Assembly (NCBI GenBank): GCA_001897155.1
Contig: MKSF01000014.1
Location: 248,001-312,000, forward strand
Direction: 5' to 3'
DNA from: Bacteroidetes bacterium 47-18
Lineage (GTDB): Bacteria; Bacteroidota; Bacteroidia; Chitinophagales; Chitinophagaceae
Length of the DNA stretch: 64,000 nucleotides
Positions 1 to 64,000 of this stretch are shown here, piece by piece (position 1 is the stretch's first letter; the number at the start of each line of letters is the position of its first letter). A program made the translations under genes and the position numbers. The notes under the pieces are model-generated. The model saw only the letters and a program-made list of their open reading frames with translations, was not told the origin of the DNA and searched no databases.

Positions 1-588
1 GGTAAACCCGATACCGCCGGGCGCGGCTCTTATGAATTCATCCTGCACATAGATATTTACGGGCTTGGCATAATAGCGTCCCGCAGGGCTCAGGATGATG
101 CAGAACCTGTAGGTGTCGGATGTCTTAACCCCGATGAACGCGTCTGTTGAGAACATGAACGGGCGTATATAGAGGGATGTTTCGGGAAAGCCCGGGATCC
201 ATTGGCTGTCGATCTGCAGTAATCTCTGTAAGCCTCCTATGAAGATCTCTTCAGGAATTTCCGGCATATCCATACGTTTAGCCGATACGTTCATACGCTT
301 CCAGTTGGCTTCCGGCCTGAAGATAGCCACCGACCCGTCAGGCTGGCGGTAAGCCTTTACACCTTCAAAGATGGCCTGTCCGTAATGGAGCGCTGCCAAT
401 GCGGGGCTCATTTCCATATTACCGTAAGGCATGATAACAGGAGTCTGCCAGGCGCCGTTGGTATAATCACATACCAACATATGGTCTGTGAAGTTTTTTC
501 CCATTAATAAATTGTCACTTTCATAAGGTTTAAATTTACTCTGCTCTACACGATCCACCTTAATGTCTAATGTGCTAACGTCTGACAT
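1..588 (-). CDS. ilvE: Branched-chain amino acid aminotransferase, 5' part (runs off the left edge)
   Basis: The reverse strand from an ATG at 588 gives 196 codons without a stop and leaves the window. The protein looks like a fold-type IV PLP aminotransferase of the long BCAT type: the motif around FEGVKAYRQPDGSVAIFRPE, then RMDMP, then LYIRPFMF, and the window stops inside APGGIGFT, just before the expected PLP lysine. The family catalyses the last transamination in Val/Leu/Ile synthesis (and the first in degradation) with 2-oxoglutarate/glutamate, in the cytoplasm. It is transcribed divergently from the gene at 735. The family call is secure; the catalytic lysine and C-terminus lie outside the window. 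Confidence 0.9.
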   Translation of the reverse strand, partial: MSDVSTLDIKVDRVEQSKFKPYESDNLLMGKNFTDHMLVCDYTNGAWQTPVIMPYGNMEMSPALAALHYGQAIFEGVKAYRQPDGSVAIFRPEANWKRMNVSAKRMDMPEIPEEIFIGGLQRLLQIDSQWIPGFPETSLYIRPFMFSTDAFIGVKTSDTYRFCIILSPAGRYYAKPVNIYVQDEFIRAAPGGIGFT

Positions 589-662
589 ATCTTAAAAATT
601 TAGTTTATGGTTATCAATGACAGAAGTGATAAAAACATACGATTTAGCAACTTCTATTTGAT

Positions 663-670
663 TATATTTG
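663..670 (+). promoter_or_regulatory. Bacteroidota -7 promoter element for the gene at 735
   Basis: TATATTTG matches the TAnnTTTG consensus of Bacteroidota sigma-A promoters. A transcript would start near 677, giving a leader of about 58 nt. No clear TTG (-33) is visible 17-23 nt upstream, so this rests on the -7 box and its position. Confidence 0.5.
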
Positions 671-734
671 CATCGCAAGTTACATTTTTTTTTCGTGCGA
701 TAAGCATTTTTACTCATAATTCATACTTTTTGAT

Positions 735-1187
735 ATGACCGGTAATGATTTGAATGATAGTTTGGAAAGTGTTTTGATTGTTGATAATCAAATATTTAAA
801 TATGAGGAAGGTGGACAGGTATTCCAGGGGCTGCCCGATGTGGTACGCACTGTTTTCTTTGTGAAGGATGAGGAAAATACGCCGGAGCACGCCGCGATGC
901 TTCACAGCATCGCGAAGGCCTGTAACCTCCAGGAAAGCGCTTATGCGATCATTTCCTGCCGGTTTGGCTGGAAAGACCTGAGGGGCTTTGAAAATATACG
1001 CGAGGTGATACTGATGGGGGTAGGCGAGCGGGAGCTGGATGTGATGATCGATATACCCTTGCATTATGTATATGGCTTTGACGGCAGGAACTGGATCAGG
1101 ACCGTTGATATTGCCACCCTGAAGCTGAACACGGAAGCTAAAAGCGTTTTCTGGAAAGATGTACTGAAACCATATTTTTTAGGATAA
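735..1187 (+). CDS. Unknown 150-residue cytoplasmic protein
   Basis: I do not recognise this family with confidence. It has no signal peptide or membrane segment. The middle (residues about 40-110) alternates hydrophobic strands and helices, and the C-terminus ends in a motif of the form TLK(x)9FWKDVLKPYF. That ending loosely recalls the 'KxxLWxxLK' tail of small DNA polymerase III psi-type subunits, but this is only a resemblance. The ATG at 735 is about 58 nt after a good -7 element. It lies 33 nt upstream of the arginase-fold gene and probably shares its transcript. The coding sequence itself is convincing: no competing frame, and codon use like its neighbours. Confidence 0.7.
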   Translation: MTGNDLNDSLESVLIVDNQIFKYEEGGQVFQGLPDVVRTVFFVKDEENTPEHAAMLHSIAKACNLQESAYAIISCRFGWKDLRGFENIREVILMGVGERELDVMIDIPLHYVYGFDGRNWIRTVDIATLKLNTEAKSVFWKDVLKPYFLG

Positions 1188-1220
1188 AGACCAAATACCC
1201 GTAAGGGACACCAAACAGGC

Positions 1221-2354
1221 ATGAGAGAATTCTTAGACTTTTTAGAGCCATCGCATTATATCTCCTCGGTGGACAGGAGGCGGTATAACAGTCACCAGAT
1301 AGGGCATCATATACTGACCCTGCCGGAAGACGATTTTGAGATAGGGGATATAGATATCTTTATTATCGGGTGCGGTGAACGAAGGGGCAGCAGCACGCAT
1401 AAGGTATGGTCGCATGCGGCCGATACGGTACGGGCTGCGCTGTACGGGATGTATGACTGGCACAGCGAGATCAGGGTGGCCGACCTGGGCAATATAGCGG
1501 AGGGTGCCACCCCGCAGGATACACAGGCAGCATTAGGTGCTGTGCTGACGGAGATACAACTGCACAATAAGGTCGCTGTTGTTATCGGCGGTTCGCAGGA
1601 TCTTACGGTGGCCCAGTATGAGCCGTTCAAAAGGCTGGAGCGTATGGTCAATATGGCCGCGGTGGATATGCTGATGGACCTGGAAGAGAAGGAGCAGATG
1701 GATGACACTTCCTACCTGTTTAAACTTTTTACGGCTCCTGTAAGTTATATTAGGCACTTTGACATACTGGGCTTCCAGAGCTACTATGTGAACCCTTTAT
1801 TGCTGCAGACGTTGGACAGGCTCCGCTTTGACTGCTACCGGCTGGGACAGGTCCGCTATAATATTACGGATATGGAGCCGGTGCTGCGGCATACGGACAT
1901 CCTTACGGTGGACCTGAATGTGCTTCGGGCCAGCGAGGCGCTTTTCAACAGGAAAGCCTCTCCCAACGGGCTGTATGCCGATGAGCTGTGCCAGTTGATG
2001 AAATACGCGGGTATGGCGGTACGCTTAAGCTCCGTAGGTATTTATAATCTTTACGAGGATGAGGATATCAATGATGCAGGCGCGCAGACCGTAGCCCAGG
2101 CGCTTTGGTATTTTGTGGACGGCTACAGGGTACGCCTGCTGGAGCATAGCCTGGAGGCTGCCGGCGAATACGAGGAATTTCATACTACAGTAGACGATAT
2201 GATGATCACCTTTAAGAAAAGCAAGCGGACGCTGCGGTGGTGGATGCAACTGCCGGAAGGGACATTCATCCCCTGCTCTTACAGTGATTACAAAGCGGCT
2301 GCAGCCAATGAGTTCCCGGACCGCTGGTTCAGGGCCCAGGAAAGACTTACTTAA
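1221..2354 (+). CDS. Arginase/formimidoylglutamase-fold protein with degenerate metal site
   Basis: Length (377 aa) and layout fit the ureohydrolase (arginase/agmatinase/HutG) fold: an early IGCGERRG loop, then GGSQDLT where active enzymes have GG(D/G)H(S/E), then VDMLMDLE where DAHxD is expected, and TVDLNVLRAS where SxDxDxxDP is expected. Active family members bind two Mn ions with two His and four Asp; here both His and some of the Asp are replaced, so ordinary hydrolysis of arginine, agmatine or formimidoylglutamate is unlikely. Bacteroidota genomes commonly carry such a paralogue annotated as formimidoylglutamase. The neighbours give no histidine-degradation context. It is 12 nt upstream of a small lipoprotein gene. 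Fold is likely, function unknown. Confidence 0.8.
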   Translation: MREFLDFLEPSHYISSVDRRRYNSHQIGHHILTLPEDDFEIGDIDIFIIGCGERRGSSTHKVWSHAADTVRAALYGMYDWHSEIRVADLGNIAEGATPQDTQAALGAVLTEIQLHNKVAVVIGGSQDLTVAQYEPFKRLERMVNMAAVDMLMDLEEKEQMDDTSYLFKLFTAPVSYIRHFDILGFQSYYVNPLLLQTLDRLRFDCYRLGQVRYNITDMEPVLRHTDILTVDLNVLRASEALFNRKASPNGLYADELCQLMKYAGMAVRLSSVGIYNLYEDEDINDAGAQTVAQALWYFVDGYRVRLLEHSLEAAGEYEEFHTTVDDMMITFKKSKRTLRWWMQLPEGTFIPCSYSDYKAAAANEFPDRWFRAQERLT

Positions 2355-2366
2355 AATTTCAGGAAT

Positions 2367-2807
2367 ATGAAAATGACAATAATTCATGTTGCAGTGCTGC
2401 TGATGTGCATAGGACTGGCCGGCTGTGGCAGAAGTGATATCAAGGACACGGACATCGCCGTACAGTATAATGAATTAAAGGATGAGAATGTAAGGCTCTA
2501 TGATTCCATCGCGAGCCTGAATATCCTGATCAACAGTACAGCGAGCTATCCGGAGCTGCTGGATAACAGCAGTGATAACTATGAAGAATTCAGGAGGGTA
2601 AGAGCGGCGCTGCTCAACAGCCCGCAGTCTATCCCCGATACGGCTGTGCTCGGCGGCAAAATGCACTTTGACGATATCAAGGTGCTGGATGAAAACTGGA
2701 TATATGCCAGCTATAATGACGGGCATGTACATAACCAGGTGATCTTTTGGTACGAAAAAGGTAAAAACAATACCTATACCTTCCGGGTCGTACTGAAGTA
2801 TGAGTGA
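2367..2807 (+). CDS. Small lipoprotein of unknown function
   Basis: The N-terminus MKMTIIHVAVLLMCIGLAGC is a lipoprotein signal peptide with an LAGC lipobox at about residues 17-20, so the mature protein of about 126 residues should be lipidated on Cys20 and held at a membrane. A short coiled-coil-like stretch (LKDENVRLYDSIASL) follows, then a mixed region ending VIFWYEKGKNNTYTFRVVLKYE-like strands. No family recognised. It starts 12 nt after the arginase-fold gene and is probably co-transcribed with it. Confidence 0.75.
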   Translation: MKMTIIHVAVLLMCIGLAGCGRSDIKDTDIAVQYNELKDENVRLYDSIASLNILINSTASYPELLDNSSDNYEEFRRVRAALLNSPQSIPDTAVLGGKMHFDDIKVLDENWIYASYNDGHVHNQVIFWYEKGKNNTYTFRVVLKYE

Positions 2808-2903
2808 CCGGTTATCTGCCAGGCGGCAGGGTAAATATGAGGCGGGGCAGCTTTGTCAGCATACTTTAAAATTTTGTTTTTTCAAAAAAAATATAAGGAA
2901 AAA

Positions 2904-2934
2904 TTTTGTTTGTATTCAATAATTCCTAAATTTG
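2904..2934 (+). promoter_or_regulatory. Promoter of the histone H1-like gene
   Basis: TTTTG at 2904-2908, an 18-nt spacer and TAAATTTG at 2927-2934 fit the TTG/N17-23/TAnnTTTG promoter of Bacteroidota. The region is very AT-rich. Transcription would begin near 2940, leaving a leader of about 80 nt before the ATG at 3020. Confidence 0.7.
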
Positions 2935-3019
2935 TTATTTATTGAAGTTGAATAAGTCGATTTCAATACATGAGCTTTGAAATTTTTATTTTTTCACTAA
3001 CCCATTAAAGTAAAAAACT

Positions 3020-3385
3020 ATGGCAACAGCAAAAAAAGAGCCTGCAAAGAAAGCAGCAGCTAAGAAAGCGGCTCCTGCAAAGAAAGCAGCAGCTAAAAAA
3101 GCAGCTCCTGCTAAAAAGGTAGCAGCTAAGAAAGCGGCTCCGGCTAAAAAGGTAGCGGCTAAAAAAGCAGCTCCAGCTAAAAAGGTAGCGGCTAAGAAAG
3201 CGGCGCCTGCTAAAAAGGTAGCGGCTAAGAAAGCGGCTCCAGCTAAAAAGGTAGCAGCTAAAAAAATGGCTCCAGCTAAAAAGGTAGCGGCTAAGAAAGC
3301 AGCGCCTGCTAAAAGCACAGCAGCTAAGAAAGCAGCTCCTGCCAAAAAAGTAGCAGCTAAAAAAGCAGCTCCGAAGAAGAAATAA
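3020..3385 (+). CDS. Histone H1-like lysine/alanine-rich DNA-binding protein
   Basis: The 121-residue protein is almost entirely tandem repeats of the form PAKK(V/A)AAKKAA, about ten units, with a short MATAKKEP start and a KKK end. Such Lys/Ala/Pro tails bind DNA or RNA non-specifically through charge, as in the C-terminal tail of eukaryotic H1 and bacterial H1-like proteins; a nucleoid role is likely but not shown here. No globular domain is present. The gene is monocistronic, with its own promoter and a strong terminator at 3404. The repeats are also conserved as DNA (GCTAAAAAGGTAGC type), so copy number may vary between strains and assemblies. A long antisense frame exists only because of the repeat. 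Confidence 0.85.
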   Translation: MATAKKEPAKKAAAKKAAPAKKAAAKKAAPAKKVAAKKAAPAKKVAAKKAAPAKKVAAKKAAPAKKVAAKKAAPAKKVAAKKMAPAKKVAAKKAAPAKSTAAKKAAPAKKVAAKKAAPKKK

Positions 3386-3403
3386 TACAATTTGGACATC
3401 TTT

Positions 3404-3440
3404 AAAGCCGTCTTTGAATATTCAAAGACGGCTTTTTATT
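3404..3440 (+). terminator. Rho-independent terminator after the H1-like gene
   Basis: A perfect 15-bp inverted repeat (AAAGCCGTCTTTGAA and its complement, loop of two bases or less) runs to 3435 and is followed by TTTTTATT. Confidence 0.9.
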
Positions 3441-3733
3441 TTTATGATGGCCTGACTACCATTCTTATGCCTTAGGCTCAGGCTCTTCGCAACCCGTATG
3501 ACAGGGTTCTCAATGACCGGGAAGCCGGTTTTGCTTTTCTGGCGGGAAACGATAAAAGTGCTTCCTGTCTGTGGGTGATACTATGGTATCCTTTCGTTGC
3601 AGGGTAACGGAAAGGAATACCATCTTAAAAGGCTTTATAAAGTATCATATCTTCCCCCGACCGCCGGAATTTGGATGAACACCCCTCCTGATAAGGTGTA
3701 CAACATATTGTTAACTTGTTTTTAGATAATTTT
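3441..3733. other. Intergenic stretch with one long imperfect hairpin
   Basis: No gene is supported here. The only structure seen is an imperfect inverted repeat at 3583-3623, with arms ATGGTAT+CTTTCGTT and AACGGAAAG+ATACCAT around a short loop. It has no T-run, so it is not a standard terminator; it could be part of a small RNA or a relic. Confidence 0.4.
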
Positions 3734-3764
3734 TTGTTATTTTCTTTTTCTTAACCTATATTTG
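3734..3764 (+). promoter_or_regulatory. Promoter, probably of the giant adhesin gene
   Basis: TTG at 3734-3736, a 20-nt spacer and TATATTTG at 3757-3764 match the Bacteroidota consensus very well. The next real gene begins at 4149, so the transcript would have a leader of about 380 nt. That leader contains two direct copies of TTCTTTTTAAAG (about 3787 and 3841) but no gene I can support; a 28-codon frame around 3868 is not convincing. Confidence 0.7.
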
Positions 3765-4148
3765 CCTATTACTTAACATTAGGATCTTCTTTTTAAAGAA
3801 TAAAAATAGTATAGCATCGGTCGGTCGCATTGGCCGGTCTGTTCTTTTTAAAGTAAAGTGTCTTATATGTTCACCTATGAAAGGCAGCTTTGCGCAGTGA
3901 TGAAGCAGGGGTATTTTGATGAATGTTCTGTTGTTTTGATGACTGTGATATAACCAGATATTGATTGCTCTGCCCGTGAGCAGCAGAAGAGCAGGGGATG
4001 CCCCCTTTTTCTGAATACCCGGGTCTGAAGCGCTACGATACAATATTGATGGTCTGCCGTTTGCACCCTTTCCCTTGAATATATTGCCGGTTACCCTGTT
4101 CCTGTTTATTATAATTAATTTAATTCTAAATTGAAATTTTGCTTACTT

Positions 4149-7100
4149 ATGGAAAGCTTTTGTCTAAAAAAACTATTTCTTGTATTGCTTACCTGGATGG
4201 TTACTATAGGTGCCTACGCCCAGCAGTATCAATCATCCTTTACTCCGTCAAGCAATAACTCTATTCCGCTTGCAAGTTCCTCGAACAAGATACAGTGGCT
4301 ATACCTGCCTTCCGAGATCACTCCCGCCGCGGTGCCCGGGTCTATTACAAAGATTTATTTGCGTATAGGTGCTACGGCTGGTGCGGCTACGTTCACCAAC
4401 CTGTCGGTAAAGATGGGTACTACAACGCAGACTGCCACAACATCCACATTTATCACAGGGTTGTCCCCGTGCTATGCTGCTGCATCTGTCAGTTTCCCGG
4501 CTCAAACCCAGGGCGACTGGCTGGAAATAACGCTGCAGAATCCTTTCTCGTGGGATGGCGTATCCAACCTGGTGCTGGAAGTGAGCCAGGAAGGATATAG
4601 TGTCGGCAGGGGAATGTGGCAGTACTCCGGGAATGGTAACAGGCGTACTTACGGAACAGTAGCGGCGACTACCGGTAGCGCCGGTAGTGGACAGGTGCAC
4701 TTTGGCTTTGACATGGCCTGTACGGCCCCGCCTGTAGCCGGAAATGCTGTAAGCAATACACCGTATGCCTGTACGAGTACACCTGTTACGCTGGACCTGA
4801 CCGGTAATTCCACGGGTGCAGGACAGACCTATGAATGGGAAATGTCCACTACCAATCTTCCCTTTAACTGGGTATCTGTGGGCCCGGCAACAGCTAACTC
4901 CTCATATACTACTACCCTGAGCGCGGATGCCTGGTTCCGTTGTAAAGTAACCTGTAACAGCCAGAGCTCCTACTCTTCTGTCGTATCGGTTACCTATGGC
5001 GGCCCATTACCTGGCGGTACCTATACTATTAACCCTGCCGGAACCGGACCCAATAACTTCCCGACGCTGGAGTCATTCGTGGATGTTCTAAATAATTGTG
5101 GTATTGCCGGTCCGGTAACTGCCGATGTAGTGCCAACCCTTATTACATCCAACAGGATACAATTCAATGATATTGCAGGCGCCAGTGCGGTCAACCGGAT
5201 CAGGATCAATGGTAACGGCTCAGTGATCACTTATGCAGCTACTACTGCTTTATATTCGACTGTGGAACTGAATGGTACAAAATACCTGACGCTTGACAGC
5301 TTCCGGATAGTGGGCACCAATGCCTCCTACGGGTGGGGTATCCACCTGTGGAATGCGGCACAATATGACAGCATTACCAGATGTCGTATTGACCTGTCCA
5401 CAGTAACGGCAACCAGTTCGTCTTCCGCCAATGGTATTATACTTGCCGGCTCCCGGACCTCTGTCTCTACTTACGCCAACAATGCTTCCGACTGCTATTT
5501 CGGTAAGAATGAGATATTTGGTCCCAGCAACTCCGGTTATGGTATATACTATGGCATATCACAGCTGGGCAGTGCGGCCACGCATAATGTGAATAATATT
5601 TACGATGGGAATACGATCAGGGATTTTTATTATACGGCAATATACCTGCGCTTTGGTAATAATGTTAAAGTGATTAATAATGATATCCATAAGTCAGCGA
5701 AAAGCGCTGCGAACTCAAGTGTGTACGGGATACAGACTACCAGCGCCACTGCTAACCTGGAGATTTCAGGAAACCGTATCCATCACCTGAATGGTACCAA
5801 TAACAACTATACGTCAACGGCGTACGCGATATATATATCATCACCATCCACTACGGCAGCGGCTCCGCTGAAAATAATCAATAATGCGATCTACCAGAAT
5901 AATATGCCCCTATATGGCATATACCTGTCCGTTTGTCCTTACGCTTATGTATATCATAATACCATTGAGGCTTCTTTACCACCTACTTATTCAAGTACAT
6001 CAGTACAATATGGTATTTACCTTACTTCTACTTCTACGGGAAGTGAGGTGAAGAACAATATCGTGAATTTTCCTAATATCCTGAACTCCCAGGTATTTGG
6101 TGTCTCTGTAAGCTCTGCTATCGCTGCCAACGGCCTGCAGGGTAATGCGGTATATGTAAACCCAAGCCAGCCATCCAGCATGGCTTACGGGTATCTGAGC
6201 AATAGCTATGCTACTTTAGCGGATTTCAGGAGCGCCTATCCTGCTATGGAAACAACATCCGTATCTGTTAACCCTTATCTCACCAATCCGAATGCAGGGA
6301 ACCTGCTGCCGGCTAATAATATGCTCTACCGGACAGGTGTCAATCTCGGCGGGCAGGTGAATAATGATATCGTGGGTGTTGCCAGGTTTGCAGCCCAGCC
6401 AACGCCCGGCTGCTATGAGCTGACGACTATTCCATCCACTCCCGGTGTGGAGCTGGTGACCCTTTTGATGAAAGATATGATTTGTACTGCGTCAGATACG
6501 CTGAAGATCGTAGTGGCCAATCAAAGTTCTGTTCCCATAACAAGCCTGCGTGTTAACTGGTACCTGAACGGTACGCCGCAGCCTGTTATCAATTACTCCG
6601 GTACGATCGCTCCGACTGCTTACGATACCATATTGATAGGGGTGATCAACTTTTTACCTAACCAGTCTGTTGATATGGCGGTGCGTATTTCACAGCCCAA
6701 TAACCAGCCGAACTCTTTCACCGGCACGGACAGCCTGTCTATAAGCCGGGCCCGGGGTATGTCAGGCGTCTATACGGTCAATGCAGCAGCCATTACATCC
6801 GGTACCAATTTCAATAATACTGCCGATATGCAGGATGCTCTGAATCTCAGGGGCGTGTGCGGACCGGTAGTCATTAATTTTGTGAGCGGATCGGGTCCCT
6901 ATACCGGTGATATCATACTGAAAGACATCCGGGGATTATCGGCTGTAAATACGCTGACGCTTAACGGGAATGGTAACCAGGTGGAATATAATGGTACTTC
7001 AGCCAAGCCGCACTCCCTGGTGCTGGATAATGTGAGTTATGTATCCGTGAAGAACTTTATTTTCAAATCCCTGAACAGCAACTATGGCTGGGGGGCGCTG

Positions 7101-10100
7101 GTCAGCAGCAACTGCCAGTCCGACTCTATCCAGGATTGTACCTTCGATATGAGCAGCGTTACAGGGTCGGGGTCAAGTAATGGTAATGGTATTGCTGTGT
7201 CCGGCTCTTATTCGAATCCGACTACCAATACTTCCAATACTTCCGGCCTGGTAATACAGAATAACGTTATTATGGGTACGCTGAACCAGTACGGTATCTA
7301 TTACGCGCTTACGCTTTATAATGTTACCAACAGTATCATCCGTAATAACCGCATACAGGATTTTTATTACTATGGTATATTTGTTAATTCGGGATCCAAC
7401 AATCTTATCGAGAATAATATCATTCATAAATCCAATAAAACGGCCGCGACGAATACGAATGCAACGGGGATATACCTGTCCAATAGTATGGCGGGTACCC
7501 AGGTGGTGCGTAACAGGATATACAGCTTAGGCGGCCCGACTGGCAGCGGTAGCAATGTGCTCTATCCTTTATACCTGTCCAGCGCCAGCGGTTCTGCCGT
7601 CAGTCCTGTCATAATAGCTAATAACCTCACGTATGGTAATAAATCCAATGGCGTATTATACGGGGTGTATGTATCATCTTCCAGCTATGTAAGGCATTAC
7701 CATAATACCATCGTGCTGGATGAGAACTCAACATCCAATGGTGCGACCTATGGTTATTATTTTACCAGCACAGGAACACAATCCGAATTTAAGAACAATA
7801 TTATTGCAATAACCGGTGGTACTACCGGTAGTATTTATGGATATTACATGAATACTGCTACTTCCATACTGTATGCCAATGCCCAGAGGAACAATGTGTA
7901 TATCAGCACATCGCAATCAGCAAATACTTTCCACTCTTACTGGGGCGCGAACAGGGCGACCCTGGCAGCTTTACAGGCTGCGTATCCAACGACAGAAATA
8001 GGCTCAATGTCAGTGGACCCTCTGTTCGTAAATCTGCCGTATGGAAACTTTACCCTGCAGAATGTTTCACCGCTGCTTACCAATGGTGAAAACCTTACTG
8101 CCTGGGTGCCTGTGGATATCGATGGCAACAACAGGACCATAACCCCTACTGTAGGTGCCTATCAGGTATCGGCACCGCTGGCCAATGATGCCCAGACGAT
8201 GGAGCTGGTCGGAACCCTGTGCAGGGGTACCAATACTATCCTGGTGAAAATAGCCAACAATGGCTCCAATGTCCTGGATAGTGTAAGGATCAACTGGACC
8301 ATAAACGGTATTGCGCAGCCTACAAGGTATTATACTACCCCGATTGTTACGCAGAGCATGTCCAATACCCTGTATATGCACACCGTCACGCTCGGACCAA
8401 CACTGCAGCCCATTTCAGGCCCCGTTACCGTGAAGGTATGGACTTCGCATCCTAATGGCCAGAATGACGCATTGACGCTGAACGATACGATCGAAGCCTA
8501 CCAGAACCCGCCTTTAGCAGGTATAGTGACCATTAACAGCGGGCAGCCGGCAGGCGGCACCAATTACCAGAGCTTCGGGGCATTAACGGCAGACCTGGAC
8601 ACTTCCGGCCTGTGCGGCCCGCTGGTGGTCAATGTCGTATCGGGATCCGGTCCTTATAATGAGCTGGTAACGTTCAATAATTATACAGGCTCCAGCGCTG
8701 TGAATACAATTACGGTTAACGGTAACGGCAATACGGTGCAGTTTGCACCTACCACGGCAAGGTATCCTATCGTGCATTTCAACGGTGCGCAATACATAAA
8801 GCTGGATAACCTGGTCATCAAGTCGCTCAGCACAGCCTACGGATGGGGCGTATTATTCAATAACGGCTCCCTGTATGACAGCCTGACGAATTGTGTGGTG
8901 GATCTCAGCATCATGACCTCTACTACTTCCAATAACTCCAATGGTATCGTATTTTCCAACTCATTGACCTCTCCAACCACTACAGGCACCAACCTGGCTA
9001 AGAATATCTATGTAGGCAGTAACGAGCTGAGAGGCAACCCCGGCAGCATTTATAGTATGTACTCCGGTGTCTGTATCAATTCAGGAGCGGATAGCATTAC
9101 TATACATAACAATGAGATCAAGAATTTCTGGACCTACGGTATTTACTTTACCGGTAACTCCTACAATACGGATGTGAATGGCAACCGTATACACCGGTCG
9201 GACAAGACGAGCGTTTCTACCTTCTACGGTATATCTACAGCCTCTGCGATGAGTGGCTCCAGGATCAGGAATAACAGGATCTATTCGCCCACAGGTGGCA
9301 GCACCGTAGCTTTCACCTATTACGGGATGTCGCTTGCCGGTGACGGTACGGCCGCCAACCCGGTGCAGGTCTACAATAACCTGGTCTATGACATCAACGG
9401 CGGCGGTAGTTACGCAATGTACTTCTCAAGTGCGCAATACAACCAGGTATATCATAATACTGTTTCTTACGACAGGCCTATCAGCTACGGAACCACCAAT
9501 TACGGTATGTATTTTACGGGTACAAATACCGGAACGGAAGTGAAGAATAATATCATCAACTTCCAGGGAGGCGGCACCACTACCAAATACGGTTACTACT
9601 TCAGCAGCGCTTCGCCTGCCGTAGCGGATATTCAGCGTAATAATATCTATTTTAATACTTCCCAGGCCGGTACGCAGTACCACAGCTATTATGGCGGCGC
9701 CAGGGCCACCCTGGCAGCCTTACAGGCGGCTTATCCTACTGCGGAAGTTGGGACGGTCATTACCAACCCTTACTTTACCAATCCCGCAGCCGGTAATTTC
9801 AGGCCGGGTGTCATGGCCTTCCCGATGCTGACAAACGGGTTGAACCTGAATGCGGTGGCCCCTGTGGATGTTGAAAATACTACCAGGCCGGCGGCTCCAA
9901 ACCCGGGCGCCTGGCAGATGGAAGAATTTGTGAACAACAATGCGGGAGCGGATACGCTCCAGTCGCCGGCGGCCTTCTGTGCCGGCAGCACGCCGGTGAT
10001 CGTAACGATCAAAAATGAAGGACTGAACGACATCACATCGGTACAAGTGCACTGGAGTTTGAATGGTGTGCTGCAGACACCGGTTACCTATACCGGTACC

Positions 10101-13100
10101 CTTACCTCTCCGCTCGTTAACTACACTAACAGCAAGGCGGCGGTAGCATTAGGGAATGCCGTAATGCAGAACGGCTTTAATACCGTGAAATGGTGGACCG
10201 TGCTGCCGAACAACTCCGTGGATATACGCAATAGCAATGATACGGCAGAAAAGGTCATCAGGTCAGGTTTCGAAGGAACCTTTACCATAGATCAGACCCA
10301 GGCGGCCAGCGCAACCAATTTCACGTCGGTATCTTCCTTTGTGCAGACACTGGAGCAGATGGGCGTCTGCGGCCCCGTGGTGGCAGATATCGTTACCGGC
10401 ACCGGTCCTTATGCGGAAAGGGTCTACATCGGAACCATTCCCGGCACCAGTGCGGCCAATACAGTGCGCATCAACGGTAACGGTAATACGGTGCAGCATA
10501 ACAGCACCACTTCGGAAAGCCACTTGCTGCGTCTTACAGGTACGCAATATACCACCATTAATAATGTGGTATTCAAGAGCATCAACGCGAACTACGGCTG
10601 GGGCGCCCATATCATGGGTGGTGCGGCGTATGACAGTATCATCAACTGTGTGTTTGACCTTACCACGCCTACCAGTACGTCTTCTGCCTACTGTAATGGT
10701 ATTACTTTCTCCGGCTCTTTGACCAGCCCAACTACCACGGCTGCCTCTATTGCCAATAATTGCTATATCGGTAATAACAGGGTGCTGGGTACTTCCGGCA
10801 ATAACGGGCACTACTATGCTATGACCCTGATGCAGGGTACGCAGAATGTGATCGTAGAAGGGAATGAGTTTGCGAATTTCTATATATACGGTATATATCT
10901 GGGTGCGGGTCTGAACAATATTAAGATATCGAACAATACCATACACCGTTCGGCCAAGACAGCGGTCACTACCTTCTATGGCATCTATTCCACCGGGCTG
11001 AAATCCGGCAGGACGGAAGTGACGGGCAACAGGATACATACACCGGGTGGTGTCAATAACGGAAGCGGTACTGCTTACGGAATGTATTTCACATCCGCGT
11101 CAACGACTGTCAATGATACGCTGCTCATCACTAACAATGTGGTATACAACATGAACCAGGCCGGTTCAGTGTATGGAGTAGGTGTGGCAACAGGCGGCCA
11201 GAACGTATATATGCTGCATAATACGATCGATTTCCCGATCGCGCTGACGGGTACCACCTATGGCTTTTACATATCTTCCACTCATACTAACGGGCATTTG
11301 AAAAATAACATAGTGTCTTTGCCGGCTAGCGGTACGGGTACGATGTACGGGTATTACATGGGTACTACCAATGGCATACCCCAGGCGAATGTGCAGCGTA
11401 ATAACATATGGCTGGGATCGGCAGCTCCGCCTGCAAGCTTCTATCACAGCTATCATGGCGGAAACAGGCAGACGCTGGCGAATCTGACAGCAGCCTATCC
11501 TGCTATGGAGGTCGGTTCTATAAGTGTGGATCCTCAATATGTCAATGCCGCTACAGGCAACCTGGCGCCGCTGAATAATGCTTTATATGGCAACGGCTTA
11601 CCTATGCAGGATTTCGTTCCGGCAGACATTACAGGTCTCCCAAGGCCGGTTAACCCGACACCGGGCGCTTATGAAAAGCCGCTTAGTAACGGTAATGACG
11701 GGTACCTGGTGGACATCAGGGGGCTGGAAACGCCATTCTGTCCCGGTACCAGGGATGTGGAAGTCGTGCTGATGAACTACGGCTCCAATCCGTTGAGCAA
11801 CTTCAATATTAACTGGTCGATCAACGGGGTACCGCAGACACCATACCTGTACAGCGGCGTGCTGGACACCTTCAGGGGTGCCGGACGTAATACCGATACG
11901 GTGCTGCTGGGTACCGGCAATTTTACCACCGGTTCCCATATCGTGAAGGCCTGGGTCAATGTGAATGCGGATGTGAACAGGGATAATGATACGGCTACGG
12001 TAAATGTTACGCTGGAAGATTACAAAGTAGTGGCTGTTAAAGACACCGTTTGTAAAGGTGCGGAAGCCAGGCTGAAGCTGAACCCGGTGACCGGTCTGAG
12101 TGCCGGGATGCTGGAATGGTACAGCTCGCCGGATGGCATTACTTATACGCCGCTTCCTGCTTCGGCTGCCTTCAATTATAACGTGACAGTGATGGATCCT
12201 GCTTACTTCAAGGTAGCTATGACCATCGACAATATGACCTGCTATACGGATTCGTTAAGGATAGACGTGGTAGATCCGCAGGTGCTGAGCGTCAATGCGC
12301 CGGTGCAGTGCGGACCGGGGTCCACAGTGTTGACCGCCGTGACCAATCCGCTGGTAAATGTGAACTGGTATGAAGATGAAAATGACAATACGCCGTTATT
12401 TACCGGTGGTACATTTGTGACGCCTGTAGTAAGCCGGGTAGATACCTTCTGGGCTGAAGGCTTCTTTGATAACGGTACCGGTGATGCGGACTCCCTGGCA
12501 ATACCCCTGGCTACAGGTACTACTAGCGGTGTGAACTATCATATGTTCCTCATGTCCGCGCAGGCGGAAGATGTGGATATCAACTCCATCGCCATCAAGT
12601 GTAATGCTGCGGTCAATACCCTGACCTCCTGGGATATTTATTACAGGCCGGATAACTACCAGCTGGTACCGGGCTCCAATACCAATGGCGCGGGCTGGAC
12701 CCTGTTGTCTTCCGTGACGAATGTGCCTTCGCTCGGAGCCGCTGCGTACACCGTGATAGCAGATAATCTCGGTCTTACGATCCCGGCAGGACAAACCTAC
12801 TCGTTCCACCTGGCGCCGCCTAACGGTCCTCACCAATATGCCACCACGGCAGCGGGAACCATTACGGCTTCTAATGCGGACCTGGTATTCAGGGCGGGCC
12901 ACAGGGGAGGTACCACACCTTTCAACTGTACTACGGCGTCCGGTATGCCGATCATAAAGGTCAACTATGCGAAAGGCGAGCCATGTGTCAGCCCGAGAGT
13001 GCCTGTGATAGTGACGGTACATCCTGAGCCGGAAGTGGACCTGGGACCTGATATCAATACCTGTGTGGACGTAGGTCACCTGGAATTCCTGAATGCAAGA

Positions 13101-13961
13101 AACCCGGGAAGCGATTATATCTGGGATAACAGCTATAACGGACAGGTTCGGGTAGTAGACGGTTCTGGCACTTACTTTGTAACCGTTACCAACACTTACG
13201 GATGTGTCGGTTCCGATACCATCAATATCAACTTTAAATACAATCCGGAAGTGGATCTGGGTAATGACACGCTGGTATGTAACAACGTATCTGTCAGGCT
13301 GGATGCGGGCAGTGCAGGCATCTCCTATATATGGAACACCGGTGCTACCACCCGTACCATCAATACAGGAGCTATGGGACTTTACTATGTGAATGTGATG
13401 GGTGAGAACGGCTGTGTGGGCACGGATACCGTAGCGATAAGATTTGGCGGCGTTTCACCGACTCACGATGGTGTATGGGTAAGGAATGTGGGCATTAACA
13501 AGTTCAGTTTTGCTGTGATTAACCCTGTTAATATACATACCTATATCTGGGATTTCGGTGACGGTTCGCCGGTATCTTACCTGGAGAATCCTACGCACTA
13601 CTATCCGTTAAAAGGAAACTATGTGGTGACGCTGAGGCAGCTTAACGAATGTGGCAACGCCGTAGATACCACTACCATTCACGTGCTGACCTCTACCGGA
13701 ATAGATGAGCTGGAAACTTCCCTGGATATTGCGCTCTATCCCAACCCTGCGAAGGACCGTGTGGAATTCAGGCTGGATAAGGGTATCGTAGTAGAAAAGG
13801 TATATGTCTATAATATGCTGGGACAATTGGTGCACAGCCAGGAATATAAGCCTGCTGAGACACCTGCCATAGATGTGGCAGTCCTGGGTGCGGCTATGTA
13901 CAATGTGCAGATCCATACCAATAAAGGAATGGCTACCCGTAAGCTGGATATTATAAAATAG
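4149..13961 (+). CDS. Giant T9SS-exported surface adhesin with four beta-helix/Ig-like units
   Basis: About 3270 residues. I place the start at the ATG at 4149; a TTG at 4131 would add six residues. The signal peptide ends near AYAQQ. Numbering from the TTG frame: residues 25-195 form a beta-sandwich, followed by an Ig-like domain. Four tandem units of about 585 residues begin near 295, 878, 1463 and 2048. Each opens with a G-(T/V)-(Y/F/V)-T-(I/V) strand, then an N-x-F segment and an (L/V/I)-x-G-(V/L)-CGP(V/L) motif. It then carries a long right-handed beta-helix rich in INGNGN, YGWG and NNxI repeats (NosD/pectate-lyase-like), and closes with a CARDB/Ig-like domain around LRVNWYLNG. After about 2627 come Ig-like domains, a PKD domain (YIWDFGDGSP, about 3137) and the T9SS type A sorting domain (YPNPAKDRVEF to KLDIIK, 3203-3276). 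Outer-surface attachment is expected; adhesion or glycan binding is inference. Confidence 0.9.
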   Translation: MESFCLKKLFLVLLTWMVTIGAYAQQYQSSFTPSSNNSIPLASSSNKIQWLYLPSEITPAAVPGSITKIYLRIGATAGAATFTNLSVKMGTTTQTATTSTFITGLSPCYAAASVSFPAQTQGDWLEITLQNPFSWDGVSNLVLEVSQEGYSVGRGMWQYSGNGNRRTYGTVAATTGSAGSGQVHFGFDMACTAPPVAGNAVSNTPYACTSTPVTLDLTGNSTGAGQTYEWEMSTTNLPFNWVSVGPATANSSYTTTLSADAWFRCKVTCNSQSSYSSVVSVTYGGPLPGGTYTINPAGTGPNNFPTLESFVDVLNNCGIAGPVTADVVPTLITSNRIQFNDIAGASAVNRIRINGNGSVITYAATTALYSTVELNGTKYLTLDSFRIVGTNASYGWGIHLWNAAQYDSITRCRIDLSTVTATSSSSANGIILAGSRTSVSTYANNASDCYFGKNEIFGPSNSGYGIYYGISQLGSAATHNVNNIYDGNTIRDFYYTAIYLRFGNNVKVINNDIHKSAKSAANSSVYGIQTTSATANLEISGNRIHHLNGTNNNYTSTAYAIYISSPSTTAAAPLKIINNAIYQNNMPLYGIYLSVCPYAYVYHNTIEASLPPTYSSTSVQYGIYLTSTSTGSEVKNNIVNFPNILNSQVFGVSVSSAIAANGLQGNAVYVNPSQPSSMAYGYLSNSYATLADFRSAYPAMETTSVSVNPYLTNPNAGNLLPANNMLYRTGVNLGGQVNNDIVGVARFAAQPTPGCYELTTIPSTPGVELVTLLMKDMICTASDTLKIVVANQSSVPITSLRVNWYLNGTPQPVINYSGTIAPTAYDTILIGVINFLPNQSVDMAVRISQPNNQPNSFTGTDSLSISRARGMSGVYTVNAAAITSGTNFNNTADMQDALNLRGVCGPVVINFVSGSGPYTGDIILKDIRGLSAVNTLTLNGNGNQVEYNGTSAKPHSLVLDNVSYVSVKNFIFKSLNSNYGWGALVSSNCQSDSIQDCTFDMSSVTGSGSSNGNGIAVSGSYSNPTTNTSNTSGLVIQNNVIMGTLNQYGIYYALTLYNVTNSIIRNNRIQDFYYYGIFVNSGSNNLIENNIIHKSNKTAATNTNATGIYLSNSMAGTQVVRNRIYSLGGPTGSGSNVLYPLYLSSASGSAVSPVIIANNLTYGNKSNGVLYGVYVSSSSYVRHYHNTIVLDENSTSNGATYGYYFTSTGTQSEFKNNIIAITGGTTGSIYGYYMNTATSILYANAQRNNVYISTSQSANTFHSYWGANRATLAALQAAYPTTEIGSMSVDPLFVNLPYGNFTLQNVSPLLTNGENLTAWVPVDIDGNNRTITPTVGAYQVSAPLANDAQTMELVGTLCRGTNTILVKIANNGSNVLDSVRINWTINGIAQPTRYYTTPIVTQSMSNTLYMHTVTLGPTLQPISGPVTVKVWTSHPNGQNDALTLNDTIEAYQNPPLAGIVTINSGQPAGGTNYQSFGALTADLDTSGLCGPLVVNVVSGSGPYNELVTFNNYTGSSAVNTITVNGNGNTVQFAPTTARYPIVHFNGAQYIKLDNLVIKSLSTAYGWGVLFNNGSLYDSLTNCVVDLSIMTSTTSNNSNGIVFSNSLTSPTTTGTNLAKNIYVGSNELRGNPGSIYSMYSGVCINSGADSITIHNNEIKNFWTYGIYFTGNSYNTDVNGNRIHRSDKTSVSTFYGISTASAMSGSRIRNNRIYSPTGGSTVAFTYYGMSLAGDGTAANPVQVYNNLVYDINGGGSYAMYFSSAQYNQVYHNTVSYDRPISYGTTNYGMYFTGTNTGTEVKNNIINFQGGGTTTKYGYYFSSASPAVADIQRNNIYFNTSQAGTQYHSYYGGARATLAALQAAYPTAEVGTVITNPYFTNPAAGNFRPGVMAFPMLTNGLNLNAVAPVDVENTTRPAAPNPGAWQMEEFVNNNAGADTLQSPAAFCAGSTPVIVTIKNEGLNDITSVQVHWSLNGVLQTPVTYTGTLTSPLVNYTNSKAAVALGNAVMQNGFNTVKWWTVLPNNSVDIRNSNDTAEKVIRSGFEGTFTIDQTQAASATNFTSVSSFVQTLEQMGVCGPVVADIVTGTGPYAERVYIGTIPGTSAANTVRINGNGNTVQHNSTTSESHLLRLTGTQYTTINNVVFKSINANYGWGAHIMGGAAYDSIINCVFDLTTPTSTSSAYCNGITFSGSLTSPTTTAASIANNCYIGNNRVLGTSGNNGHYYAMTLMQGTQNVIVEGNEFANFYIYGIYLGAGLNNIKISNNTIHRSAKTAVTTFYGIYSTGLKSGRTEVTGNRIHTPGGVNNGSGTAYGMYFTSASTTVNDTLLITNNVVYNMNQAGSVYGVGVATGGQNVYMLHNTIDFPIALTGTTYGFYISSTHTNGHLKNNIVSLPASGTGTMYGYYMGTTNGIPQANVQRNNIWLGSAAPPASFYHSYHGGNRQTLANLTAAYPAMEVGSISVDPQYVNAATGNLAPLNNALYGNGLPMQDFVPADITGLPRPVNPTPGAYEKPLSNGNDGYLVDIRGLETPFCPGTRDVEVVLMNYGSNPLSNFNINWSINGVPQTPYLYSGVLDTFRGAGRNTDTVLLGTGNFTTGSHIVKAWVNVNADVNRDNDTATVNVTLEDYKVVAVKDTVCKGAEARLKLNPVTGLSAGMLEWYSSPDGITYTPLPASAAFNYNVTVMDPAYFKVAMTIDNMTCYTDSLRIDVVDPQVLSVNAPVQCGPGSTVLTAVTNPLVNVNWYEDENDNTPLFTGGTFVTPVVSRVDTFWAEGFFDNGTGDADSLAIPLATGTTSGVNYHMFLMSAQAEDVDINSIAIKCNAAVNTLTSWDIYYRPDNYQLVPGSNTNGAGWTLLSSVTNVPSLGAAAYTVIADNLGLTIPAGQTYSFHLAPPNGPHQYATTAAGTITASNADLVFRAGHRGGTTPFNCTTASGMPIIKVNYAKGEPCVSPRVPVIVTVHPEPEVDLGPDINTCVDVGHLEFLNARNPGSDYIWDNSYNGQVRVVDGSGTYFVTVTNTYGCVGSDTININFKYNPEVDLGNDTLVCNNVSVRLDAGSAGISYIWNTGATTRTINTGAMGLYYVNVMGENGCVGTDTVAIRFGGVSPTHDGVWVRNVGINKFSFAVINPVNIHTYIWDFGDGSPVSYLENPTHYYPLKGNYVVTLRQLNECGNAVDTTTIHVLTSTGIDELETSLDIALYPNPAKDRVEFRLDKGIVVEKVYVYNMLGQLVHSQEYKPAETPAIDVAVLGAAMYNVQIHTNKGMATRKLDIIK
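5012..12010 (+). repeat. Four tandem coding repeats of about 1755 bp inside the adhesin gene
   Basis: Unit starts lie near 5012, 6762, 8518 and 10272, a spacing of 1750-1756 bp. Some blocks are nearly identical at DNA level between units 2 and 3 (for example the ACCCTGGCAGC..TTACAGGC blocks near 7960 and 9710), which suggests recent recombination between units. The first unit is the most diverged. Confidence 0.85.
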
Positions 13962-13983
13962 CGACTACGGTTACTGAGCATAC

Positions 13984-14027
13984 AGAGAGGCTACCCGCAA
14001 AAGCGGGCAGCCTCTCTTCTTTTTTTG
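13984..14027 (+). terminator. Terminator of the adhesin gene
   Basis: A GC-rich inverted repeat (AGAGAGGCTACCCGC with its near-complement, AAAA loop) ends at 14017 and is followed by a T-rich run. Confidence 0.9.
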
Positions 14028-14137
14028 ATGCTTTATTGCCGGTTATTGGCTGGAGACTTAACTGTTTTCATTAGCTACTTGCTGGTGAAGAGCACCCATA
14101 AGGTAGCAATGCTCAGAGCTACCGGAAATAATGGTTA

Positions 14138-14291
14138 GTGACTATCTGCTTACAGGCAACAAGTTTTTATTACCGATACGCCTCTCTGAACGGTGTTCTC
14201 TCTGCGGGTCAAAAAACGCTTTTACTATAAAGACACTGAGGGTGGTGGTCATCCCGAACAGATGTGATGAATCTCTTATAATAATTTATAA
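14138..14291 (-). repeat. Diverged, inverted third copy of the 31-kb intergenic repeat
   Basis: Read on the reverse strand, this stretch matches the second half of both duplicated blocks at 31.2-31.4 and 31.7-31.85 kb. Landmarks include the CTCAGTGTCTTTATAGTAAA segment, the CCGTTCAG block and the TTGCCTGTAAGCAGATA end. By eye it is roughly 85% identical with a few small gaps. No open frame is shared by the copies. It shows that the element is dispersed and can insert in either orientation. The rest of 14.03-14.59 kb holds no gene I can support. Confidence 0.75.
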
Positions 14292-14599
14292 CTGATAACG
14301 ACTTTGTCGCCTATATATAGATAGTCAGTTAATGGCTACAATAGGAAATAAGGGTGAAGAACCAAAGTGTGGCCGTCAGAAATAAATGATGGCAGGAGCG
14401 GAACGGGGATGATACAATATGCCTTTGCGGTTAAGCAACCGGAAGAGTGCTGCGGAAAGAAATATCGCTATAATGCCTGATAAGATCATGTGTACAGGTG
14501 TGGGGTGGAAAACCGATGCCGGTTCAGCGCGAGCAATACGGTAAGGGCTATCCGTATCATAAAGATATGCCGGCTTTCAGCTTAAGCCTGTTACTCTCC

Positions 14600-14624
14600 G
14601 TTGTTGGTGTTCTTCACCAACAAC
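14600..14624. repeat. Palindromic intergenic repeat, copy 1
   Basis: Perfect 10-bp arms, GTTGTTGGTG and CACCAACAAC, around a TTCTT loop, preceded by CTCC and followed by CTTCAG. This is the consensus form of a family found at least ten times in the window, always outside genes. Confidence 0.9.
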
Positions 14625-14729
14625 CTTCAGTATTCTGGAAGGTAAGCGGCATAGCTCCGCATAACCTCAGCGGTGACAGCATTGCATTTTATCCTGCACG
14701 AACTGCGGACTGGAGTAGGGATATGCTCC

Positions 14730-14753
14730 GTTGCTGATGTTCTTTACCAACAC
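14730..14753. repeat. Palindromic intergenic repeat, degenerate copy
   Basis: Same flank (CTCC) and loop region, but the arms carry substitutions (GTTGCTGATG against TACCAACACC), so the hairpin is weakened. Confidence 0.65.
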
Positions 14754-14776
14754 CCCGGTATTTTTTTACCTACTCC

Positions 14777-14801
14777 GTTGTTGGTGTTCTTCACCAACAA
14801 C
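14777..14801. repeat. Palindromic intergenic repeat, copy 2
   Basis: Identical to the consensus at 14600-14624, including the CTCC and CTTCAG flanks. It lies 43 bp past the stop of the SafE-like gene. Confidence 0.9.
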
Positions 14802-14843
14802 CTTCAGCATTATAGGAGTAAGCAGCTATAGTTCCGCATAACA

Positions 14844-15551
14844 TCAGCGGTGACAGCATTGCATTTTATCCTGCACGATCTTGGGGCTGAGGTAAGGTAT
14901 ATTGAGATTGGCGCCTCTCAGGACAAGCAATAAGCCCATCACGCCGATGACGTAGGGCGCCGACCGCCTTATGGAATTCCGCAGGCGCAGGCTGAGCATA
15001 TGACCGGTCAGGCCTACCAGAATCATAGCGGGCATAGTGCCGGCGCCGAAGCTCATCATAAAGAGCATGCCCTGGTAAGGATGATGCACTGCTATGGCTC
15101 CGGCTATGGCCATATACACCAGTCCGCAGGGCAGCAATCCGTTCAGCAACCCTATGAGGAAAGTGCTGCGCAGCGTCGGCTGCCTGAACAGCGGCGCCAG
15201 GTACCCGATGATCCTGTTGTTCCAGTGCTTTTGTATGAACGCGGGGGCCTGTATGGCTTTTTTGCGAAGGGTCAGGCAGCATATCAGCAGGAGCAGCAGC
15301 CCCAGGATAATGGATAGCTTCTGCTGCCAGCCGGGGAAGCTGACCGCTTTACCTATGCTCCCGGATAGCCATCCTATCATACCATAGGTAAGGACCCTGC
15401 CGGTATTGTAATACAAGATACCCAGGGACTTTCTCCATCCCGAGAGTTGCTGTACCGGGAGGGACAGGGCTATGGCTCCGCACATGCCTATGCAGTGGAA
15501 GCTCCCCAGGAAGCCCATGGTCAGCGCGGATAATAATAAGGCGGTATCCAT
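14844..15551 (-). CDS. SafE/UreH-type membrane protein of the cbb3 cluster
   Basis: A 235-residue polytopic protein with about six membrane segments. Segment 1 holds the motif GSFHCIGMCG and segment 4 holds LLPCGLVYMA; these paired Cys motifs define the PF13386 'sulfite exporter TauE/SafE-like' family, related to the DsbD/CcdA fold. Family members next to ccoG/fixH are thought to help oxidase assembly, possibly in copper or thiol handling; true sulfite export is unlikely here. It starts 3 nt after fixH and is the last gene of the cco operon. The final residues, near QDKMQCCHR, are encoded inside a duplicated repeat and may not be ancestral. Confidence 0.85.
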   Translation of the reverse strand: MDTALLLSALTMGFLGSFHCIGMCGAIALSLPVQQLSGWRKSLGILYYNTGRVLTYGMIGWLSGSIGKAVSFPGWQQKLSIILGLLLLLICCLTLRKKAIQAPAFIQKHWNNRIIGYLAPLFRQPTLRSTFLIGLLNGLLPCGLVYMAIAGAIAVHHPYQGMLFMMSFGAGTMPAMILVGLTGHMLSLRLRNSIRRSAPYVIGVMGLLLVLRGANLNIPYLSPKIVQDKMQCCHR

Positions 15552-15554
15552 AGT

Positions 15555-16013
15555 TTAAAATACCTGGAAATCTTTTGTGGCTTTATAGGCTTTGCCATCC
15601 ATTGTCCAGCGGGCTATGACATTATAATAGCCCCTGACGGCTGCTGTTTCGGGTATGGTGACCACGGTGCCGGAAACAAAATGAATAGGCACGGTAATAT
15701 CCCTGGCAGCATCCGAAGCCCGGTAGAGCTGGAGGGAACCCTTAAGGTCTTTGCCTGCGCATTCCCCGGGGAACTCCACCATGATATAGCCGTTCTCCTG
15801 GCTGATCCGGATGGGTTGTGAAAGTGCGCGCGCGTTACGGGACGCCGCGACATTATCATTGAAATTCAGCTCCTCTTCATAATAATTGCTGAGCACCATA
15901 TCATAATTATAGGTAGTGGCTTTATACACGATGGTAAGGATGCCGCAGCAGAGGAGGATAATGGCTACGGTGATGCCTTTGCCCCAGTTCCAGTTATTGA
16001 AAAAACGTAACAT
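15555..16013 (-). CDS. fixH: FixH/CcoH family cbb3 oxidase assembly protein
   Basis: 152 residues with one N-terminal membrane anchor (about 12-30, VAIILLCCGILTIVYKAT) and a periplasmic beta domain. The sequence after the anchor, YNYDMVLSNYYEEELNF, is typical of Bacteroidota FixH. FixH/CcoH stabilises cbb3 oxidase assembly intermediates in the inner membrane. It follows ccoG by 14 nt and precedes the SafE-like gene by 3 nt. The family call is good; the precise assembly step is known only from proteobacterial relatives. Confidence 0.88.
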   Translation of the reverse strand: MLRFFNNWNWGKGITVAIILLCCGILTIVYKATTYNYDMVLSNYYEEELNFNDNVAASRNARALSQPIRISQENGYIMVEFPGECAGKDLKGSLQLYRASDAARDITVPIHFVSGTVVTIPETAAVRGYYNVIARWTMDGKAYKATKDFQVF

Positions 16014-16027
16014 AATAATTCAGTTTT

Positions 16028-17437
16028 TTATTTGAGTTTTACAGGCGCCAGGAACGTTGTGGAAGCGGTCTGGACATGCTGCCCGTTCTTATATATGGCG
16101 ATTTGGATGTCGTTCTTGCGTGCCCGGATGGCCGACTTGGGAAGGATGACAAAAAAGCTGCTTCCCGCCCGGTCTGCCGGCAATAAGGTGATGCTTTTGC
16201 TGCCGACCATCTCGATATGTCCCTGCCTGTCTGCCAGGTCAAGCGTGATATGCAGCGTGTCATTGGACTTGTTTTCCAGCTTGATGGTATAAAGATTGGA
16301 CAGGCTGTCCGTACCTCTCTCCTGGTAGGTTAACCCTGCCGACCGCATCAGCTTGACGCCCACCTCTTTGCGGGTGATGAGCAGCACGGAAATCGCTGTA
16401 ATGATGGCTACAAGTACGATGCTGTAGGTAAGGATACGTCCCGTAACACGGAATTTTTTGCCTTCGCTGACATTATTCTCGGAATCGTAACGTATCAGCC
16501 CTGGCGCACGTCCGGTCTTGTCCATCATGAAATTGCAGGCATCAATGCAGGCGGTACAGTTGGTGCACTCCAGTTGTGTGCCGTTCCGGATATCAATGCC
16601 GGTAGGGCATACCTTGACACACTGGTCGCAGTCTATACAGTCGCCCAGGTGCTCCTCCTTGATCTTGGCGTACTTTCCCCTGGGCTCTCCCCGCTTATGA
16701 TCATAGATCACCACAACGGAATTTTTGTCCAGCAGCACTCCCTGCAGCCTTCCGTAGGGACAGATATTGGTGCATACCTGCTCTCTCAGGAACGCAAAGA
16801 CGCTGAAAAAGATAAGGGTAAAGGCTACGATGCTGATAAAGCCTGTGATATGCAGCTCCAAAGGACCTGTAATGATCTCCCAGAGCGCCTCCGTACCGAT
16901 AATATATGCCAGGAAAGTATTGGCGATGATAAAGGAAAGCACCAGGTAAATGCCGTACCGTATGGCGTACTTCCGGGTCTTTTCCGCATTCCAGGGCTGG
17001 CTGAAAAGCAGTTTCTGGGCGGCTCCGTCGCCAAGTATCCAGTAATCCACCTTCCTGAAAAGCATCTCCATAAAGATGGTCTGCGGGCATATCCAGCCGC
17101 AGAATACCCTTCCGAATGCCATGGTAAATAATGCGATGAACAGTAGCCCTGCCAGGAATATCAGCCCGAAGATCAGGAAATCCTGAGGCCAGAAGATCTT
17201 GCCGAATACGATATATTCCCCTTTTACAAAATTGAACAGGAAAAAGGGTTTGCCCTGGTAATAGATAAAGGGTAACCCGAAAAACAAAAGATAATAGAAC
17301 CAGCTTACCAGGATGCGTTTCCGGTAATAGGGTCCTGAGGGTCTTTTGGGAAACAGCCATTGCCGTTTACCCTTTTCGTCAACGGTAGTCAGGTGGTCCC
17401 TGAAGGATGATCCGCTAATATGGTCTTCGTCTGGCAT
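16028..17437 (-). CDS. ccoG: CcoG/FixG/RdxA polyferredoxin-like cbb3 assembly factor
   Basis: 469 residues. Membrane segments lie at about 40-60, 85-110, 155-180, 200-220 and 335-355. Cys motifs include FCGWICPQT and CTNICPYGR in the NapH-like half. They are followed by two [4Fe-4S] binding sites, CIDCDQCVKVCP and CTNCTACIDACN, and a C-terminal immunoglobulin-like domain (about 375-465). In proteobacteria CcoG reduces Cu(II) for delivery to the cbb3 oxidase; that role is inferred here from family and position. It follows ccoP after an 81-nt gap containing a perfect 11-bp hairpin, and precedes fixH. All expected cysteines are present. Confidence 0.93.
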   Translation of the reverse strand: MPDEDHISGSSFRDHLTTVDEKGKRQWLFPKRPSGPYYRKRILVSWFYYLLFFGLPFIYYQGKPFFLFNFVKGEYIVFGKIFWPQDFLIFGLIFLAGLLFIALFTMAFGRVFCGWICPQTIFMEMLFRKVDYWILGDGAAQKLLFSQPWNAEKTRKYAIRYGIYLVLSFIIANTFLAYIIGTEALWEIITGPLELHITGFISIVAFTLIFFSVFAFLREQVCTNICPYGRLQGVLLDKNSVVVIYDHKRGEPRGKYAKIKEEHLGDCIDCDQCVKVCPTGIDIRNGTQLECTNCTACIDACNFMMDKTGRAPGLIRYDSENNVSEGKKFRVTGRILTYSIVLVAIITAISVLLITRKEVGVKLMRSAGLTYQERGTDSLSNLYTIKLENKSNDTLHITLDLADRQGHIEMVGSKSITLLPADRAGSSFFVILPKSAIRARKNDIQIAIYKNGQHVQTASTTFLAPVKLK

Positions 17438-17477
17438 AAAATAATTTCTGTTATGGTGTGCTGCGGTCCGGTGATAG

Positions 17478-17513
17478 CGCTGCAGGAAACCTTGTATGCC
17501 GGTTCCTGCAGCG
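17478..17513 (-). promoter_or_regulatory. Intra-operon hairpin between ccoP and ccoG
   Basis: Perfect 11-bp arms, CGCTGCAGGAA and TTCCTGCAGCG, with a 14-nt loop lie in the 81-nt gap. No T-run follows on the minus strand. It may act as a processing or stability element that makes structural subunits more abundant than assembly factors. Confidence 0.6.
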
Positions 17514-17518
17514 GTCTT

Positions 17519-18676
17519 TTAATGCAGGGCGGCTGTATGGCCGTCTGCCGGCTGTTGCTGCTCGGCAGTGGCTTCCTGCTCCCCGGAGGTCGCATCTTCT
17601 TTGAAAAGATCTCCCTGCGGCGCTTTCGGCTTGGCCGGGGTAGTGCCTTTTAAGGACTTGATATAGCTGGCAAGCTGCGCGATCTGGCGCGGGGAATAAT
17701 CATCCTGCCAGCTTCTCATACCTTTCTCTATGACCCCGTACTTAATGGTCTTGAAGATATTTTGTATCGTGCCGCCATGCAGCCAGTAATCATCCGTAAG
17801 ATTGGGACCTACCTCGTTACCGCCGCCGTCCGGCGCGTGGCAGGCGGCGCATACCTGTACGAAAATGGCTTTGCCGGCAGTAAGGTCCGCTTCGTTATTT
17901 AAATAGGTCACGGTATTTTCATCCACGTTATTGGCGCTTTTGGCGAGGTACTCTTTTACGGCCGCTTCCGCCTCCGCCGTATGATAGGCCAGCTCTTCAT
18001 ACTGGTTCCTACCTGTACCAGACAGCTCATAGACCCACAGGTACACTACGGAGAAAACAAGGCTGAGGGCAAATCCCCAGCGCCACCATGGCGGGCTGGG
18101 ATTATCCAGCTCCTCGATGCCGTCAAAATTGTGGCCCATGCTCAGCTCCGCATCAGTAATGCCTTTTGCGGCAGGGGCGGCATTGAATCTTTCTATCCAG
18201 TGGATCTTCCGCTTCGTGGCAGCGGCCTTGGCGGTAATCTTCCTTTTACCCAGCAATGTGTAAAACACGCCCAGGAGTATCAGGATGATCAGTATCTCCA
18301 GGATGATGATGCCTGACAGGAAATAAAATGTGGACTTGCTGATCCCGCCGATGGTAGTGCTGACAACGGCTGCTGCAGCTTCGGGGCCGGCCTCCTGGGC
18401 ATGAAGCATCATGGGAGCGGACAGCAGGGCCAGCAGCAGGAGCGTAGCGGACTTCTGCCTGTTCTTCCTGTAAATATCGGTACCGATAATGATCCCGCGC
18501 GACAGGACTGCTATGACAGCCAGCAGCAATAAGGCGATGATCACCATGAACAATGCTACCGGTTCCGTCAGCTCGGATTGGACTTGGGAAGGGTGGAGCT
18601 CCTGTTGTGCGCGGAGCAATCCCGGTATCAGGGCAGCAGCCAGGGTGGTACAGTATCTTAAAATATTTTTTTTCAT
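17519..18676 (-). CDS. ccoP: cbb3 cytochrome c oxidase subunit III, mono-haem
   Basis: 385 residues. The N-terminus carries a signal-like hydrophobic stretch and a TM (about 40-65), a second hydrophobic stretch ending SAPMMLHAQEA (about 78-94), and a TM at 113-138. Next comes the CcoP N-terminal signature NPSPPWWRWGF with another TM (about 192-215). One haem c site, CAACHAPDGG, is near residue 275, with GMRSWQDD supplying the axial Met. Proteobacterial CcoP has two haem sites; this one has one. The C-terminus is a Gln/Glu/Ala tail. It transfers electrons to the CcoNO core. The repeated signal-plus-TM layout at the N-terminus is odd and may be a fusion. Confidence 0.92.
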   Translation of the reverse strand: MKKNILRYCTTLAAALIPGLLRAQQELHPSQVQSELTEPVALFMVIIALLLLAVIAVLSRGIIIGTDIYRKNRQKSATLLLLALLSAPMMLHAQEAGPEAAAAVVSTTIGGISKSTFYFLSGIIILEILIILILLGVFYTLLGKRKITAKAAATKRKIHWIERFNAAPAAKGITDAELSMGHNFDGIEELDNPSPPWWRWGFALSLVFSVVYLWVYELSGTGRNQYEELAYHTAEAEAAVKEYLAKSANNVDENTVTYLNNEADLTAGKAIFVQVCAACHAPDGGGNEVGPNLTDDYWLHGGTIQNIFKTIKYGVIEKGMRSWQDDYSPRQIAQLASYIKSLKGTTPAKPKAPQGDLFKEDATSGEQEATAEQQQPADGHTAALH

Positions 18677-18726
18677 AATTATAGTTGAAACTTAAAAAAG
18701 AAATGCCGGAGCCGCGTCTGGTTGTT

Positions 18727-18888
18727 TTAACCTTCCAGCGGGAGATTCTTGATCCGGGCGATTGTTTTTTTGTCTTTGGCAAACACAAGGATGGTAGCCA
18801 GAATAAAGATGAAGACGAACAGCAGCAGGGTTATCATCGGATAAATGCTCACATCTTCAATGGTCTTTAAATAATTGATGAATTTCAT
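18727..18888 (-). CDS. ccoQ: CcoQ-like small cbb3 subunit IV (53 aa)
   Basis: Too short for usual ORF cut-offs, but the reverse strand from the ATG at 18888 gives 53 codons to TAA at 18727. The protein begins MKFINYLKTIEDVSIYPM, has a single membrane segment (about 18-37) and a basic tail ending NLPLEG. Position (12 nt after ccoNO, 50 nt before ccoP), size and one TM fit CcoQ/FixQ, which stabilises the core complex. Sequence conservation in this family is weak, so the call leans on context. Confidence 0.8.
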   Translation of the reverse strand: MKFINYLKTIEDVSIYPMITLLLFVFIFILATILVFAKDKKTIARIKNLPLEG

Positions 18889-18900
18889 AAAATAATATTT

Positions 18901-21075
18901 TTATTGGATGGGGAGATTTTCTGCATTTTTAACATCCTTGCCCAGCCTTTGCAGGTAAGCGATCAGCGCTACGATCTCATCGTGAGCTTCCACGTCGATA
19001 TTGCTGGTTGCCAGGTTATCGCGTATCTCGTTGGCCTGCAGCTCAAGGTCCTTATTCGCCGTATTCTCATAGCCTTCCTCGTAAGGCACGCCCAGGCGCT
19101 TCATCGCCTTGATCATCTCGTAGGTCTTGGTTTTATCTATCCTGTCCGTAAACAGCCAGGGGTAGGAGGGCATAATAGATCCGGGCGAGGTGGATTCGGG
19201 GTCCAGCATATGGTTATAATGCCAGCTATCGGGGTATTTCTCGGCCAGCCGTGCCAGGTCGGGACCGGTACGTTTGGAGCCCCACTGGAAAGGATGGTCG
19301 TAAATGAACTCTCCTGCTTTGGAATAATCTCCATAACGTTTTACCTCGTCCCTGAAAGGTCGTACCATCTGGGAGTGACAGGTATAGCAGCCTTCCCTGA
19401 TATATATGTTCCGGCCGTGCAGTTCCAGCGCCGTATAAGGCTTGACGGAAGCGATCGTAGGGATGTTGGATTTCACAAGGAATGTCGGGATCATTTCTAT
19501 AATACCGCCTATGGCTACTGCAATGAGGGACAGGATGACCATTTGCACAGGACGGCGCTCCACCCAGTTATGCCAGTGCTTTTTACCGACAACGGGCAAT
19601 ACTTTCGGCAAAGGTGCGGCCTCGGCCTTCTCTGATGCGGTAAAATGTCCTTTCTTGACCGTTTTATACAGGTTATAGATCATCATCAGCATACTGATGA
19701 TATACAGCGCGCCTCCCACGGCCCTTAAGGCATACATAGGCACGATGGTGGTAACCGACTCCATGAACTGGTATTTCAGGTTGCCTTCTTCCGTAAAGGT
19801 CTTCCACATGGAGCTCTGTACAAGTGCTGCCGTATATAAAGGTATGACATAGAAAAGGATGCCGATAGTGCCCAGCCAGAAGTGGCGGTTGGCCAGCTTC
19901 TTGGAGTACAGCTCCGTATTGAACAGGCGGGGGATCAGCCAGTACATGATACCGAATGCCAGGAAGCCGTTCCAGCCCAGGGCGCCCACATGCACGTGTG
20001 CTATGGTCCAGTCGGTGTAGTGGGAGATCGCGTTGACCGCTTTGATGGACAGCATAGGGCCTTCAAAGGTAGCCATACCGTAAGCTGTCAGGGCCACTAC
20101 AAAGAATTTCAGGATAGGCTCTTCCCTTACCTTATCCCAGGCGCCGCGCAGGGTCAGTAAGCCGTTCAGCATACCACCCCAGGATGGCGCGATCAGCATG
20201 ATGGAGAACACGGTACCGAGGCTTTGCGCCCAGCCGGGCAATGCAGTATACAGCAGGTGGTGCGGTCCGGCCCATATATAAATAAATATCAGTGCCCAGA
20301 AGTGTATGATAGACCAGCGGTAGGAATAGATCGGCCTGTTGGCGGCTTTGGGAACGAAATAATACATCAGTCCCAGGAACGGAGTGGTCAGGAAAAAGGC
20401 TACCGCGTTATGGCCGTACCACCATTGAACAAGAGCGTCCTGCACGCCCGCATACCAGGAATAGGAATGCATGATGCTGGTGGGAATAGCGAACGAATTG
20501 ACGATATGCAGCATCGCTACGGCTACCCAGGTGCCTATATAGAACCAGATGGCTACATACAGGTGGGCTTCTCTTCTGCGCAGGATGGTACCCAGCATAT
20601 TGGCGCCGAATACGACCCAGATAAGGGTAATGGCGATATCCAGCGGCCATTCCAGCTCTGCATACTCCTTACCCTGCGTATAGCCCATCCATAAGGACAG
20701 CGCACCGGCCAGGATAATAAGCTGCCAGCCCCAGAAATGGATCTTGCTCAGGGTATCGCTCCACATCCTGGCCTTACAGAGCCGCTGCAGGGAATAATAC
20801 ACACCGCAGTAAATGACATTGCCCACGAAGGCGAAGATCACGGCATTGGTATGTACAGGTCGCATGCGTCCGAAGGTGGTGGCTTTCAGCCCGAGGTTCA
20901 TATCCGGCCAGGCCAGGGCAATGGCGATCCACAGACCGGCCAGCATCCCGATAACACCCCAGAAAAGTGATGCGTACGCAAACCATTTCACACTCTTGTT
21001 ATCATAGTAAAATGTTTCCACCTGCAGCCCCGGGGAGGAGGTGGTGTTACTGTTGGTTGTCAATAGTTCAGACAT
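18901..21075 (-). CDS. ccoNO: cbb3 cytochrome c oxidase, fused subunits I and II (CcoN-CcoO)
   Basis: 724 residues. The first about 480 are the CcoN haem-copper oxidase subunit, with about twelve TMs and ligand regions around RMRPVHTNAVIF, WYGHNAVAFFLTTPFLG and ISHYTDWTIAHVHVGALGWNG. A linker and a TM near 510-530 lead into CcoO, with a haem c site YTCHSQMVRPF near residue 570 and a late Met-containing region. The CcoN-CcoO fusion is typical of Bacteroidota. It is the catalytic, proton-pumping, high-affinity terminal oxidase in the inner membrane. It follows ccoS by about 29 nt and precedes ccoQ by 12 nt. Confidence 0.95.
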   Translation of the reverse strand: MSELLTTNSNTTSSPGLQVETFYYDNKSVKWFAYASLFWGVIGMLAGLWIAIALAWPDMNLGLKATTFGRMRPVHTNAVIFAFVGNVIYCGVYYSLQRLCKARMWSDTLSKIHFWGWQLIILAGALSLWMGYTQGKEYAELEWPLDIAITLIWVVFGANMLGTILRRREAHLYVAIWFYIGTWVAVAMLHIVNSFAIPTSIMHSYSWYAGVQDALVQWWYGHNAVAFFLTTPFLGLMYYFVPKAANRPIYSYRWSIIHFWALIFIYIWAGPHHLLYTALPGWAQSLGTVFSIMLIAPSWGGMLNGLLTLRGAWDKVREEPILKFFVVALTAYGMATFEGPMLSIKAVNAISHYTDWTIAHVHVGALGWNGFLAFGIMYWLIPRLFNTELYSKKLANRHFWLGTIGILFYVIPLYTAALVQSSMWKTFTEEGNLKYQFMESVTTIVPMYALRAVGGALYIISMLMMIYNLYKTVKKGHFTASEKAEAAPLPKVLPVVGKKHWHNWVERRPVQMVILSLIAVAIGGIIEMIPTFLVKSNIPTIASVKPYTALELHGRNIYIREGCYTCHSQMVRPFRDEVKRYGDYSKAGEFIYDHPFQWGSKRTGPDLARLAEKYPDSWHYNHMLDPESTSPGSIMPSYPWLFTDRIDKTKTYEMIKAMKRLGVPYEEGYENTANKDLELQANEIRDNLATSNIDVEAHDEIVALIAYLQRLGKDVKNAENLPIQ

Positions 21076-21104
21076 GTGTTTGTTTTATGTTTAGGGATAA
21101 ATTT

Positions 21105-21311
21105 TTACAGGTTGCTTTCTTTTGACGGGGGAGTGGTTTTACCTTCCTTCCCGGCGGCAGGCGCGGGCAGCTTGAAATTGTCAAACAATATCTTATGCGC
21201 CGGGGAATAGGTATCATCCATCTGGCCGGACCTTACCGACCATATGAATGCGATCAGGAACAATAAGCCCACGACCAGGCTGGCACCTAAAAGCAATAAC
21301 ATTACACTCAT
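21105..21311 (-). CDS. ccoS: CcoS, cbb3 oxidase maturation protein
   Basis: 68 residues: one N-terminal TM (about 3-25, LLLLGASLVVGLLFLIAF), the conserved IWSVRSGQMDD motif and a short soluble tail with AHKILFDN. CcoS is needed for inserting haem and copper cofactors into cbb3 oxidase. It is the first gene of the minus-strand cco operon, preceded by a -7 box at 21359-21366 and two FNR-like sites. In many bacteria ccoS follows ccoI; here ccoI is on the other strand of the same locus. Confidence 0.93.
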   Translation of the reverse strand: MSVMLLLLGASLVVGLLFLIAFIWSVRSGQMDDTYSPAHKILFDNFKLPAPAAGKEGKTTPPSKESNL

Positions 21312-21358
21312 AATCTCTGGATTTGCCTTCGAAAAGGAAGTTGGGAAATTTGTTGGTA

Positions 21359-21366
21359 CAAAAGTA
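21359..21366 (-). promoter_or_regulatory. -7 promoter element of the cco operon
   Basis: On the minus strand this reads TACTTTTG, matching TAnnTTTG; the transcript would begin near 21353, about 40 nt before the ccoS start. No TTG (-33) is present, as expected for an activator-dependent promoter; an FNR-like site is centred about 42 nt upstream of the predicted start. Confidence 0.65.
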
Positions 21367-21388
21367 CTGGAGCCCCTTGTAGCAGGGA

Positions 21389-21402
21389 ATGATAAACATC
21401 AA
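21389..21402 (-). promoter_or_regulatory. FNR-like binding site, proximal to the cco promoter
   Basis: On the minus strand: TTGAT GTTT ATCAT, nine of ten positions of the classical FNR/Anr palindrome TTGAT-N4-ATCAA. Its centre is about -42 relative to the predicted start, the class II activation position. Confidence 0.7.
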
Positions 21403-21410
21403 ACCCGGAT

Positions 21411-21424
21411 ATGATTTTTATCAC
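21411..21424. promoter_or_regulatory. Second FNR-like site in the cco/fnr spacer
   Basis: ATGAT TTTT ATCAC keeps the TGAT-N4-ATCA core. Its centre is 22 bp, about two helical turns, from the proximal site. Confidence 0.6.
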
Positions 21425-21535
21425 CTTTTGCACATTTTGGCAGGATATGCACGGTTACGGGAAGGGTCAAAGTGCCTTACTGCTTATCGGGGTGTGAAGA
21501 TGCCCGGATATATCGTATTATTAAATAATAATTTA

Positions 21536-21543
21536 TACCTTTG
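21536..21543 (+). promoter_or_regulatory. -7 element of the FNR-type regulator gene
   Basis: TACCTTTG lies about 22 nt before the ATG at 21565. Just upstream, ATTATT-AAAT-AATAAT (about 21516-21532) is an inverted repeat in the place where a -33 box or operator would sit; no TTG is visible. Confidence 0.6.
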
Positions 21544-21564
21544 TACTTACAAACGTTGAAGTGT

Positions 21565-22281
21565 ATGAAACCTGACTTAGAGGCATCTGTCCCTGATTGT
21601 GTGCATTGTTCCAAAAGATTTTCCTCCGTTTTCTGCCGGGCAGAAGTGGAAAACCTCCGCGTGGTCAATGAGCATAAAGTGTGCTCTGTCTATAAAAAAG
21701 GTCAGATGATCTTCAATGAAGGGAATTACGCCTTCGGGTTGTTCTGCATCAATGCCGGGAAGCTCAAAATATCCAGGAACGGCGATGACGGCAGGGAGGT
21801 GATCCTCCGCCTGGCCAAACCGGGTGATATCATAGGGTATAAGGCCTTGCTGACCAACGATAAATATTCGGCGTCGGCAGTGGCCCTGGACGACTGCAAT
21901 GTTTGCTTTATCCCCAAAGATCTGTTTCTGAAGATACTGAAATCGGACTCCTCCCTTTCCATAGAGCTGATGCGTATGCTGAGCGCCGAGCTGGGCAAAG
22001 TAGAGACCAAGCTGACGCACCTGGCCCAGAAGCCCGTACGCGAACGGCTGGCCGAAACGCTGCTGTTCATTAAGGAGACCTACGGGCTGGAAGCCGACGG
22101 CCAGACCATCAACGCCAAGCTGTCCAGGGAAGAGATCGCTAATATCGTGGGCACTGCTACGGAATCCGCTATCCGCCTGCTGTCCGAATTCAGGAAAGAC
22201 GGCATCATAGAGCTGGACGGCAAAAGCATCCGTATCACCAATCCCGACAAGCTCGTCCGTACAGCCAACCTCCAGGATTAA
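21565..22281 (+). CDS. Crp/Fnr family regulator with N-terminal cysteines
   Basis: I choose the ATG at 21565 (MKPDLEASVPDCVHCSKRF) over a TTG eight codons upstream that overlaps the -7 box. 238 residues: an N-terminal CVHC-x8-C cluster, a cyclic-nucleotide-binding-like beta-roll (about 25-135, with further Cys at KVCSV, LFCIN and DDCNVCF), a dimer helix, and a winged HTH (LSREEIANIVGTATESAIRL). The CX2CX8C pattern plus an internal Cys resembles oxygen-sensing FNR, which binds a [4Fe-4S] cluster; this is inference. It lies between the cco operon and ccoI, and FNR-type boxes occur at both adjacent promoters, so it is the obvious candidate activator. Confidence 0.9.
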   Translation: MKPDLEASVPDCVHCSKRFSSVFCRAEVENLRVVNEHKVCSVYKKGQMIFNEGNYAFGLFCINAGKLKISRNGDDGREVILRLAKPGDIIGYKALLTNDKYSASAVALDDCNVCFIPKDLFLKILKSDSSLSIELMRMLSAELGKVETKLTHLAQKPVRERLAETLLFIKETYGLEADGQTINAKLSREEIANIVGTATESAIRLLSEFRKDGIIELDGKSIRITNPDKLVRTANLQD

Positions 22282-22292
22282 AAAATACAAAC

Positions 22293-22306
22293 CTGATAAA
22301 TATCAT
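22293..22306 (+). promoter_or_regulatory. FNR-like site upstream of the small helical gene
   Basis: C-TGAT AAAT ATCA-T keeps the full TGAT-N4-ATCA core. Its centre is about 65 nt upstream of the predicted start, near a class I activation position. Confidence 0.65.
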
Positions 22307-22350
22307 ATTTGCTGCTGACTACCGTCATTTTACGGAGATATAGATAGAAA

Positions 22351-22358
22351 TACTTTTG
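22351..22358 (+). promoter_or_regulatory. -7 promoter element before the gene at 22401
   Basis: TACTTTTG, identical to the cco operon -7 element and likewise without a TTG at -33. The start would be near 22365, which rules out the TTG-type start at 22356 and supports the ATG at 22401. Confidence 0.6.
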
Positions 22359-22400
22359 CATTGTTGTGTAATATGCACCTGCACTATTGTATACTCTGCT

Positions 22401-22895
22401 ATGGATAATTTTATGCTCATCGATTTTGCTGATTTCAGGCTTACGGAAGTCTGTGGATTTGTTGTGGAGCAGTTGCACAGCAGGATACAGGACAGGATCG
22501 TCTATCTTAACAACATTATTCTTTCAAATTCCCTGGAAAAGAAGATCTATCATTCTCCCTTTCACCTTTCCTACCTGGAGCTTGTGGACAAGGTCCAGCG
22601 GCTGCTGAAGCTGGAAAAGCACGTGCTGTTCGAGTATGTGCAGGCCAATGAGCCGCTGCTGCCCCAGTTGGCGGTCCCCGCGAACAGCGGGCTGCTGATC
22701 AGGCAATTTCAGTACGATATCAAACATACATTGCTGCATACAAGGGTCTTGTTCCAGGAGCTGGAGAAAGATGCGGACGTCCGCACTATGACCTCCATTA
22801 TAGAAATGGAATTGCACAACCTGGAAACCCTTATTATACAATGGTTCCATATCGTCAATAAGGATATCCTGGGTAGGAACCGGTTAAACAAATAG
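22401..22895 (+). CDS. Small all-helical protein, possibly hemerythrin-like
   Basis: 164 residues from MDNFMLIDF; a longer frame from 22356 would start inside the promoter. It is predicted to be almost all helical, rich in His and Glu in helix-like spacing: E72-x-H74, H109, H113, E120, H139, E142, H150. The blocks LEKHVLFEYV and IIEMELHNLE recall the di-iron helices of hemerythrin/RIC (YtfE) proteins, which repair Fe-S clusters under nitrosative stress. I do not see a full canonical ligand set, so this is a hypothesis. An FNR-like site and an FNR-type regulator lie directly upstream, and ccoI starts 4 nt downstream, so a role in oxygen/NO-linked respiration fits. Confidence 0.7.
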   Translation: MDNFMLIDFADFRLTEVCGFVVEQLHSRIQDRIVYLNNIILSNSLEKKIYHSPFHLSYLELVDKVQRLLKLEKHVLFEYVQANEPLLPQLAVPANSGLLIRQFQYDIKHTLLHTRVLFQELEKDADVRTMTSIIEMELHNLETLIIQWFHIVNKDILGRNRLNK

Positions 22896-22899
22896 GTCA

Positions 22900-25326
22900 A
22901 TGAATACTGAGAAAGCCACACCGGTAATACCGGTCTATGAGACCAGCACCTGCTACCACTGCGGTGAGGCCAATCCTAACAAGGCTATCCGGCTGGAGGA
23001 CAAATCCTTCTGCTGCCAGGGATGCCTCTCTGTGTACCAGTTGCTGAACCAATCCGGCCTGTGTGCCTATTATGAGCTGAATACCAGCGCCGGCATCAAT
23101 AAGCGGGAAGTGAGCCGGTCCGATAAATTTGCTTACCTGGAAGACGAAGCCATCCAGCAGCAACTGATCAGCTTCCGTAACGAGGCGGAGACCCACGTAC
23201 GGTTCTATATCCCTTATATCCATTGCAGCTCCTGCGTGTTCCTGCTGGAGCGGCTGCACGATATACATGCCGGGGTCAAGCGGGTGGATATCCACTTCCT
23301 GAAAAAAGAGGTGTCGGTGGTATTCCGCCACGGGGAAATATCCCTGAGGGAGCTGGTGGAGCTGCTGGCCTTTATCGGGTATGAGCCGCATATCAGCCTG
23401 CAGAAGACGCCGGAACGGAAGAATCAGGTGAGCCGGAGGCTGATCTACCGTGTGGGTGTGGCCGGCTTTTGCTTCGGCAACATTATGCTGCTGAGCTTCC
23501 CCGAATATTTTTCGGTCATAGACCAGCGGGAGGCCTACCTCTCCGGTATATTCCGGTATCTCAACCTGATCCTGGCCCTGCCGGTATTCTTTTACAGCGC
23601 CATGGAATTTTTTGTGTCCGCATGGAAAGGACTGCGGCAGAAATTTATAAACATAGATGCGCCTGTCTCGCTTGCCGTGCTCACCTGCTTTATCCGTAGC
23701 GTGGTGGATATTACCGGTGGTACGGGCGCGGGCTACCTGGACTCTATGTCCGGTATCGTCTTCTTTATGCTGATAGGCAAGATACTACAGGAGAAGACCT
23801 ACAGCCAGCTTTCTTTCGAACGGGATTACTCCAATTACTTCCCCCTGGCGGCCTCGGTGGTCAGAGAAGGCGAGGTCATACCGGTCATGCTCAATAAAGT
23901 AAAGGTCAACGATACCTTAAGGATACACCACAATGAGCTGATACCCGCCGATGGTATCCTGGTCAAGGGTAAGGGACAGGTGGACTACAGCTTTGTGACC
24001 GGTGAATCGGTGCCGGTGGACCTGTCGGTGGGCAGCATTGTATATGCCGGCGGCAAGCAACTGGGAGCGGATATAGAGGTGATGACCATCAAGGAAGTGG
24101 CGCAGAGCTACCTGACCAGCATCTGGAACAGGAACAAGGACATGCAGAAGAATGACGAGGAGATACATAAAAAGAACCCGGTACACTACATCGGTAAATT
24201 CTTTACCCTTGAGATACTGCTGATCGCCTTTGCAGCGGCAGGCTACTGGTGGTATAAGGGCGATTACAATACCTTATGGGCCAGCTTTACGGCGGTGCTG
24301 ATAGTGGCCTGTCCCTGCGCCCTGCTGCTGACATCCACCTTCACGAACGGCTATATCCTGCGTATATTGGAAAAGAACGGCCTTTTCCTGCGCACCGCCA
24401 AGATGATCGACCCTATCGGCAAGCTGGATATGCTGGTCTTTGACAAGACGGGCACGCTCACTTCCGGGAGCGAAATGAAAGCTACTTTTGAAGGGAAGGA
24501 GCTCACGGTGGCGGAACGCAGCCTGATCGCCTCCCTGACCGTTCCGACCCTGCATCCTATGGCTGCGCCGGTGAAATACCTGATGGCTGTGAAGGAATAC
24601 TGGCCGGTGATGGACTTCCGCGAGTCGCCGCTGGGCGTATCGGGCTATGTCAGCGGTCACCTGGTGGAGATCGGTACCGCTTCCCATCTGCAGATACCGC
24701 AGGAAGTGGCGCCGGCAGGTACCGTGCTCTTCGTTAAGATAGACGACGAGGTGATCGGGCACCTTGAGCTGTCCCAGCGCCTGCGTAAGGGCGTCAGGGA
24801 TATGTTCCACCGGCTGTCGGACCAGATGCCATGCGTGGTGCTGTCCGGCGATAAAAATCACCAGCAGCGCTACCTGCAGGAGCAATTGGGCGCTAAGACG
24901 GAGCTGCAGTTCAACGCGGGTCCGCAGGATAAGCTCAACTATATTAAATCCCTGCAGGCTTCCGGCAGGAAAGTGGGTATGATAGGCGACGGCCTGAATG
25001 ACGCGGGCGCTTTGCTGCAGAGCGATGTAGGGATCAGCGTGGCCGATGACATCAACTCGTTCACCCCGGCTGCCGATGCCATTATAGAGGGCGGCAGGCT
25101 GGACCGGCTGGGAGCGCTGATAAAGCTGTGCGGGGCTTCTTCCCGTATCGTGAAGACCTGCTTTATCTTCTCGCTGATGTACAATCTCACAGGCGTGTTC
25201 TTCGCGGTCCAGGGACTCCTGAGCCCCCTGATCGCCGCCATACTGATGCCCTTAAGTACCCTGACCATCGTCACCATTACCTATACCTTCAGCAGGGTCA
25301 TCGCCAGGAGGTACGGGCTGGAATAG
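22900..25326 (+). CDS. ccoI: CcoI/FixI-type copper P1B-ATPase for cbb3 oxidase
   Basis: 808 residues. An N-terminal Cys-rich domain (CYHCGEANPNK...FCCQGCLSVYQ) is characteristic of FixI/CcoI. It is followed by a heavy-metal-associated-like domain with CSSCV (about 108-112), then the P-type core: TGES, the ion site CPCAL (about 477), phosphorylation motif DKTGTLT (about 515) and hinge GDGLND (about 693). It exports Cu(I) across the inner membrane for the CuB site of cbb3 oxidase. The gene starts 4 nt after the small helical gene, so both probably share the FNR-controlled transcript. It is divergent from, but functionally tied to, the cco operon. Confidence 0.94.
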   Translation: MNTEKATPVIPVYETSTCYHCGEANPNKAIRLEDKSFCCQGCLSVYQLLNQSGLCAYYELNTSAGINKREVSRSDKFAYLEDEAIQQQLISFRNEAETHVRFYIPYIHCSSCVFLLERLHDIHAGVKRVDIHFLKKEVSVVFRHGEISLRELVELLAFIGYEPHISLQKTPERKNQVSRRLIYRVGVAGFCFGNIMLLSFPEYFSVIDQREAYLSGIFRYLNLILALPVFFYSAMEFFVSAWKGLRQKFINIDAPVSLAVLTCFIRSVVDITGGTGAGYLDSMSGIVFFMLIGKILQEKTYSQLSFERDYSNYFPLAASVVREGEVIPVMLNKVKVNDTLRIHHNELIPADGILVKGKGQVDYSFVTGESVPVDLSVGSIVYAGGKQLGADIEVMTIKEVAQSYLTSIWNRNKDMQKNDEEIHKKNPVHYIGKFFTLEILLIAFAAAGYWWYKGDYNTLWASFTAVLIVACPCALLLTSTFTNGYILRILEKNGLFLRTAKMIDPIGKLDMLVFDKTGTLTSGSEMKATFEGKELTVAERSLIASLTVPTLHPMAAPVKYLMAVKEYWPVMDFRESPLGVSGYVSGHLVEIGTASHLQIPQEVAPAGTVLFVKIDDEVIGHLELSQRLRKGVRDMFHRLSDQMPCVVLSGDKNHQQRYLQEQLGAKTELQFNAGPQDKLNYIKSLQASGRKVGMIGDGLNDAGALLQSDVGISVADDINSFTPAADAIIEGGRLDRLGALIKLCGASSRIVKTCFIFSLMYNLTGVFFAVQGLLSPLIAAILMPLSTLTIVTITYTFSRVIARRYGLE

Positions 25327-25430
25327 CCCGGGCTTTAAAATGCCTGTAATGCCGTAAGAATGCAGCGGAAAAGGGAAGTGCCGTAAACGTTAAAAGTCAA
25401 AATAATCTGCTGTTGGTTTGTTTATTTTAA

Positions 25431-25438
25431 TATCTTTG
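25431..25438 (+). promoter_or_regulatory. -7 element of tatA
   Basis: TATCTTTG, 41 nt before the tatA ATG. A TTG 15 nt upstream is closer than the usual spacing. Confidence 0.5.
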
Positions 25439-25479
25439 TAAAAGAATTAGTTTTTTATAATCTCTGAAAATAATATATT

Positions 25480-25713
25480 ATGCTGAGTATATTGAATACA
25501 GTATTGCTGTGGTCAGCACCAAGTGCTGGTGAATGGATCATCATTTTAGTGATAGCGTTGCTCTTGTTTGGTGGCCGCAAAATTCCGGAACTGGCTAAAG
25601 GTCTGGGAAGAGGCATCAGGGAATTCAACGAGGCAAAAGACGGTCTGAAATCAGAAATAGAGAAAGGTATCAACGAAAAGAATACCACTTCTGCCAACAA
25701 GGAAGAAGCATAA
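25480..25713 (+). CDS. tatA: Twin-arginine translocase subunit TatA
   Basis: 77 residues with the TatA/E layout: short N-terminal region, one TM (about 17-31, [16 protein letters not shown]), the hinge and amphipathic helix [24 protein letters not shown] (given here as the region 32-55), and a charged, disordered tail. TatA oligomers form the translocation path for folded twin-arginine precursors in the inner membrane. It is monocistronic, with its own -7 box and terminator; tatC is not in the window. TatA versus TatB is decided by the short tail and the FGG hinge. Confidence 0.93.
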
Positions 25714-25736
25714 AATTATCATAAAACGATCAAGCG

Positions 25737-25794
25737 ACAGGTTGAGGTTAACATATTATTAGTAAATAAATGTAAACCTCGGCCTGTTTTTTTT
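25737..25794 (+). terminator. Terminator after tatA
   Basis: Arms ACAGGTTGAGGTTAACA and TGTAAACCTCGGCCTGT pair with few mismatches around an AT-rich loop, followed by a run of eight T. Confidence 0.85.
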
Positions 25795-25923
25795 GTCAAA
25801 AAAATATGATGTTTAGAGATATTGTAGTAAGTTTATAGTTTGGAATGTGATGAAAGGAAGAAATTAATGTTATCTTATTGTGATAAATCCGGTGACGGAT
25901 AGAACCGACTAAAACGACTTGCA

Positions 25924-27234
25924 ATGAAGAAGGTGAAAAAAATATTGGGTATGACGCTGATGGTGTGTGGATCTTATACGGTGGTAAAGGCCCAGCAGCT
26001 GAATGTGGGAAGTTTGCATAACCGGCAGAATGAAGAAGTGAAGGCCGCTCCTCCCAAAGAGGATGCCGCGGCTAAGAAAGAAGTCAGTGTTCCCCAGGCC
26101 AACCCGTTCAGGCCCAGCACTACCGAGGTAGCGAAGCAGGCTGATGCAGTGGTAAAGCCTGAAGCGAAGCAGACCCCTAAAGAGAACAACGAAGTATTGC
26201 TGGCCTCCAGCGAAAAGCTGCCGGCAGGATCGGTAGCACCCGCTCCCAAAGTGAACCTCCCCAAGAGCCATAAGCCTATACTGACGGATTATGTGCATAA
26301 CGGAAGGTTTGAGCCGGTACCGCTTGCAGGGGAACTGAATTACTATAAGCACAACAATGACGCGATGCTTACCTATACCAAAGGGTATATGGTGAACTTT
26401 GACAAGCGGCTGTCCTCACTGCGCAGTGACAGGAAGGTGCAGACGCTGAAATCAATAGACGCGATCCTGGATCAGCATAAGATCCCGCGTGAGCTGAAAT
26501 ACCTGGCGGTCATTGAATCTGCCCTGAACAGTACCGCTACCTCACCGGTAGGGGCCAAGGGATACTGGCAGTTCATGGAGCCTACAGGCAGGATGATGGG
26601 ATTGAAGATCAGCGGCGGACGGGACGACAGGACTGACCTGACCCGCTCCACGCAGGCGGCTGCCAAATACCTGACCTACCTGTATGACGAGTTCGAGGAC
26701 TGGCTGCTGGTGGTAGCGTCCTACAACTGCGGACCGAGACCCGTGATCAACGCTATGCGCACGACCGGGAAGAACGACTTCTGGTCTATTAAAAAATACC
26801 TGCCTAAAGAGACCCAGAACCACGTGATGGCTTTTGTGGCTACGGCTACCATAATGGAACGGATGCCGCACTTCATAGAGAGCGGTGTGCCCAAGGATTT
26901 TGACTGGAAAGCCCTGAACATTAACAGGAAGGCGGTAGTGGAAGAGGCGGAGAAAAAGAAAAAAGGACATCCTTTGCTCTCGCGCTTCTCTGAAGAAGAG
27001 GTGGCCACTATGGCGATGGTGCGCATCAGCAAGCCGCTCGACCTGGAAGTGGTGGCAAGGCACCTGGAAACCGACAGGCGCCAGTTGGGCAGGTGGAACT
27101 ATGACTACTTTACATTCCTCTCCGAATACCAGGCCGGGACCAGCACCTATAACCTGAGGATCCCCAAGGATAAACTTGAAAAATACCTGGAAAAAAGATC
27201 GCAGATAGAAAAGGAGCTGATGGATTTGAATTAA
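25924..27234 (+). CDS. Periplasmic lytic murein transglycosylase (MltD-like)
   Basis: 436 residues. Signal peptide MKKVKKILGMTLMVCGSYTV with cleavage near VKAQQ, then a low-complexity Pro/Lys/Ala linker to about 115. The lysozyme-like SLT domain (about 150-300) contains the catalytic Glu in LAVIESALNSTATSPVGAKG, then YWQFMEPTGR and the later VASYNCGP motif. The C-terminal MltD-type region (about 355-435) ends without a recognisable LysM domain, unlike many relatives that have one or more. It cleaves peptidoglycan glycan strands with 1,6-anhydro products. It stands alone between tatA's terminator and its own terminator. Confidence 0.9.
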   Translation: MKKVKKILGMTLMVCGSYTVVKAQQLNVGSLHNRQNEEVKAAPPKEDAAAKKEVSVPQANPFRPSTTEVAKQADAVVKPEAKQTPKENNEVLLASSEKLPAGSVAPAPKVNLPKSHKPILTDYVHNGRFEPVPLAGELNYYKHNNDAMLTYTKGYMVNFDKRLSSLRSDRKVQTLKSIDAILDQHKIPRELKYLAVIESALNSTATSPVGAKGYWQFMEPTGRMMGLKISGGRDDRTDLTRSTQAAAKYLTYLYDEFEDWLLVVASYNCGPRPVINAMRTTGKNDFWSIKKYLPKETQNHVMAFVATATIMERMPHFIESGVPKDFDWKALNINRKAVVEEAEKKKKGHPLLSRFSEEEVATMAMVRISKPLDLEVVARHLETDRRQLGRWNYDYFTFLSEYQAGTSTYNLRIPKDKLEKYLEKRSQIEKELMDLN

Positions 27235-27244
27235 TTTGTAAAAG

Positions 27245-27278
27245 GAGCCGGCCGGAATAGGCTGGCTCACTTTTTTTT
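27245..27278 (+). terminator. Terminator after the lytic transglycosylase
   Basis: GAGCCGGCC and GGCTGGCTC arms (one G-T pair), a short loop and eight T residues at 27271-27278. Confidence 0.9.
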
Positions 27279-27318
27279 AATAACATTGTAGGCATTATCA
27301 AACAATCGGAACGTTATT

Positions 27319-28320
27319 ATGAAAGTGATCATACCTGTTGCCGGTGCAGGGACCAAATTGCGCCCCCATACCTATACGCAGCCCAAGGCGCTGATACCTA
27401 TGGCGGGAAAGACCATCCTGGGCGTGATACTGGACCAGTTGTCTTCCCGGGAGTTTGAGGAATACGTGTTTGTGGTGGGATACCTGGGAGAAAAGATCCA
27501 GGACTATATCAGGCAGTATTACGGTCATCTGAACTGCACCTTTGTGACCCAGAATGATAGGAAGGGCACCGGTCATGCCATCTACCTGACCGCTAATGTG
27601 GTAGGCGACAGCGAGGTGCTGATAGTATACGGAGATACGATCTGCGATTACAACCTGGATGCGCTGCTGGACAATCCTCATTCCGTGGTCGGTGTAAAGC
27701 GGGTGGATGATCCGAGGAACTTTGGCGTTGCCGAGATCGATAAGGACAATAAAATACTTAAAGTCGCTGAAAAGCCTGCTATTCCCAAATCCAATATGGC
27801 TATGGTGGGCATCTATAAGATCAAGGAGACCCGCGTCATGTACGAGGTGCTGGCACGGGAGCTGGAAAAGGACTCTGCGATAGACGGGGAATACCACTTT
27901 ACGACCATCATGCAGGAAATGATCAAAAGCGGGATCGTTTTTGATGCGCACAAGATGAACCACTGGTTTGATTGCGGGAGAAAGGAAACCCTGCTGGAGA
28001 CCAATAAGACGCTGCTGAAAAAGATGTATGACGAGAAGCAGGATATGGTGATGCCGGAGCAGCTGATCAACAGCGTGGTCATCCCTCCCGTAAATATAGG
28101 AAAAGGATGCATTATCAGGGACTCTATCATAGGGCCTTCGGTATCTATCGGGGAGAACTCCCTGGTAGCCTCATCCATTATCAAGAACTCCATACTGGGC
28201 AACTATGCCAGGCTGGAAGAGGTGGTGCTGGAAGCATCCATCATCGGCAGCGATGCCTATGTGAAAGGGGTCTGCCAGAGCCTGAACATAGGAGATAATA
28301 CAGAAATAGACTTAGGATAA
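27319..28320 (+). CDS. Sugar-phosphate nucleotidyltransferase
   Basis: 333 residues. The N-terminal MKVIIPVAGAGTKLRPHTYT has the nucleotide-binding GxGTRLxP-type loop (here GAGTKLRP), followed by PKALIPMAGK. Further motifs are YGDTICDYNLD and GEYHFTT. The C-terminal about 80 residues are a left-handed beta-helix (repeats such as IGKGCIIRDSIIGPSVSIGENSLV, read in hexapeptides). The family transfers NMP to sugar-1-phosphates; the substrate cannot be told. It is first in a tightly spaced run through tsaE (next gene 10 nt downstream). Confidence 0.88.
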   Translation: MKVIIPVAGAGTKLRPHTYTQPKALIPMAGKTILGVILDQLSSREFEEYVFVVGYLGEKIQDYIRQYYGHLNCTFVTQNDRKGTGHAIYLTANVVGDSEVLIVYGDTICDYNLDALLDNPHSVVGVKRVDDPRNFGVAEIDKDNKILKVAEKPAIPKSNMAMVGIYKIKETRVMYEVLARELEKDSAIDGEYHFTTIMQEMIKSGIVFDAHKMNHWFDCGRKETLLETNKTLLKKMYDEKQDMVMPEQLINSVVIPPVNIGKGCIIRDSIIGPSVSIGENSLVASSIIKNSILGNYARLEEVVLEASIIGSDAYVKGVCQSLNIGDNTEIDLG

Positions 28321-28330
28321 AATAACATTT

Positions 28331-29305
28331 ATGCAATTCGATCCATCGGAAAACAGGATTTGTCAATTATTCCGGATAGAAAAGCCTGTTATACAGGCGG
28401 GTATGATATGGGCATCGGGCTGGAGACTGGCTGCTGCGGTCAGCAATGCCGGCGGCCTGGGCATTATCGGGGCCGGTAGTATGTACCCGCACATCCTGGA
28501 AGAGCATCTCCGGGAAATGCAGACGGCTACCGGCCGTCCTTACGCGGTCAACCTGCCGCTTTTATATCCCGATATTGACAAGCACGTGGAGCTGATACTG
28601 AAATACAAGGTGCCGGTGGTCTTTACCTCTGCCGGTAATCCCAAAATCTGGACCCCTGTACTGAAAGCCGCGGGCATCACGGTGGTGCACGTGGTAAGCA
28701 GCACTAAATTCGCGCTGAAATGCCAGGAGGCCGGTGTGGACGCAGTGGTCGCGGAAGGATTTGAAGCCGGCGGGCATAACGGTCGGGAAGAGACCACCAC
28801 GCTGTGCCTGATCCCCGAAGTGCGGAAAGCTATCACGATCCCGCTGATTGCGGCCGGGGGAATAGGCAGCGGCCGGGCGATGTTCGCGGTAATGGCGCTG
28901 GGCGCCGAAGGCGTGCAGATAGGGTCCCGCTTCGTCTGCTCAGAGGAAGCCTCCAGCCACATCAACTTTAAAAACGCTGTCCTGAACGCCGGAGAAGGAG
29001 ATACGCAGTTGTCCCTTAAGCAACTGACGCCGGTAAGGCTTCTGAAAAACGACTTTTATAAGCTTGTTTCCCGGGCAGAACAGGAAGGCGCTTCTCCCGA
29101 AACCCTCAATGAGCTGCTGGGAAGAGGTCGCGCTAAAAAAGGTATGTTTGAAGGCGACCTGTCGGAAGGCGAGCTGGAGATCGGGCAGGTAAGCGCGGGC
29201 ATCCGTGAAATTATGCCGGCCGCTGCTATCGTGGAAGAAATATGGGATGAATTTTTGACAACCTGTTCGCAACCTTTTAAAAGCTATGGAACCGTCAAAG
29301 CCTGA
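28331..29305 (+). CDS. Nitronate monooxygenase / FabK-like flavoprotein
   Basis: 324 residues, a TIM-barrel FMN enzyme of the 2-nitropropane dioxygenase family: substrate/FMN loops PVIQAGMIW, AVSNAGGLGIIGAG, TSAGNP, then VAEGFEAGGHNG with the catalytic-site His, IAAGGIGSGRAM and GAEGVQIGSRF for FMN phosphate. Such enzymes oxidise alkyl nitronates or, in the FabK branch, reduce enoyl-ACP; the sequence alone does not settle it. It overlaps the next gene (thioesterase) by 20 bp, so translation is probably coupled. Confidence 0.88.
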   Translation: MQFDPSENRICQLFRIEKPVIQAGMIWASGWRLAAAVSNAGGLGIIGAGSMYPHILEEHLREMQTATGRPYAVNLPLLYPDIDKHVELILKYKVPVVFTSAGNPKIWTPVLKAAGITVVHVVSSTKFALKCQEAGVDAVVAEGFEAGGHNGREETTTLCLIPEVRKAITIPLIAAGGIGSGRAMFAVMALGAEGVQIGSRFVCSEEASSHINFKNAVLNAGEGDTQLSLKQLTPVRLLKNDFYKLVSRAEQEGASPETLNELLGRGRAKKGMFEGDLSEGELEIGQVSAGIREIMPAAAIVEEIWDEFLTTCSQPFKSYGTVKA

Positions 29306-29720
29306 TATGACTGCCGTAGATGCTGTCAGAAAGAAGATGTGGGACAGGGACTATTTCAGCCAGTGGCTGGGCATAGAGCTGCAGGAAGTGGCGGTAGGCT
29401 ATTGCAGGGCGGCCTTTGTGGTAAGGAAAGAAATGCTCAACGGTCATGGGATCGTGCAGGGCGGCGTGCTCTTTTCCGTGGCGGATACCGCCTTTGCCTT
29501 TGCGTGCAACGCGCAGGGGAAGCTGACCGTCGCCCTGGAGGTCGGCGTTAACTTCATTAAGCCGGCAGCGGAAGGAGAGCGTCTTACCATAGAGGCCAGG
29601 GCGTTACATCACGGCCGTAAAACGGGTGTGTATGATGTGAGGGTAACCAACGACAAGGAGGAGCTGGTCTGTCTTTTTAAAGGCACCTGCTATACCTCTT
29701 CTAAAAACATACTGGATTAA
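29286..29720 (+). CDS. PaaI-type hot-dog acyl-CoA thioesterase
   Basis: 144 residues, single hot-dog domain. The motif LNGHGIVQGGVLFSVADTAF has the HG(x)2QGG segment and catalytic Asp of the PaaI family. Members hydrolyse acyl- or phenylacetyl-CoA intermediates. The start is the ATG inside the end of the nitronate monooxygenase gene (20-bp overlap). No phenylacetate pathway genes are nearby, so the substrate is open. Confidence 0.88.
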   Translation: MEPSKPDMTAVDAVRKKMWDRDYFSQWLGIELQEVAVGYCRAAFVVRKEMLNGHGIVQGGVLFSVADTAFAFACNAQGKLTVALEVGVNFIKPAAEGERLTIEARALHHGRKTGVYDVRVTNDKEELVCLFKGTCYTSSKNILD

Positions 29721-29721
29721 G

Positions 29722-30162
29722 ATGATGATGCGGCTGGAGCATAGGGCCTATGATTTTAAGATAAAGGCCACGGAGGGCAAACGCTACATTTTTGACGTCA
29801 TCAGGCGGAAATATGTGGTGCTGACGCCCGAGGAATGGGTGCGCCAGCATATGGTGCGGTATATGCTGGAGGTGATGGACTACCCGCAGGCGCTGATCTC
29901 TATGGAAAAGCGGGTGGTGGTGAACAACCTGAGCCGGCGGTATGATATGGTGGTGTATGACAGGAATACCCGGCCTTGGATGCTCGTCGAATGCAAGGCG
30001 CCCCACGTCACTGTCGGGGATCAGGCCTTTCGCCAGTTGCTGATGTACCAGCAGGCTATTCAGTGTCCTTACGGCCTGATTACCAACGGCGCTACCTCCT
30101 ATTGCTGCCATATGCAACTGGCGGATTTTAAATGGCTGGAAACATTACCTGCATTTAATTAA
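29722..30162 (+). CDS. Stand-alone HsdR N-terminal-type (PD-(D/E)XK) nuclease-like protein
   Basis: 146 residues. Matches the HsdR_N_2-type domain seen at the start of type I restriction subunits. The fold's active-site pattern is visible: RRYDMVVYD supplies the Asp, LVECKAP supplies E-x-K, and QAFRQLLMYQ supplies the following Gln helix; an upstream Glu is in RYMLEVM. The residues look intact, so nuclease activity is possible, but there is no helicase, methylase or specificity gene nearby. It begins 1 nt after the thioesterase stop (ATG ATG ATG) and precedes SUI1 and tsaE, so it is an operon member in a housekeeping setting. Such orphan copies are common in Bacteroidota; their role is unknown. 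Confidence 0.8.
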   Translation: MMMRLEHRAYDFKIKATEGKRYIFDVIRRKYVVLTPEEWVRQHMVRYMLEVMDYPQALISMEKRVVVNNLSRRYDMVVYDRNTRPWMLVECKAPHVTVGDQAFRQLLMYQQAIQCPYGLITNGATSYCCHMQLADFKWLETLPAFN

Positions 30163-30171
30163 AAAGATATC

Positions 30172-30522
30172 ATGAACAAGCATAAGAAATATAACGGCCT
30201 GTCTGCCTTGGGTGGCCTGGTGTACTCCACCAACCCGGATGCGATACCGCCGGAGCAGGAGCCGGAAGCGGAAACGCTGCCGCCGGCACAACAGCAGCTA
30301 AGGGTAGAAATAGACCGGAAAAAACGTGCCGGGAAAAGTGTGACCCTGGTAACCGGCTTTATCGGGTCGGAGGAAAGCCTGCAGGACCTGGGCAAGCAGC
30401 TTAAGACCAAATGCGGTGTAGGCGGCAGCGCCAAGGACGGGGAGATCCTGATACAGGGGGAATACAGGGAAAAGGTCGCCGGCCTTTTAAGGGAATGGGG
30501 CTATAAAGTTAAAGTGATATAA
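30172..30522 (+). CDS. yciH: SUI1/YciH family translation factor
   Basis: 116 residues: a variable N-terminus with a Pro/Glu-rich linker, then the eIF1/SUI1 fold, with RKKRAGKSVTLVTGF, LGKQLKTKCGVGGSAKDG and ILIQGEYREKV matching the family. Bacterial SUI1 proteins bind the ribosome and may influence start-site fidelity. It lies 9 nt after the HsdR-N gene and 2 nt before tsaE. Confidence 0.9.
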   Translation: MNKHKKYNGLSALGGLVYSTNPDAIPPEQEPEAETLPPAQQQLRVEIDRKKRAGKSVTLVTGFIGSEESLQDLGKQLKTKCGVGGSAKDGEILIQGEYREKVAGLLREWGYKVKVI

Positions 30523-30524
30523 AT

Positions 30525-30971
30525 ATGAGCAGTATAGCTGTCGATTATAGCCTGGAGGATATTCACCGGGTGGTGCCGGAAGTCTGGAAAATGATACGGC
30601 ACAGCAAGGTAGTCGTGCTGAAAGGTGAAATGGGAGCCGGGAAGACAACACTGGTAAGTGCCATAGCGCAATACTTAGGAGTTACCGATGAGGTCAGCAG
30701 CCCGACTTTTTCCATTGTGAATGAATATGCGTCCGTGGGAGGACAAAAACGGGTCTATCACCTGGACCTGTATCGTATTGCCGATATCAACGAGCTGATA
30801 GATATGGGTATGGAGGACCTGCTGGAAAGTGAGTATGAGGTCATGTTCATAGAATGGCCGCAACTGGCCGAGCCTTTTTTACCAGCCGGTACCGTACAGG
30901 TACTGTTGGAGAAGACCGGCGAAACGACCCGGCATCTTGAAGTGGCTCCTTACCTTTTCGGGGAGCAGTAA
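30525..30971 (+). CDS. tsaE: tRNA threonylcarbamoyladenosine biosynthesis ATPase TsaE
   Basis: 148 residues. Walker A GEMGAGKTTL (about 35-44), then the TsaE signature SSPTFSIVNEY and HLDLYRI, and EWPQLAEPFLP near the end. TsaE works with TsaB and TsaD in t6A modification of ANN-decoding tRNAs and is usually essential. It is the last gene of the operon that begins at 27319; no clear terminator is visible directly after it, and the repeat island follows. Confidence 0.95.
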   Translation: MSSIAVDYSLEDIHRVVPEVWKMIRHSKVVVLKGEMGAGKTTLVSAIAQYLGVTDEVSSPTFSIVNEYASVGGQKRVYHLDLYRIADINELIDMGMEDLLESEYEVMFIEWPQLAEPFLPAGTVQVLLEKTGETTRHLEVAPYLFGEQ

Positions 30972-31005
30972 CGTTACTGTCAACTTGCCGGGCTATTTAT
31001 ATGCC

Positions 31006-31388
31006 CCGGCTGCTCTTTTGACCGGAGATAATCAGCCTTTCCTGCTGTGCTTCCAGGAGCTAAAAAGCACCGTCATTTCGACTGGAACGTAGCGGAATGG
31101 AGAAATCTCACATAGTTACTTACAATCAGGAGATCAGCTTCGCTGAGAATAGTCCCCTACTTCACTGCGTTTCGCTTGAAATGACTACCTTTTGGAGCAG
31201 TATCCAAAAAAATCTTATATATATAGGGAGTCATTATAAATTACCCATTATTATAAGAGTTTCCTCCCATCCGTTCGGAATGACCAACACCCTCAGTGTC
31301 TTTATAGTAAAAGCGGTTCTGACCCGCAGAGAGGACACCGTTCAGCGGGGCGTATCTGTAATAAAAGGTTGTTGCCTGTAAGCAGATA
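31006..31388 (+). repeat. Duplicated intergenic block, copy A
   Basis: This 383-bp stretch recurs at 31452-31848 with about 90% identity and small indels. It contains a MITE-like element (31072-31185), then an AT-rich part, the CATCCGTTCGGAATGAC core and a tail ending TGCCTGTAAGCAGATA. Short frames inside it differ between the copies and are not conserved proteins. Confidence 0.85.
31072..31185. mobile_element. MITE-like element, copy A
   Basis: About 114 bp bounded by GTCATTTC and GAAATGAC; the outer roughly 40 bp on each side are inverted repeats of one another (GTCATTTCxAxxGxAACGxAG pattern). It encodes nothing. Related GTCATTTCGA..GAGAAATCTC repeats are widespread in Bacteroidota intergenic DNA. 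Confidence 0.6.
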
Positions 31389-31451
31389 GTCACAAAATTT
31401 TATCTTATATCCATCAGGAGGCCATTATTTCCCGTGCGGGAGCTATCGCTT

Positions 31452-31848
31452 CCGGCTGCTCTTTTGACCGGAGATAATCAGCCTTTCCTGCTGCGCTCCC
31501 AAGAGCTAAAAAGAACCGTCATTTCGACTGGTAGCGGAATGGAGAAATCTCACATAGTTACTTACAATCAGGAGATCAGCTTCGCTGAGAATAGTCCCCC
31601 TACTTCACTGCGTTTCGCTTGAAATGACTACCTTTTGGGGCAGTATCCCAAAAAATCTTAACTGCCTGTCTATATATAGGGAACAAAAAATCATTATAAA
31701 TTACCCATTATTATAAGAGCTTGTTCTCATCCGTTCGGAATGACCAACACCCTCAGGTCTTTATAGTAAAAGCGGTTCTGACCCGCAGAGAGGACACCGT
31801 TCAGCGGGGCGTATCTGGTAATAAAAGGTTGTTGCCTGTAAGCAGATA
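31452..31848 (+). repeat. Duplicated intergenic block, copy B
   Basis: Second copy of the block at 31006-31388; it differs by small indels (for example ACTGGTAGCGG against ACTGGAACGTAGCGG, and an extra tract before CATTATAAATTACCC). The two copies fill the gap between tsaE and the lipoprotein gene. Confidence 0.85.
31518..31628. mobile_element. MITE-like element, copy B
   Basis: About 111 bp with the same GTCATTTC/GAAATGAC ends as copy A. Because the flanks are also duplicated, it was most likely copied with the whole block and not inserted independently. Confidence 0.55.
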
Positions 31849-31853
31849 ATATT

Positions 31854-31886
31854 AAAGAGGCTTTCCCCGGATGAGGAAGCCTCTTT
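31854..31886. terminator. Probable terminator between tsaE side and the lipoprotein gene
   Basis: AAAGAGGCTTTCC and GGAAGCCTCTTT arms with a short loop; it could serve the minus-strand gene ending at 31956. The T-runs are weak on both strands. Confidence 0.5.
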
Positions 31887-31955
31887 GATATATTTTTGAT
31901 CATCAGTTGACGGGCCATAGAATATCCTTCTTTCTTACGATCGGATAGTCAGTTA

Positions 31956-32528
31956 TTATTTATAAATATTGATATGGTAGGAATCCCCGAACATGGTACC
32001 ATATTCATAATGATAGACCCGTACCGGAACTCCGTCTAAATGGATATCTTCAGGATAGGCGACGGAAGCCTGCCAATAACCGGGACTTCGGGTATTGGTA
32101 CATGGTTCTTTCCAGGTGTGGTATGGATTCCCCCCTTTGGCTCCTGTTATATAGTAAGTTTTATTTACTTTAGGGAATCTGAGCATATAATCATATCCCG
32201 CTCTTACATATAATACCGGCATGTTTGTAAAACCGGCGATACTATCCGGAACCAGTTTCCGGAGTATCACTATCGAATCGTTCAGGTTAAATAGACTGTC
32301 TGTAATGCCGGTGCTTATATAGTGGCTTACAGTATCTGTCAGGTCGCCGGTGCCTTTAAAGGTGTACACTTCATAACCTTCAATTTCATCCGTTTTAAAA
32401 TTAACGGGCAGTACATTTACAGATCTGCTGTAATATACAGCTTTACTATATTCACATTCTTTCTTTTTGCATCCCATCGCAGTTATGATAAGGATCGATA
32501 AAATCAGGGAACTCTTTTTCATATACAT
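31956..32528 (-). CDS. Lipoprotein of unknown function
   Basis: 190 residues (MYMKKSS; an ATG two codons in, at 32522, is equally possible). The signal peptide ends in a TAMGC lipobox with KKK following, so the mature protein should be anchored on Cys. The rest is beta-rich, with no family recognised; segments such as NSRSVNVLPVNFKTDEIEGY-like strands and a C-terminal VRVYHYEYGTMFGDSYH region suggest a compact periplasmic or surface domain. It is isolated: the repeat island lies on one side and a divergent gene on the other. Possibly a strain-specific accessory gene. Confidence 0.7.
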   Translation of the reverse strand: MYMKKSSLILSILIITAMGCKKKECEYSKAVYYSRSVNVLPVNFKTDEIEGYEVYTFKGTGDLTDTVSHYISTGITDSLFNLNDSIVILRKLVPDSIAGFTNMPVLYVRAGYDYMLRFPKVNKTYYITGAKGGNPYHTWKEPCTNTRSPGYWQASVAYPEDIHLDGVPVRVYHYEYGTMFGDSYHINIYK

Positions 32529-32661
32529 TCTTTTTGAAAAAAAACGTATTATGCTGCCGGAAAATTGGGTGGATGGCGTAATTTTTATTTCTTAATAAAA
32601 TGCTAATATAGTAGCCGGAATTGTGTATCTTGCGCTGTTTTTTAAATTGAAATTTTATATA

Positions 32662-33741
32662 ATGAGCACAAAAATTACATTCTTCTTACGTTACGCGTTA
32701 TTGCTGCTGATCTGCCTTGTTGCGGGTACAGGGCTTAGGGCCCAGGATAAGGACACCGAGATTTCGGGTGAGGAAACCCTGAAAATGTGGCTGGATACGC
32801 TGGAAAAGATAGACCAGACCATTCCTTACAAGACCGGCAAGGTGGACATCAATGAGCAGATAGATCTGAATATACCGAAGGGATATAAATTTATACCGCA
32901 GCAGGAAGCCCGGATGATCGTTTCGGACCTGTGGGGCAATCCCCAGGACAACAGCGTGCTGGGAATGATAGTTCCTGCCGATTACAAGCTGTCAAACCTG
33001 GACGGGTGGGCTTTTGTGGTCACTTATGAAGAGAGCGGTTATGTAAAGGATGAGGACGCGGAAGATATAGATTATGCGGCCATGCTGAAGGATATCCAGA
33101 AAGACGAGACCGCTGTCAACGAGGAGCGGGCGAAGCTGGGCTATGAAAGCATTCACCTGATAGACTGGGCTGCCAGTCCTTATTATGATAAGGAAAGGAA
33201 GATCCTGCACTGGGCCAAGAAATTACAGTTCGGGGATGCCGGCCTGACGCCGGAAGAGCTCACCCTGAATTATGATGTCCGTATACTCGGCCGTAAGGGT
33301 ATCTTAAGCCTGAATGCAGTAGGGACTATGGATCAGCTGGATATTATAAATCAGCATATACCGGATGTGCTGGGCATTGCCGGCTTCAGGGAAGGCTATG
33401 CTTACAGTGACTTTAATCCTTCCGTAGACAAGGTGGCGGCCTATACGGTCGGCGGACTGGTGGCCGGTAAGCTGCTGGCCAAATCGGGTCTCCTGGTGCT
33501 GCTGCTGAAAAATATCAAGCTGGTCATTTTTGCCATTGTGGGTGCTTTTGCTTTATTCCGCAAAAAGATAGCGGGTCTCTTCGGCAGGAAACAGCAAGAG
33601 CCGGACTATGCTGCCGTACCTGCCGTTCCGGGAGAATTCCCTCAGGAAGACGGGCAGGCAGGATCGGAATATGCGGCTTTTAATGACAGTATAGCGGATG
33701 GTCCTACCGGTACGTTGCCGGAAGAGGAGGTGAAAAGCTAA
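32662..33741 (+). CDS. DUF2167 family membrane protein
   Basis: I use the ATG at 32662 (MSTKITFFLRYALLLLICLV); a 13-codon upstream extension looks non-coding. 359 residues: signal peptide to LRAQ, then the DUF2167 domain (about 30-270) with the typical segments DLWGNP, GWAFVVTYEESGYVKD, LIDWAASPYYD and LHWAKKLQF. It ends with hydrophobic segments near 275-320 (GLVAGKLLAKSGLLVLLLKNIK and VIFAIVGAFALF) and an acidic tail. The function of the family is unknown. The rhomboid gene follows 7 nt downstream, so the two are probably co-transcribed. Confidence 0.88.
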   Translation: MSTKITFFLRYALLLLICLVAGTGLRAQDKDTEISGEETLKMWLDTLEKIDQTIPYKTGKVDINEQIDLNIPKGYKFIPQQEARMIVSDLWGNPQDNSVLGMIVPADYKLSNLDGWAFVVTYEESGYVKDEDAEDIDYAAMLKDIQKDETAVNEERAKLGYESIHLIDWAASPYYDKERKILHWAKKLQFGDAGLTPEELTLNYDVRILGRKGILSLNAVGTMDQLDIINQHIPDVLGIAGFREGYAYSDFNPSVDKVAAYTVGGLVAGKLLAKSGLLVLLLKNIKLVIFAIVGAFALFRKKIAGLFGRKQQEPDYAAVPAVPGEFPQEDGQAGSEYAAFNDSIADGPTGTLPEEEVKS

Positions 33742-33748
33742 ATATCCT

Positions 33749-34351
33749 ATGATCACAATAAGTATTATCGTCCTGACGGTCATTATTTCGTTATGGGGAT
33801 TCAGGGACCACTCGGTCTTTAACAGGCTCTGCCTGTATCCCTATGAAATGGCTGCTGCCGGGAGCGGGTATTTCAGGTTCGTATCGGTAGGCTTTGTGCA
33901 TGCGGACTGGGGGCATTTGCTGTTCAATATGCTGACGCTCTGGTTCTTCGGCAGCGTGCTGGAGCAGCAGGTATTCTCTGAGGTGCAATATGTGCTGCTG
34001 TATTTTTCCGCCATGGTGCTATCCTCCGCCCCGGAATACCGGAAACAGCAGCAAAACCCGGGATACAGGGCCTGTGGCGCCAGCGGCGCGGTTTCGGCTG
34101 TGCTCTTCTCCCTCGTGCTTTTCCAGCCCTGGGGTGTGGTATATATCAAATTCATCATTCCCGTTTACTTCGTATTGTTCGCCGTATTTTATATGCTGTA
34201 CTCCTGGTACCAGTCCAGGAACGCTTCGGATAATATCGCGCACGGGGTGCACTTGTGGGGTGCCTTATACGGCATTGCCTATACACTGATCGTAAAGCCG
34301 GAATCCTTCAGCATCTTCCTGGATAAGATCAGGCGTCCGCCTTTTTTATGA
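33749..34351 (+). CDS. Rhomboid family intramembrane serine protease
   Basis: 200 residues with about six TMs. The catalytic serine is in GASGAVSAVLF (TM4) and the catalytic histidine in HGVHLWGALYG (last TM); the first-loop HADWGHLLFNM motif is also present. Rhomboids cut membrane proteins within or near their TM segments. All key residues are intact. It lies 7 nt after the DUF2167 gene. Confidence 0.92.
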   Translation: MITISIIVLTVIISLWGFRDHSVFNRLCLYPYEMAAAGSGYFRFVSVGFVHADWGHLLFNMLTLWFFGSVLEQQVFSEVQYVLLYFSAMVLSSAPEYRKQQQNPGYRACGASGAVSAVLFSLVLFQPWGVVYIKFIIPVYFVLFAVFYMLYSWYQSRNASDNIAHGVHLWGALYGIAYTLIVKPESFSIFLDKIRRPPFL

Positions 34352-34498
34352 TATTTCATATGTGAAAAGGGCACGCTGCCGGGGAGAAAAGGGCGGCGGG
34401 ATGGTATAGGGATTTACTATAAAATTAAGGTCTGTCCGTAGGAATATCATATATAAATATTATTTTCGCAACTTGAAAAAGCCCATAAATAGACGTTT

Positions 34499-35245
34499 AT
34501 GAAATTATTAGAAAATAAAACAGCATTAGTAACAGGTGGCAGCAGGGGGATAGGTGAGGCTATCGTATTGAAATTTGCGGCGCATGGCGCTAATATTGCA
34601 TTTACATATGTATCGTCAGAAGAGCGGGCCAATGCTTTAGTGGAAAGATTAACGGCAATGGGCGTCAGGGCTAAGGCATATAAAAGTGATGCGTCCGATT
34701 ACCAGGCGGCAGAGGCGCTGGCGGCGGATGTGCTGAAAGAATTTGGTACTATAGACATATGCGTCAACAATGCCGGTATTTCCAGGGATAACCTATTGAT
34801 AAAAATAACGCCTGAGCAATGGGATGAAGTGATGCAGGCCAACCTGAAATCCGTATTCAATCTCACGAAGCAGGTGATCAGGCCGATGATCAAGCAGCGC
34901 TCGGGAAGCATTATCAACCTCAGCTCTATCGTGGGCATTAAAGGTAACCCGGGACAGTCTGCCTATGCAGCTTCCAAGGCCGGTATTATCGGGTTCACGA
35001 AATCCATAGCGCTGGAGTATGCCAGCCGCAATGTAAGATGCAATGCCGTAGCGCCCGGCTTTATTGAAACGGATATGACCCATTACCTGAAAGACGGTGA
35101 GGCGGAGCAGTGGTTCTCCAAGATCCCGCTGTCCCGCTTTGGTAAAACGGAAGAGGTCGCTGATGTATGCCTGTTCCTGGCGTCCGGTATGAGCAGCTAT
35201 GTGACCGGCCAGACCATCAGCACCTGTGGCGGTATGAATATTTAA
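34499..35245 (+). CDS. fabG: 3-oxoacyl-ACP reductase
   Basis: 248 residues, short-chain dehydrogenase fold: NADP-binding TGGSRGIGEA, NNAGIS, catalytic Ser in NLSSIVG, YAASKAG (Tyr/Lys), and the C-terminal TGQTISTCGGM close to FabG's usual TGQTLxVDGGM. Reduces 3-oxoacyl-ACP in fatty acid elongation. It is monocistronic with a strong terminator at 35287. Other SDR activities cannot be excluded, but the FabG signature is good. Confidence 0.9.
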   Translation: MKLLENKTALVTGGSRGIGEAIVLKFAAHGANIAFTYVSSEERANALVERLTAMGVRAKAYKSDASDYQAAEALAADVLKEFGTIDICVNNAGISRDNLLIKITPEQWDEVMQANLKSVFNLTKQVIRPMIKQRSGSIINLSSIVGIKGNPGQSAYAASKAGIIGFTKSIALEYASRNVRCNAVAPGFIETDMTHYLKDGEAEQWFSKIPLSRFGKTEEVADVCLFLASGMSSYVTGQTISTCGGMNI

Positions 35246-35286
35246 ATAATAACTATGCCTGCCTGTTAGGGCGGGGCCATTATAAA

Positions 35287-35323
35287 AATCCGGCAGCGAA
35301 TAATATCGCTGCCGGATTTTTTA
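35287..35323 (+). terminator. Terminator after fabG
   Basis: Perfect 13-bp arms AATCCGGCAGCGA and TCGCTGCCGGATT, followed by a T-run. Confidence 0.92.
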
Positions 35324-35379
35324 TACCCTTATCCTGACTTTCTCTCTTGTCTTCACCCACAACCTCATACTTGTTCTCC

Positions 35380-35404
35380 GTTGTTGGTGTTCTTCACCAG
35401 CAAC
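35380..35404. repeat. Palindromic intergenic repeat (one arm mismatch)
   Basis: GTTGTTGGTG, TTCTT, CACCAGCAAC, with the usual CTCC upstream flank and CCTATATGCTT downstream; the rest of the 35.25-35.49 kb gap holds only the fabG terminator. Confidence 0.85.
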
Positions 35405-35489
35405 CCTATATGCTTTATGGCCTTACTGTACTATACTTCAACTGCAACGCCCCCCCATGCTCAGTTGATGCGCTTCAATTAGCTATCAA

Positions 35490-36188
35490 TTATCTCCTGT
35501 CCCTGGCATTAAGGAACAGGAGGATATAATACAGCAGCGTGGCGATTGAGCTCACCGCAGCCACAACATAGGTCCTTGCCGCCCATTTCAGGGCATCCTG
35601 TGCCTTCTCCGTTTCCGCTCCGTAGGTAACGCCCTGTGCGGACAGCCATTTCATAGCCCTGTTGCTGGCATCATACTCTACCGGCAGGGTAATAAGGGTA
35701 AAAAGAGTGGTCACCCCGAACAGGATGATGCCTAATAACAATAAGGTGGGGTTGGATACGCCCAGCGCCAGACCCAGGCCTACTACGATCAGTATCTGGG
35801 ACAGCCTGCTGCTGACATTGACCAGCGGTACGATGGCGCTCCGGAGCTGCAGCATATTATAAGCTGTGGCATGCTGAACGGCGTGCCCGCATTCGTGTGC
35901 CGCTACTGCCGCCGCCGCGATGCTCCTGCCGTGATATACCTCATCGCTGAGGTTGACCGTCCTGGCCTGTGGGTTATAATGATCTGTCAGCTGGCCGGGC
36001 GTGGAGATGACCTGCACATCATAGATGCCGTTATCCCGCAGCATCTTTTCTGCTATCTCTTTACCGGATAGACCCGACCGCAAGCCTATCCGGCCGTATT
36101 CCGTAAATTTGGCTTTCAACTGGTTGCTTACATACATGCCAATTAAAAACATAATACCCGCGATCACATAATAGCCTAATAATCCCAT
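35490..36188 (-). CDS. Membrane zinc metallopeptidase (YugP-like)
   Basis: 232 residues with an N-terminal TM (about 5-20), the zinc motif HECGHAVQH near residue 115, and three TM-like segments near 125-225 (VVGLGLALGV, LLGIILFGVTTLF and a C-terminal one). This is the PF04298 zinc metallopeptidase family, of unknown substrate. HExxH-type residues are intact (H-E-C-G-H). It is convergent with fabG and flanked by a repeat. Confidence 0.9.
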   Translation of the reverse strand: MGLLGYYVIAGIMFLIGMYVSNQLKAKFTEYGRIGLRSGLSGKEIAEKMLRDNGIYDVQVISTPGQLTDHYNPQARTVNLSDEVYHGRSIAAAAVAAHECGHAVQHATAYNMLQLRSAIVPLVNVSSRLSQILIVVGLGLALGVSNPTLLLLGIILFGVTTLFTLITLPVEYDASNRAMKWLSAQGVTYGAETEKAQDALKWAARTYVVAAVSSIATLLYYILLFLNARDRR

Positions 36189-36372
36189 ACGTATAATAAT
36201 TTAATTAGTTTGTTTACTTTTACCGGTACAAATTTACATCCAATCATAAAGGAATGATGGGTAATATGACAACTTGTCCCGCTGCGGTATTAAAACCGGA
36301 CTATTTTGCAAAAAAGGCTGCGGTACGCTGATTCTTTAAAAATAACCGTAACGGACCGTTATAGTTTTACAT

Positions 36373-38007
36373 ATGAAAAGTATTTCGAAATTTAAAAGAT
36401 ATACCAAGGTTATCCAGGTATTATCCCGGTATGGGTTTGCTGAGGTGCTGGACAGGATATTACCGTCCAGGGAGCGGGATAATGGCGCAGGTGCGGAAAC
36501 CGATCCCCAGGTGCCCTCAGGCATGTATAAGCGGATCAGGATGGCTATGGAGGAGCTGGGACCGGCTTTCATCAAGCTGGGGCAGCTTTTAAGCATCCGG
36601 GAGGACATCCTTCCGCCGGAGCTGATCGCGGAGCTGCGGAAGCTGCAGGATGCCGTACCGCCCGAGCCTATGGATATCAAAGCGCTGCTGGAAGAGCAGT
36701 TCGGGATAAGAACGGAAGAGCATTTTACGGTCATAGAGGCGCAGCCTTTTGCGTCGGCATCCGTCAGCCAGGTATATGCGGCCACGCTTCAGGACGGCAG
36801 CAGGGTCGTGCTCAAGGTAAAGCGTTCTGATGTGGAGGCTGTGGTCAATGCGGATGTCAGCATCATGAAAGACCTGAGCCTTTTGCTGGAAAAGCACTAC
36901 ACCAGTATCCGCAATATGAACCTGTACCGGGTGATCTCCAGCTTCGGGCTTTCGGTGCTCAAGGAAATGTCCTTCACCGCTGAAGCTGCCAATATCCAGA
37001 ACTTCAGGCGGAATTTTAAGGATGATACCCGCGTGTACATTCCCGAGGTATATGAAATGTACTCTAACAATGAGATACTGTGCCTGGAATGGGTGGAGGG
37101 CATTAAAATAAATGACCTGGAAGGCATACGTGCCATGCAGATGGACCCCAGGGATATTGTCACCACGGGACTGGATGTCTATCTCCGGCAGATACTCGAT
37201 TTCGGTCTTTTCCACGCGGACCCGCATCCCGGCAATGTCTTTATTGACAAAAAGGGCCGGCTGATATTCCTGGACTTCGGCTCCGTAGGGCAACTGCTGC
37301 CCAGTGATGCACGTATCCTGGAAAATATGATGATCAACTTTGTGTTCAGGGATCCCAAGGGGCTGATACGGAACCTCAAGAATATTGCCCTGGCGTACAG
37401 CATTACCAATGAGAAGGAGTTTGAACGCGATGTGGAAGACCTGTTCGCCTATGTAAAGGAGCTGGACCTGCAGCAACTGATGGTCAGGGATATCTTTGAC
37501 AAGCTCAATAAAATGCTCCAGACCAACCGTATCGTGCTTCCCGATGCCATTTACCTGCTGCTCCGGGGCGTGGCGCTGATAGAAGGCATCTCCAAGCAGC
37601 TGAACGCGGACCTGAACATTTACCAGAGCATCAGTCCTTATGTGAATAAAATTGCCGTGAAGCGCCTGTCATTTGACAATCTGAAGGCTTACGGGCTGCA
37701 GCAGGCAAGAAGCGTGCTGGCCATTGCTGATATGCTGCCGGAGGTGCTGGCTACCTGGATGCAGCAGGTAAAGGACCAGGAAGGTAAAAATAATGCAGAC
37801 GTCGCGGTTAGGGAAAGGATGACGCGCATATACGCGGGCGCCGGCAATAAGATAGCTGTCAGCATACTGGCTGCGGCCCTGGCCCTGGCTACAGCCAGTA
37901 TGATACCGGCTGCAGGTCCCTGGCCGGTACAGGTATGGGTCAGCGGCGGGCTGACGGTCCTCCTGGTGCTGGTACTACTGGTTATGATCCTCCGGGAGCG
38001 CAGGTAA
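36373..38007 (+). CDS. ubiB: UbiB/ABC1 (AarF) family atypical kinase
   Basis: 544 residues. Family motifs: KLGQLLSIREDILPPELI (KxGQ motif), the Ala/Ser-rich loop SASVSQVYAA in place of a glycine-rich loop, VLKVKR, and the HADPHPGNVFIDKKGRLIFLDFG-type catalytic segments (split here as HADPHPGNV and LDFGSVG). Two C-terminal TMs lie near 485-540. UbiB-type proteins are ATPases linked to isoprenoid quinone synthesis; in Bacteroidota the quinone is menaquinone, so the exact role is inference. It stands alone and is convergent with ynfA. Confidence 0.9.
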   Translation: MKSISKFKRYTKVIQVLSRYGFAEVLDRILPSRERDNGAGAETDPQVPSGMYKRIRMAMEELGPAFIKLGQLLSIREDILPPELIAELRKLQDAVPPEPMDIKALLEEQFGIRTEEHFTVIEAQPFASASVSQVYAATLQDGSRVVLKVKRSDVEAVVNADVSIMKDLSLLLEKHYTSIRNMNLYRVISSFGLSVLKEMSFTAEAANIQNFRRNFKDDTRVYIPEVYEMYSNNEILCLEWVEGIKINDLEGIRAMQMDPRDIVTTGLDVYLRQILDFGLFHADPHPGNVFIDKKGRLIFLDFGSVGQLLPSDARILENMMINFVFRDPKGLIRNLKNIALAYSITNEKEFERDVEDLFAYVKELDLQQLMVRDIFDKLNKMLQTNRIVLPDAIYLLLRGVALIEGISKQLNADLNIYQSISPYVNKIAVKRLSFDNLKAYGLQQARSVLAIADMLPEVLATWMQQVKDQEGKNNADVAVRERMTRIYAGAGNKIAVSILAAALALATASMIPAAGPWPVQVWVSGGLTVLLVLVLLVMILRERR

Positions 38008-38036
38008 CCGCCGGAGCAGTCCCGTTGCACTACCGG

Positions 38037-38363
38037 CTACCGGGGAGCATAATAGATAATGGCGACTCCTATAAGGGCTACGGAGGCGCCTATGATGTCA
38101 TACCGGTCCGGCGTATAGTGATCGAACTTCATGGCCCATAAAATGGACATCACGATAAAAAAGCCGCCATAGGTAGCATACACCCTTGCAAAATTGGAGG
38201 TCTGTAAGGTCGCTACTACCCCGTACAATGCCAGGATAATGCCCCCGGCCAGGCCATACCACCAGGACTTACCCGATCTGAGCCATAGCCAGACCAGGTA
38301 GCCGCCGCCTATTTCACACAGGCCCGCCAGTATGAATATCACTATGGATTTAATAAATGCCAT
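38037..38363 (-). CDS. ynfA: YnfA/UPF0060 family membrane protein
   Basis: 108 residues with four TMs; conserved segments AGLCEIGGGYLVWLWLR, GGIILALYGVV, RVYATYGGFFI and LIGVAIIYYAPR are typical of the family, which is related to small multidrug exporters. Function is not established. It ends 30 nt from the convergent ubiB end. Confidence 0.92.
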   Translation of the reverse strand: MAFIKSIVIFILAGLCEIGGGYLVWLWLRSGKSWWYGLAGGIILALYGVVATLQTSNFARVYATYGGFFIVMSILWAMKFDHYTPDRYDIIGASVALIGVAIIYYAPR

Positions 38364-38419
38364 AATATATAAGGTTAAAGACAGGAGATCAGCGGAAACC
38401 GTTCCGGCTTCGCCCGTTC

Positions 38420-39349
38420 TTATAATTTATAGCCTCTCAGGAAATCCCCGACCGGCATTCTCTTTTTACCTTCCAGCTGGACCTCAAGGGCATACAGCCA
38501 TCCGTCAGCCGCGGCAAAGCGCAGGTAGGTCCTGCCGTCGCTGTCCGGGGTGCCCGGTGCGGGTAGTCCGGAAGCCAGCTCAAACCGGGAGCTGTATATT
38601 TTCAGTGTCTTGCCGCCCAGGTAGGTAAAGGCTGCGGGTACCGGGCTGAGACCCCTTATGAGATTGTGGACAGCCCCGGCCTTCTGCTCAAAATGTATGA
38701 GGCAGTCCTCCTTGAATATTTTGGGCGCATGATGCAGTATCATATCTGCTGCCTGGGGCCTGCCTTCCAGGGTGCCGGCTTTCAGTCCTTCAACGGTCTG
38801 TATCAGCAGCCCGGCTCCCGCGTCCATTAACTTCAGGTAAAGGCTGCCGGCATTATCTTCCGGCAGGATGGGCAGGGCCTGCTGGAGCAGGATATGACCG
38901 GTATCGATCTCGTGCTGCAGCTTAAAGGTGGTAACGCCTGATATGGTTTCGCCGTTGATGATGGCGTGGTTGATGGGAGCGGCGCCCCTGTACTGGGGCA
39001 GGAGCGAGGCATGCACATTGACGGTGCCCATAGGCGGCATATTCCATACGGCCTCGGGCAGCATCCGGAATGCCACGACCACCTGGAGGTCGGCCCGGTA
39101 CGACCGCAAGATTTCCAGGAAGGCGGGATCCTTCAGCTTTTCGGGCTGCAGTACCGGCAGTCCCTGTTCGTTGGCATAGGTCTTAACAGCGGAATATTTG
39201 ACCTGCATGCCCCTTCCCGCGGGCTTGTCCGGTGCCGTGACCACAGCCACGACCTGATAGCCGTTATCCACCAGCGCTTTCAGGGAAGCTACCGCAAAAT
39301 CAGGAGTGCCTAAAAATATGATCCTTATAGGTTGTGTATCTGATGCCAT
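38420..39349 (-). CDS. fmt: Methionyl-tRNA formyltransferase
   Basis: 309 residues. The N-terminal formyltransferase domain shows IIFLGTPDFAV, the catalytic region NVHASLLPQYRGAAPIN and the later HEIDTGHIL; the C-terminal tRNA-binding domain runs from about 205 to the end. Formylates initiator Met-tRNA using 10-formyl-THF. The minus-strand promoter (TTG 39385-39387, TACATTTG 39354-39361) puts the transcript start at or within a few bases of the ATG, so the mRNA may be nearly leaderless. It is divergent from the S41 protease gene. Confidence 0.95.
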   Translation of the reverse strand: MASDTQPIRIIFLGTPDFAVASLKALVDNGYQVVAVVTAPDKPAGRGMQVKYSAVKTYANEQGLPVLQPEKLKDPAFLEILRSYRADLQVVVAFRMLPEAVWNMPPMGTVNVHASLLPQYRGAAPINHAIINGETISGVTTFKLQHEIDTGHILLQQALPILPEDNAGSLYLKLMDAGAGLLIQTVEGLKAGTLEGRPQAADMILHHAPKIFKEDCLIHFEQKAGAVHNLIRGLSPVPAAFTYLGGKTLKIYSSRFELASGLPAPGTPDSDGRTYLRFAAADGWLYALEVQLEGKKRMPVGDFLRGYKL

Positions 39350-39353
39350 ACCG

Positions 39354-39387
39354 CAAATGTAGCAAAGAAATACGGGCAGCGGGTCAA
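39354..39387 (-). promoter_or_regulatory. Promoter of fmt
   Basis: Minus strand: TTG at 39387-39385, 23-nt spacer, TACATTTG at 39361-39354, then only CGGT before the ATG. Confidence 0.6.
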
Positions 39388-39443
39388 TAACGTATCTTTT
39401 ACGACTATATGGTAAAATACTTTATTATGACATAATAATAGAT

Positions 39444-39451
39444 TAATTTTG
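39444..39451 (+). promoter_or_regulatory. -7 element of the S41 protease gene
   Basis: TAATTTTG, 18 nt before the ATG at 39470. No TTG at -33. Confidence 0.5.
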
Positions 39452-39469
39452 TAGGTTCTATTTGAACTT

Positions 39470-41104
39470 ATGTCAGTAAATAATCCTAAACGTATAAATA
39501 TATGGATGCCAATGCTTTTTTCAGGAGTACTCATCCTGGGTATGGTATTTGGTTTTTTGCTGAACAGGTCCTCCACCCTTAAAAAGGGCATTACTTCCAT
39601 TATCCAGAATGACCGGCTGGAAGAGATCATATCGCTTATCAATAACCGTTACGTGGATGAGGTGGATGAGGAGGAGATCTACCGGGAAGGGATCAACGGC
39701 ATCCTTTCCAAGCTGGATCCGCATACGTTCTACATCCCGCCTGAAAACGTCAATAAGACCAATGATAACCTGAAGGGCAACTATAAGGGGATCGGCCTGG
39801 AGTATAATATAATAGATGATACGCTGGTCATCGTTTCCATTATCAGGAACGGCCCGGCATACAGCGCCGGGCTTTCGCTGGGTGATAAGATCATTGCCAT
39901 TAATGATGTGGCCGTATCAAGGGACGGCATCACTATGGACGAGGTCAGGAATGTGCTGCGCGCCAGCAGCTCGGACACCATCCTGCTGAAGGTATTGCCC
40001 TACGCGGCACAGCAGTCTTCCGCATTTGCCTTGGTACGCCAGAGTATCCACGTCAGCAGTGTCGACCTGGCTTACCTTATCCGGCCCGGCATAGGATATA
40101 TACGTATCAATAAATTTACGGAAGATACCTATAGGGAATTCCGGGAGGCGCTTAACGGCCTGGACCCTTACGCGCTGAACGGCCTGGTGCTGGACCTGCG
40201 CCAGAATACCGGCGGATATATTGAGACGGCCATACAGGTGCTTGATGAGCTGTTTGAAGAAAAAAGGCTATTGCTGACTATTGACGGTAAGACCTTCAGC
40301 AAGGAGCAATATACCTCCACTTCTGGCGGAACGTTTGAGGAAGGCAGGGTAGTGGTGCTGATAGATGAAACAACCGCATCCTCTTCCGAGATCGTGGCGG
40401 GAGCCATACAGGACTGGGACAGGGGAGTGGTGATAGGACGTCCTTCGTTCGGTAAGGGCCTGGTGCAGGAGCAGTTCGACCTGTCCGACGGAAGCGCCTT
40501 AAGGCTGACCATAGCGCGATACTATACTCCTACGGGACGCAGCATCCAGAGAGATTACAGCAAAGGCAGGGACTCGTACGATAAGGAGAGCGAAGCCCGT
40601 ACCACGGATTATGCACCCTTACCCGTTACGGAAGCCGGGGACACCAGGTACTATACGCTCCGTAACCGCAGGACCGTATATGGCGGGGTAGGGATCGTGC
40701 CGGATGTCTATATTCCCTATCGTGACTATATGCTGAGGGCCAATATGTGGCATGTGGCCAATGGCCTGGAGAGCTTTGTGAACAATTATTTCTCAACGCA
40801 TTTAAAGGACTTTACGAAGTATCATACCTTTGAGGACTTCAACAGCAATTTTCATATAGATCACCGGATATTGCAGGCCTTCCGGTCGGAGCTTAACGAG
40901 GCATTTGCCGATAATGCAAATTCCGTGTGGAAGAACCCGCAAAAGCTGGATTATCTTAAAATGCTGATGAAAGCGCATTTTGCCCGCCTGATATACAGGA
41001 ATGAAGGCTTCTACCGGGTAATGAACGAAAAGAATGATATGGTGCTGAAAGCCGTGGATGTGCTGCAGACCGTACAGTATAACAAACTATTACATAATAA
41101 ATAA
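39470..41104 (+). CDS. C-terminal processing (S41) peptidase with PDZ domain
   Basis: 544 residues. N-terminal TM anchor (about 11-27, MLFSGVLILGMVFGFLL), a tail-specific-protease helical part, a PDZ domain (about 95-180, with the substrate loop YKGIGLEYN), then the S41 domain with the catalytic Ser in TASSSEIVAGA and Lys in SFGKGLVQ. A C-terminal extension of about 140 residues follows. It cuts periplasmic proteins from the C-terminus. Dyad intact. First gene of a likely run into rlmB (12 nt downstream). Confidence 0.92.
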   Translation: MSVNNPKRINIWMPMLFSGVLILGMVFGFLLNRSSTLKKGITSIIQNDRLEEIISLINNRYVDEVDEEEIYREGINGILSKLDPHTFYIPPENVNKTNDNLKGNYKGIGLEYNIIDDTLVIVSIIRNGPAYSAGLSLGDKIIAINDVAVSRDGITMDEVRNVLRASSSDTILLKVLPYAAQQSSAFALVRQSIHVSSVDLAYLIRPGIGYIRINKFTEDTYREFREALNGLDPYALNGLVLDLRQNTGGYIETAIQVLDELFEEKRLLLTIDGKTFSKEQYTSTSGGTFEEGRVVVLIDETTASSSEIVAGAIQDWDRGVVIGRPSFGKGLVQEQFDLSDGSALRLTIARYYTPTGRSIQRDYSKGRDSYDKESEARTTDYAPLPVTEAGDTRYYTLRNRRTVYGGVGIVPDVYIPYRDYMLRANMWHVANGLESFVNNYFSTHLKDFTKYHTFEDFNSNFHIDHRILQAFRSELNEAFADNANSVWKNPQKLDYLKMLMKAHFARLIYRNEGFYRVMNEKNDMVLKAVDVLQTVQYNKLLHNK

Positions 41105-41115
41105 ATCTTTGGATT

Positions 41116-41883
41116 TTGTACAAGAATAAACCCAATACGATTCCTGAAAACAGGCTGATCATAGGTCGTAAGCCTGTTATAGAGGCGCTGGAGGCAGGAA
41201 AGCATATTGATAAGATATTTATGCTCCAGTCAGCGGCCGGTGGAGAGACGCAGGTGATCAAAAAGTTCTGTAAGGACCGCAATATACCCCTGAGCTATGT
41301 GCCGCAGGAAAAGCTGAACCGTTTTACCAGGGCCAACCACCAAGGTATTGTCGCGCTGGCGGCCCTGATCGATTTCCTGCCGCTGCAGGATGTGATCGAC
41401 CAGGTGGTCTCCGCCGGGGAGGTGCCGTTGTTCATCGTGCTGGACGGCGTTACCGATACCCGCAACCTGGGGGCTATCGCCCGTTCAGCCTACTGTTTCG
41501 GTGCGCATGGGCTGATCGTGCCTATCTCGAACAATGCGGCTGTCACGGAAGACGCGGTAAAAACATCTGCGGGAGCCTTGGAAAAGCTGCCCGTCTGTAA
41601 GGTACCTTCCATCCAGCAGGCTTTCGATATCCTCCGGATGAACGGCATCAGCATCGGCGCCACCACGCTTGATAATGCGGATTATATCACCAAGCTGGAC
41701 TTTACGGGTCCGGTGGCAGTTGTCATGGGAGCGGAGGACAAAGGGGTGAGTCCTTTTGTCAGCAGGCATGCGGACCAGTTGATACAGATACCTATGAGCA
41801 GCAATTTCGATTCCCTGAATGTGGCGGTAGCGTCCGGGGTGGTCTGCTACGAAATATTTAAACAAAGGAATATAAAATCTTAA
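41116..41883 (+). CDS. rlmB: SpoU-family 23S rRNA 2'-O-methyltransferase (RlmB-like), TTG start
   Basis: 255 residues. N-terminal substrate-binding domain from IIGRKPVIEALEAGKHIDKI, then the SPOUT domain with the three SpoU motifs: LDGVTDTRNLGAIARSA, VVMGAEDKGVS and IPMSSNFDSLNVAVA. RlmB methylates G2251 in the 23S P-loop. The only plausible start is TTG at 41116; no ATG or GTG lies before the conserved domain. It follows the S41 gene by 11 nt and is followed 10 nt later by another TTG-start gene. Confidence 0.92.
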   Translation: MYKNKPNTIPENRLIIGRKPVIEALEAGKHIDKIFMLQSAAGGETQVIKKFCKDRNIPLSYVPQEKLNRFTRANHQGIVALAALIDFLPLQDVIDQVVSAGEVPLFIVLDGVTDTRNLGAIARSAYCFGAHGLIVPISNNAAVTEDAVKTSAGALEKLPVCKVPSIQQAFDILRMNGISIGATTLDNADYITKLDFTGPVAVVMGAEDKGVSPFVSRHADQLIQIPMSSNFDSLNVAVASGVVCYEIFKQRNIKS

Positions 41884-41893
41884 ATACCCGGTT

Positions 41894-42808
41894 TTGAATA
41901 TCAGCATTGTTCCGAATGAACAGATAGATAAGGAAAAATGGGACCGTATTAATTGGGCCACGAACAGCAGGTCGGCTGTTTATAACTCCACTCCTTACCT
42001 GGATGCCCTGTCTCCGGGATGGGAGGCGGTGGTCATCAATGATTACGAAACGTTTGCGGCCTTGCCGAAAAAGTCAAAATTGGGGTTAAAGGTGTACGGA
42101 AATCCGCCTTTTTTACAAAAACTGGCTATTATTGGGAACGGCAGTGCTGAGCACCTGGACGCAGTGGAAGCAGTGATCCGGAGATTGAGGCTGGTGCACC
42201 TCTCTTTTGATGCTCCTTACTTCAGGGGAATCGAACCGCGGGTAAGAAACAATTATTTCATTGACCTGTCCGCGGCTTACCCGGAGCTTGCAAAGCGCTA
42301 TAAAGGCAACTGCAAGGCGAGCATAAAGAGTGCCGGGAAGCATGGCCTGAAGGTAGAGCGGCTGGAAGACCATACGGTTACGTTCCGCGGGTTTGAGGAG
42401 GGCTTCGGCGGGGTGAGCGCTTACAAGGCGGCGCATTTTGAAGCGTTGTCGCTTTTCCTGGACCATAACAGGGACCTGTTCGATTGTTATGGTGTGCTGG
42501 ATGCAACGGGGGAGGTGGTGTACAGCGCGATCATCTTAAAGGATGCCTGCCGGTATTACTACCTGGTGAGCGGGGCGAGACCCCGGTACAGGCATTTGCT
42601 GCCCACCTACTTCTTTATGGACTGGTTTTTGAGGCAGCACTCCGGCCAGCCGGGAAGGATTTTTGATTTTGAAGGTTCAGACATTCCTGCCGTAGCGTTC
42701 TATTTCCAGCGTTACGGACCGGAGCTGGAACATTATTATACCTATTACCTGAATAATTATTATTTCCCTTTAAAGCAGCTATTGCATAAAAAATTCAAGC
42801 AGTCATAA
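41894..42808 (+). CDS. FemAB/GNAT-like acyltransferase, TTG start
   Basis: 304 residues. The layout is that of the FemAB-like double-GNAT acyltransferases: an N-terminal half ending in NYFIDLSAAYPELAKRYKGN, then KASIKSAGKHGLKVERL. A C-terminal GNAT-like half follows, with YGVLDATGEVVYSAIILKD, YYYLVSGARPRYRHLLPTYF and the end motif FDFEGSDIPAVAFYFQRYGP. Relatives move acyl or aminoacyl groups to cell-wall or other acceptors; substrate unknown. The start is TTG at 41894, 10 nt after rlmB; no in-frame ATG is near. Confidence 0.8.
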   Translation: MNISIVPNEQIDKEKWDRINWATNSRSAVYNSTPYLDALSPGWEAVVINDYETFAALPKKSKLGLKVYGNPPFLQKLAIIGNGSAEHLDAVEAVIRRLRLVHLSFDAPYFRGIEPRVRNNYFIDLSAAYPELAKRYKGNCKASIKSAGKHGLKVERLEDHTVTFRGFEEGFGGVSAYKAAHFEALSLFLDHNRDLFDCYGVLDATGEVVYSAIILKDACRYYYLVSGARPRYRHLLPTYFFMDWFLRQHSGQPGRIFDFEGSDIPAVAFYFQRYGPELEHYYTYYLNNYYFPLKQLLHKKFKQS

Positions 42809-42809
42809 T

Positions 42810-43964
42810 ATGGAACATACCAACTTAAAACCCGCAACGAAATTCATCCATGCCGGGCTGACGCCGGACCCGGCGACCGGCGCTATAATGACGCCTATCT
42901 ACCAGACCTCCACCTATGTGCAGGACGGCGTGGGCAATCATAAAGGCTACGAATACTCCAGGACCCTGAATCCTACCCGCCACGCGCTGGAAAAAAATAT
43001 AGCAGCCATCGAGAACGGTAATTACGGCGCCTGCTTCGGCTCCGGGCTGGCCGCTATCGACTGCGTGATCAAAATGTTGAACCCGGGTGATGAGGTCATC
43101 TCTACGAACGACCTGTACGGCGGTACCTACCGTATCTTTAAGACCATCTTCGAGAAATACGGCATTAAATTCCACTTCGTGCCTATGGGCGATCCTTCAG
43201 CGGTGGCGCAGTATGTGAACGAAAATACCAGGCTCATCTGGGTGGAAACGCCTACCAACCCTATGATGAACATCGTGGATATCAAAGCTATGGCGGCCAT
43301 AGCCCGCGAGGCGGGTGCGCTCCTGGCCGTAGATAATACTTTTGCCACGCCTTACCTGCAGACCCCCCTGGACCTGGGAGCCGATATCGTCATGCATTCC
43401 GCTACCAAATACCTGGGAGGCCATTCCGATGTAGTGATGGGTATCCTCGTGGTAAAGGATGAAAAGCTGGCAACGGAAATGTACCGCATCCAGAACTCAT
43501 CGGGTGCCGTTACGGCGCCGTTTGATTCCTTCCTGGTGCTGAGGGGTATTAAGACGCTTCACGTGCGGATGCAGCGGCACTGTGAGAACGGTGAACGCAT
43601 TGCACATTTCCTGAAATCACACCCTAAGGTGGACAAAGTATATTGGCCCGGCTTCGAAGACCATCCTAACCACGAGGTCGCAAAGGCACAGATGTCGGGC
43701 TTCGGGGGCATGATCTCCTTTTCGCTTAAAGGCAATAAGCTGGAAGATGCCCATGCCATTGTAAGCAAGGTGAAGATCTTTGCGCTGGCGGAATCCCTGG
43801 GCGGTGTGGAGTCGCTCATCGGCCATCCTGCTACGATGACGCACGCTTCCATCCCGAAAGAGGAAAGGGAAAAATCGGGCGTAGTGGATTCCCTGATTCG
43901 CCTGAGCGTGGGTATCGAAGATGCCGGTGACCTGGTAGCGGACCTTGAGCAGGCATTAGCTTAA
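42810..43964 (+). CDS. Cystathionine gamma-synthase / gamma-lyase family PLP enzyme
   Basis: 384 residues, Cys/Met metabolism PLP family. Landmarks: TKFIHAGLTPDPATGAIMTP, YQTSTYVQ, YEYSRTLNPTR, CFGSGLAAI, the DNTFATP segment, the PLP lysine in HSATKYLGGHSD, and C-terminal SLGGVESLIGHPA. Typical length. Either cystathionine gamma-synthase (methionine synthesis) or gamma-lyase (cysteine release); the sequence here does not decide. It starts 1 nt after the acyltransferase gene; OstA follows 22 nt downstream. Confidence 0.9.
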   Translation: MEHTNLKPATKFIHAGLTPDPATGAIMTPIYQTSTYVQDGVGNHKGYEYSRTLNPTRHALEKNIAAIENGNYGACFGSGLAAIDCVIKMLNPGDEVISTNDLYGGTYRIFKTIFEKYGIKFHFVPMGDPSAVAQYVNENTRLIWVETPTNPMMNIVDIKAMAAIAREAGALLAVDNTFATPYLQTPLDLGADIVMHSATKYLGGHSDVVMGILVVKDEKLATEMYRIQNSSGAVTAPFDSFLVLRGIKTLHVRMQRHCENGERIAHFLKSHPKVDKVYWPGFEDHPNHEVAKAQMSGFGGMISFSLKGNKLEDAHAIVSKVKIFALAESLGGVESLIGHPATMTHASIPKEEREKSGVVDSLIRLSVGIEDAGDLVADLEQALA

Positions 43965-43986
43965 AACAGGATAAAAACATCCCTTT

Positions 43987-46014
43987 ATGACGCGTCAAAA
44001 CTGGCTGGGAATTACGGGCATACTCTGGTGCTGCATGATACTTATGGTACTGCAGCCTGTCGTTGTATGCGCGCAGCAATCCCCGCAGCAGCAGGCCGGT
44101 ACGACCGGGAAAAGCCGGATATTGATACTGGAAAATGATTACGTGGAGTACATCAGCCAGGATACCTTATCGGTCCAGCGGCTGGTGAAGAATGTAAAGC
44201 TCCTGCATGATTCCGATACCATCTATTGTGACAGCGCCGTGGTGATCCGGCAGCTCAATACCGCGGAAGCCTTCGGTGACGTGCTGGTAAGACAGGCTGA
44301 CGGCACGGAGGCGCTGGCGGACTATATGCGCTATACCGGCAACAGCAAGACCGTCTATATGCGGGGCAATGTGCAGCTCAGCGACGGGAAAGGCAATGAA
44401 TTATGGGGCAGCGAGGTCACCTATAACCTGCGTACCAAGGTGGGACAGTATACTAAGGACGGTACCCTTATTTCGGGGCAGACCATGGTATCCAGTAACC
44501 AGGCGACCTATAATATGAAGACCAAGGACGCCCGTTTTAAAGGCAATGTGGTGGTGAACGACCCGGAGTATTATGTGGTCTCCAAAGACCTGGGGTATAA
44601 TACCGACTCCAAGGTCGTAACATTTTTCGGCCCCTCCGTGGTGACCAATGATAATTCAATGCTGCAGACCCGTAACGGCTATTATGCCACCGGCGATAAG
44701 ACTTCCCGCTTCTGGTCGCGGAGCTCTATACTGAACGACGGGCAATACATAGAGGCGGATACCCTGTTCTATACCAAAAGCACGGGGTGGGCGCAGGCAT
44801 ACGGCAACGTGATCATGATAGATACTTCCAGGCATAACTCCACGATGTACAGCGGTTATGCCGAGTACAACGAGCTGACCAAGAAGATGCTGGCGTATAT
44901 AGACCCGGTGGTCAAATACATCACCGGCGATAAGACCTACTATTACAGGGCCGATACTTTTTTCAGCGAGCCGGTGCCCTACGAAGAGAAAATAATGACC
45001 GCCCAGGATTCCATTCAGCGGTCCGTGGAAGAGATCCGGCAGGCCATAGACAGGCAGCTGGAAGAGGGTGGTGAAATACATAAGGACGAAGATTACAGCG
45101 TGGAAGAGCTGCTGGGCCTGCAGTCTGCTGATACCAGCGTGCTGGTGCCGCTGCGTCTTACCGATACCGTACGCTATATATTGCCCGAGGTGGAAGTGCT
45201 GCGCGGCGCCGATGACCTGGAAGGCAGGCACCGGAACAGGCGGGATGTGAAATCCGTCCAGGCCACGCTGAACACTTCCAGGTCTGAAAGCGATACCGCC
45301 GCGGGCAAAAATCCGCAGTTCATTATGAGTGACTCGCTGTCTGCTCCGGGGCAGACCTATTACAATTACCCGGCTTCCGGCAGCGACAGCGCCGTGCAGC
45401 GTTATTTCCTGGGGTATCACCGGGTGAGGATATACTCCGACAGCCTGCAGGGAAAATGCGACAGTATGAAATACAACCAGGCGGACTCGCTGATCACGCT
45501 TTATAAGAACCCGGTCATCTGGTCGGGTAATAACCAGATGAAGGGAGATATTATGCTGCTGCTGCTGGACAGTTCCGACCTCAGGGAGATCACTATTCCC
45601 CGGAACGGTATCGTCATCGCCCGATCGGGACCTCCCCAGGCCGGCTTTTTTGACCAGATACAGGGTAACTTCATCAAAGGCTACCTGTCTGACGGCAAAA
45701 TAGACTCCCTGATAGCGGAGCGCGACGCGATGAATATCTATTATATGAAGGATGAAAACGACTATTATTCGGGCGTGAATGAGTCCAAAAGCGACCGCAT
45801 AGAGGCTGTATTTGAGCAGGAAGAGATCAGGACCATTTCCTACAGGGGACCTACGGACGGGGAGACCACCCCTATGACGGACATTGCTCCGGACGCCCTG
45901 AAGCTGCCCCGTTTTATCTGGTACACGGATGAAAGGATACAGAGCCTGGAGCAGTTCCTGGACGGCCGGAAGCTGGCGGATCCCCAGCTGTTCCGGTGGG
46001 GAGGGCAGCCATAA
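43987..46014 (+). CDS. OstA-like LPS transport protein
   Basis: 675 residues. Signal peptide with cleavage near VVCAQQ, then an OstA/LptA beta-jellyroll domain built of repeated strands (YVEYISQDTLSVQRLVKNVK, TVYMRGNVQL, GNELWGSEVTYNLRTKVG, ARFKGNVVVND). The following half of about 350 residues is of the Bacteroidota OstA type and holds further repeats plus a Ser/Thr-rich linker near 430-460. LptA/OstA proteins carry LPS between the membranes. The second half is longer than LptA and lacks an obvious LptD barrel. It is the last gene before the rpsF promoter. Confidence 0.85.
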   Translation: MTRQNWLGITGILWCCMILMVLQPVVVCAQQSPQQQAGTTGKSRILILENDYVEYISQDTLSVQRLVKNVKLLHDSDTIYCDSAVVIRQLNTAEAFGDVLVRQADGTEALADYMRYTGNSKTVYMRGNVQLSDGKGNELWGSEVTYNLRTKVGQYTKDGTLISGQTMVSSNQATYNMKTKDARFKGNVVVNDPEYYVVSKDLGYNTDSKVVTFFGPSVVTNDNSMLQTRNGYYATGDKTSRFWSRSSILNDGQYIEADTLFYTKSTGWAQAYGNVIMIDTSRHNSTMYSGYAEYNELTKKMLAYIDPVVKYITGDKTYYYRADTFFSEPVPYEEKIMTAQDSIQRSVEEIRQAIDRQLEEGGEIHKDEDYSVEELLGLQSADTSVLVPLRLTDTVRYILPEVEVLRGADDLEGRHRNRRDVKSVQATLNTSRSESDTAAGKNPQFIMSDSLSAPGQTYYNYPASGSDSAVQRYFLGYHRVRIYSDSLQGKCDSMKYNQADSLITLYKNPVIWSGNNQMKGDIMLLLLDSSDLREITIPRNGIVIARSGPPQAGFFDQIQGNFIKGYLSDGKIDSLIAERDAMNIYYMKDENDYYSGVNESKSDRIEAVFEQEEIRTISYRGPTDGETTPMTDIAPDALKLPRFIWYTDERIQSLEQFLDGRKLADPQLFRWGGQP

Positions 46015-46042
46015 AAAGTTTTTTTATTTAATCAAATATCTA

Positions 46043-46050
46043 TACCTTTG
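46043..46050 (+). promoter_or_regulatory. -7 element of the rpsF-rpsR-rplI operon
   Basis: TACCTTTG, followed by a leader of about 95 nt to the rpsF ATG at 46152. A T-rich tract takes the place of a -33 TTG. Confidence 0.6.
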
Positions 46051-46058
46051 CAACTCGA

Positions 46059-46108
46059 AATTGCACCGACCCTTAATTTTTTTGAATTAAGCGCCCACAG
46101 TTGCAGTT
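46059..46108 (+). ncRNA. Candidate S6:S18 ribosomal protein leader
   Basis: Outer stem AATTGCA (46059-46065) pairs with TGCAGTT (46102-46108), with one G-T pair. Next to it is an unpaired CCG (46066-46068), then a hairpin with perfect arms CTTAATT (46072-46078) and AATTAAG (46085-46091). The published S6:S18 motif is a bulged CCG beside a hairpin in the rpsF leader, bound by the S6-S18 complex for feedback; the layout here agrees. Pairing is by eye, not folded. Confidence 0.65.
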
Positions 46109-46151
46109 GGTGTATTTCGGGAAATTAATTCATTATTTAAACATTTTTCTA

Positions 46152-46499
46152 ATGGCAACAAACATTCAGAATTATGAGCTGATGGTCATCTTCACTCCCA
46201 TCCTGGCTGAAGAAGACTTCAAAGCTGCTCAGAAAAAATTCACTTCAATCATTGAAGAAAACGGTGGTACGCTGGTACACCAGAATCCTTGGGGTTTACG
46301 TTCTTTAGCTTACCCTATCGAGAAAAAGACAACAGGCATTTACTATGTAGTGGAATACACTGCTCCTACTGACCTGAATGAGAAACTGGAGATCCAGTTA
46401 AATCGTGATGAGAGCGTAATGCGTCACATGGTCACTCACTTAGATAAATTCGCTGTAGCTTACAATGAGCGTAAACGTAACGCTGTAAAAGAAGCTTAA
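46152..46499 (+). CDS. rpsF: 30S ribosomal protein S6
   Basis: I use the ATG at 46152 ([18 protein letters not shown]), since earlier codons fall in the leader structure. 115 residues, S6 fold with [13 protein letters not shown] and the C-terminal [18 protein letters not shown]. It binds 16S rRNA with S18. First gene of rpsF-rpsR-rplI; likely feedback-controlled through the leader at 46059. Confidence 0.95.
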
Positions 46500-46527
46500 T
46501 TCATCCATCTCAAAAATTAATTTAATC

Positions 46528-46794
46528 ATGGCAAGAGCTAACGATATAAAATATTTAAGTACTCAGAGAGTAGAAAAAAGACAAAAAAAATATTGTCGTT
46601 TCAAGAAATTAGGTATCAAATATATTGACTATAAAGATGCCGAATTCCTGAAAAAGTTTTTAAATGAGCAAGGTAAAATGTTACCGCGCCGTATCACGGG
46701 TACATCTTTAAAATACCAGCGTAAATTAGGCCACGCTATTAAAAAAGCGCGTCAAATGGCTATTTTACCTTATGTTACTGACCTTTTAAAATAA
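46528..46794 (+). CDS. rpsR: 30S ribosomal protein S18
   Basis: 88 residues. The core [20 protein letters not shown], then [20 protein letters not shown] and [20 protein letters not shown] are classic S18. Only one Cys is present, so this is a zinc-free form. It lies 28 nt after rpsF and 9 nt before rplI. Confidence 0.96.
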
Positions 46795-46803
46795 AATAAT
46801 TCA

Positions 46804-47250
46804 ATGCAAGTAATATTAATAAAAGACGTAGATAACTTGGGTGCAGCTAACGAACTGGTGAATGTTCGTCCGGGGTATGCACGTAACTATTTGATCCCTC
46901 AGAAATTTGCCGTAGAAGCAAGCGGGTCTAATAAAAAAATATTGGCGGAGAAGCATAAGGTAGCTGCCAGGAAAGAAGAGAAATTATTGGCTGATATCGC
47001 GAAGGTTGCCCAGGTGCTTTCCGCAGAGCCGGTAAAGATCACTGCCAGGATCGGTGAGAACGGAAAGATCTTCGGTTCTGTAACTTCTGTACAGATCGGT
47101 CGCGCTATCCGTGAGCAGAAAGGTTATGAAATTGACCGCCGCAAGATCAACATTGTTGATGAAGTAAGAGAAGCAGGTACTTTCAATGCTATCCTTGACT
47201 TCGGTGCAGGTAAAAACGTAGAATTCAAATTCGAGGTTGTAGCAGAATAA
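46804..47250 (+). CDS. rplI: 50S ribosomal protein L9
   Basis: 148 residues: N-terminal domain MQVILIKDVDNLGAANELVN followed by VRPGYARNYLIP, the long connecting helix, and the C-terminal domain with ARIGENGKIFGSVTSVQI and IGRAIREQKGYEIDRRKI. Full length. Last gene of the operon, with a strong terminator. Confidence 0.96.
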   Translation: MQVILIKDVDNLGAANELVNVRPGYARNYLIPQKFAVEASGSNKKILAEKHKVAARKEEKLLADIAKVAQVLSAEPVKITARIGENGKIFGSVTSVQIGRAIREQKGYEIDRRKINIVDEVREAGTFNAILDFGAGKNVEFKFEVVAE

Positions 47251-47275
47251 TTATCCGCGCATAACCTTTATCATA

Positions 47276-47312
47276 AAAGATAGCTTACCTCAATAGGTAA
47301 GCTATCTTTTTG
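47276..47312 (+). terminator. Terminator of the rpsF operon
   Basis: Perfect 15-bp arms AAAGATAGCTTACCT and AGGTAAGCTATCTTT with a CAAT loop, running into T residues. Confidence 0.93.
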
Positions 47313-47440
47313 CATTAAAAAAATGTGGTAAAAAAACTGACCATTTATATAAGCCACAAAACGATCCTATAGCAAGTGTAAGAGATTCCTCACATCCGTT
47401 CGGAATGACCAGCACGCAAGATACTTTTGTTGGTGTTCCC

Positions 47441-47468
47441 TCTGTTGTTGAAGTTCTTCACCACCAAC
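47441..47468. repeat. Palindromic intergenic repeat, degenerate (tandem unit 1)
   Basis: GTTGTTGAAG, TTCTT and CACCACCAAC; arms are partly destroyed. Confidence 0.55.
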
Positions 47469-47608
47469 TCTACAGGCTTTAGCAGGTGGCTCCATCTCGC
47501 CGCTTTTACAGAATAAAATAACCTGACATAGGATAACCTCTAAGATAGAGATTCCTCAATCCGTTTGGAATGACCAGCGCGCTAAATACTTTTGTTGTTA
47601 CTACCTCC

Positions 47609-47633
47609 GTTATTGGTGTTCTTCACCAACAAC
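47609..47633. repeat. Palindromic intergenic repeat (tandem unit 2)
   Basis: GTTATTGGTG, TTCTT, CACCAACAAC; one mismatch, CTCC flank present. Confidence 0.85.
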
Positions 47634-47772
47634 CCTACAGGCTTCACCAGGTGGCTTCATCCTGCCGCTTTTACAGAATAAAATAACCTGACATAGGATA
47701 ACCTCTAAGATAGAGATTCCTCACATCCGTTCGGAATGACTTGCGCGCTAAATGCCGCTATTGGTGCTCCCT

Positions 47773-47794
47773 GTTGGTGTTCTTCACCAACAAC
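47773..47794. repeat. Palindromic intergenic repeat (tandem unit 3)
   Basis: GTTGGTG, TTCTT, CACCAACAAC; the outer part of the left arm is missing. Confidence 0.8.
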
Positions 47795-47934
47795 CCTACA
47801 TGCTTTGCGGGTGACTCCATCTCGCCGCTTTTACAGAATAAAATAACCTGACATAGGATAACCTCTAAGATAGAGATTTCTCACATCCGTTCGGAATGAC
47901 CTGTGCGCCAAATACCTTTGTTGATGCTCCCTCC

Positions 47935-47959
47935 GTTGTTGGTGTTCTTCACCAACAAC
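47935..47959. repeat. Palindromic intergenic repeat (tandem unit 4)
   Basis: Perfect consensus copy with CTCC flank. Confidence 0.9.
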
Positions 47960-48097
47960 CCTACAGGCTTCACCAGGTGGCTTCATCCTGCCGCTTTTAC
48001 AGAATAAAATAACCTGACATAGGATAACCTCTAAGATAGAGATTCCTCACATCCGTCCGGAATGACCTGCGCGCTAAATGCCGCTATTGGTGTTCCC

Positions 48098-48120
48098 TGC
48101 TGGTATTCTTCACCAACAAC
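48098..48120. repeat. Palindromic intergenic repeat (tandem unit 5)
   Basis: CTGCTGGTA, TTCTT, CACCAACAAC; left arm partly changed; followed by CTTGCA. Confidence 0.7.
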
Positions 48121-48162
48121 CTTGCAACATACGTAAGATAAGCTACAAGTATAGATGCGCTT

Positions 48163-48202
48163 AAAAAAATATCGCAATGCCCCTGAAAAGCGCATTGCGA
48201 TA
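48163..48202 (-). terminator. Terminator of the TamB-TonB receptor-DUF4249 operon
   Basis: Arms TATCGCAATGC and GCATTGCGATA (perfect, 11 bp). On the minus strand they are followed by ATTTTTTT (plus-strand A-run at 48163-48169). Confidence 0.88.
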
Positions 48203-48227
48203 CCTGGTGGCGTAGCCCAAAATGATT

Positions 48228-49061
48228 TTAATAATCAGCGATGATGCTCTTCCTGCTGACGGTAGCGGCATTGAATACACCGATAACGTTTTTCCCGTAC
48301 ACATTGGAACGGGGATTGGCGGGATTGCTGAGCGCGGCAGAACTATTCTGTCCCAAAGTGAAATAGAACTCATATACAGGTTTGGCGATGCAGAACAATT
48401 CTACGCTCAGCGTATCGCCGTTATTGAATTCCGCTACAGAATCCTCCCTGTTGATATTCCTGAAAAATATAGGGCTTTTGTTAACCTGCCCGTCAATAAA
48501 TTCATCCGAATCATAGCTGGCCGAAAGGGTATTCAACCCGTTCAGGTAGCTTCTCAGCAGGTAATAATTGCCACGGCCCGGAGGATCTTTATACACGGGT
48601 ACCCCTACATATATGTCCCTGCCCAGGAACCTGCTGAACTCGGACAGCTCTATCTTAATGGAATCAAGCTCCACCTTGGTCTCCGGAACGGTACATACGG
48701 CGGTCAGCGTATCTTCCCGGATAACAACGTATAATTCATAGGAATTGCCGGTACGTGCGGTCAGGGCTGTATTGGTATAACGGGTTGTGAAGGTCCCGAT
48801 GGTCATCGGGTAGCTTATATTGTCTTGGAGGTCCTTTATCCATACGGTTGCATCATATATCCGCTCAAAGCTGTTGTTCTCATTGAAAGGCTTGGACCTG
48901 GAGATGGTGACAAAATTATATCCCTGCTCATCCGTGATCAGGGCATCCACGATATAGCGCTGCTCTGCCTTTTTGAGATTGATATCTATCACTTTCTGGC
49001 AGGAGGTGATGCAGGCGGTGATACCCAGTGACAATATCGTATATTTCAGCATATTTTTCAT
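48228..49061 (-). CDS. DUF4249 lipoprotein, partner of a TonB-dependent receptor
   Basis: I use the ATG at 49061 (MKNMLKYTILSLGITACITSC); a GTG at 49070 would overlap the preceding stop. About 277 residues. The signal peptide ends in an ITSC lipobox. The DUF4249 domain follows: IDINLKKAEQRYIVDALITDE, VTISRSKPFNEN and a beta-rich body, with the C-terminal FYFTLGQNSSAALSNPANPRS segment. DUF4249 proteins sit beside TonB receptors in many Bacteroidota and are probably surface-exposed partners in uptake; substrate unknown. Last gene of the operon, 8 nt after the receptor. Confidence 0.9.
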   Translation of the reverse strand: MKNMLKYTILSLGITACITSCQKVIDINLKKAEQRYIVDALITDEQGYNFVTISRSKPFNENNSFERIYDATVWIKDLQDNISYPMTIGTFTTRYTNTALTARTGNSYELYVVIREDTLTAVCTVPETKVELDSIKIELSEFSRFLGRDIYVGVPVYKDPPGRGNYYLLRSYLNGLNTLSASYDSDEFIDGQVNKSPIFFRNINREDSVAEFNNGDTLSVELFCIAKPVYEFYFTLGQNSSAALSNPANPRSNVYGKNVIGVFNAATVSRKSIIADY

Positions 49062-49069
49062 AAGGATCA

Positions 49070-51406
49070 CTAGAATTTAAAGTTATAGGAAATGGAAGGG
49101 ACAAATTTGAACAAGGCCGTACGTTTAGCCTGTGTCCTGCTCGGGTCGTCGGGATCGTCCTCAAATGTGATGGTATAGGCGTTCTCGCGGCCATATACAT
49201 TGAACATGCCGGCTGTCAGTTCCGACTCCCAGCGTCCTTTCCGCTTGCCCAGCTGGTAGGTGACATTCAGGTCCATCCTGTGATAGGCGGGCATCCTGTA
49301 GCCGTTGCGTTCCGTATAGAGGAAGACCGTGCGGTTATCTATGGTATATTTCCCGCTCGGGAACGTCACGGCATTGCCGGTATAGTACACGAACGTTCCG
49401 GATAAGGTGAGCTTCTTGGTGACATCGTAGATGGCCACTACCGAAATGTCATGTGTCCTGTCGTGGCGGGCGGCATACCAGTCGCCGTTGTTGATGCCGT
49501 CTATCTGCTTTTCTGTCCGGGCGAGGGTATAGCCGATCCAGCCGGTCAGCTTGCCTTTATTCTTCCTTACCAGGAATTCCGCTCCGTAGGCCCTTGCGAT
49601 ACCGTACAGCAACTGGGTCTCAATAGCATCATTGCTCAGGATATTAACGCCCTCCACATAATCTATCTGGTTGTCCATGGTCTTGTAATAGCCTTCCAGG
49701 GACAAGGCGAACATATTATCCTTTAAATTCTTGGCAATGCCCAGCGATACCTGGTGAGACCGTTCCGGTCGGATGATATTGTTGGTAGGTATCCATTTGT
49801 CGGTGGGGTTGGAAGCTGCGGAATTGGACAGCAGGTGCATATACTGTGCATTCCGGGCATAGGCGGCCTTTACGGCCAGGGTAGGATTGATGATATAATT
49901 GGCCGATAAGCGGGGCTCGGGGTTGATATAGGACTGTACGAACTCGCCCTTGTCATAATACCGCGTATCGATCACCCTCCTGTTCGCATCCAGCGTATAA
50001 AAAGGCTGCTCGCCTCCCAATGCAGTAAAGGTGGATACCCGCAGGCCGTAGTCGATGGTCAGCTTCGGGGTAGCCTTCCAGGTATTATTGGCATAAATGG
50101 CATTCTCCCAGCTGTAATTCAGCGGGAGGTCGCTTATGTTGATGTCGCCGGTATAGCTGCCGGGATTGACTTTGTGATAGACGGACTGGAAGCCTGCCTT
50201 GATCTCATTCCGTGAATTAAGAAAATAGCTGAATTCCTGCTTCAGGGACCAATCCCTGATCCTGGATTTTATCGTGCTGTTGAAGACGTTCAGGTCCACT
50301 TTTACGTTATAGGCAAAATCATTATAGGCTACTGTCGTATTGGAGAATAATTTGGGATTGACCTGGTAATTCCAGCGTACGGACCCGGTCTTATTGCCCC
50401 AGTCCAGCCCGAATGCGTTGGCGATGCCCAGGTTATCCTGTCCCAGGTAGCCGGAGAAGAATATCCTGTGCTTGTCGGATATCTTATAGCTGGCCTTGGC
50501 GTTCAGGTCGTAAAAATTGAGAATGGTCTTCTGCAGGGAGGTGTCATTGCTCAGCTTCAGGAACAGGTCCGCATAGGTGCGGCGCCCGCTGATCATAAAA
50601 GAGCCTTTGTCCTTTACGATGGGACCTTCCACCAGCAGGCGCGAGGAGATCAGCCCGATACCGCCGCTGACGCTGTAATCCTGGTTATTGCCGTCCTTCA
50701 TCTGCACATCCATCACCGAAGACAGGCGGCCGCCGTACTGGGCCGGCATATTCCCTTTGTAGAGCGTGACGTTCTTGAGCGCATCGGAGTTGAAGGTGGA
50801 GAAAAAGCCCAGCAGGTGGGAGGGGTTGTACACCAGCACCTCATCCAGCAGCACGAGGTTCTGGTCGGCCGCGCCGCCCCTGACATAAAAGGAGCCGCTC
50901 CCGTCACCGTCCGACTTGACGCCGGGCAGCAGGGTCACCGCCTTGACGATATCCCGTTCCCCGAATAATACGGGCAGCTTATTGATCTCCTTGACATTGA
51001 TCCTTTCCACGCCCATCCTGTTATCAGTGATATTGCTGTTGTCGGCCTGTGTAGAGATGCCCGCTCCTTCCAGGACGTTATCCGATTCTTCCCGGAGCTT
51101 TATGTCCAGCCTGGTATTCCCGGACAACTGGACGTTCTCTGCCGTCGGTTCATAGCCGAGATTGGAAAATGTGAGCTTATAGGCGCCTTCCTCCATGGTG
51201 ATGGAATAGAAACCATACTCATTGCTGGTGGTGTACTGCGATTTTGTACCGGAGGCCTCTATCTCGGCGCCTATCAGTGTTTCTCCCTTTTTGGCATCGG
51301 TGATATAGCCGCTGATCGTATATTTTTTCTGCGCCTGGCCTGTGAGATATGACAGCAGGCATAAAACGGTCAATGTACCATACAGGAATGGTTTATTTGT
51401 TCTCAT
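49070..51406 (-). CDS. TonB-dependent receptor with carboxypeptidase-like N-terminal domain
   Basis: 778 residues. Signal peptide to TGQAQ, a carboxypeptidase-regulatory-like beta domain (about 28-110, KYTISGYITDAKKGETLIGA), the plug (about 125-230, including LPGVKSDGDGSGSFYVRGG), then a beta-barrel of about 22 strands ending in SYNFKF, with the terminal Phe expected for Bam-dependent insertion. No TonB box is obvious. Substrate unknown; siderophore or other small ligand is possible. It overlaps the TamB gene by 14 bp and is followed by DUF4249. Confidence 0.93.
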   Translation of the reverse strand: MRTNKPFLYGTLTVLCLLSYLTGQAQKKYTISGYITDAKKGETLIGAEIEASGTKSQYTTSNEYGFYSITMEEGAYKLTFSNLGYEPTAENVQLSGNTRLDIKLREESDNVLEGAGISTQADNSNITDNRMGVERINVKEINKLPVLFGERDIVKAVTLLPGVKSDGDGSGSFYVRGGAADQNLVLLDEVLVYNPSHLLGFFSTFNSDALKNVTLYKGNMPAQYGGRLSSVMDVQMKDGNNQDYSVSGGIGLISSRLLVEGPIVKDKGSFMISGRRTYADLFLKLSNDTSLQKTILNFYDLNAKASYKISDKHRIFFSGYLGQDNLGIANAFGLDWGNKTGSVRWNYQVNPKLFSNTTVAYNDFAYNVKVDLNVFNSTIKSRIRDWSLKQEFSYFLNSRNEIKAGFQSVYHKVNPGSYTGDINISDLPLNYSWENAIYANNTWKATPKLTIDYGLRVSTFTALGGEQPFYTLDANRRVIDTRYYDKGEFVQSYINPEPRLSANYIINPTLAVKAAYARNAQYMHLLSNSAASNPTDKWIPTNNIIRPERSHQVSLGIAKNLKDNMFALSLEGYYKTMDNQIDYVEGVNILSNDAIETQLLYGIARAYGAEFLVRKNKGKLTGWIGYTLARTEKQIDGINNGDWYAARHDRTHDISVVAIYDVTKKLTLSGTFVYYTGNAVTFPSGKYTIDNRTVFLYTERNGYRMPAYHRMDLNVTYQLGKRKGRWESELTAGMFNVYGRENAYTITFEDDPDDPSRTQAKRTALFKFVPSISYNFKF

Positions 51407-54400
51407 ATGTTCCGGTGTTTATAAGTGTATCCCTAGCGGGAGTGGTCTGTATGGTTTTGGATGAATCCTTATGTTTATTATTGAAGAGATCGTTCCAGCC
51501 CGAAAACGAGCGTTTGAACATCAGCCCGGCGCCCTGCCTTCCTATGTTCTGCTGGAACACGGCATCGTAATTGCTTGTCCGGAAAGCGTTCATGCGGATG
51601 CGGCCGTCCTTGGTGAGCAGGTATTGTACCTTGAACTCGCCCGCAAGATTGTAATTGGTATTATTGTTGCCCCAGTCGTACACGCCGCCGACCTCCGTTA
51701 CCAGCCGGTTGTCAAAGAAATTCTTCCTTACGTTCACACCGGCCTCGTTCCTGTTGATATAATTGGCGGGATTGGTCTGGTCATACCCGGAAAGCGCGTA
51801 GCTTTTATATTTCAGATTGATATAGAGGTCTTCCACGCCCAGCAGCTTGTTCGCAAGGTTGGAAAGCTGGGACGATGCCGTAGCGGAGAACAGCTCGCTC
51901 ATATTTGTGATAGCACCCGCGGACAGGCTGGTGTTGTGCAGGCCTTCCGGCGGCAGGAACTGCTTCAGCAGCAGCAGGCCGGCCACCTGGTTCAGCAGCT
52001 CTCTTTCACTGGTATTGATACGCTGCAATTTCTGGTGCGCGTAGGTCCCGACGGAGCGGTTTTCTACCAGTCCCAGCCTGAAGGTGAGCTGGGGCTGGCT
52101 CAGGGCGCCCTGCATATTCAGGTTGATATTGATAGGCTGCGGCATTTGCGCATCTGTGATCTCTGCATTGTTCAGCCCGAGCCGGTCGGTCTCATTGGCG
52201 ATCAGGTCGTACAGGCGTGCCTGCACGCGGGCATTGGCTTTTACATTCAGGTCCGCATCATACAGGTCGCCTGTCCATTTGATCACGCTGCCGGACTCCA
52301 GGATGAACTTCTGCTGGTAGTTCAGTACCTCCATCTGCTTAAAGGCGAAATTGTATTCCCCTTCTTCGATGACATAATTGCCGTTCAGCCTTATGGCGCC
52401 GTTGGAAGGGATCTCCATTACAATATTACCATTGCCCGTTACCTGCAGCTTATCGCCGGTGGACTCGTCCAGGATGATGGTCGCTTCCAGGTCTGGTGTG
52501 ACAATGGCATCGATCTTTAAATTATAAATAAAGGGCGGCGCCTGTAAAAAGCTTTTCCTGTCCGTATTGCTTTTCTTAAAAGTGATGTATTCATAGCTGG
52601 AATAATCTCCGCCACTGGAAATGGGGATGAAGAGCCTGGAGCCTCTTAAGGGCCTGCCCACCACATTCATTCTGAGATTATTGATCATGCCAGTCAAGGT
52701 AACGTTGGTCTGGGCAATAATATTGCCGTAGAAGTAATCATTTTCTGATTTATCCAGGCTCAGTATGCGGATCCTGTCGCTGCTGAAGCCCAGGTTGAAG
52801 GCGTAGTGCTGCCAGCCGGAATAAGTGATGCTGCCGTTCAGGATGCCTTTGTTATAGAGCGCGTCCCGTATCTCCATATTCTGGAACCGGAAAGCGTTGT
52901 CGGCTATCTTCAGCCGGTGATGATCTATGAAATAGGGCACCCCCGTAATGTAAGGAGTGACCGTTATATCTTTCAGCAGGATATCCCCGCTGTACACCGG
53001 CTGGTATATGCTGCCGTCCAGCAGAATCTTGGCGGAAAAGCTGCCGCCTATATTATGGATATAATCTTTGGTGAACGGCTGTATCCATTCCATAGGAGCC
53101 TCGTCTATGATGATCCTGCCCTTAAGCTCAGGATGCCGGCGGCTGTAATTGCCCTGTATGTCAAACTGTACCGCTCCTATATCCGAATGCAGGGTAGTGC
53201 GGGGCGAAAGGCTGAAGGTAGATTTTGTAAGATCAGCGTTCCCGGAGGCTTCCAGGTGCCCGAAACGGATATCATCAATATATAGCGTATCGATATTCAG
53301 GTCATAGGCTATCCGGGGGTGCTCGAAAATATCGGTGCAATACACGCTGCCGTTGATATTGCCATTGATAAGGAATTCCGTGATACCCATCATATTATTG
53401 ATAGGGTTCGTCTCCATGTTATGAAACCCGATGGCGATGCTATTGGGTATTGCCTGGTCCCTGTTCAGCGTGAGCATCTGCCGGCCCGACTGCAGGGTCA
53501 CATTGTTAAGGTACAGGAATCCCGGGCTGATGATAATGGTATTGGGACTCTGCAGCTCCCATTTTTTGTGGTTGAAAAAGATATTCGAAGGCGCTATATT
53601 GACATAAAAGCTATCTGAATTCCCCCTGATGCTGCCATGGATCTCGGCATTCCCGAGCGTATTGATAGACTGGGTCTTGATGCTGAAATTACCGTTGTTG
53701 TTGAAAAAGTCTGAATTCAGTTGCAGGGTGGATGCTATTTCATAATCCCCGAAGCTGAAATTCTCCAGTGTCACATCCTGGTTCAGCCCTTCCTGCGTGC
53801 CCCATATTTTGAGCTGTCCGTTACTGAAATTATAATCTGCTATGCTCAAGTAGGGTATGGTGCCCGTAATGCTGAGATCGTTGGTGCTGTTGTTGAACCG
53901 GCCGGTGACATACGCCCCGGAGTGAAGCCGGATAGGGATATTGATGAGCCTGAAGAAATCGTCCGATTCCTTGGTCTGTATCGTAAAGTCGAAATCCTGG
54001 ATGTCACCCGCGGGTGTAGCAGTAAAGTAGTTGGGGAAATAGCGGCTGAAATAGCTGATAAAGGCATCCGGAAGCGTACTGAACCGGAAGTTCCCGTACA
54101 TATTGGCGTCAATACCGTTGGTCAGGAAGGAAACATTCTTCTTTTGGTTGCTGATGGTGGAGCTCAGGTAGAACTGGTTCAGGTGGAGCGGCTGGCCGCC
54201 TACGCTCATTTCCATATTGTAGAACAGCAGGGAACCCAGGAAATCGTCCGGGTTGGTGCCGGTAAAGTTCATATTCACCTCGGCGCTGCCTACCAGCGGG
54301 TGGCCGGTCCAGTGCAGTGCCTGTGTATTGATGTGGTAGAGCCTGGCATCCAGGCTGTAATGGGCGCGGTTCTGCTCGAATAATATCTTGCCGTTGCTGA

Positions 54401-56171
54401 TATCCACGTTGAAGTTGGAATCCCTGGACAGCACGCTGCCGCTGAAGGCGTGATCATTATAACGCGCCATAACGTCTATGTCCCGGTAGTTATAATCCAG
54501 GAATTCCAGTTGCGCTACCTGTGTGCTGAAATGTATTTCCCGCTGGGCTTCAGACAGGCCCGTACCGTCAAAGGTGGCTTTCAGGGTAGCGGTGCCCAGC
54601 TCCTGTACATTGGTCAGGGAGCCGATGTGCAGGTGTTCCAGTTGCACGTCCCCGGAATATTGCAGCAGACCTGTCAGGGCGTTTTTGACTTTCAGGTTGG
54701 CAGCTACGGCGCCGTTGCTGCCCTGCAGCCTGAAGGACGCATCGAAATCATTGAGCAGCCCGTTGAAATGCCCGGTAGCCTTGAAATCGCCCAGCGGTTC
54801 GGTATTGAAATAAGGCTGGTGCTGCAGCTCCGGTACATATTTTAAAATGTCCTTACCGTTGCCGCTAAGCTGCGCATTGAGGACAGTGATGGCCATATTG
54901 GGTACATCCGGTATCTGCCGGATGGTAAAGTCTCCTGTAAAGCTGTTGGTGCCGTCACTGATGCTGATCGCCGGTGATGACAGCGCGGCTACAGTGCCGG
55001 CAGCTTTGCCTTCCAGCTCGAACTGGTGCCCCCGGATGCGTTCTATGGCGTCCGTAAAATACAGGATATCATTGATGCCGACCCGTGATTTCCTGAAATT
55101 TCCTGTCATCTTTACCCGGTCAATATATTCCAGGAAGTCGGGGAAATGATCATAATGCATGGCATAATAATCACTGATCTCGCTGTTATCGGTGCGTAGG
55201 TAAAGGTTGCTGCATTCGGATATGTTGGGAGACACCTTTACAAGGCTCCTGAATTCCCGGATGGCGAGGCCGCACCTTTCCTGTGCCTTAAGATGCACTA
55301 CATTGCCCTTTACCGTATCGCCTTCTATGGTGATATCCCGGATATTGGCAGTGATGCCGGTAATATCCAGATGCCACTCGTCGAAAAAGTTTTCAGGGGC
55401 CTTATGCTCCGGGTATTCCAGGAAGAACCGGCTGCTGCCGATATCGATCTTACCGATATCGAATGTCCATCCCGAGGGATTGAAGGGCGTGCTTTCAGAA
55501 AGGTGGTGGGACTGCGGACGGCGTGGGCGTGGCGGTCTTCCGCCGGTGTATTCGAGGATACCCAGGAGCACCTCCTCTCCTTTTACGGAAGACAGCCGTA
55601 CTTTTTTCTTCTTATAATCTATGTGGTCGCCGCTGATACTGAAATCCTGGGCCTCAAAATAATAATCGGTCCCTATCCACTGGTCTTTATAGGCAAATCT
55701 GACGTCTTCCAGGCCGATATCCTGTACCTGCCATTCCGGGAGCACCGTGTCGGAAGGGTCCGGGGCACTTCGTGTGGCAAAGTTGTCTGCGATATACTGG
55801 TAATTCCAGGTCTCGCTGTGCTTGGGCCGCTGCAGCAGCACCCGGACGTGCTTCAGTTCCAGCCCGTACAGGGTGGGATCGTCCTGCAGGAAAAAGAAAT
55901 TATTAAGCCGGACATTGATATCGCCTGCATAGAACAGGGTGTCCTGCTGCTGGTCGAGCACCACGATGTCTTGCAGATGGGCCCGGTCGAAAAAATAGAT
56001 GCTGACGTGACCGATGCTGACATGGGTGCCGAGCCTTTTGCTGATGTAAGCGGTGAACTGCTGGGTAATATAGGTCTGTACCGGGCTTAAGTTGAGAATT
56101 AAGCCCGATAGCACCACTAATACAAGCAGTGTAAGAACCGATCTTTTAATGAATCGAATGAAACGTTTCAG
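51393..56171 (-). CDS. tamB: TamB-like translocation/assembly module protein
   Basis: About 1590 residues. The long AsmA/TamB-like beta-taco region is followed by the conserved C-terminal DUF490 domain (from about 1130 to 1480) with PRLRGSRLFIPISSGG-like segments, NYVIEEGEYNFAFKQ and LLNQVAGLLLLKQFLPP. TamB spans the periplasm and helps move lipids or outer membrane proteins. Start: with GTG at 56117 the protein lacks a proper anchor. Eighteen more codons, back to a CTG at 56171, give LKRFIRFIKRSVLTLLVL, a basic start followed by a TM, which is what the family has. No ATG is available in that frame. It overlaps the receptor gene by 14 bp. Confidence 0.88.
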   Translation of the reverse strand: MKRFIRFIKRSVLTLLVLVVLSGLILNLSPVQTYITQQFTAYISKRLGTHVSIGHVSIYFFDRAHLQDIVVLDQQQDTLFYAGDINVRLNNFFFLQDDPTLYGLELKHVRVLLQRPKHSETWNYQYIADNFATRSAPDPSDTVLPEWQVQDIGLEDVRFAYKDQWIGTDYYFEAQDFSISGDHIDYKKKKVRLSSVKGEEVLLGILEYTGGRPPRPRRPQSHHLSESTPFNPSGWTFDIGKIDIGSSRFFLEYPEHKAPENFFDEWHLDITGITANIRDITIEGDTVKGNVVHLKAQERCGLAIREFRSLVKVSPNISECSNLYLRTDNSEISDYYAMHYDHFPDFLEYIDRVKMTGNFRKSRVGINDILYFTDAIERIRGHQFELEGKAAGTVAALSSPAISISDGTNSFTGDFTIRQIPDVPNMAITVLNAQLSGNGKDILKYVPELQHQPYFNTEPLGDFKATGHFNGLLNDFDASFRLQGSNGAVAANLKVKNALTGLLQYSGDVQLEHLHIGSLTNVQELGTATLKATFDGTGLSEAQREIHFSTQVAQLEFLDYNYRDIDVMARYNDHAFSGSVLSRDSNFNVDISNGKILFEQNRAHYSLDARLYHINTQALHWTGHPLVGSAEVNMNFTGTNPDDFLGSLLFYNMEMSVGGQPLHLNQFYLSSTISNQKKNVSFLTNGIDANMYGNFRFSTLPDAFISYFSRYFPNYFTATPAGDIQDFDFTIQTKESDDFFRLINIPIRLHSGAYVTGRFNNSTNDLSITGTIPYLSIADYNFSNGQLKIWGTQEGLNQDVTLENFSFGDYEIASTLQLNSDFFNNNGNFSIKTQSINTLGNAEIHGSIRGNSDSFYVNIAPSNIFFNHKKWELQSPNTIIISPGFLYLNNVTLQSGRQMLTLNRDQAIPNSIAIGFHNMETNPINNMMGITEFLINGNINGSVYCTDIFEHPRIAYDLNIDTLYIDDIRFGHLEASGNADLTKSTFSLSPRTTLHSDIGAVQFDIQGNYSRRHPELKGRIIIDEAPMEWIQPFTKDYIHNIGGSFSAKILLDGSIYQPVYSGDILLKDITVTPYITGVPYFIDHHRLKIADNAFRFQNMEIRDALYNKGILNGSITYSGWQHYAFNLGFSSDRIRILSLDKSENDYFYGNIIAQTNVTLTGMINNLRMNVVGRPLRGSRLFIPISSGGDYSSYEYITFKKSNTDRKSFLQAPPFIYNLKIDAIVTPDLEATIILDESTGDKLQVTGNGNIVMEIPSNGAIRLNGNYVIEEGEYNFAFKQMEVLNYQQKFILESGSVIKWTGDLYDADLNVKANARVQARLYDLIANETDRLGLNNAEITDAQMPQPININLNMQGALSQPQLTFRLGLVENRSVGTYAHQKLQRINTSERELLNQVAGLLLLKQFLPPEGLHNTSLSAGAITNMSELFSATASSQLSNLANKLLGVEDLYINLKYKSYALSGYDQTNPANYINRNEAGVNVRKNFFDNRLVTEVGGVYDWGNNNTNYNLAGEFKVQYLLTKDGRIRMNAFRTSNYDAVFQQNIGRQGAGLMFKRSFSGWNDLFNNKHKDSSKTIQTTPARDTLINTGTYENK

Positions 56172-56188
56172 CCCTGTTGAATTTTATA

Positions 56189-56196
56189 CAAATATA
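56189..56196 (-). promoter_or_regulatory. -7 element of the tamB operon
   Basis: TATATTTG on the minus strand; transcript start near 56183, so only about 12 nt before the CTG at 56171. No TTG at -33. Confidence 0.55.
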
Positions 56197-56370
56197 CTAC
56201 AACAAACAGTAGTTATGTATGAGGATATTCTTAATGAGATATTAATGCCGTCGAAATGCCGGAACAGGTGAGCGGATTTCTGCAAGGGGCATTAAACCAA
56301 AGGAACAGGGAGGAGTCTTAGATATATTAGCCACAGCGCAATGGTCACTCACCTTTTAAATTTTGAAGTC

Positions 56371-57789
56371 ATGTTTACAATGAAGAATATAAGCAAAAGC
56401 CTGGTCGTTTTCTGGACTGCCATTACACTACTGGTAACGGCAGGCACCTCCGCAAAGGCACAGCAGCAGTATGTGGATTTTGATGTTTTCTACAATGAAT
56501 TATCACCTTACGGTAACTGGTATAACGATCCGGATTACGGGTATGTATGGCAACCCAGGGAGGCCGGTAACTTCCAGCCATATTATACCAACGGGTACTG
56601 GGTAATGACCGAATACGGCAATACCTGGGTGTCCAATTATGACTGGGGCTGGGCGCCGTTTCACTACGGGCGCTGGACAATGGGCAGAATGGGCTGGATA
56701 TGGATCCCCGGCACGCAGTGGGGACCGGCCTGGGTAGAATGGCGCCAGGGCGGCGGCAATTACGGCTGGGCTCCTATGGCTCCGCAGGTACAGATCAATA
56801 TCTCCGTAGGAGGTGGCTGGGTGACACCTTATGACTGGTTCGTATTCGTTCCGCAGCGGAATATCTATAACCGTAATTTCTATACCTACCACCGTCCGTA
56901 CAATCATATGGCTATCTATAATAAGACCATTATTATAAATAACTACTACAATGACCGGAACAACAGGCCCATTTATAATTACGGCCCCAGGGGAGAGGAT
57001 ATCAGGCGGCATACAGGCAGGAATGTACCTGTTTACAGGGTGACAAATGCCGAGACCAGGAGCGCCACTCACGGCGCAAGAGGCAACGAGGTAGCCCTTT
57101 ACAGGCCCAATGTCAGGGAAAGGTCAGCCTCTGCCGCTCCGAGGGATGTAAGAAGCTATAACAATTCGGCTTCTGCCAGGGATAACGGCAGGAATGGCAG
57201 CCGCTCCGGCAGCAGGGCTGATAATGCACCGGCCACCGCACCGCGCAGCACGAATGCTGTCAATGCACGTGACAACCGCCGTGAGCAGCCAGCAACCACA
57301 AGCCCTTCCGCTAACCGCAACGTGACTCCCAATACCGGTACACGCGCATCAGGCAGTATATCTGAGAGCAGGGGAGCCAATGCTCCCGGCAATAACAGGA
57401 ATGTGACCGCTCCGAGGATGGATAACTCCAGGCAGGTGCAGCCCCGCAGCAGCAATGCGCCTGCGCAGCGTAATCAGGTGGCTCCCGCTCCGAGAACTAC
57501 ATCTCCTGCACCGAGAGCTACGTCTCCAGCACCAAGAGCTACAGCGCCTGCGCCGGAAAGAAGCGTAAACAATATGAACAGGTCTTCCGGTTCCGTCAGG
57601 GGTGCCACTGCTGCTCCGCAGCCCAGGCCATCCGCACCGGCAAGTAGCGGCACAAGGGCTCCGGGTCCGTCCGTGAACAGGGGTGCTGTCAACAGCGGCC
57701 ATTCTGAAAGCAGGCCGGCCATGAACAGGGATGCAAGATCTTCAGACGGCTCATTTTCCAGGGGACAACAGGGTGGCTCCAGGCGATGA
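56371..57789 (+). CDS. YXWGXW-repeat surface/periplasmic protein with basic low-complexity tail
   Basis: About 472 residues (ATG at 56371; the ATG at 56380, MKNISKSLVVFW, is equally good). Signal peptide to SAKAQQ. Residues about 35-165 are Trp/Gly/Tyr-rich with repeated WxPF, YGRW, GWIWIPG, WGPAWVEWRQG and YGWAPM segments, the YXWGXW type of repeat. The second half (about 230-470) is an Arg/Ser/Ala/Pro-rich disordered tail with short repeats (TSPAPRA) and a net positive charge. Function unknown; cell-envelope or matrix binding is plausible. Its own terminator follows at 57818. Confidence 0.82.
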   Translation: MFTMKNISKSLVVFWTAITLLVTAGTSAKAQQQYVDFDVFYNELSPYGNWYNDPDYGYVWQPREAGNFQPYYTNGYWVMTEYGNTWVSNYDWGWAPFHYGRWTMGRMGWIWIPGTQWGPAWVEWRQGGGNYGWAPMAPQVQINISVGGGWVTPYDWFVFVPQRNIYNRNFYTYHRPYNHMAIYNKTIIINNYYNDRNNRPIYNYGPRGEDIRRHTGRNVPVYRVTNAETRSATHGARGNEVALYRPNVRERSASAAPRDVRSYNNSASARDNGRNGSRSGSRADNAPATAPRSTNAVNARDNRREQPATTSPSANRNVTPNTGTRASGSISESRGANAPGNNRNVTAPRMDNSRQVQPRSSNAPAQRNQVAPAPRTTSPAPRATSPAPRATAPAPERSVNNMNRSSGSVRGATAAPQPRPSAPASSGTRAPGPSVNRGAVNSGHSESRPAMNRDARSSDGSFSRGQQGGSRR

Positions 57790-57817
57790 TCGCCGGTATC
57801 TGAGACATTTGATATAT

Positions 57818-57856
57818 AAAAAAGAGTGGTACTGTCTATAGTACCACTCTTTTTTT
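57818..57856 (+). terminator. Terminator of the YXWGXW gene
   Basis: Perfect arms AAAAAAGAGTGGTAC and GTACCACTCTTTTTT with a TGTCTATA loop, followed by a T-rich tract that leads straight into the next promoter's -7 box. Confidence 0.92.
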
Positions 57857-57857
57857 A

Positions 57858-57865
57858 TATTTTTG
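57858..57865 (+). promoter_or_regulatory. -7 element for the gene at 57884
   Basis: TATTTTTG, immediately after the terminator and 18 nt before the ATG at 57884. It supports that start over the upstream one at 57863. Confidence 0.55.
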
Positions 57866-57883
57866 CACAGTTTTTTTCCAGAA

Positions 57884-58711
57884 ATGAAACAGTCTCTAGT
57901 TCTTCTGTGCCTGCTGACAGCTATGGCACACCGCGGCTATGCCGGCACCCCTGATAATGACCGTAAAGGCCAGCTATTTATCTATTGGGGATGGAACCGT
58001 TCCGGCTATACCACCAGCAACCTCAGAATGTCCGGTAATGATTATGATTTCGTTATCCATAAAATGATGGCAAGCGACCGGCAGTCTCCCCTGGGCCTTG
58101 TATACTTAAATCCCGGCACTATGACCATTCCCCAGTATAATTACAGGATAGGGTATTTTATTAAGGATAGCTGGTCGCTGAGCATAGGGATGGATCATAT
58201 GAAATACGTGATGCGGCAGGACCAGGAAGCGCGGCTGTCCGGGCATATCTCCCATCCTGATGCCATCTACCAGGGGCAGTTGAACGGCACTTATAGGCTG
58301 TCACCGGATTTCCTGACGTTTGAGCATACGGACGGTCTGAATAACCTGAATGTGGAAGCGCGTCATCACCGGACAGTGCTCCGGTGGGACCTGTTCGGTG
58401 CAGGAAGAAGTATAGACCTGGAAGTTATGGGCGGCGCCGGTGCCGGTATGATGATACCGAGGACCAATACCCAGCTTTTTATGCAGAAGCGTTACGACCA
58501 TTTCCATGTATCCGGTTTTGATGTCCATGGGATAGCCGGTATCCGTATCAGCATCTTAAAGCACTTCTTTATAGCTTCCGAGTTCAAAGCCGGCTATATC
58601 AATATGCCCTCCATCCGGACCACCTACAATACTGCGGATAAGGCCAGCCAGGCTTTCGGCTATATGCAGTATAATATCCTTTTCGGCGCCCAGGTCGCAT
58701 TCCGGAAGTAG
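57884..58711 (+). CDS. Predicted outer membrane beta-barrel protein, unknown function
   Basis: 275 residues from MKQSLVLLCLLTAMAHRGYAG (signal peptide, cleavage after GYAG). The mature part alternates short strands and turns: QLFIYWGWNRSGYT, YNYRIGYFIKDSWSLSIGMDH, a variable loop, then GIAGIRISILKHFFIASEFKA and a final strand ending NILFGAQVAFRK. This looks like an eight- to ten-strand barrel. No specific family recognised. It is convergent with the sirtuin gene, with only 22 nt between them. Confidence 0.75.
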   Translation: MKQSLVLLCLLTAMAHRGYAGTPDNDRKGQLFIYWGWNRSGYTTSNLRMSGNDYDFVIHKMMASDRQSPLGLVYLNPGTMTIPQYNYRIGYFIKDSWSLSIGMDHMKYVMRQDQEARLSGHISHPDAIYQGQLNGTYRLSPDFLTFEHTDGLNNLNVEARHHRTVLRWDLFGAGRSIDLEVMGGAGAGMMIPRTNTQLFMQKRYDHFHVSGFDVHGIAGIRISILKHFFIASEFKAGYINMPSIRTTYNTADKASQAFGYMQYNILFGAQVAFRK

Positions 58712-58733
58712 CTGGCTTTGACCGTCCGGGGTA

Positions 58734-59405
58734 TTACAGCATATCCAGCAATGCCGTCATGCCCGCTGTCGCTTTTTGGGCGATCACAGTGGTGAACCTG
58801 TTGAACTGCCTGCCGGGATCGGGATCAATGACATATATGGGCGCTCCGTAGGGGACGAAGTCCACCAGCCCGGCAGCGGGATAGACCTGCAGCGATGTGC
58901 CTATAACGACCAGGACATCTGCCGTCTTCACAAGATCAAGAGCCGGTCCGTACTGTTCTACCGCTTCGCCGAACCATACGATATCCGGCCGCCAGCGGCC
59001 GCCGTCCGGGGCCTTGCTGTCCAAAGGAATATCCTCAAATACGGGTGCTGCAATACGCCTGTCCCTGTCACTGCATTTGGAAAAGAGTGAGCCGTGCAGG
59101 TGCAGCACGCTGGTGCTTCCCGCCTGTTCGTGCAGGTTGTCCACATTCTGGGTGATGATGTGCACCTTATATGTTGCTTCCAGTGTTACCAGCCCGGTAT
59201 GGGCGCTGTTGGGCCGGGCCTCCAGGGCCTGCCTTCTTCTCCGGTTATAAAAGTCAAGCACCCGCTCCGGGTGGCGTTTCCATGCTTCGGGCGTAGCCAC
59301 ATCTTCTATCCGGTGCTGCTCCCAGAGGCCGTTATGATCCCGGAAGGTCTGTAAGCCGCTTTCCGCGCTGATGCCGGCACCGGTAAGTCCTATGAGCTTT
59401 TTCAT
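58734..59405 (-). CDS. cobB: Class III sirtuin, NAD-dependent deacylase, lacking the zinc cysteines
   Basis: 223 residues. NAD-binding GAGISAESGLQTFRDHNGLWE region (read 7-27), catalytic His in HLHGS after TQNVDNLHEQAGS, and GTSLQVYPAAGL. FYNRRRRQ carries the Tyr and Arg that mark desuccinylase/demalonylase-type class III enzymes. The zinc module should supply four Cys, but the whole protein has one Cys (SKCSD); the rest of the module is replaced by an acidic/basic insert. Bacteroidota sirtuins of this form are known, so it is likely functional. It is 17 nt upstream of nothing but the LpxD end: lpxD, cdd and this gene run in the same direction. Confidence 0.88.
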   Translation of the reverse strand: MKKLIGLTGAGISAESGLQTFRDHNGLWEQHRIEDVATPEAWKRHPERVLDFYNRRRRQALEARPNSAHTGLVTLEATYKVHIITQNVDNLHEQAGSTSVLHLHGSLFSKCSDRDRRIAAPVFEDIPLDSKAPDGGRWRPDIVWFGEAVEQYGPALDLVKTADVLVVIGTSLQVYPAAGLVDFVPYGAPIYVIDPDPGRQFNRFTTVIAQKATAGMTALLDML

Positions 59406-59421
59406 ATCAGGTGGTATGCTT

Positions 59422-60363
59422 TCAGGAATTGATCCTTTTCCATATTTCCGGCAGCATTTTGCTGGCGGCGAGCTCTTTCATTTTGGTCCTGGCCTCATCC
59501 ACGGGGCTGCCGAAGTACACTTTCCCGCCTTCAAGGGAGGATGGTACACCGCTTTGGGCATATACTACGGCGCCACGGCCTATGGTAAGGTCCTTGTTGA
59601 CCCCCACCTGGCCCCAGAGGATTACCTCGTCCTCGATACGGGCTTTACCTGCAATGCCTACCTGCGCCGCAAAAAGACAGTTGCTGCCTATCACAGTGCC
59701 ATGACCGATATGGACCTGGTTGTCCAGCTTGGTGCCCCTGCCTATCACCGTATCCCCGCTTACGCCTTTGTCAATGGTACATCCGGCCCCTATTTCCACA
59801 TCGTCATGGATGATGACCCTGCCGCAGCTTTCCAGCTTGTCATACTGGCTGGCGCGTTCTTTCCGGCGTTTGAAATAAAAAGCGTCCGCTCCCAGCACGG
59901 TGCCGGCGTGAATGATGACGTTATCGCCGATCTCGGTATGATCGTATATGGTCACATTGGGATGTATCAGGCAGTTCCTGCCTATGGTTACATGATGCCC
60001 TATAAAAGCGCCGGGCATGATAACGGTATCTTCTCCTATAAGGGCGGAGTCGCTGACCATTTTATCGGAAGGGACAAAGGGGCGGAAGTGCTTTACCAGC
60101 TTTACATAGGCGCTGAAAGGGTCTTCGCAGACAAACAGGGTCTTTCCGTCCGGGCAGTCCACCTTCTTATTGATAATAATAAAGGTGGCCGCTGAGCGGA
60201 GGCAGGTATCATAATATTTTTCATGATCCACAAAGGAGATGTCGCCGGGTGTTACTTTATGTATCTCGTTGATGCCTGTAGCCTGGTGGCCGGTAGCGCC
60301 GATAAGCTCGGCATTGATAAAGCTGGCTATCCATTGGGGATCAACTGCTGTTGGGAATTGCAT
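59422..60363 (-). CDS. lpxD: UDP-3-O-acylglucosamine N-acyltransferase
   Basis: I use the ATG at 60363 (MQFPTAVDPQWIASFINAEL); a longer frame would run into cdd. 313 residues: N-terminal uridine-binding domain (about 1-100), then a long left-handed beta-helix of hexapeptides (IGEDTVIMPGAFIGHHVTIG, IHPNVTIYDHTEIGDNVIIH). The catalytic-type His is in DNQVHIGHGTVIGSN, and a C-terminal helix follows. It adds the N-linked hydroxyacyl chain in lipid A synthesis. It is 13 nt after cdd and 16 nt before the sirtuin gene. Confidence 0.92.
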   Translation of the reverse strand: MQFPTAVDPQWIASFINAELIGATGHQATGINEIHKVTPGDISFVDHEKYYDTCLRSAATFIIINKKVDCPDGKTLFVCEDPFSAYVKLVKHFRPFVPSDKMVSDSALIGEDTVIMPGAFIGHHVTIGRNCLIHPNVTIYDHTEIGDNVIIHAGTVLGADAFYFKRRKERASQYDKLESCGRVIIHDDVEIGAGCTIDKGVSGDTVIGRGTKLDNQVHIGHGTVIGSNCLFAAQVGIAGKARIEDEVILWGQVGVNKDLTIGRGAVVYAQSGVPSSLEGGKVYFGSPVDEARTKMKELAASKMLPEIWKRINS

Positions 60364-60376
60364 ATGAATTGGATTG

Positions 60377-60865
60377 TTAAGGTTTGGGGAGTTCGGCGCC
60401 GGTGAATGCAAACGGCAGCAGCTCCCGGATGGATGCTACTTCAATGCCGGAGCCGTCCGGGGCGGTCATCAATATCCTGAAAGGCGCCTCCTGCCGGTTC
60501 TGGTATTCCAGGATGTGCTGGCGGCAGGCGCCGCAGGGCGACAGCAGCGCTTTGGGATCAACCTGGTCTGCCGTATAGGCAATGGCCATAGCTGTTATGG
60601 TCTCATCCGTGTCCAGCGAGGCGTAAATGCCCAGTACGGTACGCTCCGCGCATATGGTCAGGGAAAAGCTGGCGTTCTCCTGGTTGGCGCCTTCCAATAT
60701 ACGGCCACCGGTAGTGCTGACGGCGGCGCCCACCCTGAAACCGGAATAGGGTGCGTAAGACAGTCGTGTCGCGTTGAGGGCGGCAAGTACCAGCGCCTGG
60801 TCGTCCGGGGACAATTCACTGTAATGACCGAATGGTGTATATGGTATTTGAAGATGCGACGTCAT
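60377..60865 (-). CDS. cdd: Cytidine deaminase
   Basis: 162 residues. Zinc/catalytic motifs NASFSLTICAERTVL (C-A-E) and SPCGACRQHI (PCxxC) are intact, and GFRVGAAV begins the substrate-binding part. Typical tetrameric cytidine deaminase size. It converts cytidine/deoxycytidine to uridine forms in pyrimidine salvage. It is the first gene of a likely cdd-lpxD-sirtuin run. Confidence 0.95.
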   Translation of the reverse strand: MTSHLQIPYTPFGHYSELSPDDQALVLAALNATRLSYAPYSGFRVGAAVSTTGGRILEGANQENASFSLTICAERTVLGIYASLDTDETITAMAIAYTADQVDPKALLSPCGACRQHILEYQNRQEAPFRILMTAPDGSGIEVASIRELLPFAFTGAELPKP

Positions 60866-60914
60866 ATGCTGGGTCTGTCTATCAAAGTTAGCATATTCCT
60901 GCAGTATTTTAAAA

Positions 60915-61706
60915 TCAGAAATAGCGCCTGATCAGGCGCAGGTTGTGGGTCCTGGTCCTGTGCCTGGTGCTGATGATGCCGTTGCTGTCTATTTTGTCAA
61001 TGACCACGCAACCGCTTTTTTCAGTGGCATGTATGATGGTATGGCTGTCCAGCAGGATGCCTACGTGCACGATCCTGCCTTCTGCGTTGTCAAAGAAGGC
61101 CAGGTCGCCGCAACGGGCGTTCTGCAGGAAGTCTATCATTTCGCCCTGCTCCGCCTGCATCCAGGCATCTCTCCGGAGGGCAATGTTCATCATTTTGAAG
61201 ACCATCTGCGACAGGCCGGAGCAGTCTATGCCCATATGGGTACGGCCTCCCCAGAGGTAAGGGGCCCCGACAAACTGCAACGCCGTATGCCTGCAGCGCT
61301 CTTCGCCGGCCCCGGAGAATTTGAGGATGGCCTTTTTTCCCTTGAACTTTACAGCTTCGCCGGCAGTAAGCTCCAGGGTATTCTTCTTCATCCCGGTAAG
61401 GCTGCTGCCTAAAGGGATGGCTATAGGACCGTTCTCATGGATCAAGACGCCCTGGTGGGTGGCTGAGAGGTATTTGACGGCTTTTATATATTGCTTTTTG
61501 TCGATGGGCTGTATCTGGCTGACCTTGATCCAGCCGCAGTAATCGTCAAGCTGGCCGGAGATAAAGACCCAGCCTTCCTGTACGGGAGACAGGATATGCA
61601 GCTTTTCCCCGAACAGTATCTGCGATATCTGCTCGGATTGGTGCGATGCTTCCTTGCGTAAAGGAGCTACAGGAACATTACAGTATGCAAAACTAAAAGC
61701 TGACAA
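60915..61706 (-). CDS. NlpC/P60 (C40) peptidase with SH3-like domains
   Basis: 263 residues. N-terminal SH3-like repeats (about 5-65 and 75-125; VPLRKEASHQSEQISQILFG, GWVFISGQLDDYCGWI), then the NlpC/P60 domain: catalytic Cys in GIDCSGLSQM (about 170), His in RIVHVGILL, and the polar residue near IIHATEKSG. It cuts D-gamma-Glu-diamino acid bonds in wall peptides. No signal peptide is obvious in the annotated frame (it begins MSAFSFAYCNVPV), which is unusual for a secreted wall enzyme but common in Bacteroidota C40 recycling enzymes. Confidence 0.88.
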   Translation of the reverse strand: MSAFSFAYCNVPVAPLRKEASHQSEQISQILFGEKLHILSPVQEGWVFISGQLDDYCGWIKVSQIQPIDKKQYIKAVKYLSATHQGVLIHENGPIAIPLGSSLTGMKKNTLELTAGEAVKFKGKKAILKFSGAGEERCRHTALQFVGAPYLWGGRTHMGIDCSGLSQMVFKMMNIALRRDAWMQAEQGEMIDFLQNARCGDLAFFDNAEGRIVHVGILLDSHTIIHATEKSGCVVIDKIDSNGIISTRHRTRTHNLRLIRRYF

Positions 61707-61783
61707 GTGATCCTTTTTATGCGTGTTGTATTAGAGTATTGGTATCCGGAAGTACCCGGCTGAAAGCTTCGTCAATCGCGCAA

Positions 61784-62578
61784 TTACTTATTGGTCTGCT
61801 CCAGGTAGCTGCTTAATGCCGCTACCATAGAAGGCTGCCCGGGAGTGGGTGCTTTGATGGTGCATTTAAAGCCCACCTTTTCGATCTCGTTACAGGTATT
61901 GGTACCGAAACCGCCCAGCACCACCGCTTCGCTGTCCATATCCGGGAAGTTGTTTTTCAGCGTTTCCACGCCGAAAGGGCTGAACATCAGGATAAGGTCA
62001 TAGCCCTGCTCCACTACGGGCTTGATGTCTGTGCCTACGGTCCTGTAAAGTACGGCTTCCTGGAAATTATATCCGTTGTCTGCCAGCAGCGGGGATACCT
62101 CATTTTTGGTATTTTCTGAGACCGGCAGGATGATCTTTACCTTTTCCTTGTATTTGCTGAGCACATCCAGCAGGCCATCTGCCGAACCGTCTGCGGAAAA
62201 GAATACTTTTCTTTTCCGGTACAGGATGAATTTCTGGAGATAAAGAGCTACGGCTTCGGTGATACAGAAGTATCTCAATTCGGGGGAAACCTTGAATTTC
62301 ATTTCGTCACACATCCTGAAAAAATGATCTACTGCGTTGCGGCTCAGCAGTATGACACCGGAAAATTCTGCAAGGTCTAATTTCTGTTTCCTGAATTCCT
62401 TGGCGCCCAGGCCTTCCAGTTTTATAAAGGGGAAAAAATCTATTTGAACATTGTATTTTCGTGCTACTTCATAGTATGGCGATTTATCACTGTCAGGTTT
62501 GGGTTGTGATATAAGAATCTTTTCAATCCTTTTAGTCGTTTTTGAGGTAGACTTGCTACTTTTCGCTGCTTTTGCCAT
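61784..62578 (-). CDS. hemD: Uroporphyrinogen-III synthase
   Basis: I use the ATG at 62578 (MAKAAKSSKSTSKTTKRIEK). 264 residues: a basic N-terminal tail, then the two-lobe HemD fold: ILISQPKPDSDKSPYYEVAR, VILLSRNAVDHFFRMC, YFCITEAVALYLQ, KVKIILPVSENTKN, LILMFSPFGVETLK and the late AVVLGGFGTNTCNE. Sequence conservation in HemD is low; order and spacing of these blocks fit the Bacteroidota form. It closes hydroxymethylbilane to uroporphyrinogen III for haem. The DUF4271 gene lies 53 nt upstream. Confidence 0.88.
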   Translation of the reverse strand: MAKAAKSSKSTSKTTKRIEKILISQPKPDSDKSPYYEVARKYNVQIDFFPFIKLEGLGAKEFRKQKLDLAEFSGVILLSRNAVDHFFRMCDEMKFKVSPELRYFCITEAVALYLQKFILYRKRKVFFSADGSADGLLDVLSKYKEKVKIILPVSENTKNEVSPLLADNGYNFQEAVLYRTVGTDIKPVVEQGYDLILMFSPFGVETLKNNFPDMDSEAVVLGGFGTNTCNEIEKVGFKCTIKAPTPGQPSMVAALSSYLEQTNK

Positions 62579-62631
62579 GTATACTCGCACGTTTTAAAAA
62601 TCAAAAAACACTATATGATAGCACTATACGA

Positions 62632-63633
62632 TTAACGCATAATAAATTTTGATATTGCCTTTACGAAAATCAATAAAGGCATAATTTCCGAGGCGCAAAG
62701 GTAAAGAAAAAAATGAAATTTACTGAAATTGAGCAAAGAATTAAAAGAATTTATACTACGAATGTAACGTTGTACCAGGAACAAGAGGAGCACAATCACC
62801 CCCAGCAGGCTCATAGGCTGTATCCATTTCGATCCCCCGAAAGTCATCACGGCCATTACCGGCAGCAGCACGAAGGCCGCCACCTTGTGCAGCAGGAATA
62901 TGTTGAAGGCATAGGTGTCCAGCGTTTCCTCTATCCTGAATATCCAGCCCAGGAGCTTCAGGAAAACCGCCTTGATAATGAAGGCAGAGCCAACGGTCAG
63001 GGACAGGATCAAAAGCAATAGCCATTCATTCCGGAGGTATTTGCCGAAATCAAGCTGGTATTTCTCCAGCAGCAGGAAGCCGAAAGCACCCAGGACGAGA
63101 CAGGCATAGGCGTTCATCACCAGGTTGCCGAGGCTGTTCTGGCTTAGCTGCTCCCGGAGCTGGCGGGCGCTCAGGTTGGGATTGCGGTAGGCTATGAATA
63201 TATTCCTGAAATAAGAAGGGTTGATGAGCCTGAAAACGGCCGGGATGGCCAGCAGTATGATAAAAAGCGCGAAGTCGAAGTTGTGGTGCTGCCTTTTTCT
63301 TGCTGTTTCCACGGCATTTACCTTGTCGCCGGAAGGGTAGGCTATGCTGTTATTTTCCAGCAGGGTATGGAAACGCAGCTCAGACACGCTGTCGATCGTA
63401 TGGCGTAATGCCACACTGTCGGCCTGCCGCTGCAGCGCCACCCGCGCCATACTGTCCCTGGCCTGCTGCAGGCTGTCGGCGCGCGCCAGGAGCGTAAGGC
63501 TGTCCCGTCTCGCAGCAGCTATACGGATACTGTCCTGTGTCCGTGCCGTATGCACGGTGTCCTGTCCATGCGACATCTGGAATGTATAGCATGATAATAG
63601 TATAAGCAGGTATGTAAATAATTTACACGGCAA
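62632..63633 (-). CDS. DUF4271 family membrane protein, TTG start
   Basis: 333 residues. Signal peptide MPCKLFTYLLILLSCYTFQM up to SHGQ, a Gln/Arg/Ala/Asp-rich helical stretch (about 30-95, likely coiled coil), then about six TMs from residue 120 onward: FALFIILLAIPAVFRL, VMNAYACLVLGAFGFLLL, WLLLLILSLTVGSAFIIKAV and three more. The start is TTG at 63633; the promoter at 63665-63695 places the mRNA start about 26 nt upstream, and the next ATG would delete the signal peptide. The family is unknown. In Bacteroidota it often precedes hemD, as here. Confidence 0.87.
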   Translation of the reverse strand: MPCKLFTYLLILLSCYTFQMSHGQDTVHTARTQDSIRIAAARRDSLTLLARADSLQQARDSMARVALQRQADSVALRHTIDSVSELRFHTLLENNSIAYPSGDKVNAVETARKRQHHNFDFALFIILLAIPAVFRLINPSYFRNIFIAYRNPNLSARQLREQLSQNSLGNLVMNAYACLVLGAFGFLLLEKYQLDFGKYLRNEWLLLLILSLTVGSAFIIKAVFLKLLGWIFRIEETLDTYAFNIFLLHKVAAFVLLPVMAVMTFGGSKWIQPMSLLGVIVLLLFLVQRYIRSINSFNSLLNFSKFHFFLYLCASEIMPLLIFVKAISKFIMR

Positions 63634-63664
63634 AACGGGTAGTGCTTTTTAATGAACAGTCCTG

Positions 63665-63695
63665 CAAAAATAAGTGCTGTATATATACAGCACAA
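63665..63695 (-). promoter_or_regulatory. Promoter of the DUF4271-hemD operon
   Basis: On the minus strand: TTG at 63695-63693, a 20-nt spacer, TATTTTTG at 63672-63665. This is a textbook Bacteroidota promoter. Confidence 0.75.
63674..63693. promoter_or_regulatory. Perfect 20-bp palindrome in the promoter spacer (operator candidate)
   Basis: Half-site GTGCTGTATA, repeated as its own complement. It fills nearly the whole spacer between the two promoter elements. Confidence 0.65.
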
Positions 63696-63797
63696 TTAAT
63701 TTTATGAAAAAATCTCCCAGCAACGGTGCCCGGGCGCTGCGGGCTCCGGATGCTGATCGTCATCTGGGTTGCAATATTGTGCAGTGGAGGGTATTGG

Positions 63798-63820
63798 GTT
63801 GCTGGTGAGACACCGGCAAC
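63798..63820. repeat. Palindromic intergenic repeat, reversed, diverged
   Basis: GTTGCTGGTG, AGA, CACCGGCAAC: the arms changed together, so pairing is kept except for one G-T-type position. Confidence 0.7.
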
Positions 63821-63901
63821 GGAGGTAAGAATGTTTTGCAGTGGTGCCCGGGTGTTGACCGTTATCCAGGTTGCAGTATTGGTAGGTGGATCGATTATTG
63901 A

Positions 63902-63926
63902 GTTGTTGGTGAAGAACACCAACAAC
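63902..63926. repeat. Palindromic intergenic repeat, reversed, perfect
   Basis: Perfect arms, GTTGTTGGTG and CACCAACAAC, with the complementary loop AAGAA. CGGAG follows instead of preceding, so this is the opposite orientation. Confidence 0.9.
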
Positions 63927-64000
63927 GGAGGAAAAATGGTAAGCCTGTCACCAATGAAGCGTAACGGAACAACCTCCCGGTGGAGGAATGCCAAAGCAAG

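Follow-up and report, generated by a model that had tools for sequence, protein, structure and literature searches.

A RIC-like protein that keeps two of six iron ligands, encoded directly before ccoI: a candidate accessory factor for cbb3 oxidase assembly in Bacteroidota

Directly before ccoI in the genome of Bacteroidetes bacterium 47-18 lies a short gene whose 164-residue product, P0001, matches almost nothing when searched by itself. The question raised by this locus is what kind of protein P0001 is, and what it might do beside the copper ATPase of cbb3 oxidase maturation. An earlier note on this DNA had likened it to the di-iron proteins of the hemerythrin and RIC (YtfE/ScdA) type and had placed it among possible accessory factors of cbb3 respiration. 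Here, we traced the relatives of P0001 through the gene order around ccoI, compared them with RICs in sequence and predicted structure, and examined their iron ligands, their promoters and their genomic partners.

Locus and promoter architecture

In the window, by which we mean the whole stretch of 64,000 nt analyzed here, the cco cluster is arranged as two divergent units between positions 18901 and 25326. On the minus strand, ccoS (21105..21311) is the first gene of its unit and is followed by a fused ccoN-ccoO (18901..21075) encoding cbb3 oxidase subunits and, as judged from domain matches, by FixP-, FixG- and FixH-type genes. The plus-strand unit begins with a gene for a CRP/FNR-family regulator (21565..22281; cNMP_binding and HTH_Crp_2 matches), continues with P0001, which is read from an ATG at 22401 (22401..22895), and leads into ccoI (22900..25326). 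The last was identified as the copper P1B-type ATPase of cbb3 oxidase maturation by its heavy-metal ATPase and PF12156 matches, PF12156 being the N-terminal metal-binding domain of the product, and by its position. Coordinates and domain matches agree with what had been described before: the P0001 gene is real, the FNR-type regulator gene lies upstream, and 4 nt separate the P0001 stop (22895) from the ccoI start (22900). Because of this short gap and the promoter ahead of P0001, the two genes are probably co-transcribed. Elsewhere in the window (4131-13961), we observed a repetitive open frame of 3276 aa with similar segments repeated, which by its look encodes a secreted or surface protein.

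Upstream of P0001, a distal FNR-type box (TGATAAATATCA, 22294..22305) is followed 22 bp downstream by a proximal box (TGACTACCGTCA, 22316..22327), which had been overlooked in the earlier note, and by a -7 element (TACTTTTG, 22351..22358) conforming to TAnnTTTG, which we take to be the Bacteroidota-type -7 motif. All three are on the plus strand, and 59 nt separate the center of the distal box from the end of the -7 element. The divergent ccoS-ccoNO promoter, on the minus strand, repeats this layout: its distal box (21412..21423) and proximal box (21390..21401) are likewise spaced by 22 bp and stand equally far from an identical TACTTTTG (21359..21366). By the spacing of boxes and -7 element, the P0001 promoter belongs to the group of FNR-type cco promoters. 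The FNR-type box and the shared -7 box proposed previously are both confirmed.

A lone TGAT-N4-ATCA site is not rare. This palindromic pattern alone occurs 168 times in the 3.87-Mb genome, and the window holds six sites against 1.4 expected. It is the arrangement of the boxes that exceeds chance: two TGAY-N4-RTCA boxes 22 bp apart are found twice in the window and in none of 100 shuffles, and TGAYN4RTCA-N45-TANNTTTG occurs exactly twice in the genome (assembly 98.8% complete), at the cco and the P0001-ccoI promoters. Two related genomes, G031 and G124, likewise carry the distal-box/-7 pattern exactly twice each, once before the relative of P0001 and once between ccoI and ccoS-ccoNO, where a second promoter of the same type is located. 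Both cco-type promoters have survived the rearrangement between the gene order of the window and that of these two genomes.

Scanning 12 further genomes, chosen by hand, gave 56 sites of the distal-box/-7 pattern against one for its reverse; the distal-box/-7 pattern is therefore a wider promoter type. The ten chosen genomes other than G031 and G124 hold two to nine sites each. Exactly two sites are present in five genomes. In that of the window, G031 and G124, both are at cco genes, which is not so in G020 and G142; in G020, the two sites are on contigs other than that of ccoI. With two to nine occurrences per genome in the 12 genomes, the succession of distal box, N45 and TAnnTTTG could help to delineate the Fnr-type regulon in this bacterial family and would provide a precise promoter signature for a low-oxygen regulon.

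The box is also positioned at the relatives of P0001. Of 46 related loci, 42 have a TGAY-N4-RTCA box 60-80 nt upstream of the start codon of the small gene, where a shuffle control gave a mean of 0.07 loci and a maximum of 1 (200 mononucleotide shuffles, 46 loci), and the distance from box center to the end of a strict TAnnTTTG, counted by eye, is 59 nt in 16 of the 17 loci having one after the box. Single boxes scored against shuffles were not significant at most loci, and it was the distance of a box from the start codon and from the -7 element that was informative. The box is also present at loci where no Fnr gene adjoins (L022, L044, L079, L086 and L096). As read from these sequences, Fnr probably binds the boxes, and the CRP/FNR regulator encoded upstream of P0001 is presumed to be the activator of both promoters. 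Since the FNR-type architecture is common to P0001-ccoI and ccoS-ccoNO, P0001 should be made when cbb3 oxidase is.

Family, predicted fold and iron site

Searched alone, P0001 has no family in Pfam, with no match in its 164 aa to the hemerythrin HHE domain (PF01814) or to ScdA_N (PF04405), the domain with a CC motif that many but not all RICs possess, and no clear relative among PDB sequences (best 0.074, AF4/FMR2). Its one NCBIfam match, LipL31 (0.0082), was taken as chance. A plain protein search returned one homologue among the 146 other genomes of the same bacterial family, and this homologue also lies between an Fnr gene and ccoI. Because P0001 alone matches almost nothing, relatives were sought through a synteny survey of ccoI, and only by this route did the family open.

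Of 147 genomes of the bacterial family, 99 gave a ccoI match, and the DNA upstream of it was read in 90 (30 search loci, including the window, and 60 fetched regions). A small same-strand ORF before ccoI was taken as a relative in 36 of these 90 genomes, and the relatives form three sequence groups. From a list of 44 ORFs before ccoI, eight were left out: seven that looked unrelated (L010, L048, L057, L077, L082, L094 and L095) and one that is the Fnr gene (L011). Members of group C (L034, L049, L064, L080 and L096) were assigned by position and joint alignment only and are missed at 1e-4 by the A1 profile, which was built from 31 members. When the ccoI N-terminus was used to scan named genomes, 80 loci were obtained, 17 of them with a short relative directly upstream, including loci of Edaphocola and Chitinophaga. 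Chitinophaga carriers of the gene include C. eiseniae DSM 22224 (L130) and C. arvensicola DSM 3695 (L140). The resulting small-protein set comprises 52 sequences (54 minus two identical copies), and one entry with masked letters (L188) was left out of the structure alignments. From the RIC set used for comparison, we dropped three other hemerythrins (L116, L117 and L124), a piece of the L104 protein (L118) and two divergent proteins of RIC size (L123 and L126); from the count of short matches, a contig-edge fragment (G128) that keeps all five ligands it shows. Divergence within the family is considerable, P0001 being 8-23% identical to the other 30 rows of the A1 alignment. Across 395 genomes of the phylum, scanned at E <= 1e-17, a threshold that would miss weak members, short-frame matches were found only in the same bacterial family, the frames of all other matches being at least 240 aa long.

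Profile methods tie these proteins to RIC, a family of di-iron proteins that repair iron-sulfur clusters. A profile of 20 members, P0001 included (A2), run against all PDB sequences, found E. coli YtfE (5fnn) at 3.4e-13 and S. aureus ScdA (9j47) at 1.9e-7, and a profile-profile comparison with RICs from which P0001 had been left out gave 2.5e-18. When members were scanned singly, the RIC model TIGR03652 was matched by 17 of 31 (best 8.2e-15) and PF01814 by 18 of 31 at E up to 0.5 (best 2.8e-5). A RIC-only profile recovers 42 of the 52 small proteins at 1e-3. P0001, with E = 1.3 against that profile, is among the most divergent members; a family profile built without it nonetheless finds it at 3.2e-8, the next of the 229 ORFs of the window being at 1.4. 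The NCBIfam cut-off for RIC is 204.7 bits: the canonical RICs L179 and L104 score 243 and 245 bits (TIGR03652), L166 scores 77.1 bits, and P0001 has no RIC match in NCBIfam. The canonical RIC L104 is encoded elsewhere in the same genome as P0001. In a phylogenetic tree, the small proteins are split from the RICs with an ultrafast bootstrap of 94, a split that long branches could inflate, and L166 branches first, split from the rest with 92.

Several neighboring arrangements were recorded along the way. At L179 (3116-3853), a canonical full-length two-domain RIC with all ligands stands directly before ccoI, an arrangement that is possibly a picture of the ancestral state. L166 is a short RIC relative about 1.6 kb upstream of ccoI, in a same-strand row (L166:1804-3552) that also holds an apparent universal stress protein gene and a gene of 124 aa. 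The RICs of relatives L097, L098, L102, L103 and L107 carry one to three repeated extra N-terminal domains, with three copies in L102.

An AlphaFold2 model of P0001 computed with 19 sequences of named loci displays four long helices (pLDDT 85.5, pTM 0.82). Since the underlying alignment included two canonical RIC domains and L166, the model was repeated without them, from 16 small proteins only, and the result stood (pLDDT 86.1, pTM 0.83). In VIA-align, the nine best rows were RICs both for the first model (Z 17.2-18.3, rmsd 2.5-3.4, 149-155 residues; first non-RIC 13.7) and for the RIC-free model (Z 16.8-18.2; first non-RIC, an unrelated bundle, 12.7). In Foldseek, the twelve best chains were all RICs for both models, with a probability of 0.99-1.00 and no E value below 0.001 for either (best 4.9e-3 and 7.2e-3). 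P0001 is therefore predicted to be a four-helix bundle of the RIC type. A 19-residue hydropathy window exceeds 1.6 in one of the 52 members, which is not P0001; given its low hydropathy, P0001 is likely a soluble protein. De novo heme bundles come after the RICs in the fold lists, which raised the question of heme binding; this reading was set aside, as unrelated helical bundles score similarly. One Foldseek list also contains a copper storage protein (Csp), at E about 1, a match that carries no weight as evidence.

In YtfE, Fe1 is held by H84 and H204, Fe2 by H129 and H160, and E133 and E208 serve as bridges (PMC9268430). P0001 keeps two of these six ligands, H26 (= H84) and E72 (= E133), and has L68 in place of H129, Q104 in place of H160, W148 in place of H204 and V152 in place of E208. 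All six, together with the conserved H105, are present in 18 of the 19 canonical RICs of the joint alignment. When the divergent RIC-sized L123 and L126 (genome G007, away from ccoI), which keep five and four of the six, are counted as well, the full set is present in 18 of 21 RIC-type proteins, and partial ligand loss therefore also occurs away from ccoI. Among the 52 small proteins, none has all six ligands; the number kept ranges from 0 to 5, with two kept in 20 of them, and L166 keeps five. H129 is lost in 51 and H204 in all 52, the latter position being Trp in 33, whereas E133 is retained in 39, E208 in 33, H160 in 24 and H84 in 22. The channel residue E159 is Glu in one of the 52, and E125 is kept in 40, P0001 having K64 at this position. 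Neither E72 nor C18 varies among the 17 sequences of the P0001 group that make up the RIC-free alignment.

The substitution H129L is reported to abolish iron donation by YtfE, and RICs without the N-terminal domain are reported still to hold iron (PMC9268430); it is therefore the loss of ligands, not of the domain, that matters. Leu is the commonest natural state at the H129 position here (29 of 52). P0001 is not to be filed as a RIC, because only two of the six iron ligands tested for are in place. The same results weigh on the proposal, made in the earlier note, that P0001 is a di-iron (or mono-iron) RIC- or hemerythrin-like protein binding O2 or NO. Fold and ancestry, the retained H26 and the invariant E72 speak for it, but the four replaced ligands, the reported effect of H129L and the absence of a full set from every small relative make it very unlikely. 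What stands of that proposal is the likeness in fold and family (YtfE at 3.4e-13, Z of 18 to ScdA): the profile search and structure prediction that it called for returned a four-helix bundle with ScdA/YtfE as best fold. A His/Glu cluster binding di-iron, O2 or NO is not supported by the ligand comparison.

Linkage to ccoI and selection

To establish the genomic partners of the family, we ran the A1 profile over all 147 genomes, a search that found RICs anywhere in the genome. Full-length RICs aside, it returned 36 matches; the open frame is at most 215 aa long in 35 of them and 243 aa long in the one from G011. Eight further matches, those next in frame size (235-242 aa), have all six ligands and were therefore counted as RICs, and the G011 protein, which keeps two of six and has a Cys loop, was therefore counted as small. 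All 36 non-RIC matches, of which 31 are from genomes that had supplied the seed, all picked beside ccoI, and five are new, lie directly before ccoI: 33 are separated by 11-191 nt from a same-strand ccoI match downstream, and in the remaining three the ccoI N-terminus comes immediately afterwards on the contig. No small relative was found in the 48 genomes without a ccoI match. Such strict linkage to cco genes is what one would look for in a cbb3 oxidase biogenesis factor. The small gene was not found in 58 of the 99 ccoI-bearing genomes (group C sought in 90), and with the A2 and A3 profiles it was not directly upstream of ccoI in 63 of the 80 named loci; CcoI therefore works without it.

The association with Fnr is looser. 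Of 50 loci, 32 have an Fnr gene no more than 200 nt upstream and three have one at a greater distance, and none was seen in 15 (up to 1.3 kb read upstream; at L035, only 100 nt); an Fnr gene also occurs next to ccoI without the small gene, for example at L134-L136. The constant partner is ccoI, not Fnr. To the question, raised in the earlier note, of whether the gene always lies between an FNR regulator and ccoI, the answer is that ccoI follows in all 36 profile matches, whereas an Fnr gene closely precedes it in those 32 loci. These counts bear on a reading in which P0001 is a partner of Fnr or of the canonical RIC, either as a non-catalytic paralogue guarding or helping to repair an iron-sulfur cluster of Fnr or as a regulatory subunit of RIC. 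Its RIC ancestry, the Fnr gene found upstream at most loci and the canonical RIC in the same genome would suit such a partner; the 15 loci with no Fnr gene seen, against ccoI following every profile match, and the Fnr-ccoI pairs without the small gene do not, and we consider it unlikely.

Selection was estimated on relatives, P0001 lying outside the pairs used. Seven pairs were taken, two of which were saturated; in the five with usable dS (0.1-1.4), dN/dS was 0.02-0.11 for the small gene and 0.04-0.07 for the ccoI N-terminus. The small-gene family, as measured on these relatives of P0001, is under purifying selection and fast-diverging. A RIC gene in decay, without function and hitchhiking with ccoI, would account for the low conservation in the A1 alignment and for the patchy presence. 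However, it is contradicted by the selection test, and both the open frames in 36 genomes and the positioned box in 42 of 46 loci argue against it, so that we give this explanation almost no credence.

Proposed role and relation to known systems

While the identity of P0001 is well supported, its biochemical role is something we infer. The reading that we favor, and to which we give about an even chance, is that P0001 is a single-domain RIC-derived protein without an iron site that serves as an accessory of CcoI in cbb3 assembly. P0001 would descend from a RIC (YtfE/ScdA) ancestor whose N-terminal ScdA_N domain and di-iron site were both lost. Produced together with CcoI and the cbb3 oxidase at low oxygen, it would no longer be an iron donor, nor a reducer of NO or nitrite, and would act as an iron-free, protein-binding accessory on the cytosolic side of CcoI, aiding copper loading, folding or regulation of the ATPase during cbb3 assembly under low oxygen. 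CcoI of Rhodobacter capsulatus takes Cu(I) from cytosolic donors, and its two N-terminal sites are thought to be regulatory (PMC8475189). As CcoI is supplied by cytosolic donors, the simplest reading is that of a cytosolic helper for copper loading, folding or control of activity, and a binding role without iron fits P0001 best. Given that the gene is not found before most ccoI genes, P0001 would refine or condition the process. Linkage and promoter would fit any function needed with the cbb3 oxidase, and the contact with CcoI is hypothetical.

Other metal ligands in P0001 are possible, as judged from its residues. If P0001 were a metallochaperone, the bundle without iron would bind Cu(I) or Zn(II) through C18, His-rich tails or a Cys/His loop and feed the N-terminal sites of CcoI, as the cytosolic copper supply through two such sites in R. 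capsulatus might suggest (PMC8475189). Besides being invariant in the RIC-free alignment, the C18 column holds Cys in 32 of the 33 relatives bearing Trp148 and in 34 of all 52, compared with 1 of 19 RICs. Several relatives have His- or Cys-rich C-terminal tails, and in a branch of 11 sequences the loop HxCxxCxGxC is invariant and is accompanied by another, nearly invariant His; the unseeded G011 member also displays this loop. By contrast, P0001 itself has a single Cys, C18, and no His-rich tail, and the putative metal motifs vary by branch; the metallochaperone reading is possible, and we regard it as doubtful. The H-x-C-x2-C-x-G-x-C motif was recorded in L068, L071, L072, L078, L079, L083-L086, L088, L090 and L262, where it is likely a metal site, absent from P0001.

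More speculatively, and with low confidence, a RIC copy beside ccoI may have lost its iron site once, early in this bacterial family, after which some branches kept plain binding surfaces and others rebuilt separate Cys/His metal sites to feed or gate CcoI; an iron-repair protein would thereby have become an assembly factor on the copper side.

If the favored reading of P0001 as an iron-free accessory of CcoI is true, these proteins constitute a bacterial family of RIC derivatives that lack an iron site and are linked to ccoI across many genera of a single bacterial family, and a candidate accessory factor for cbb3 oxidase biogenesis in Bacteroidota. They would also offer a natural test of the RIC fold once iron chemistry is removed, in which a substitution reported to kill iron donation by YtfE (PMC9268430) has become the prevailing state. 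At the level of titles and the beginnings of abstracts, with most subscription journals outside the scope of the search, we found no paper on a RIC-like gene at ccoI or in the cbb3 loci of Bacteroidota.

The closest known proteins are the RICs themselves (YtfE/ScdA, TIGR03652), with which the family shares sequence similarity at family level, a modeled four-helix bundle and alignable ligand columns, and to which it is opposed in the tree. It differs from them in lacking ScdA_N, in its lost ligands, with Trp for H204 in 33 of 52, in being found only at ccoI across the 147 genomes, and in its cco-type promoter. The P0001 family builds on this known fold, and single-domain RICs and one iron-less paralogue have already been described (PMC9268430). 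The RIC of Neisseria gonorrhoeae is, like P0001, a single-domain protein without the N-terminal domain, but it has kept its di-iron center, whereas RIC2 of Trichomonas vaginalis is a RIC paralogue isolated without one (PMC9268430). P0001, which ligand comparison suggests to be iron-free, would resemble RIC2 in this respect; RIC2 differs in being a eukaryotic, DNA-binding protein with a leucine zipper and a signal peptide (PMC9268430). In Myxococcus xanthus, the single-domain hemerythrin MXAN_5531 belongs to the NmpR oxygen regulon together with the cbb3 oxidase and its P-type ATPase (PMC11841059). The likeness, drawn from the description, is that a protein of hemerythrin type shares a low-oxygen regulon with cbb3 oxidase; MXAN_5531 differs in that it adjoins hemN and that the hemerythrins of that paper are presented as oxygen-binding di-iron proteins (PMC11841059). 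Finally, cbb3 maturation involves cytosolic and periplasmic factors around CcoI, such as CopZ and SenC (PMC8475189), and it is by its presumptive role only that P0001 may be likened to the members of this accessory network.
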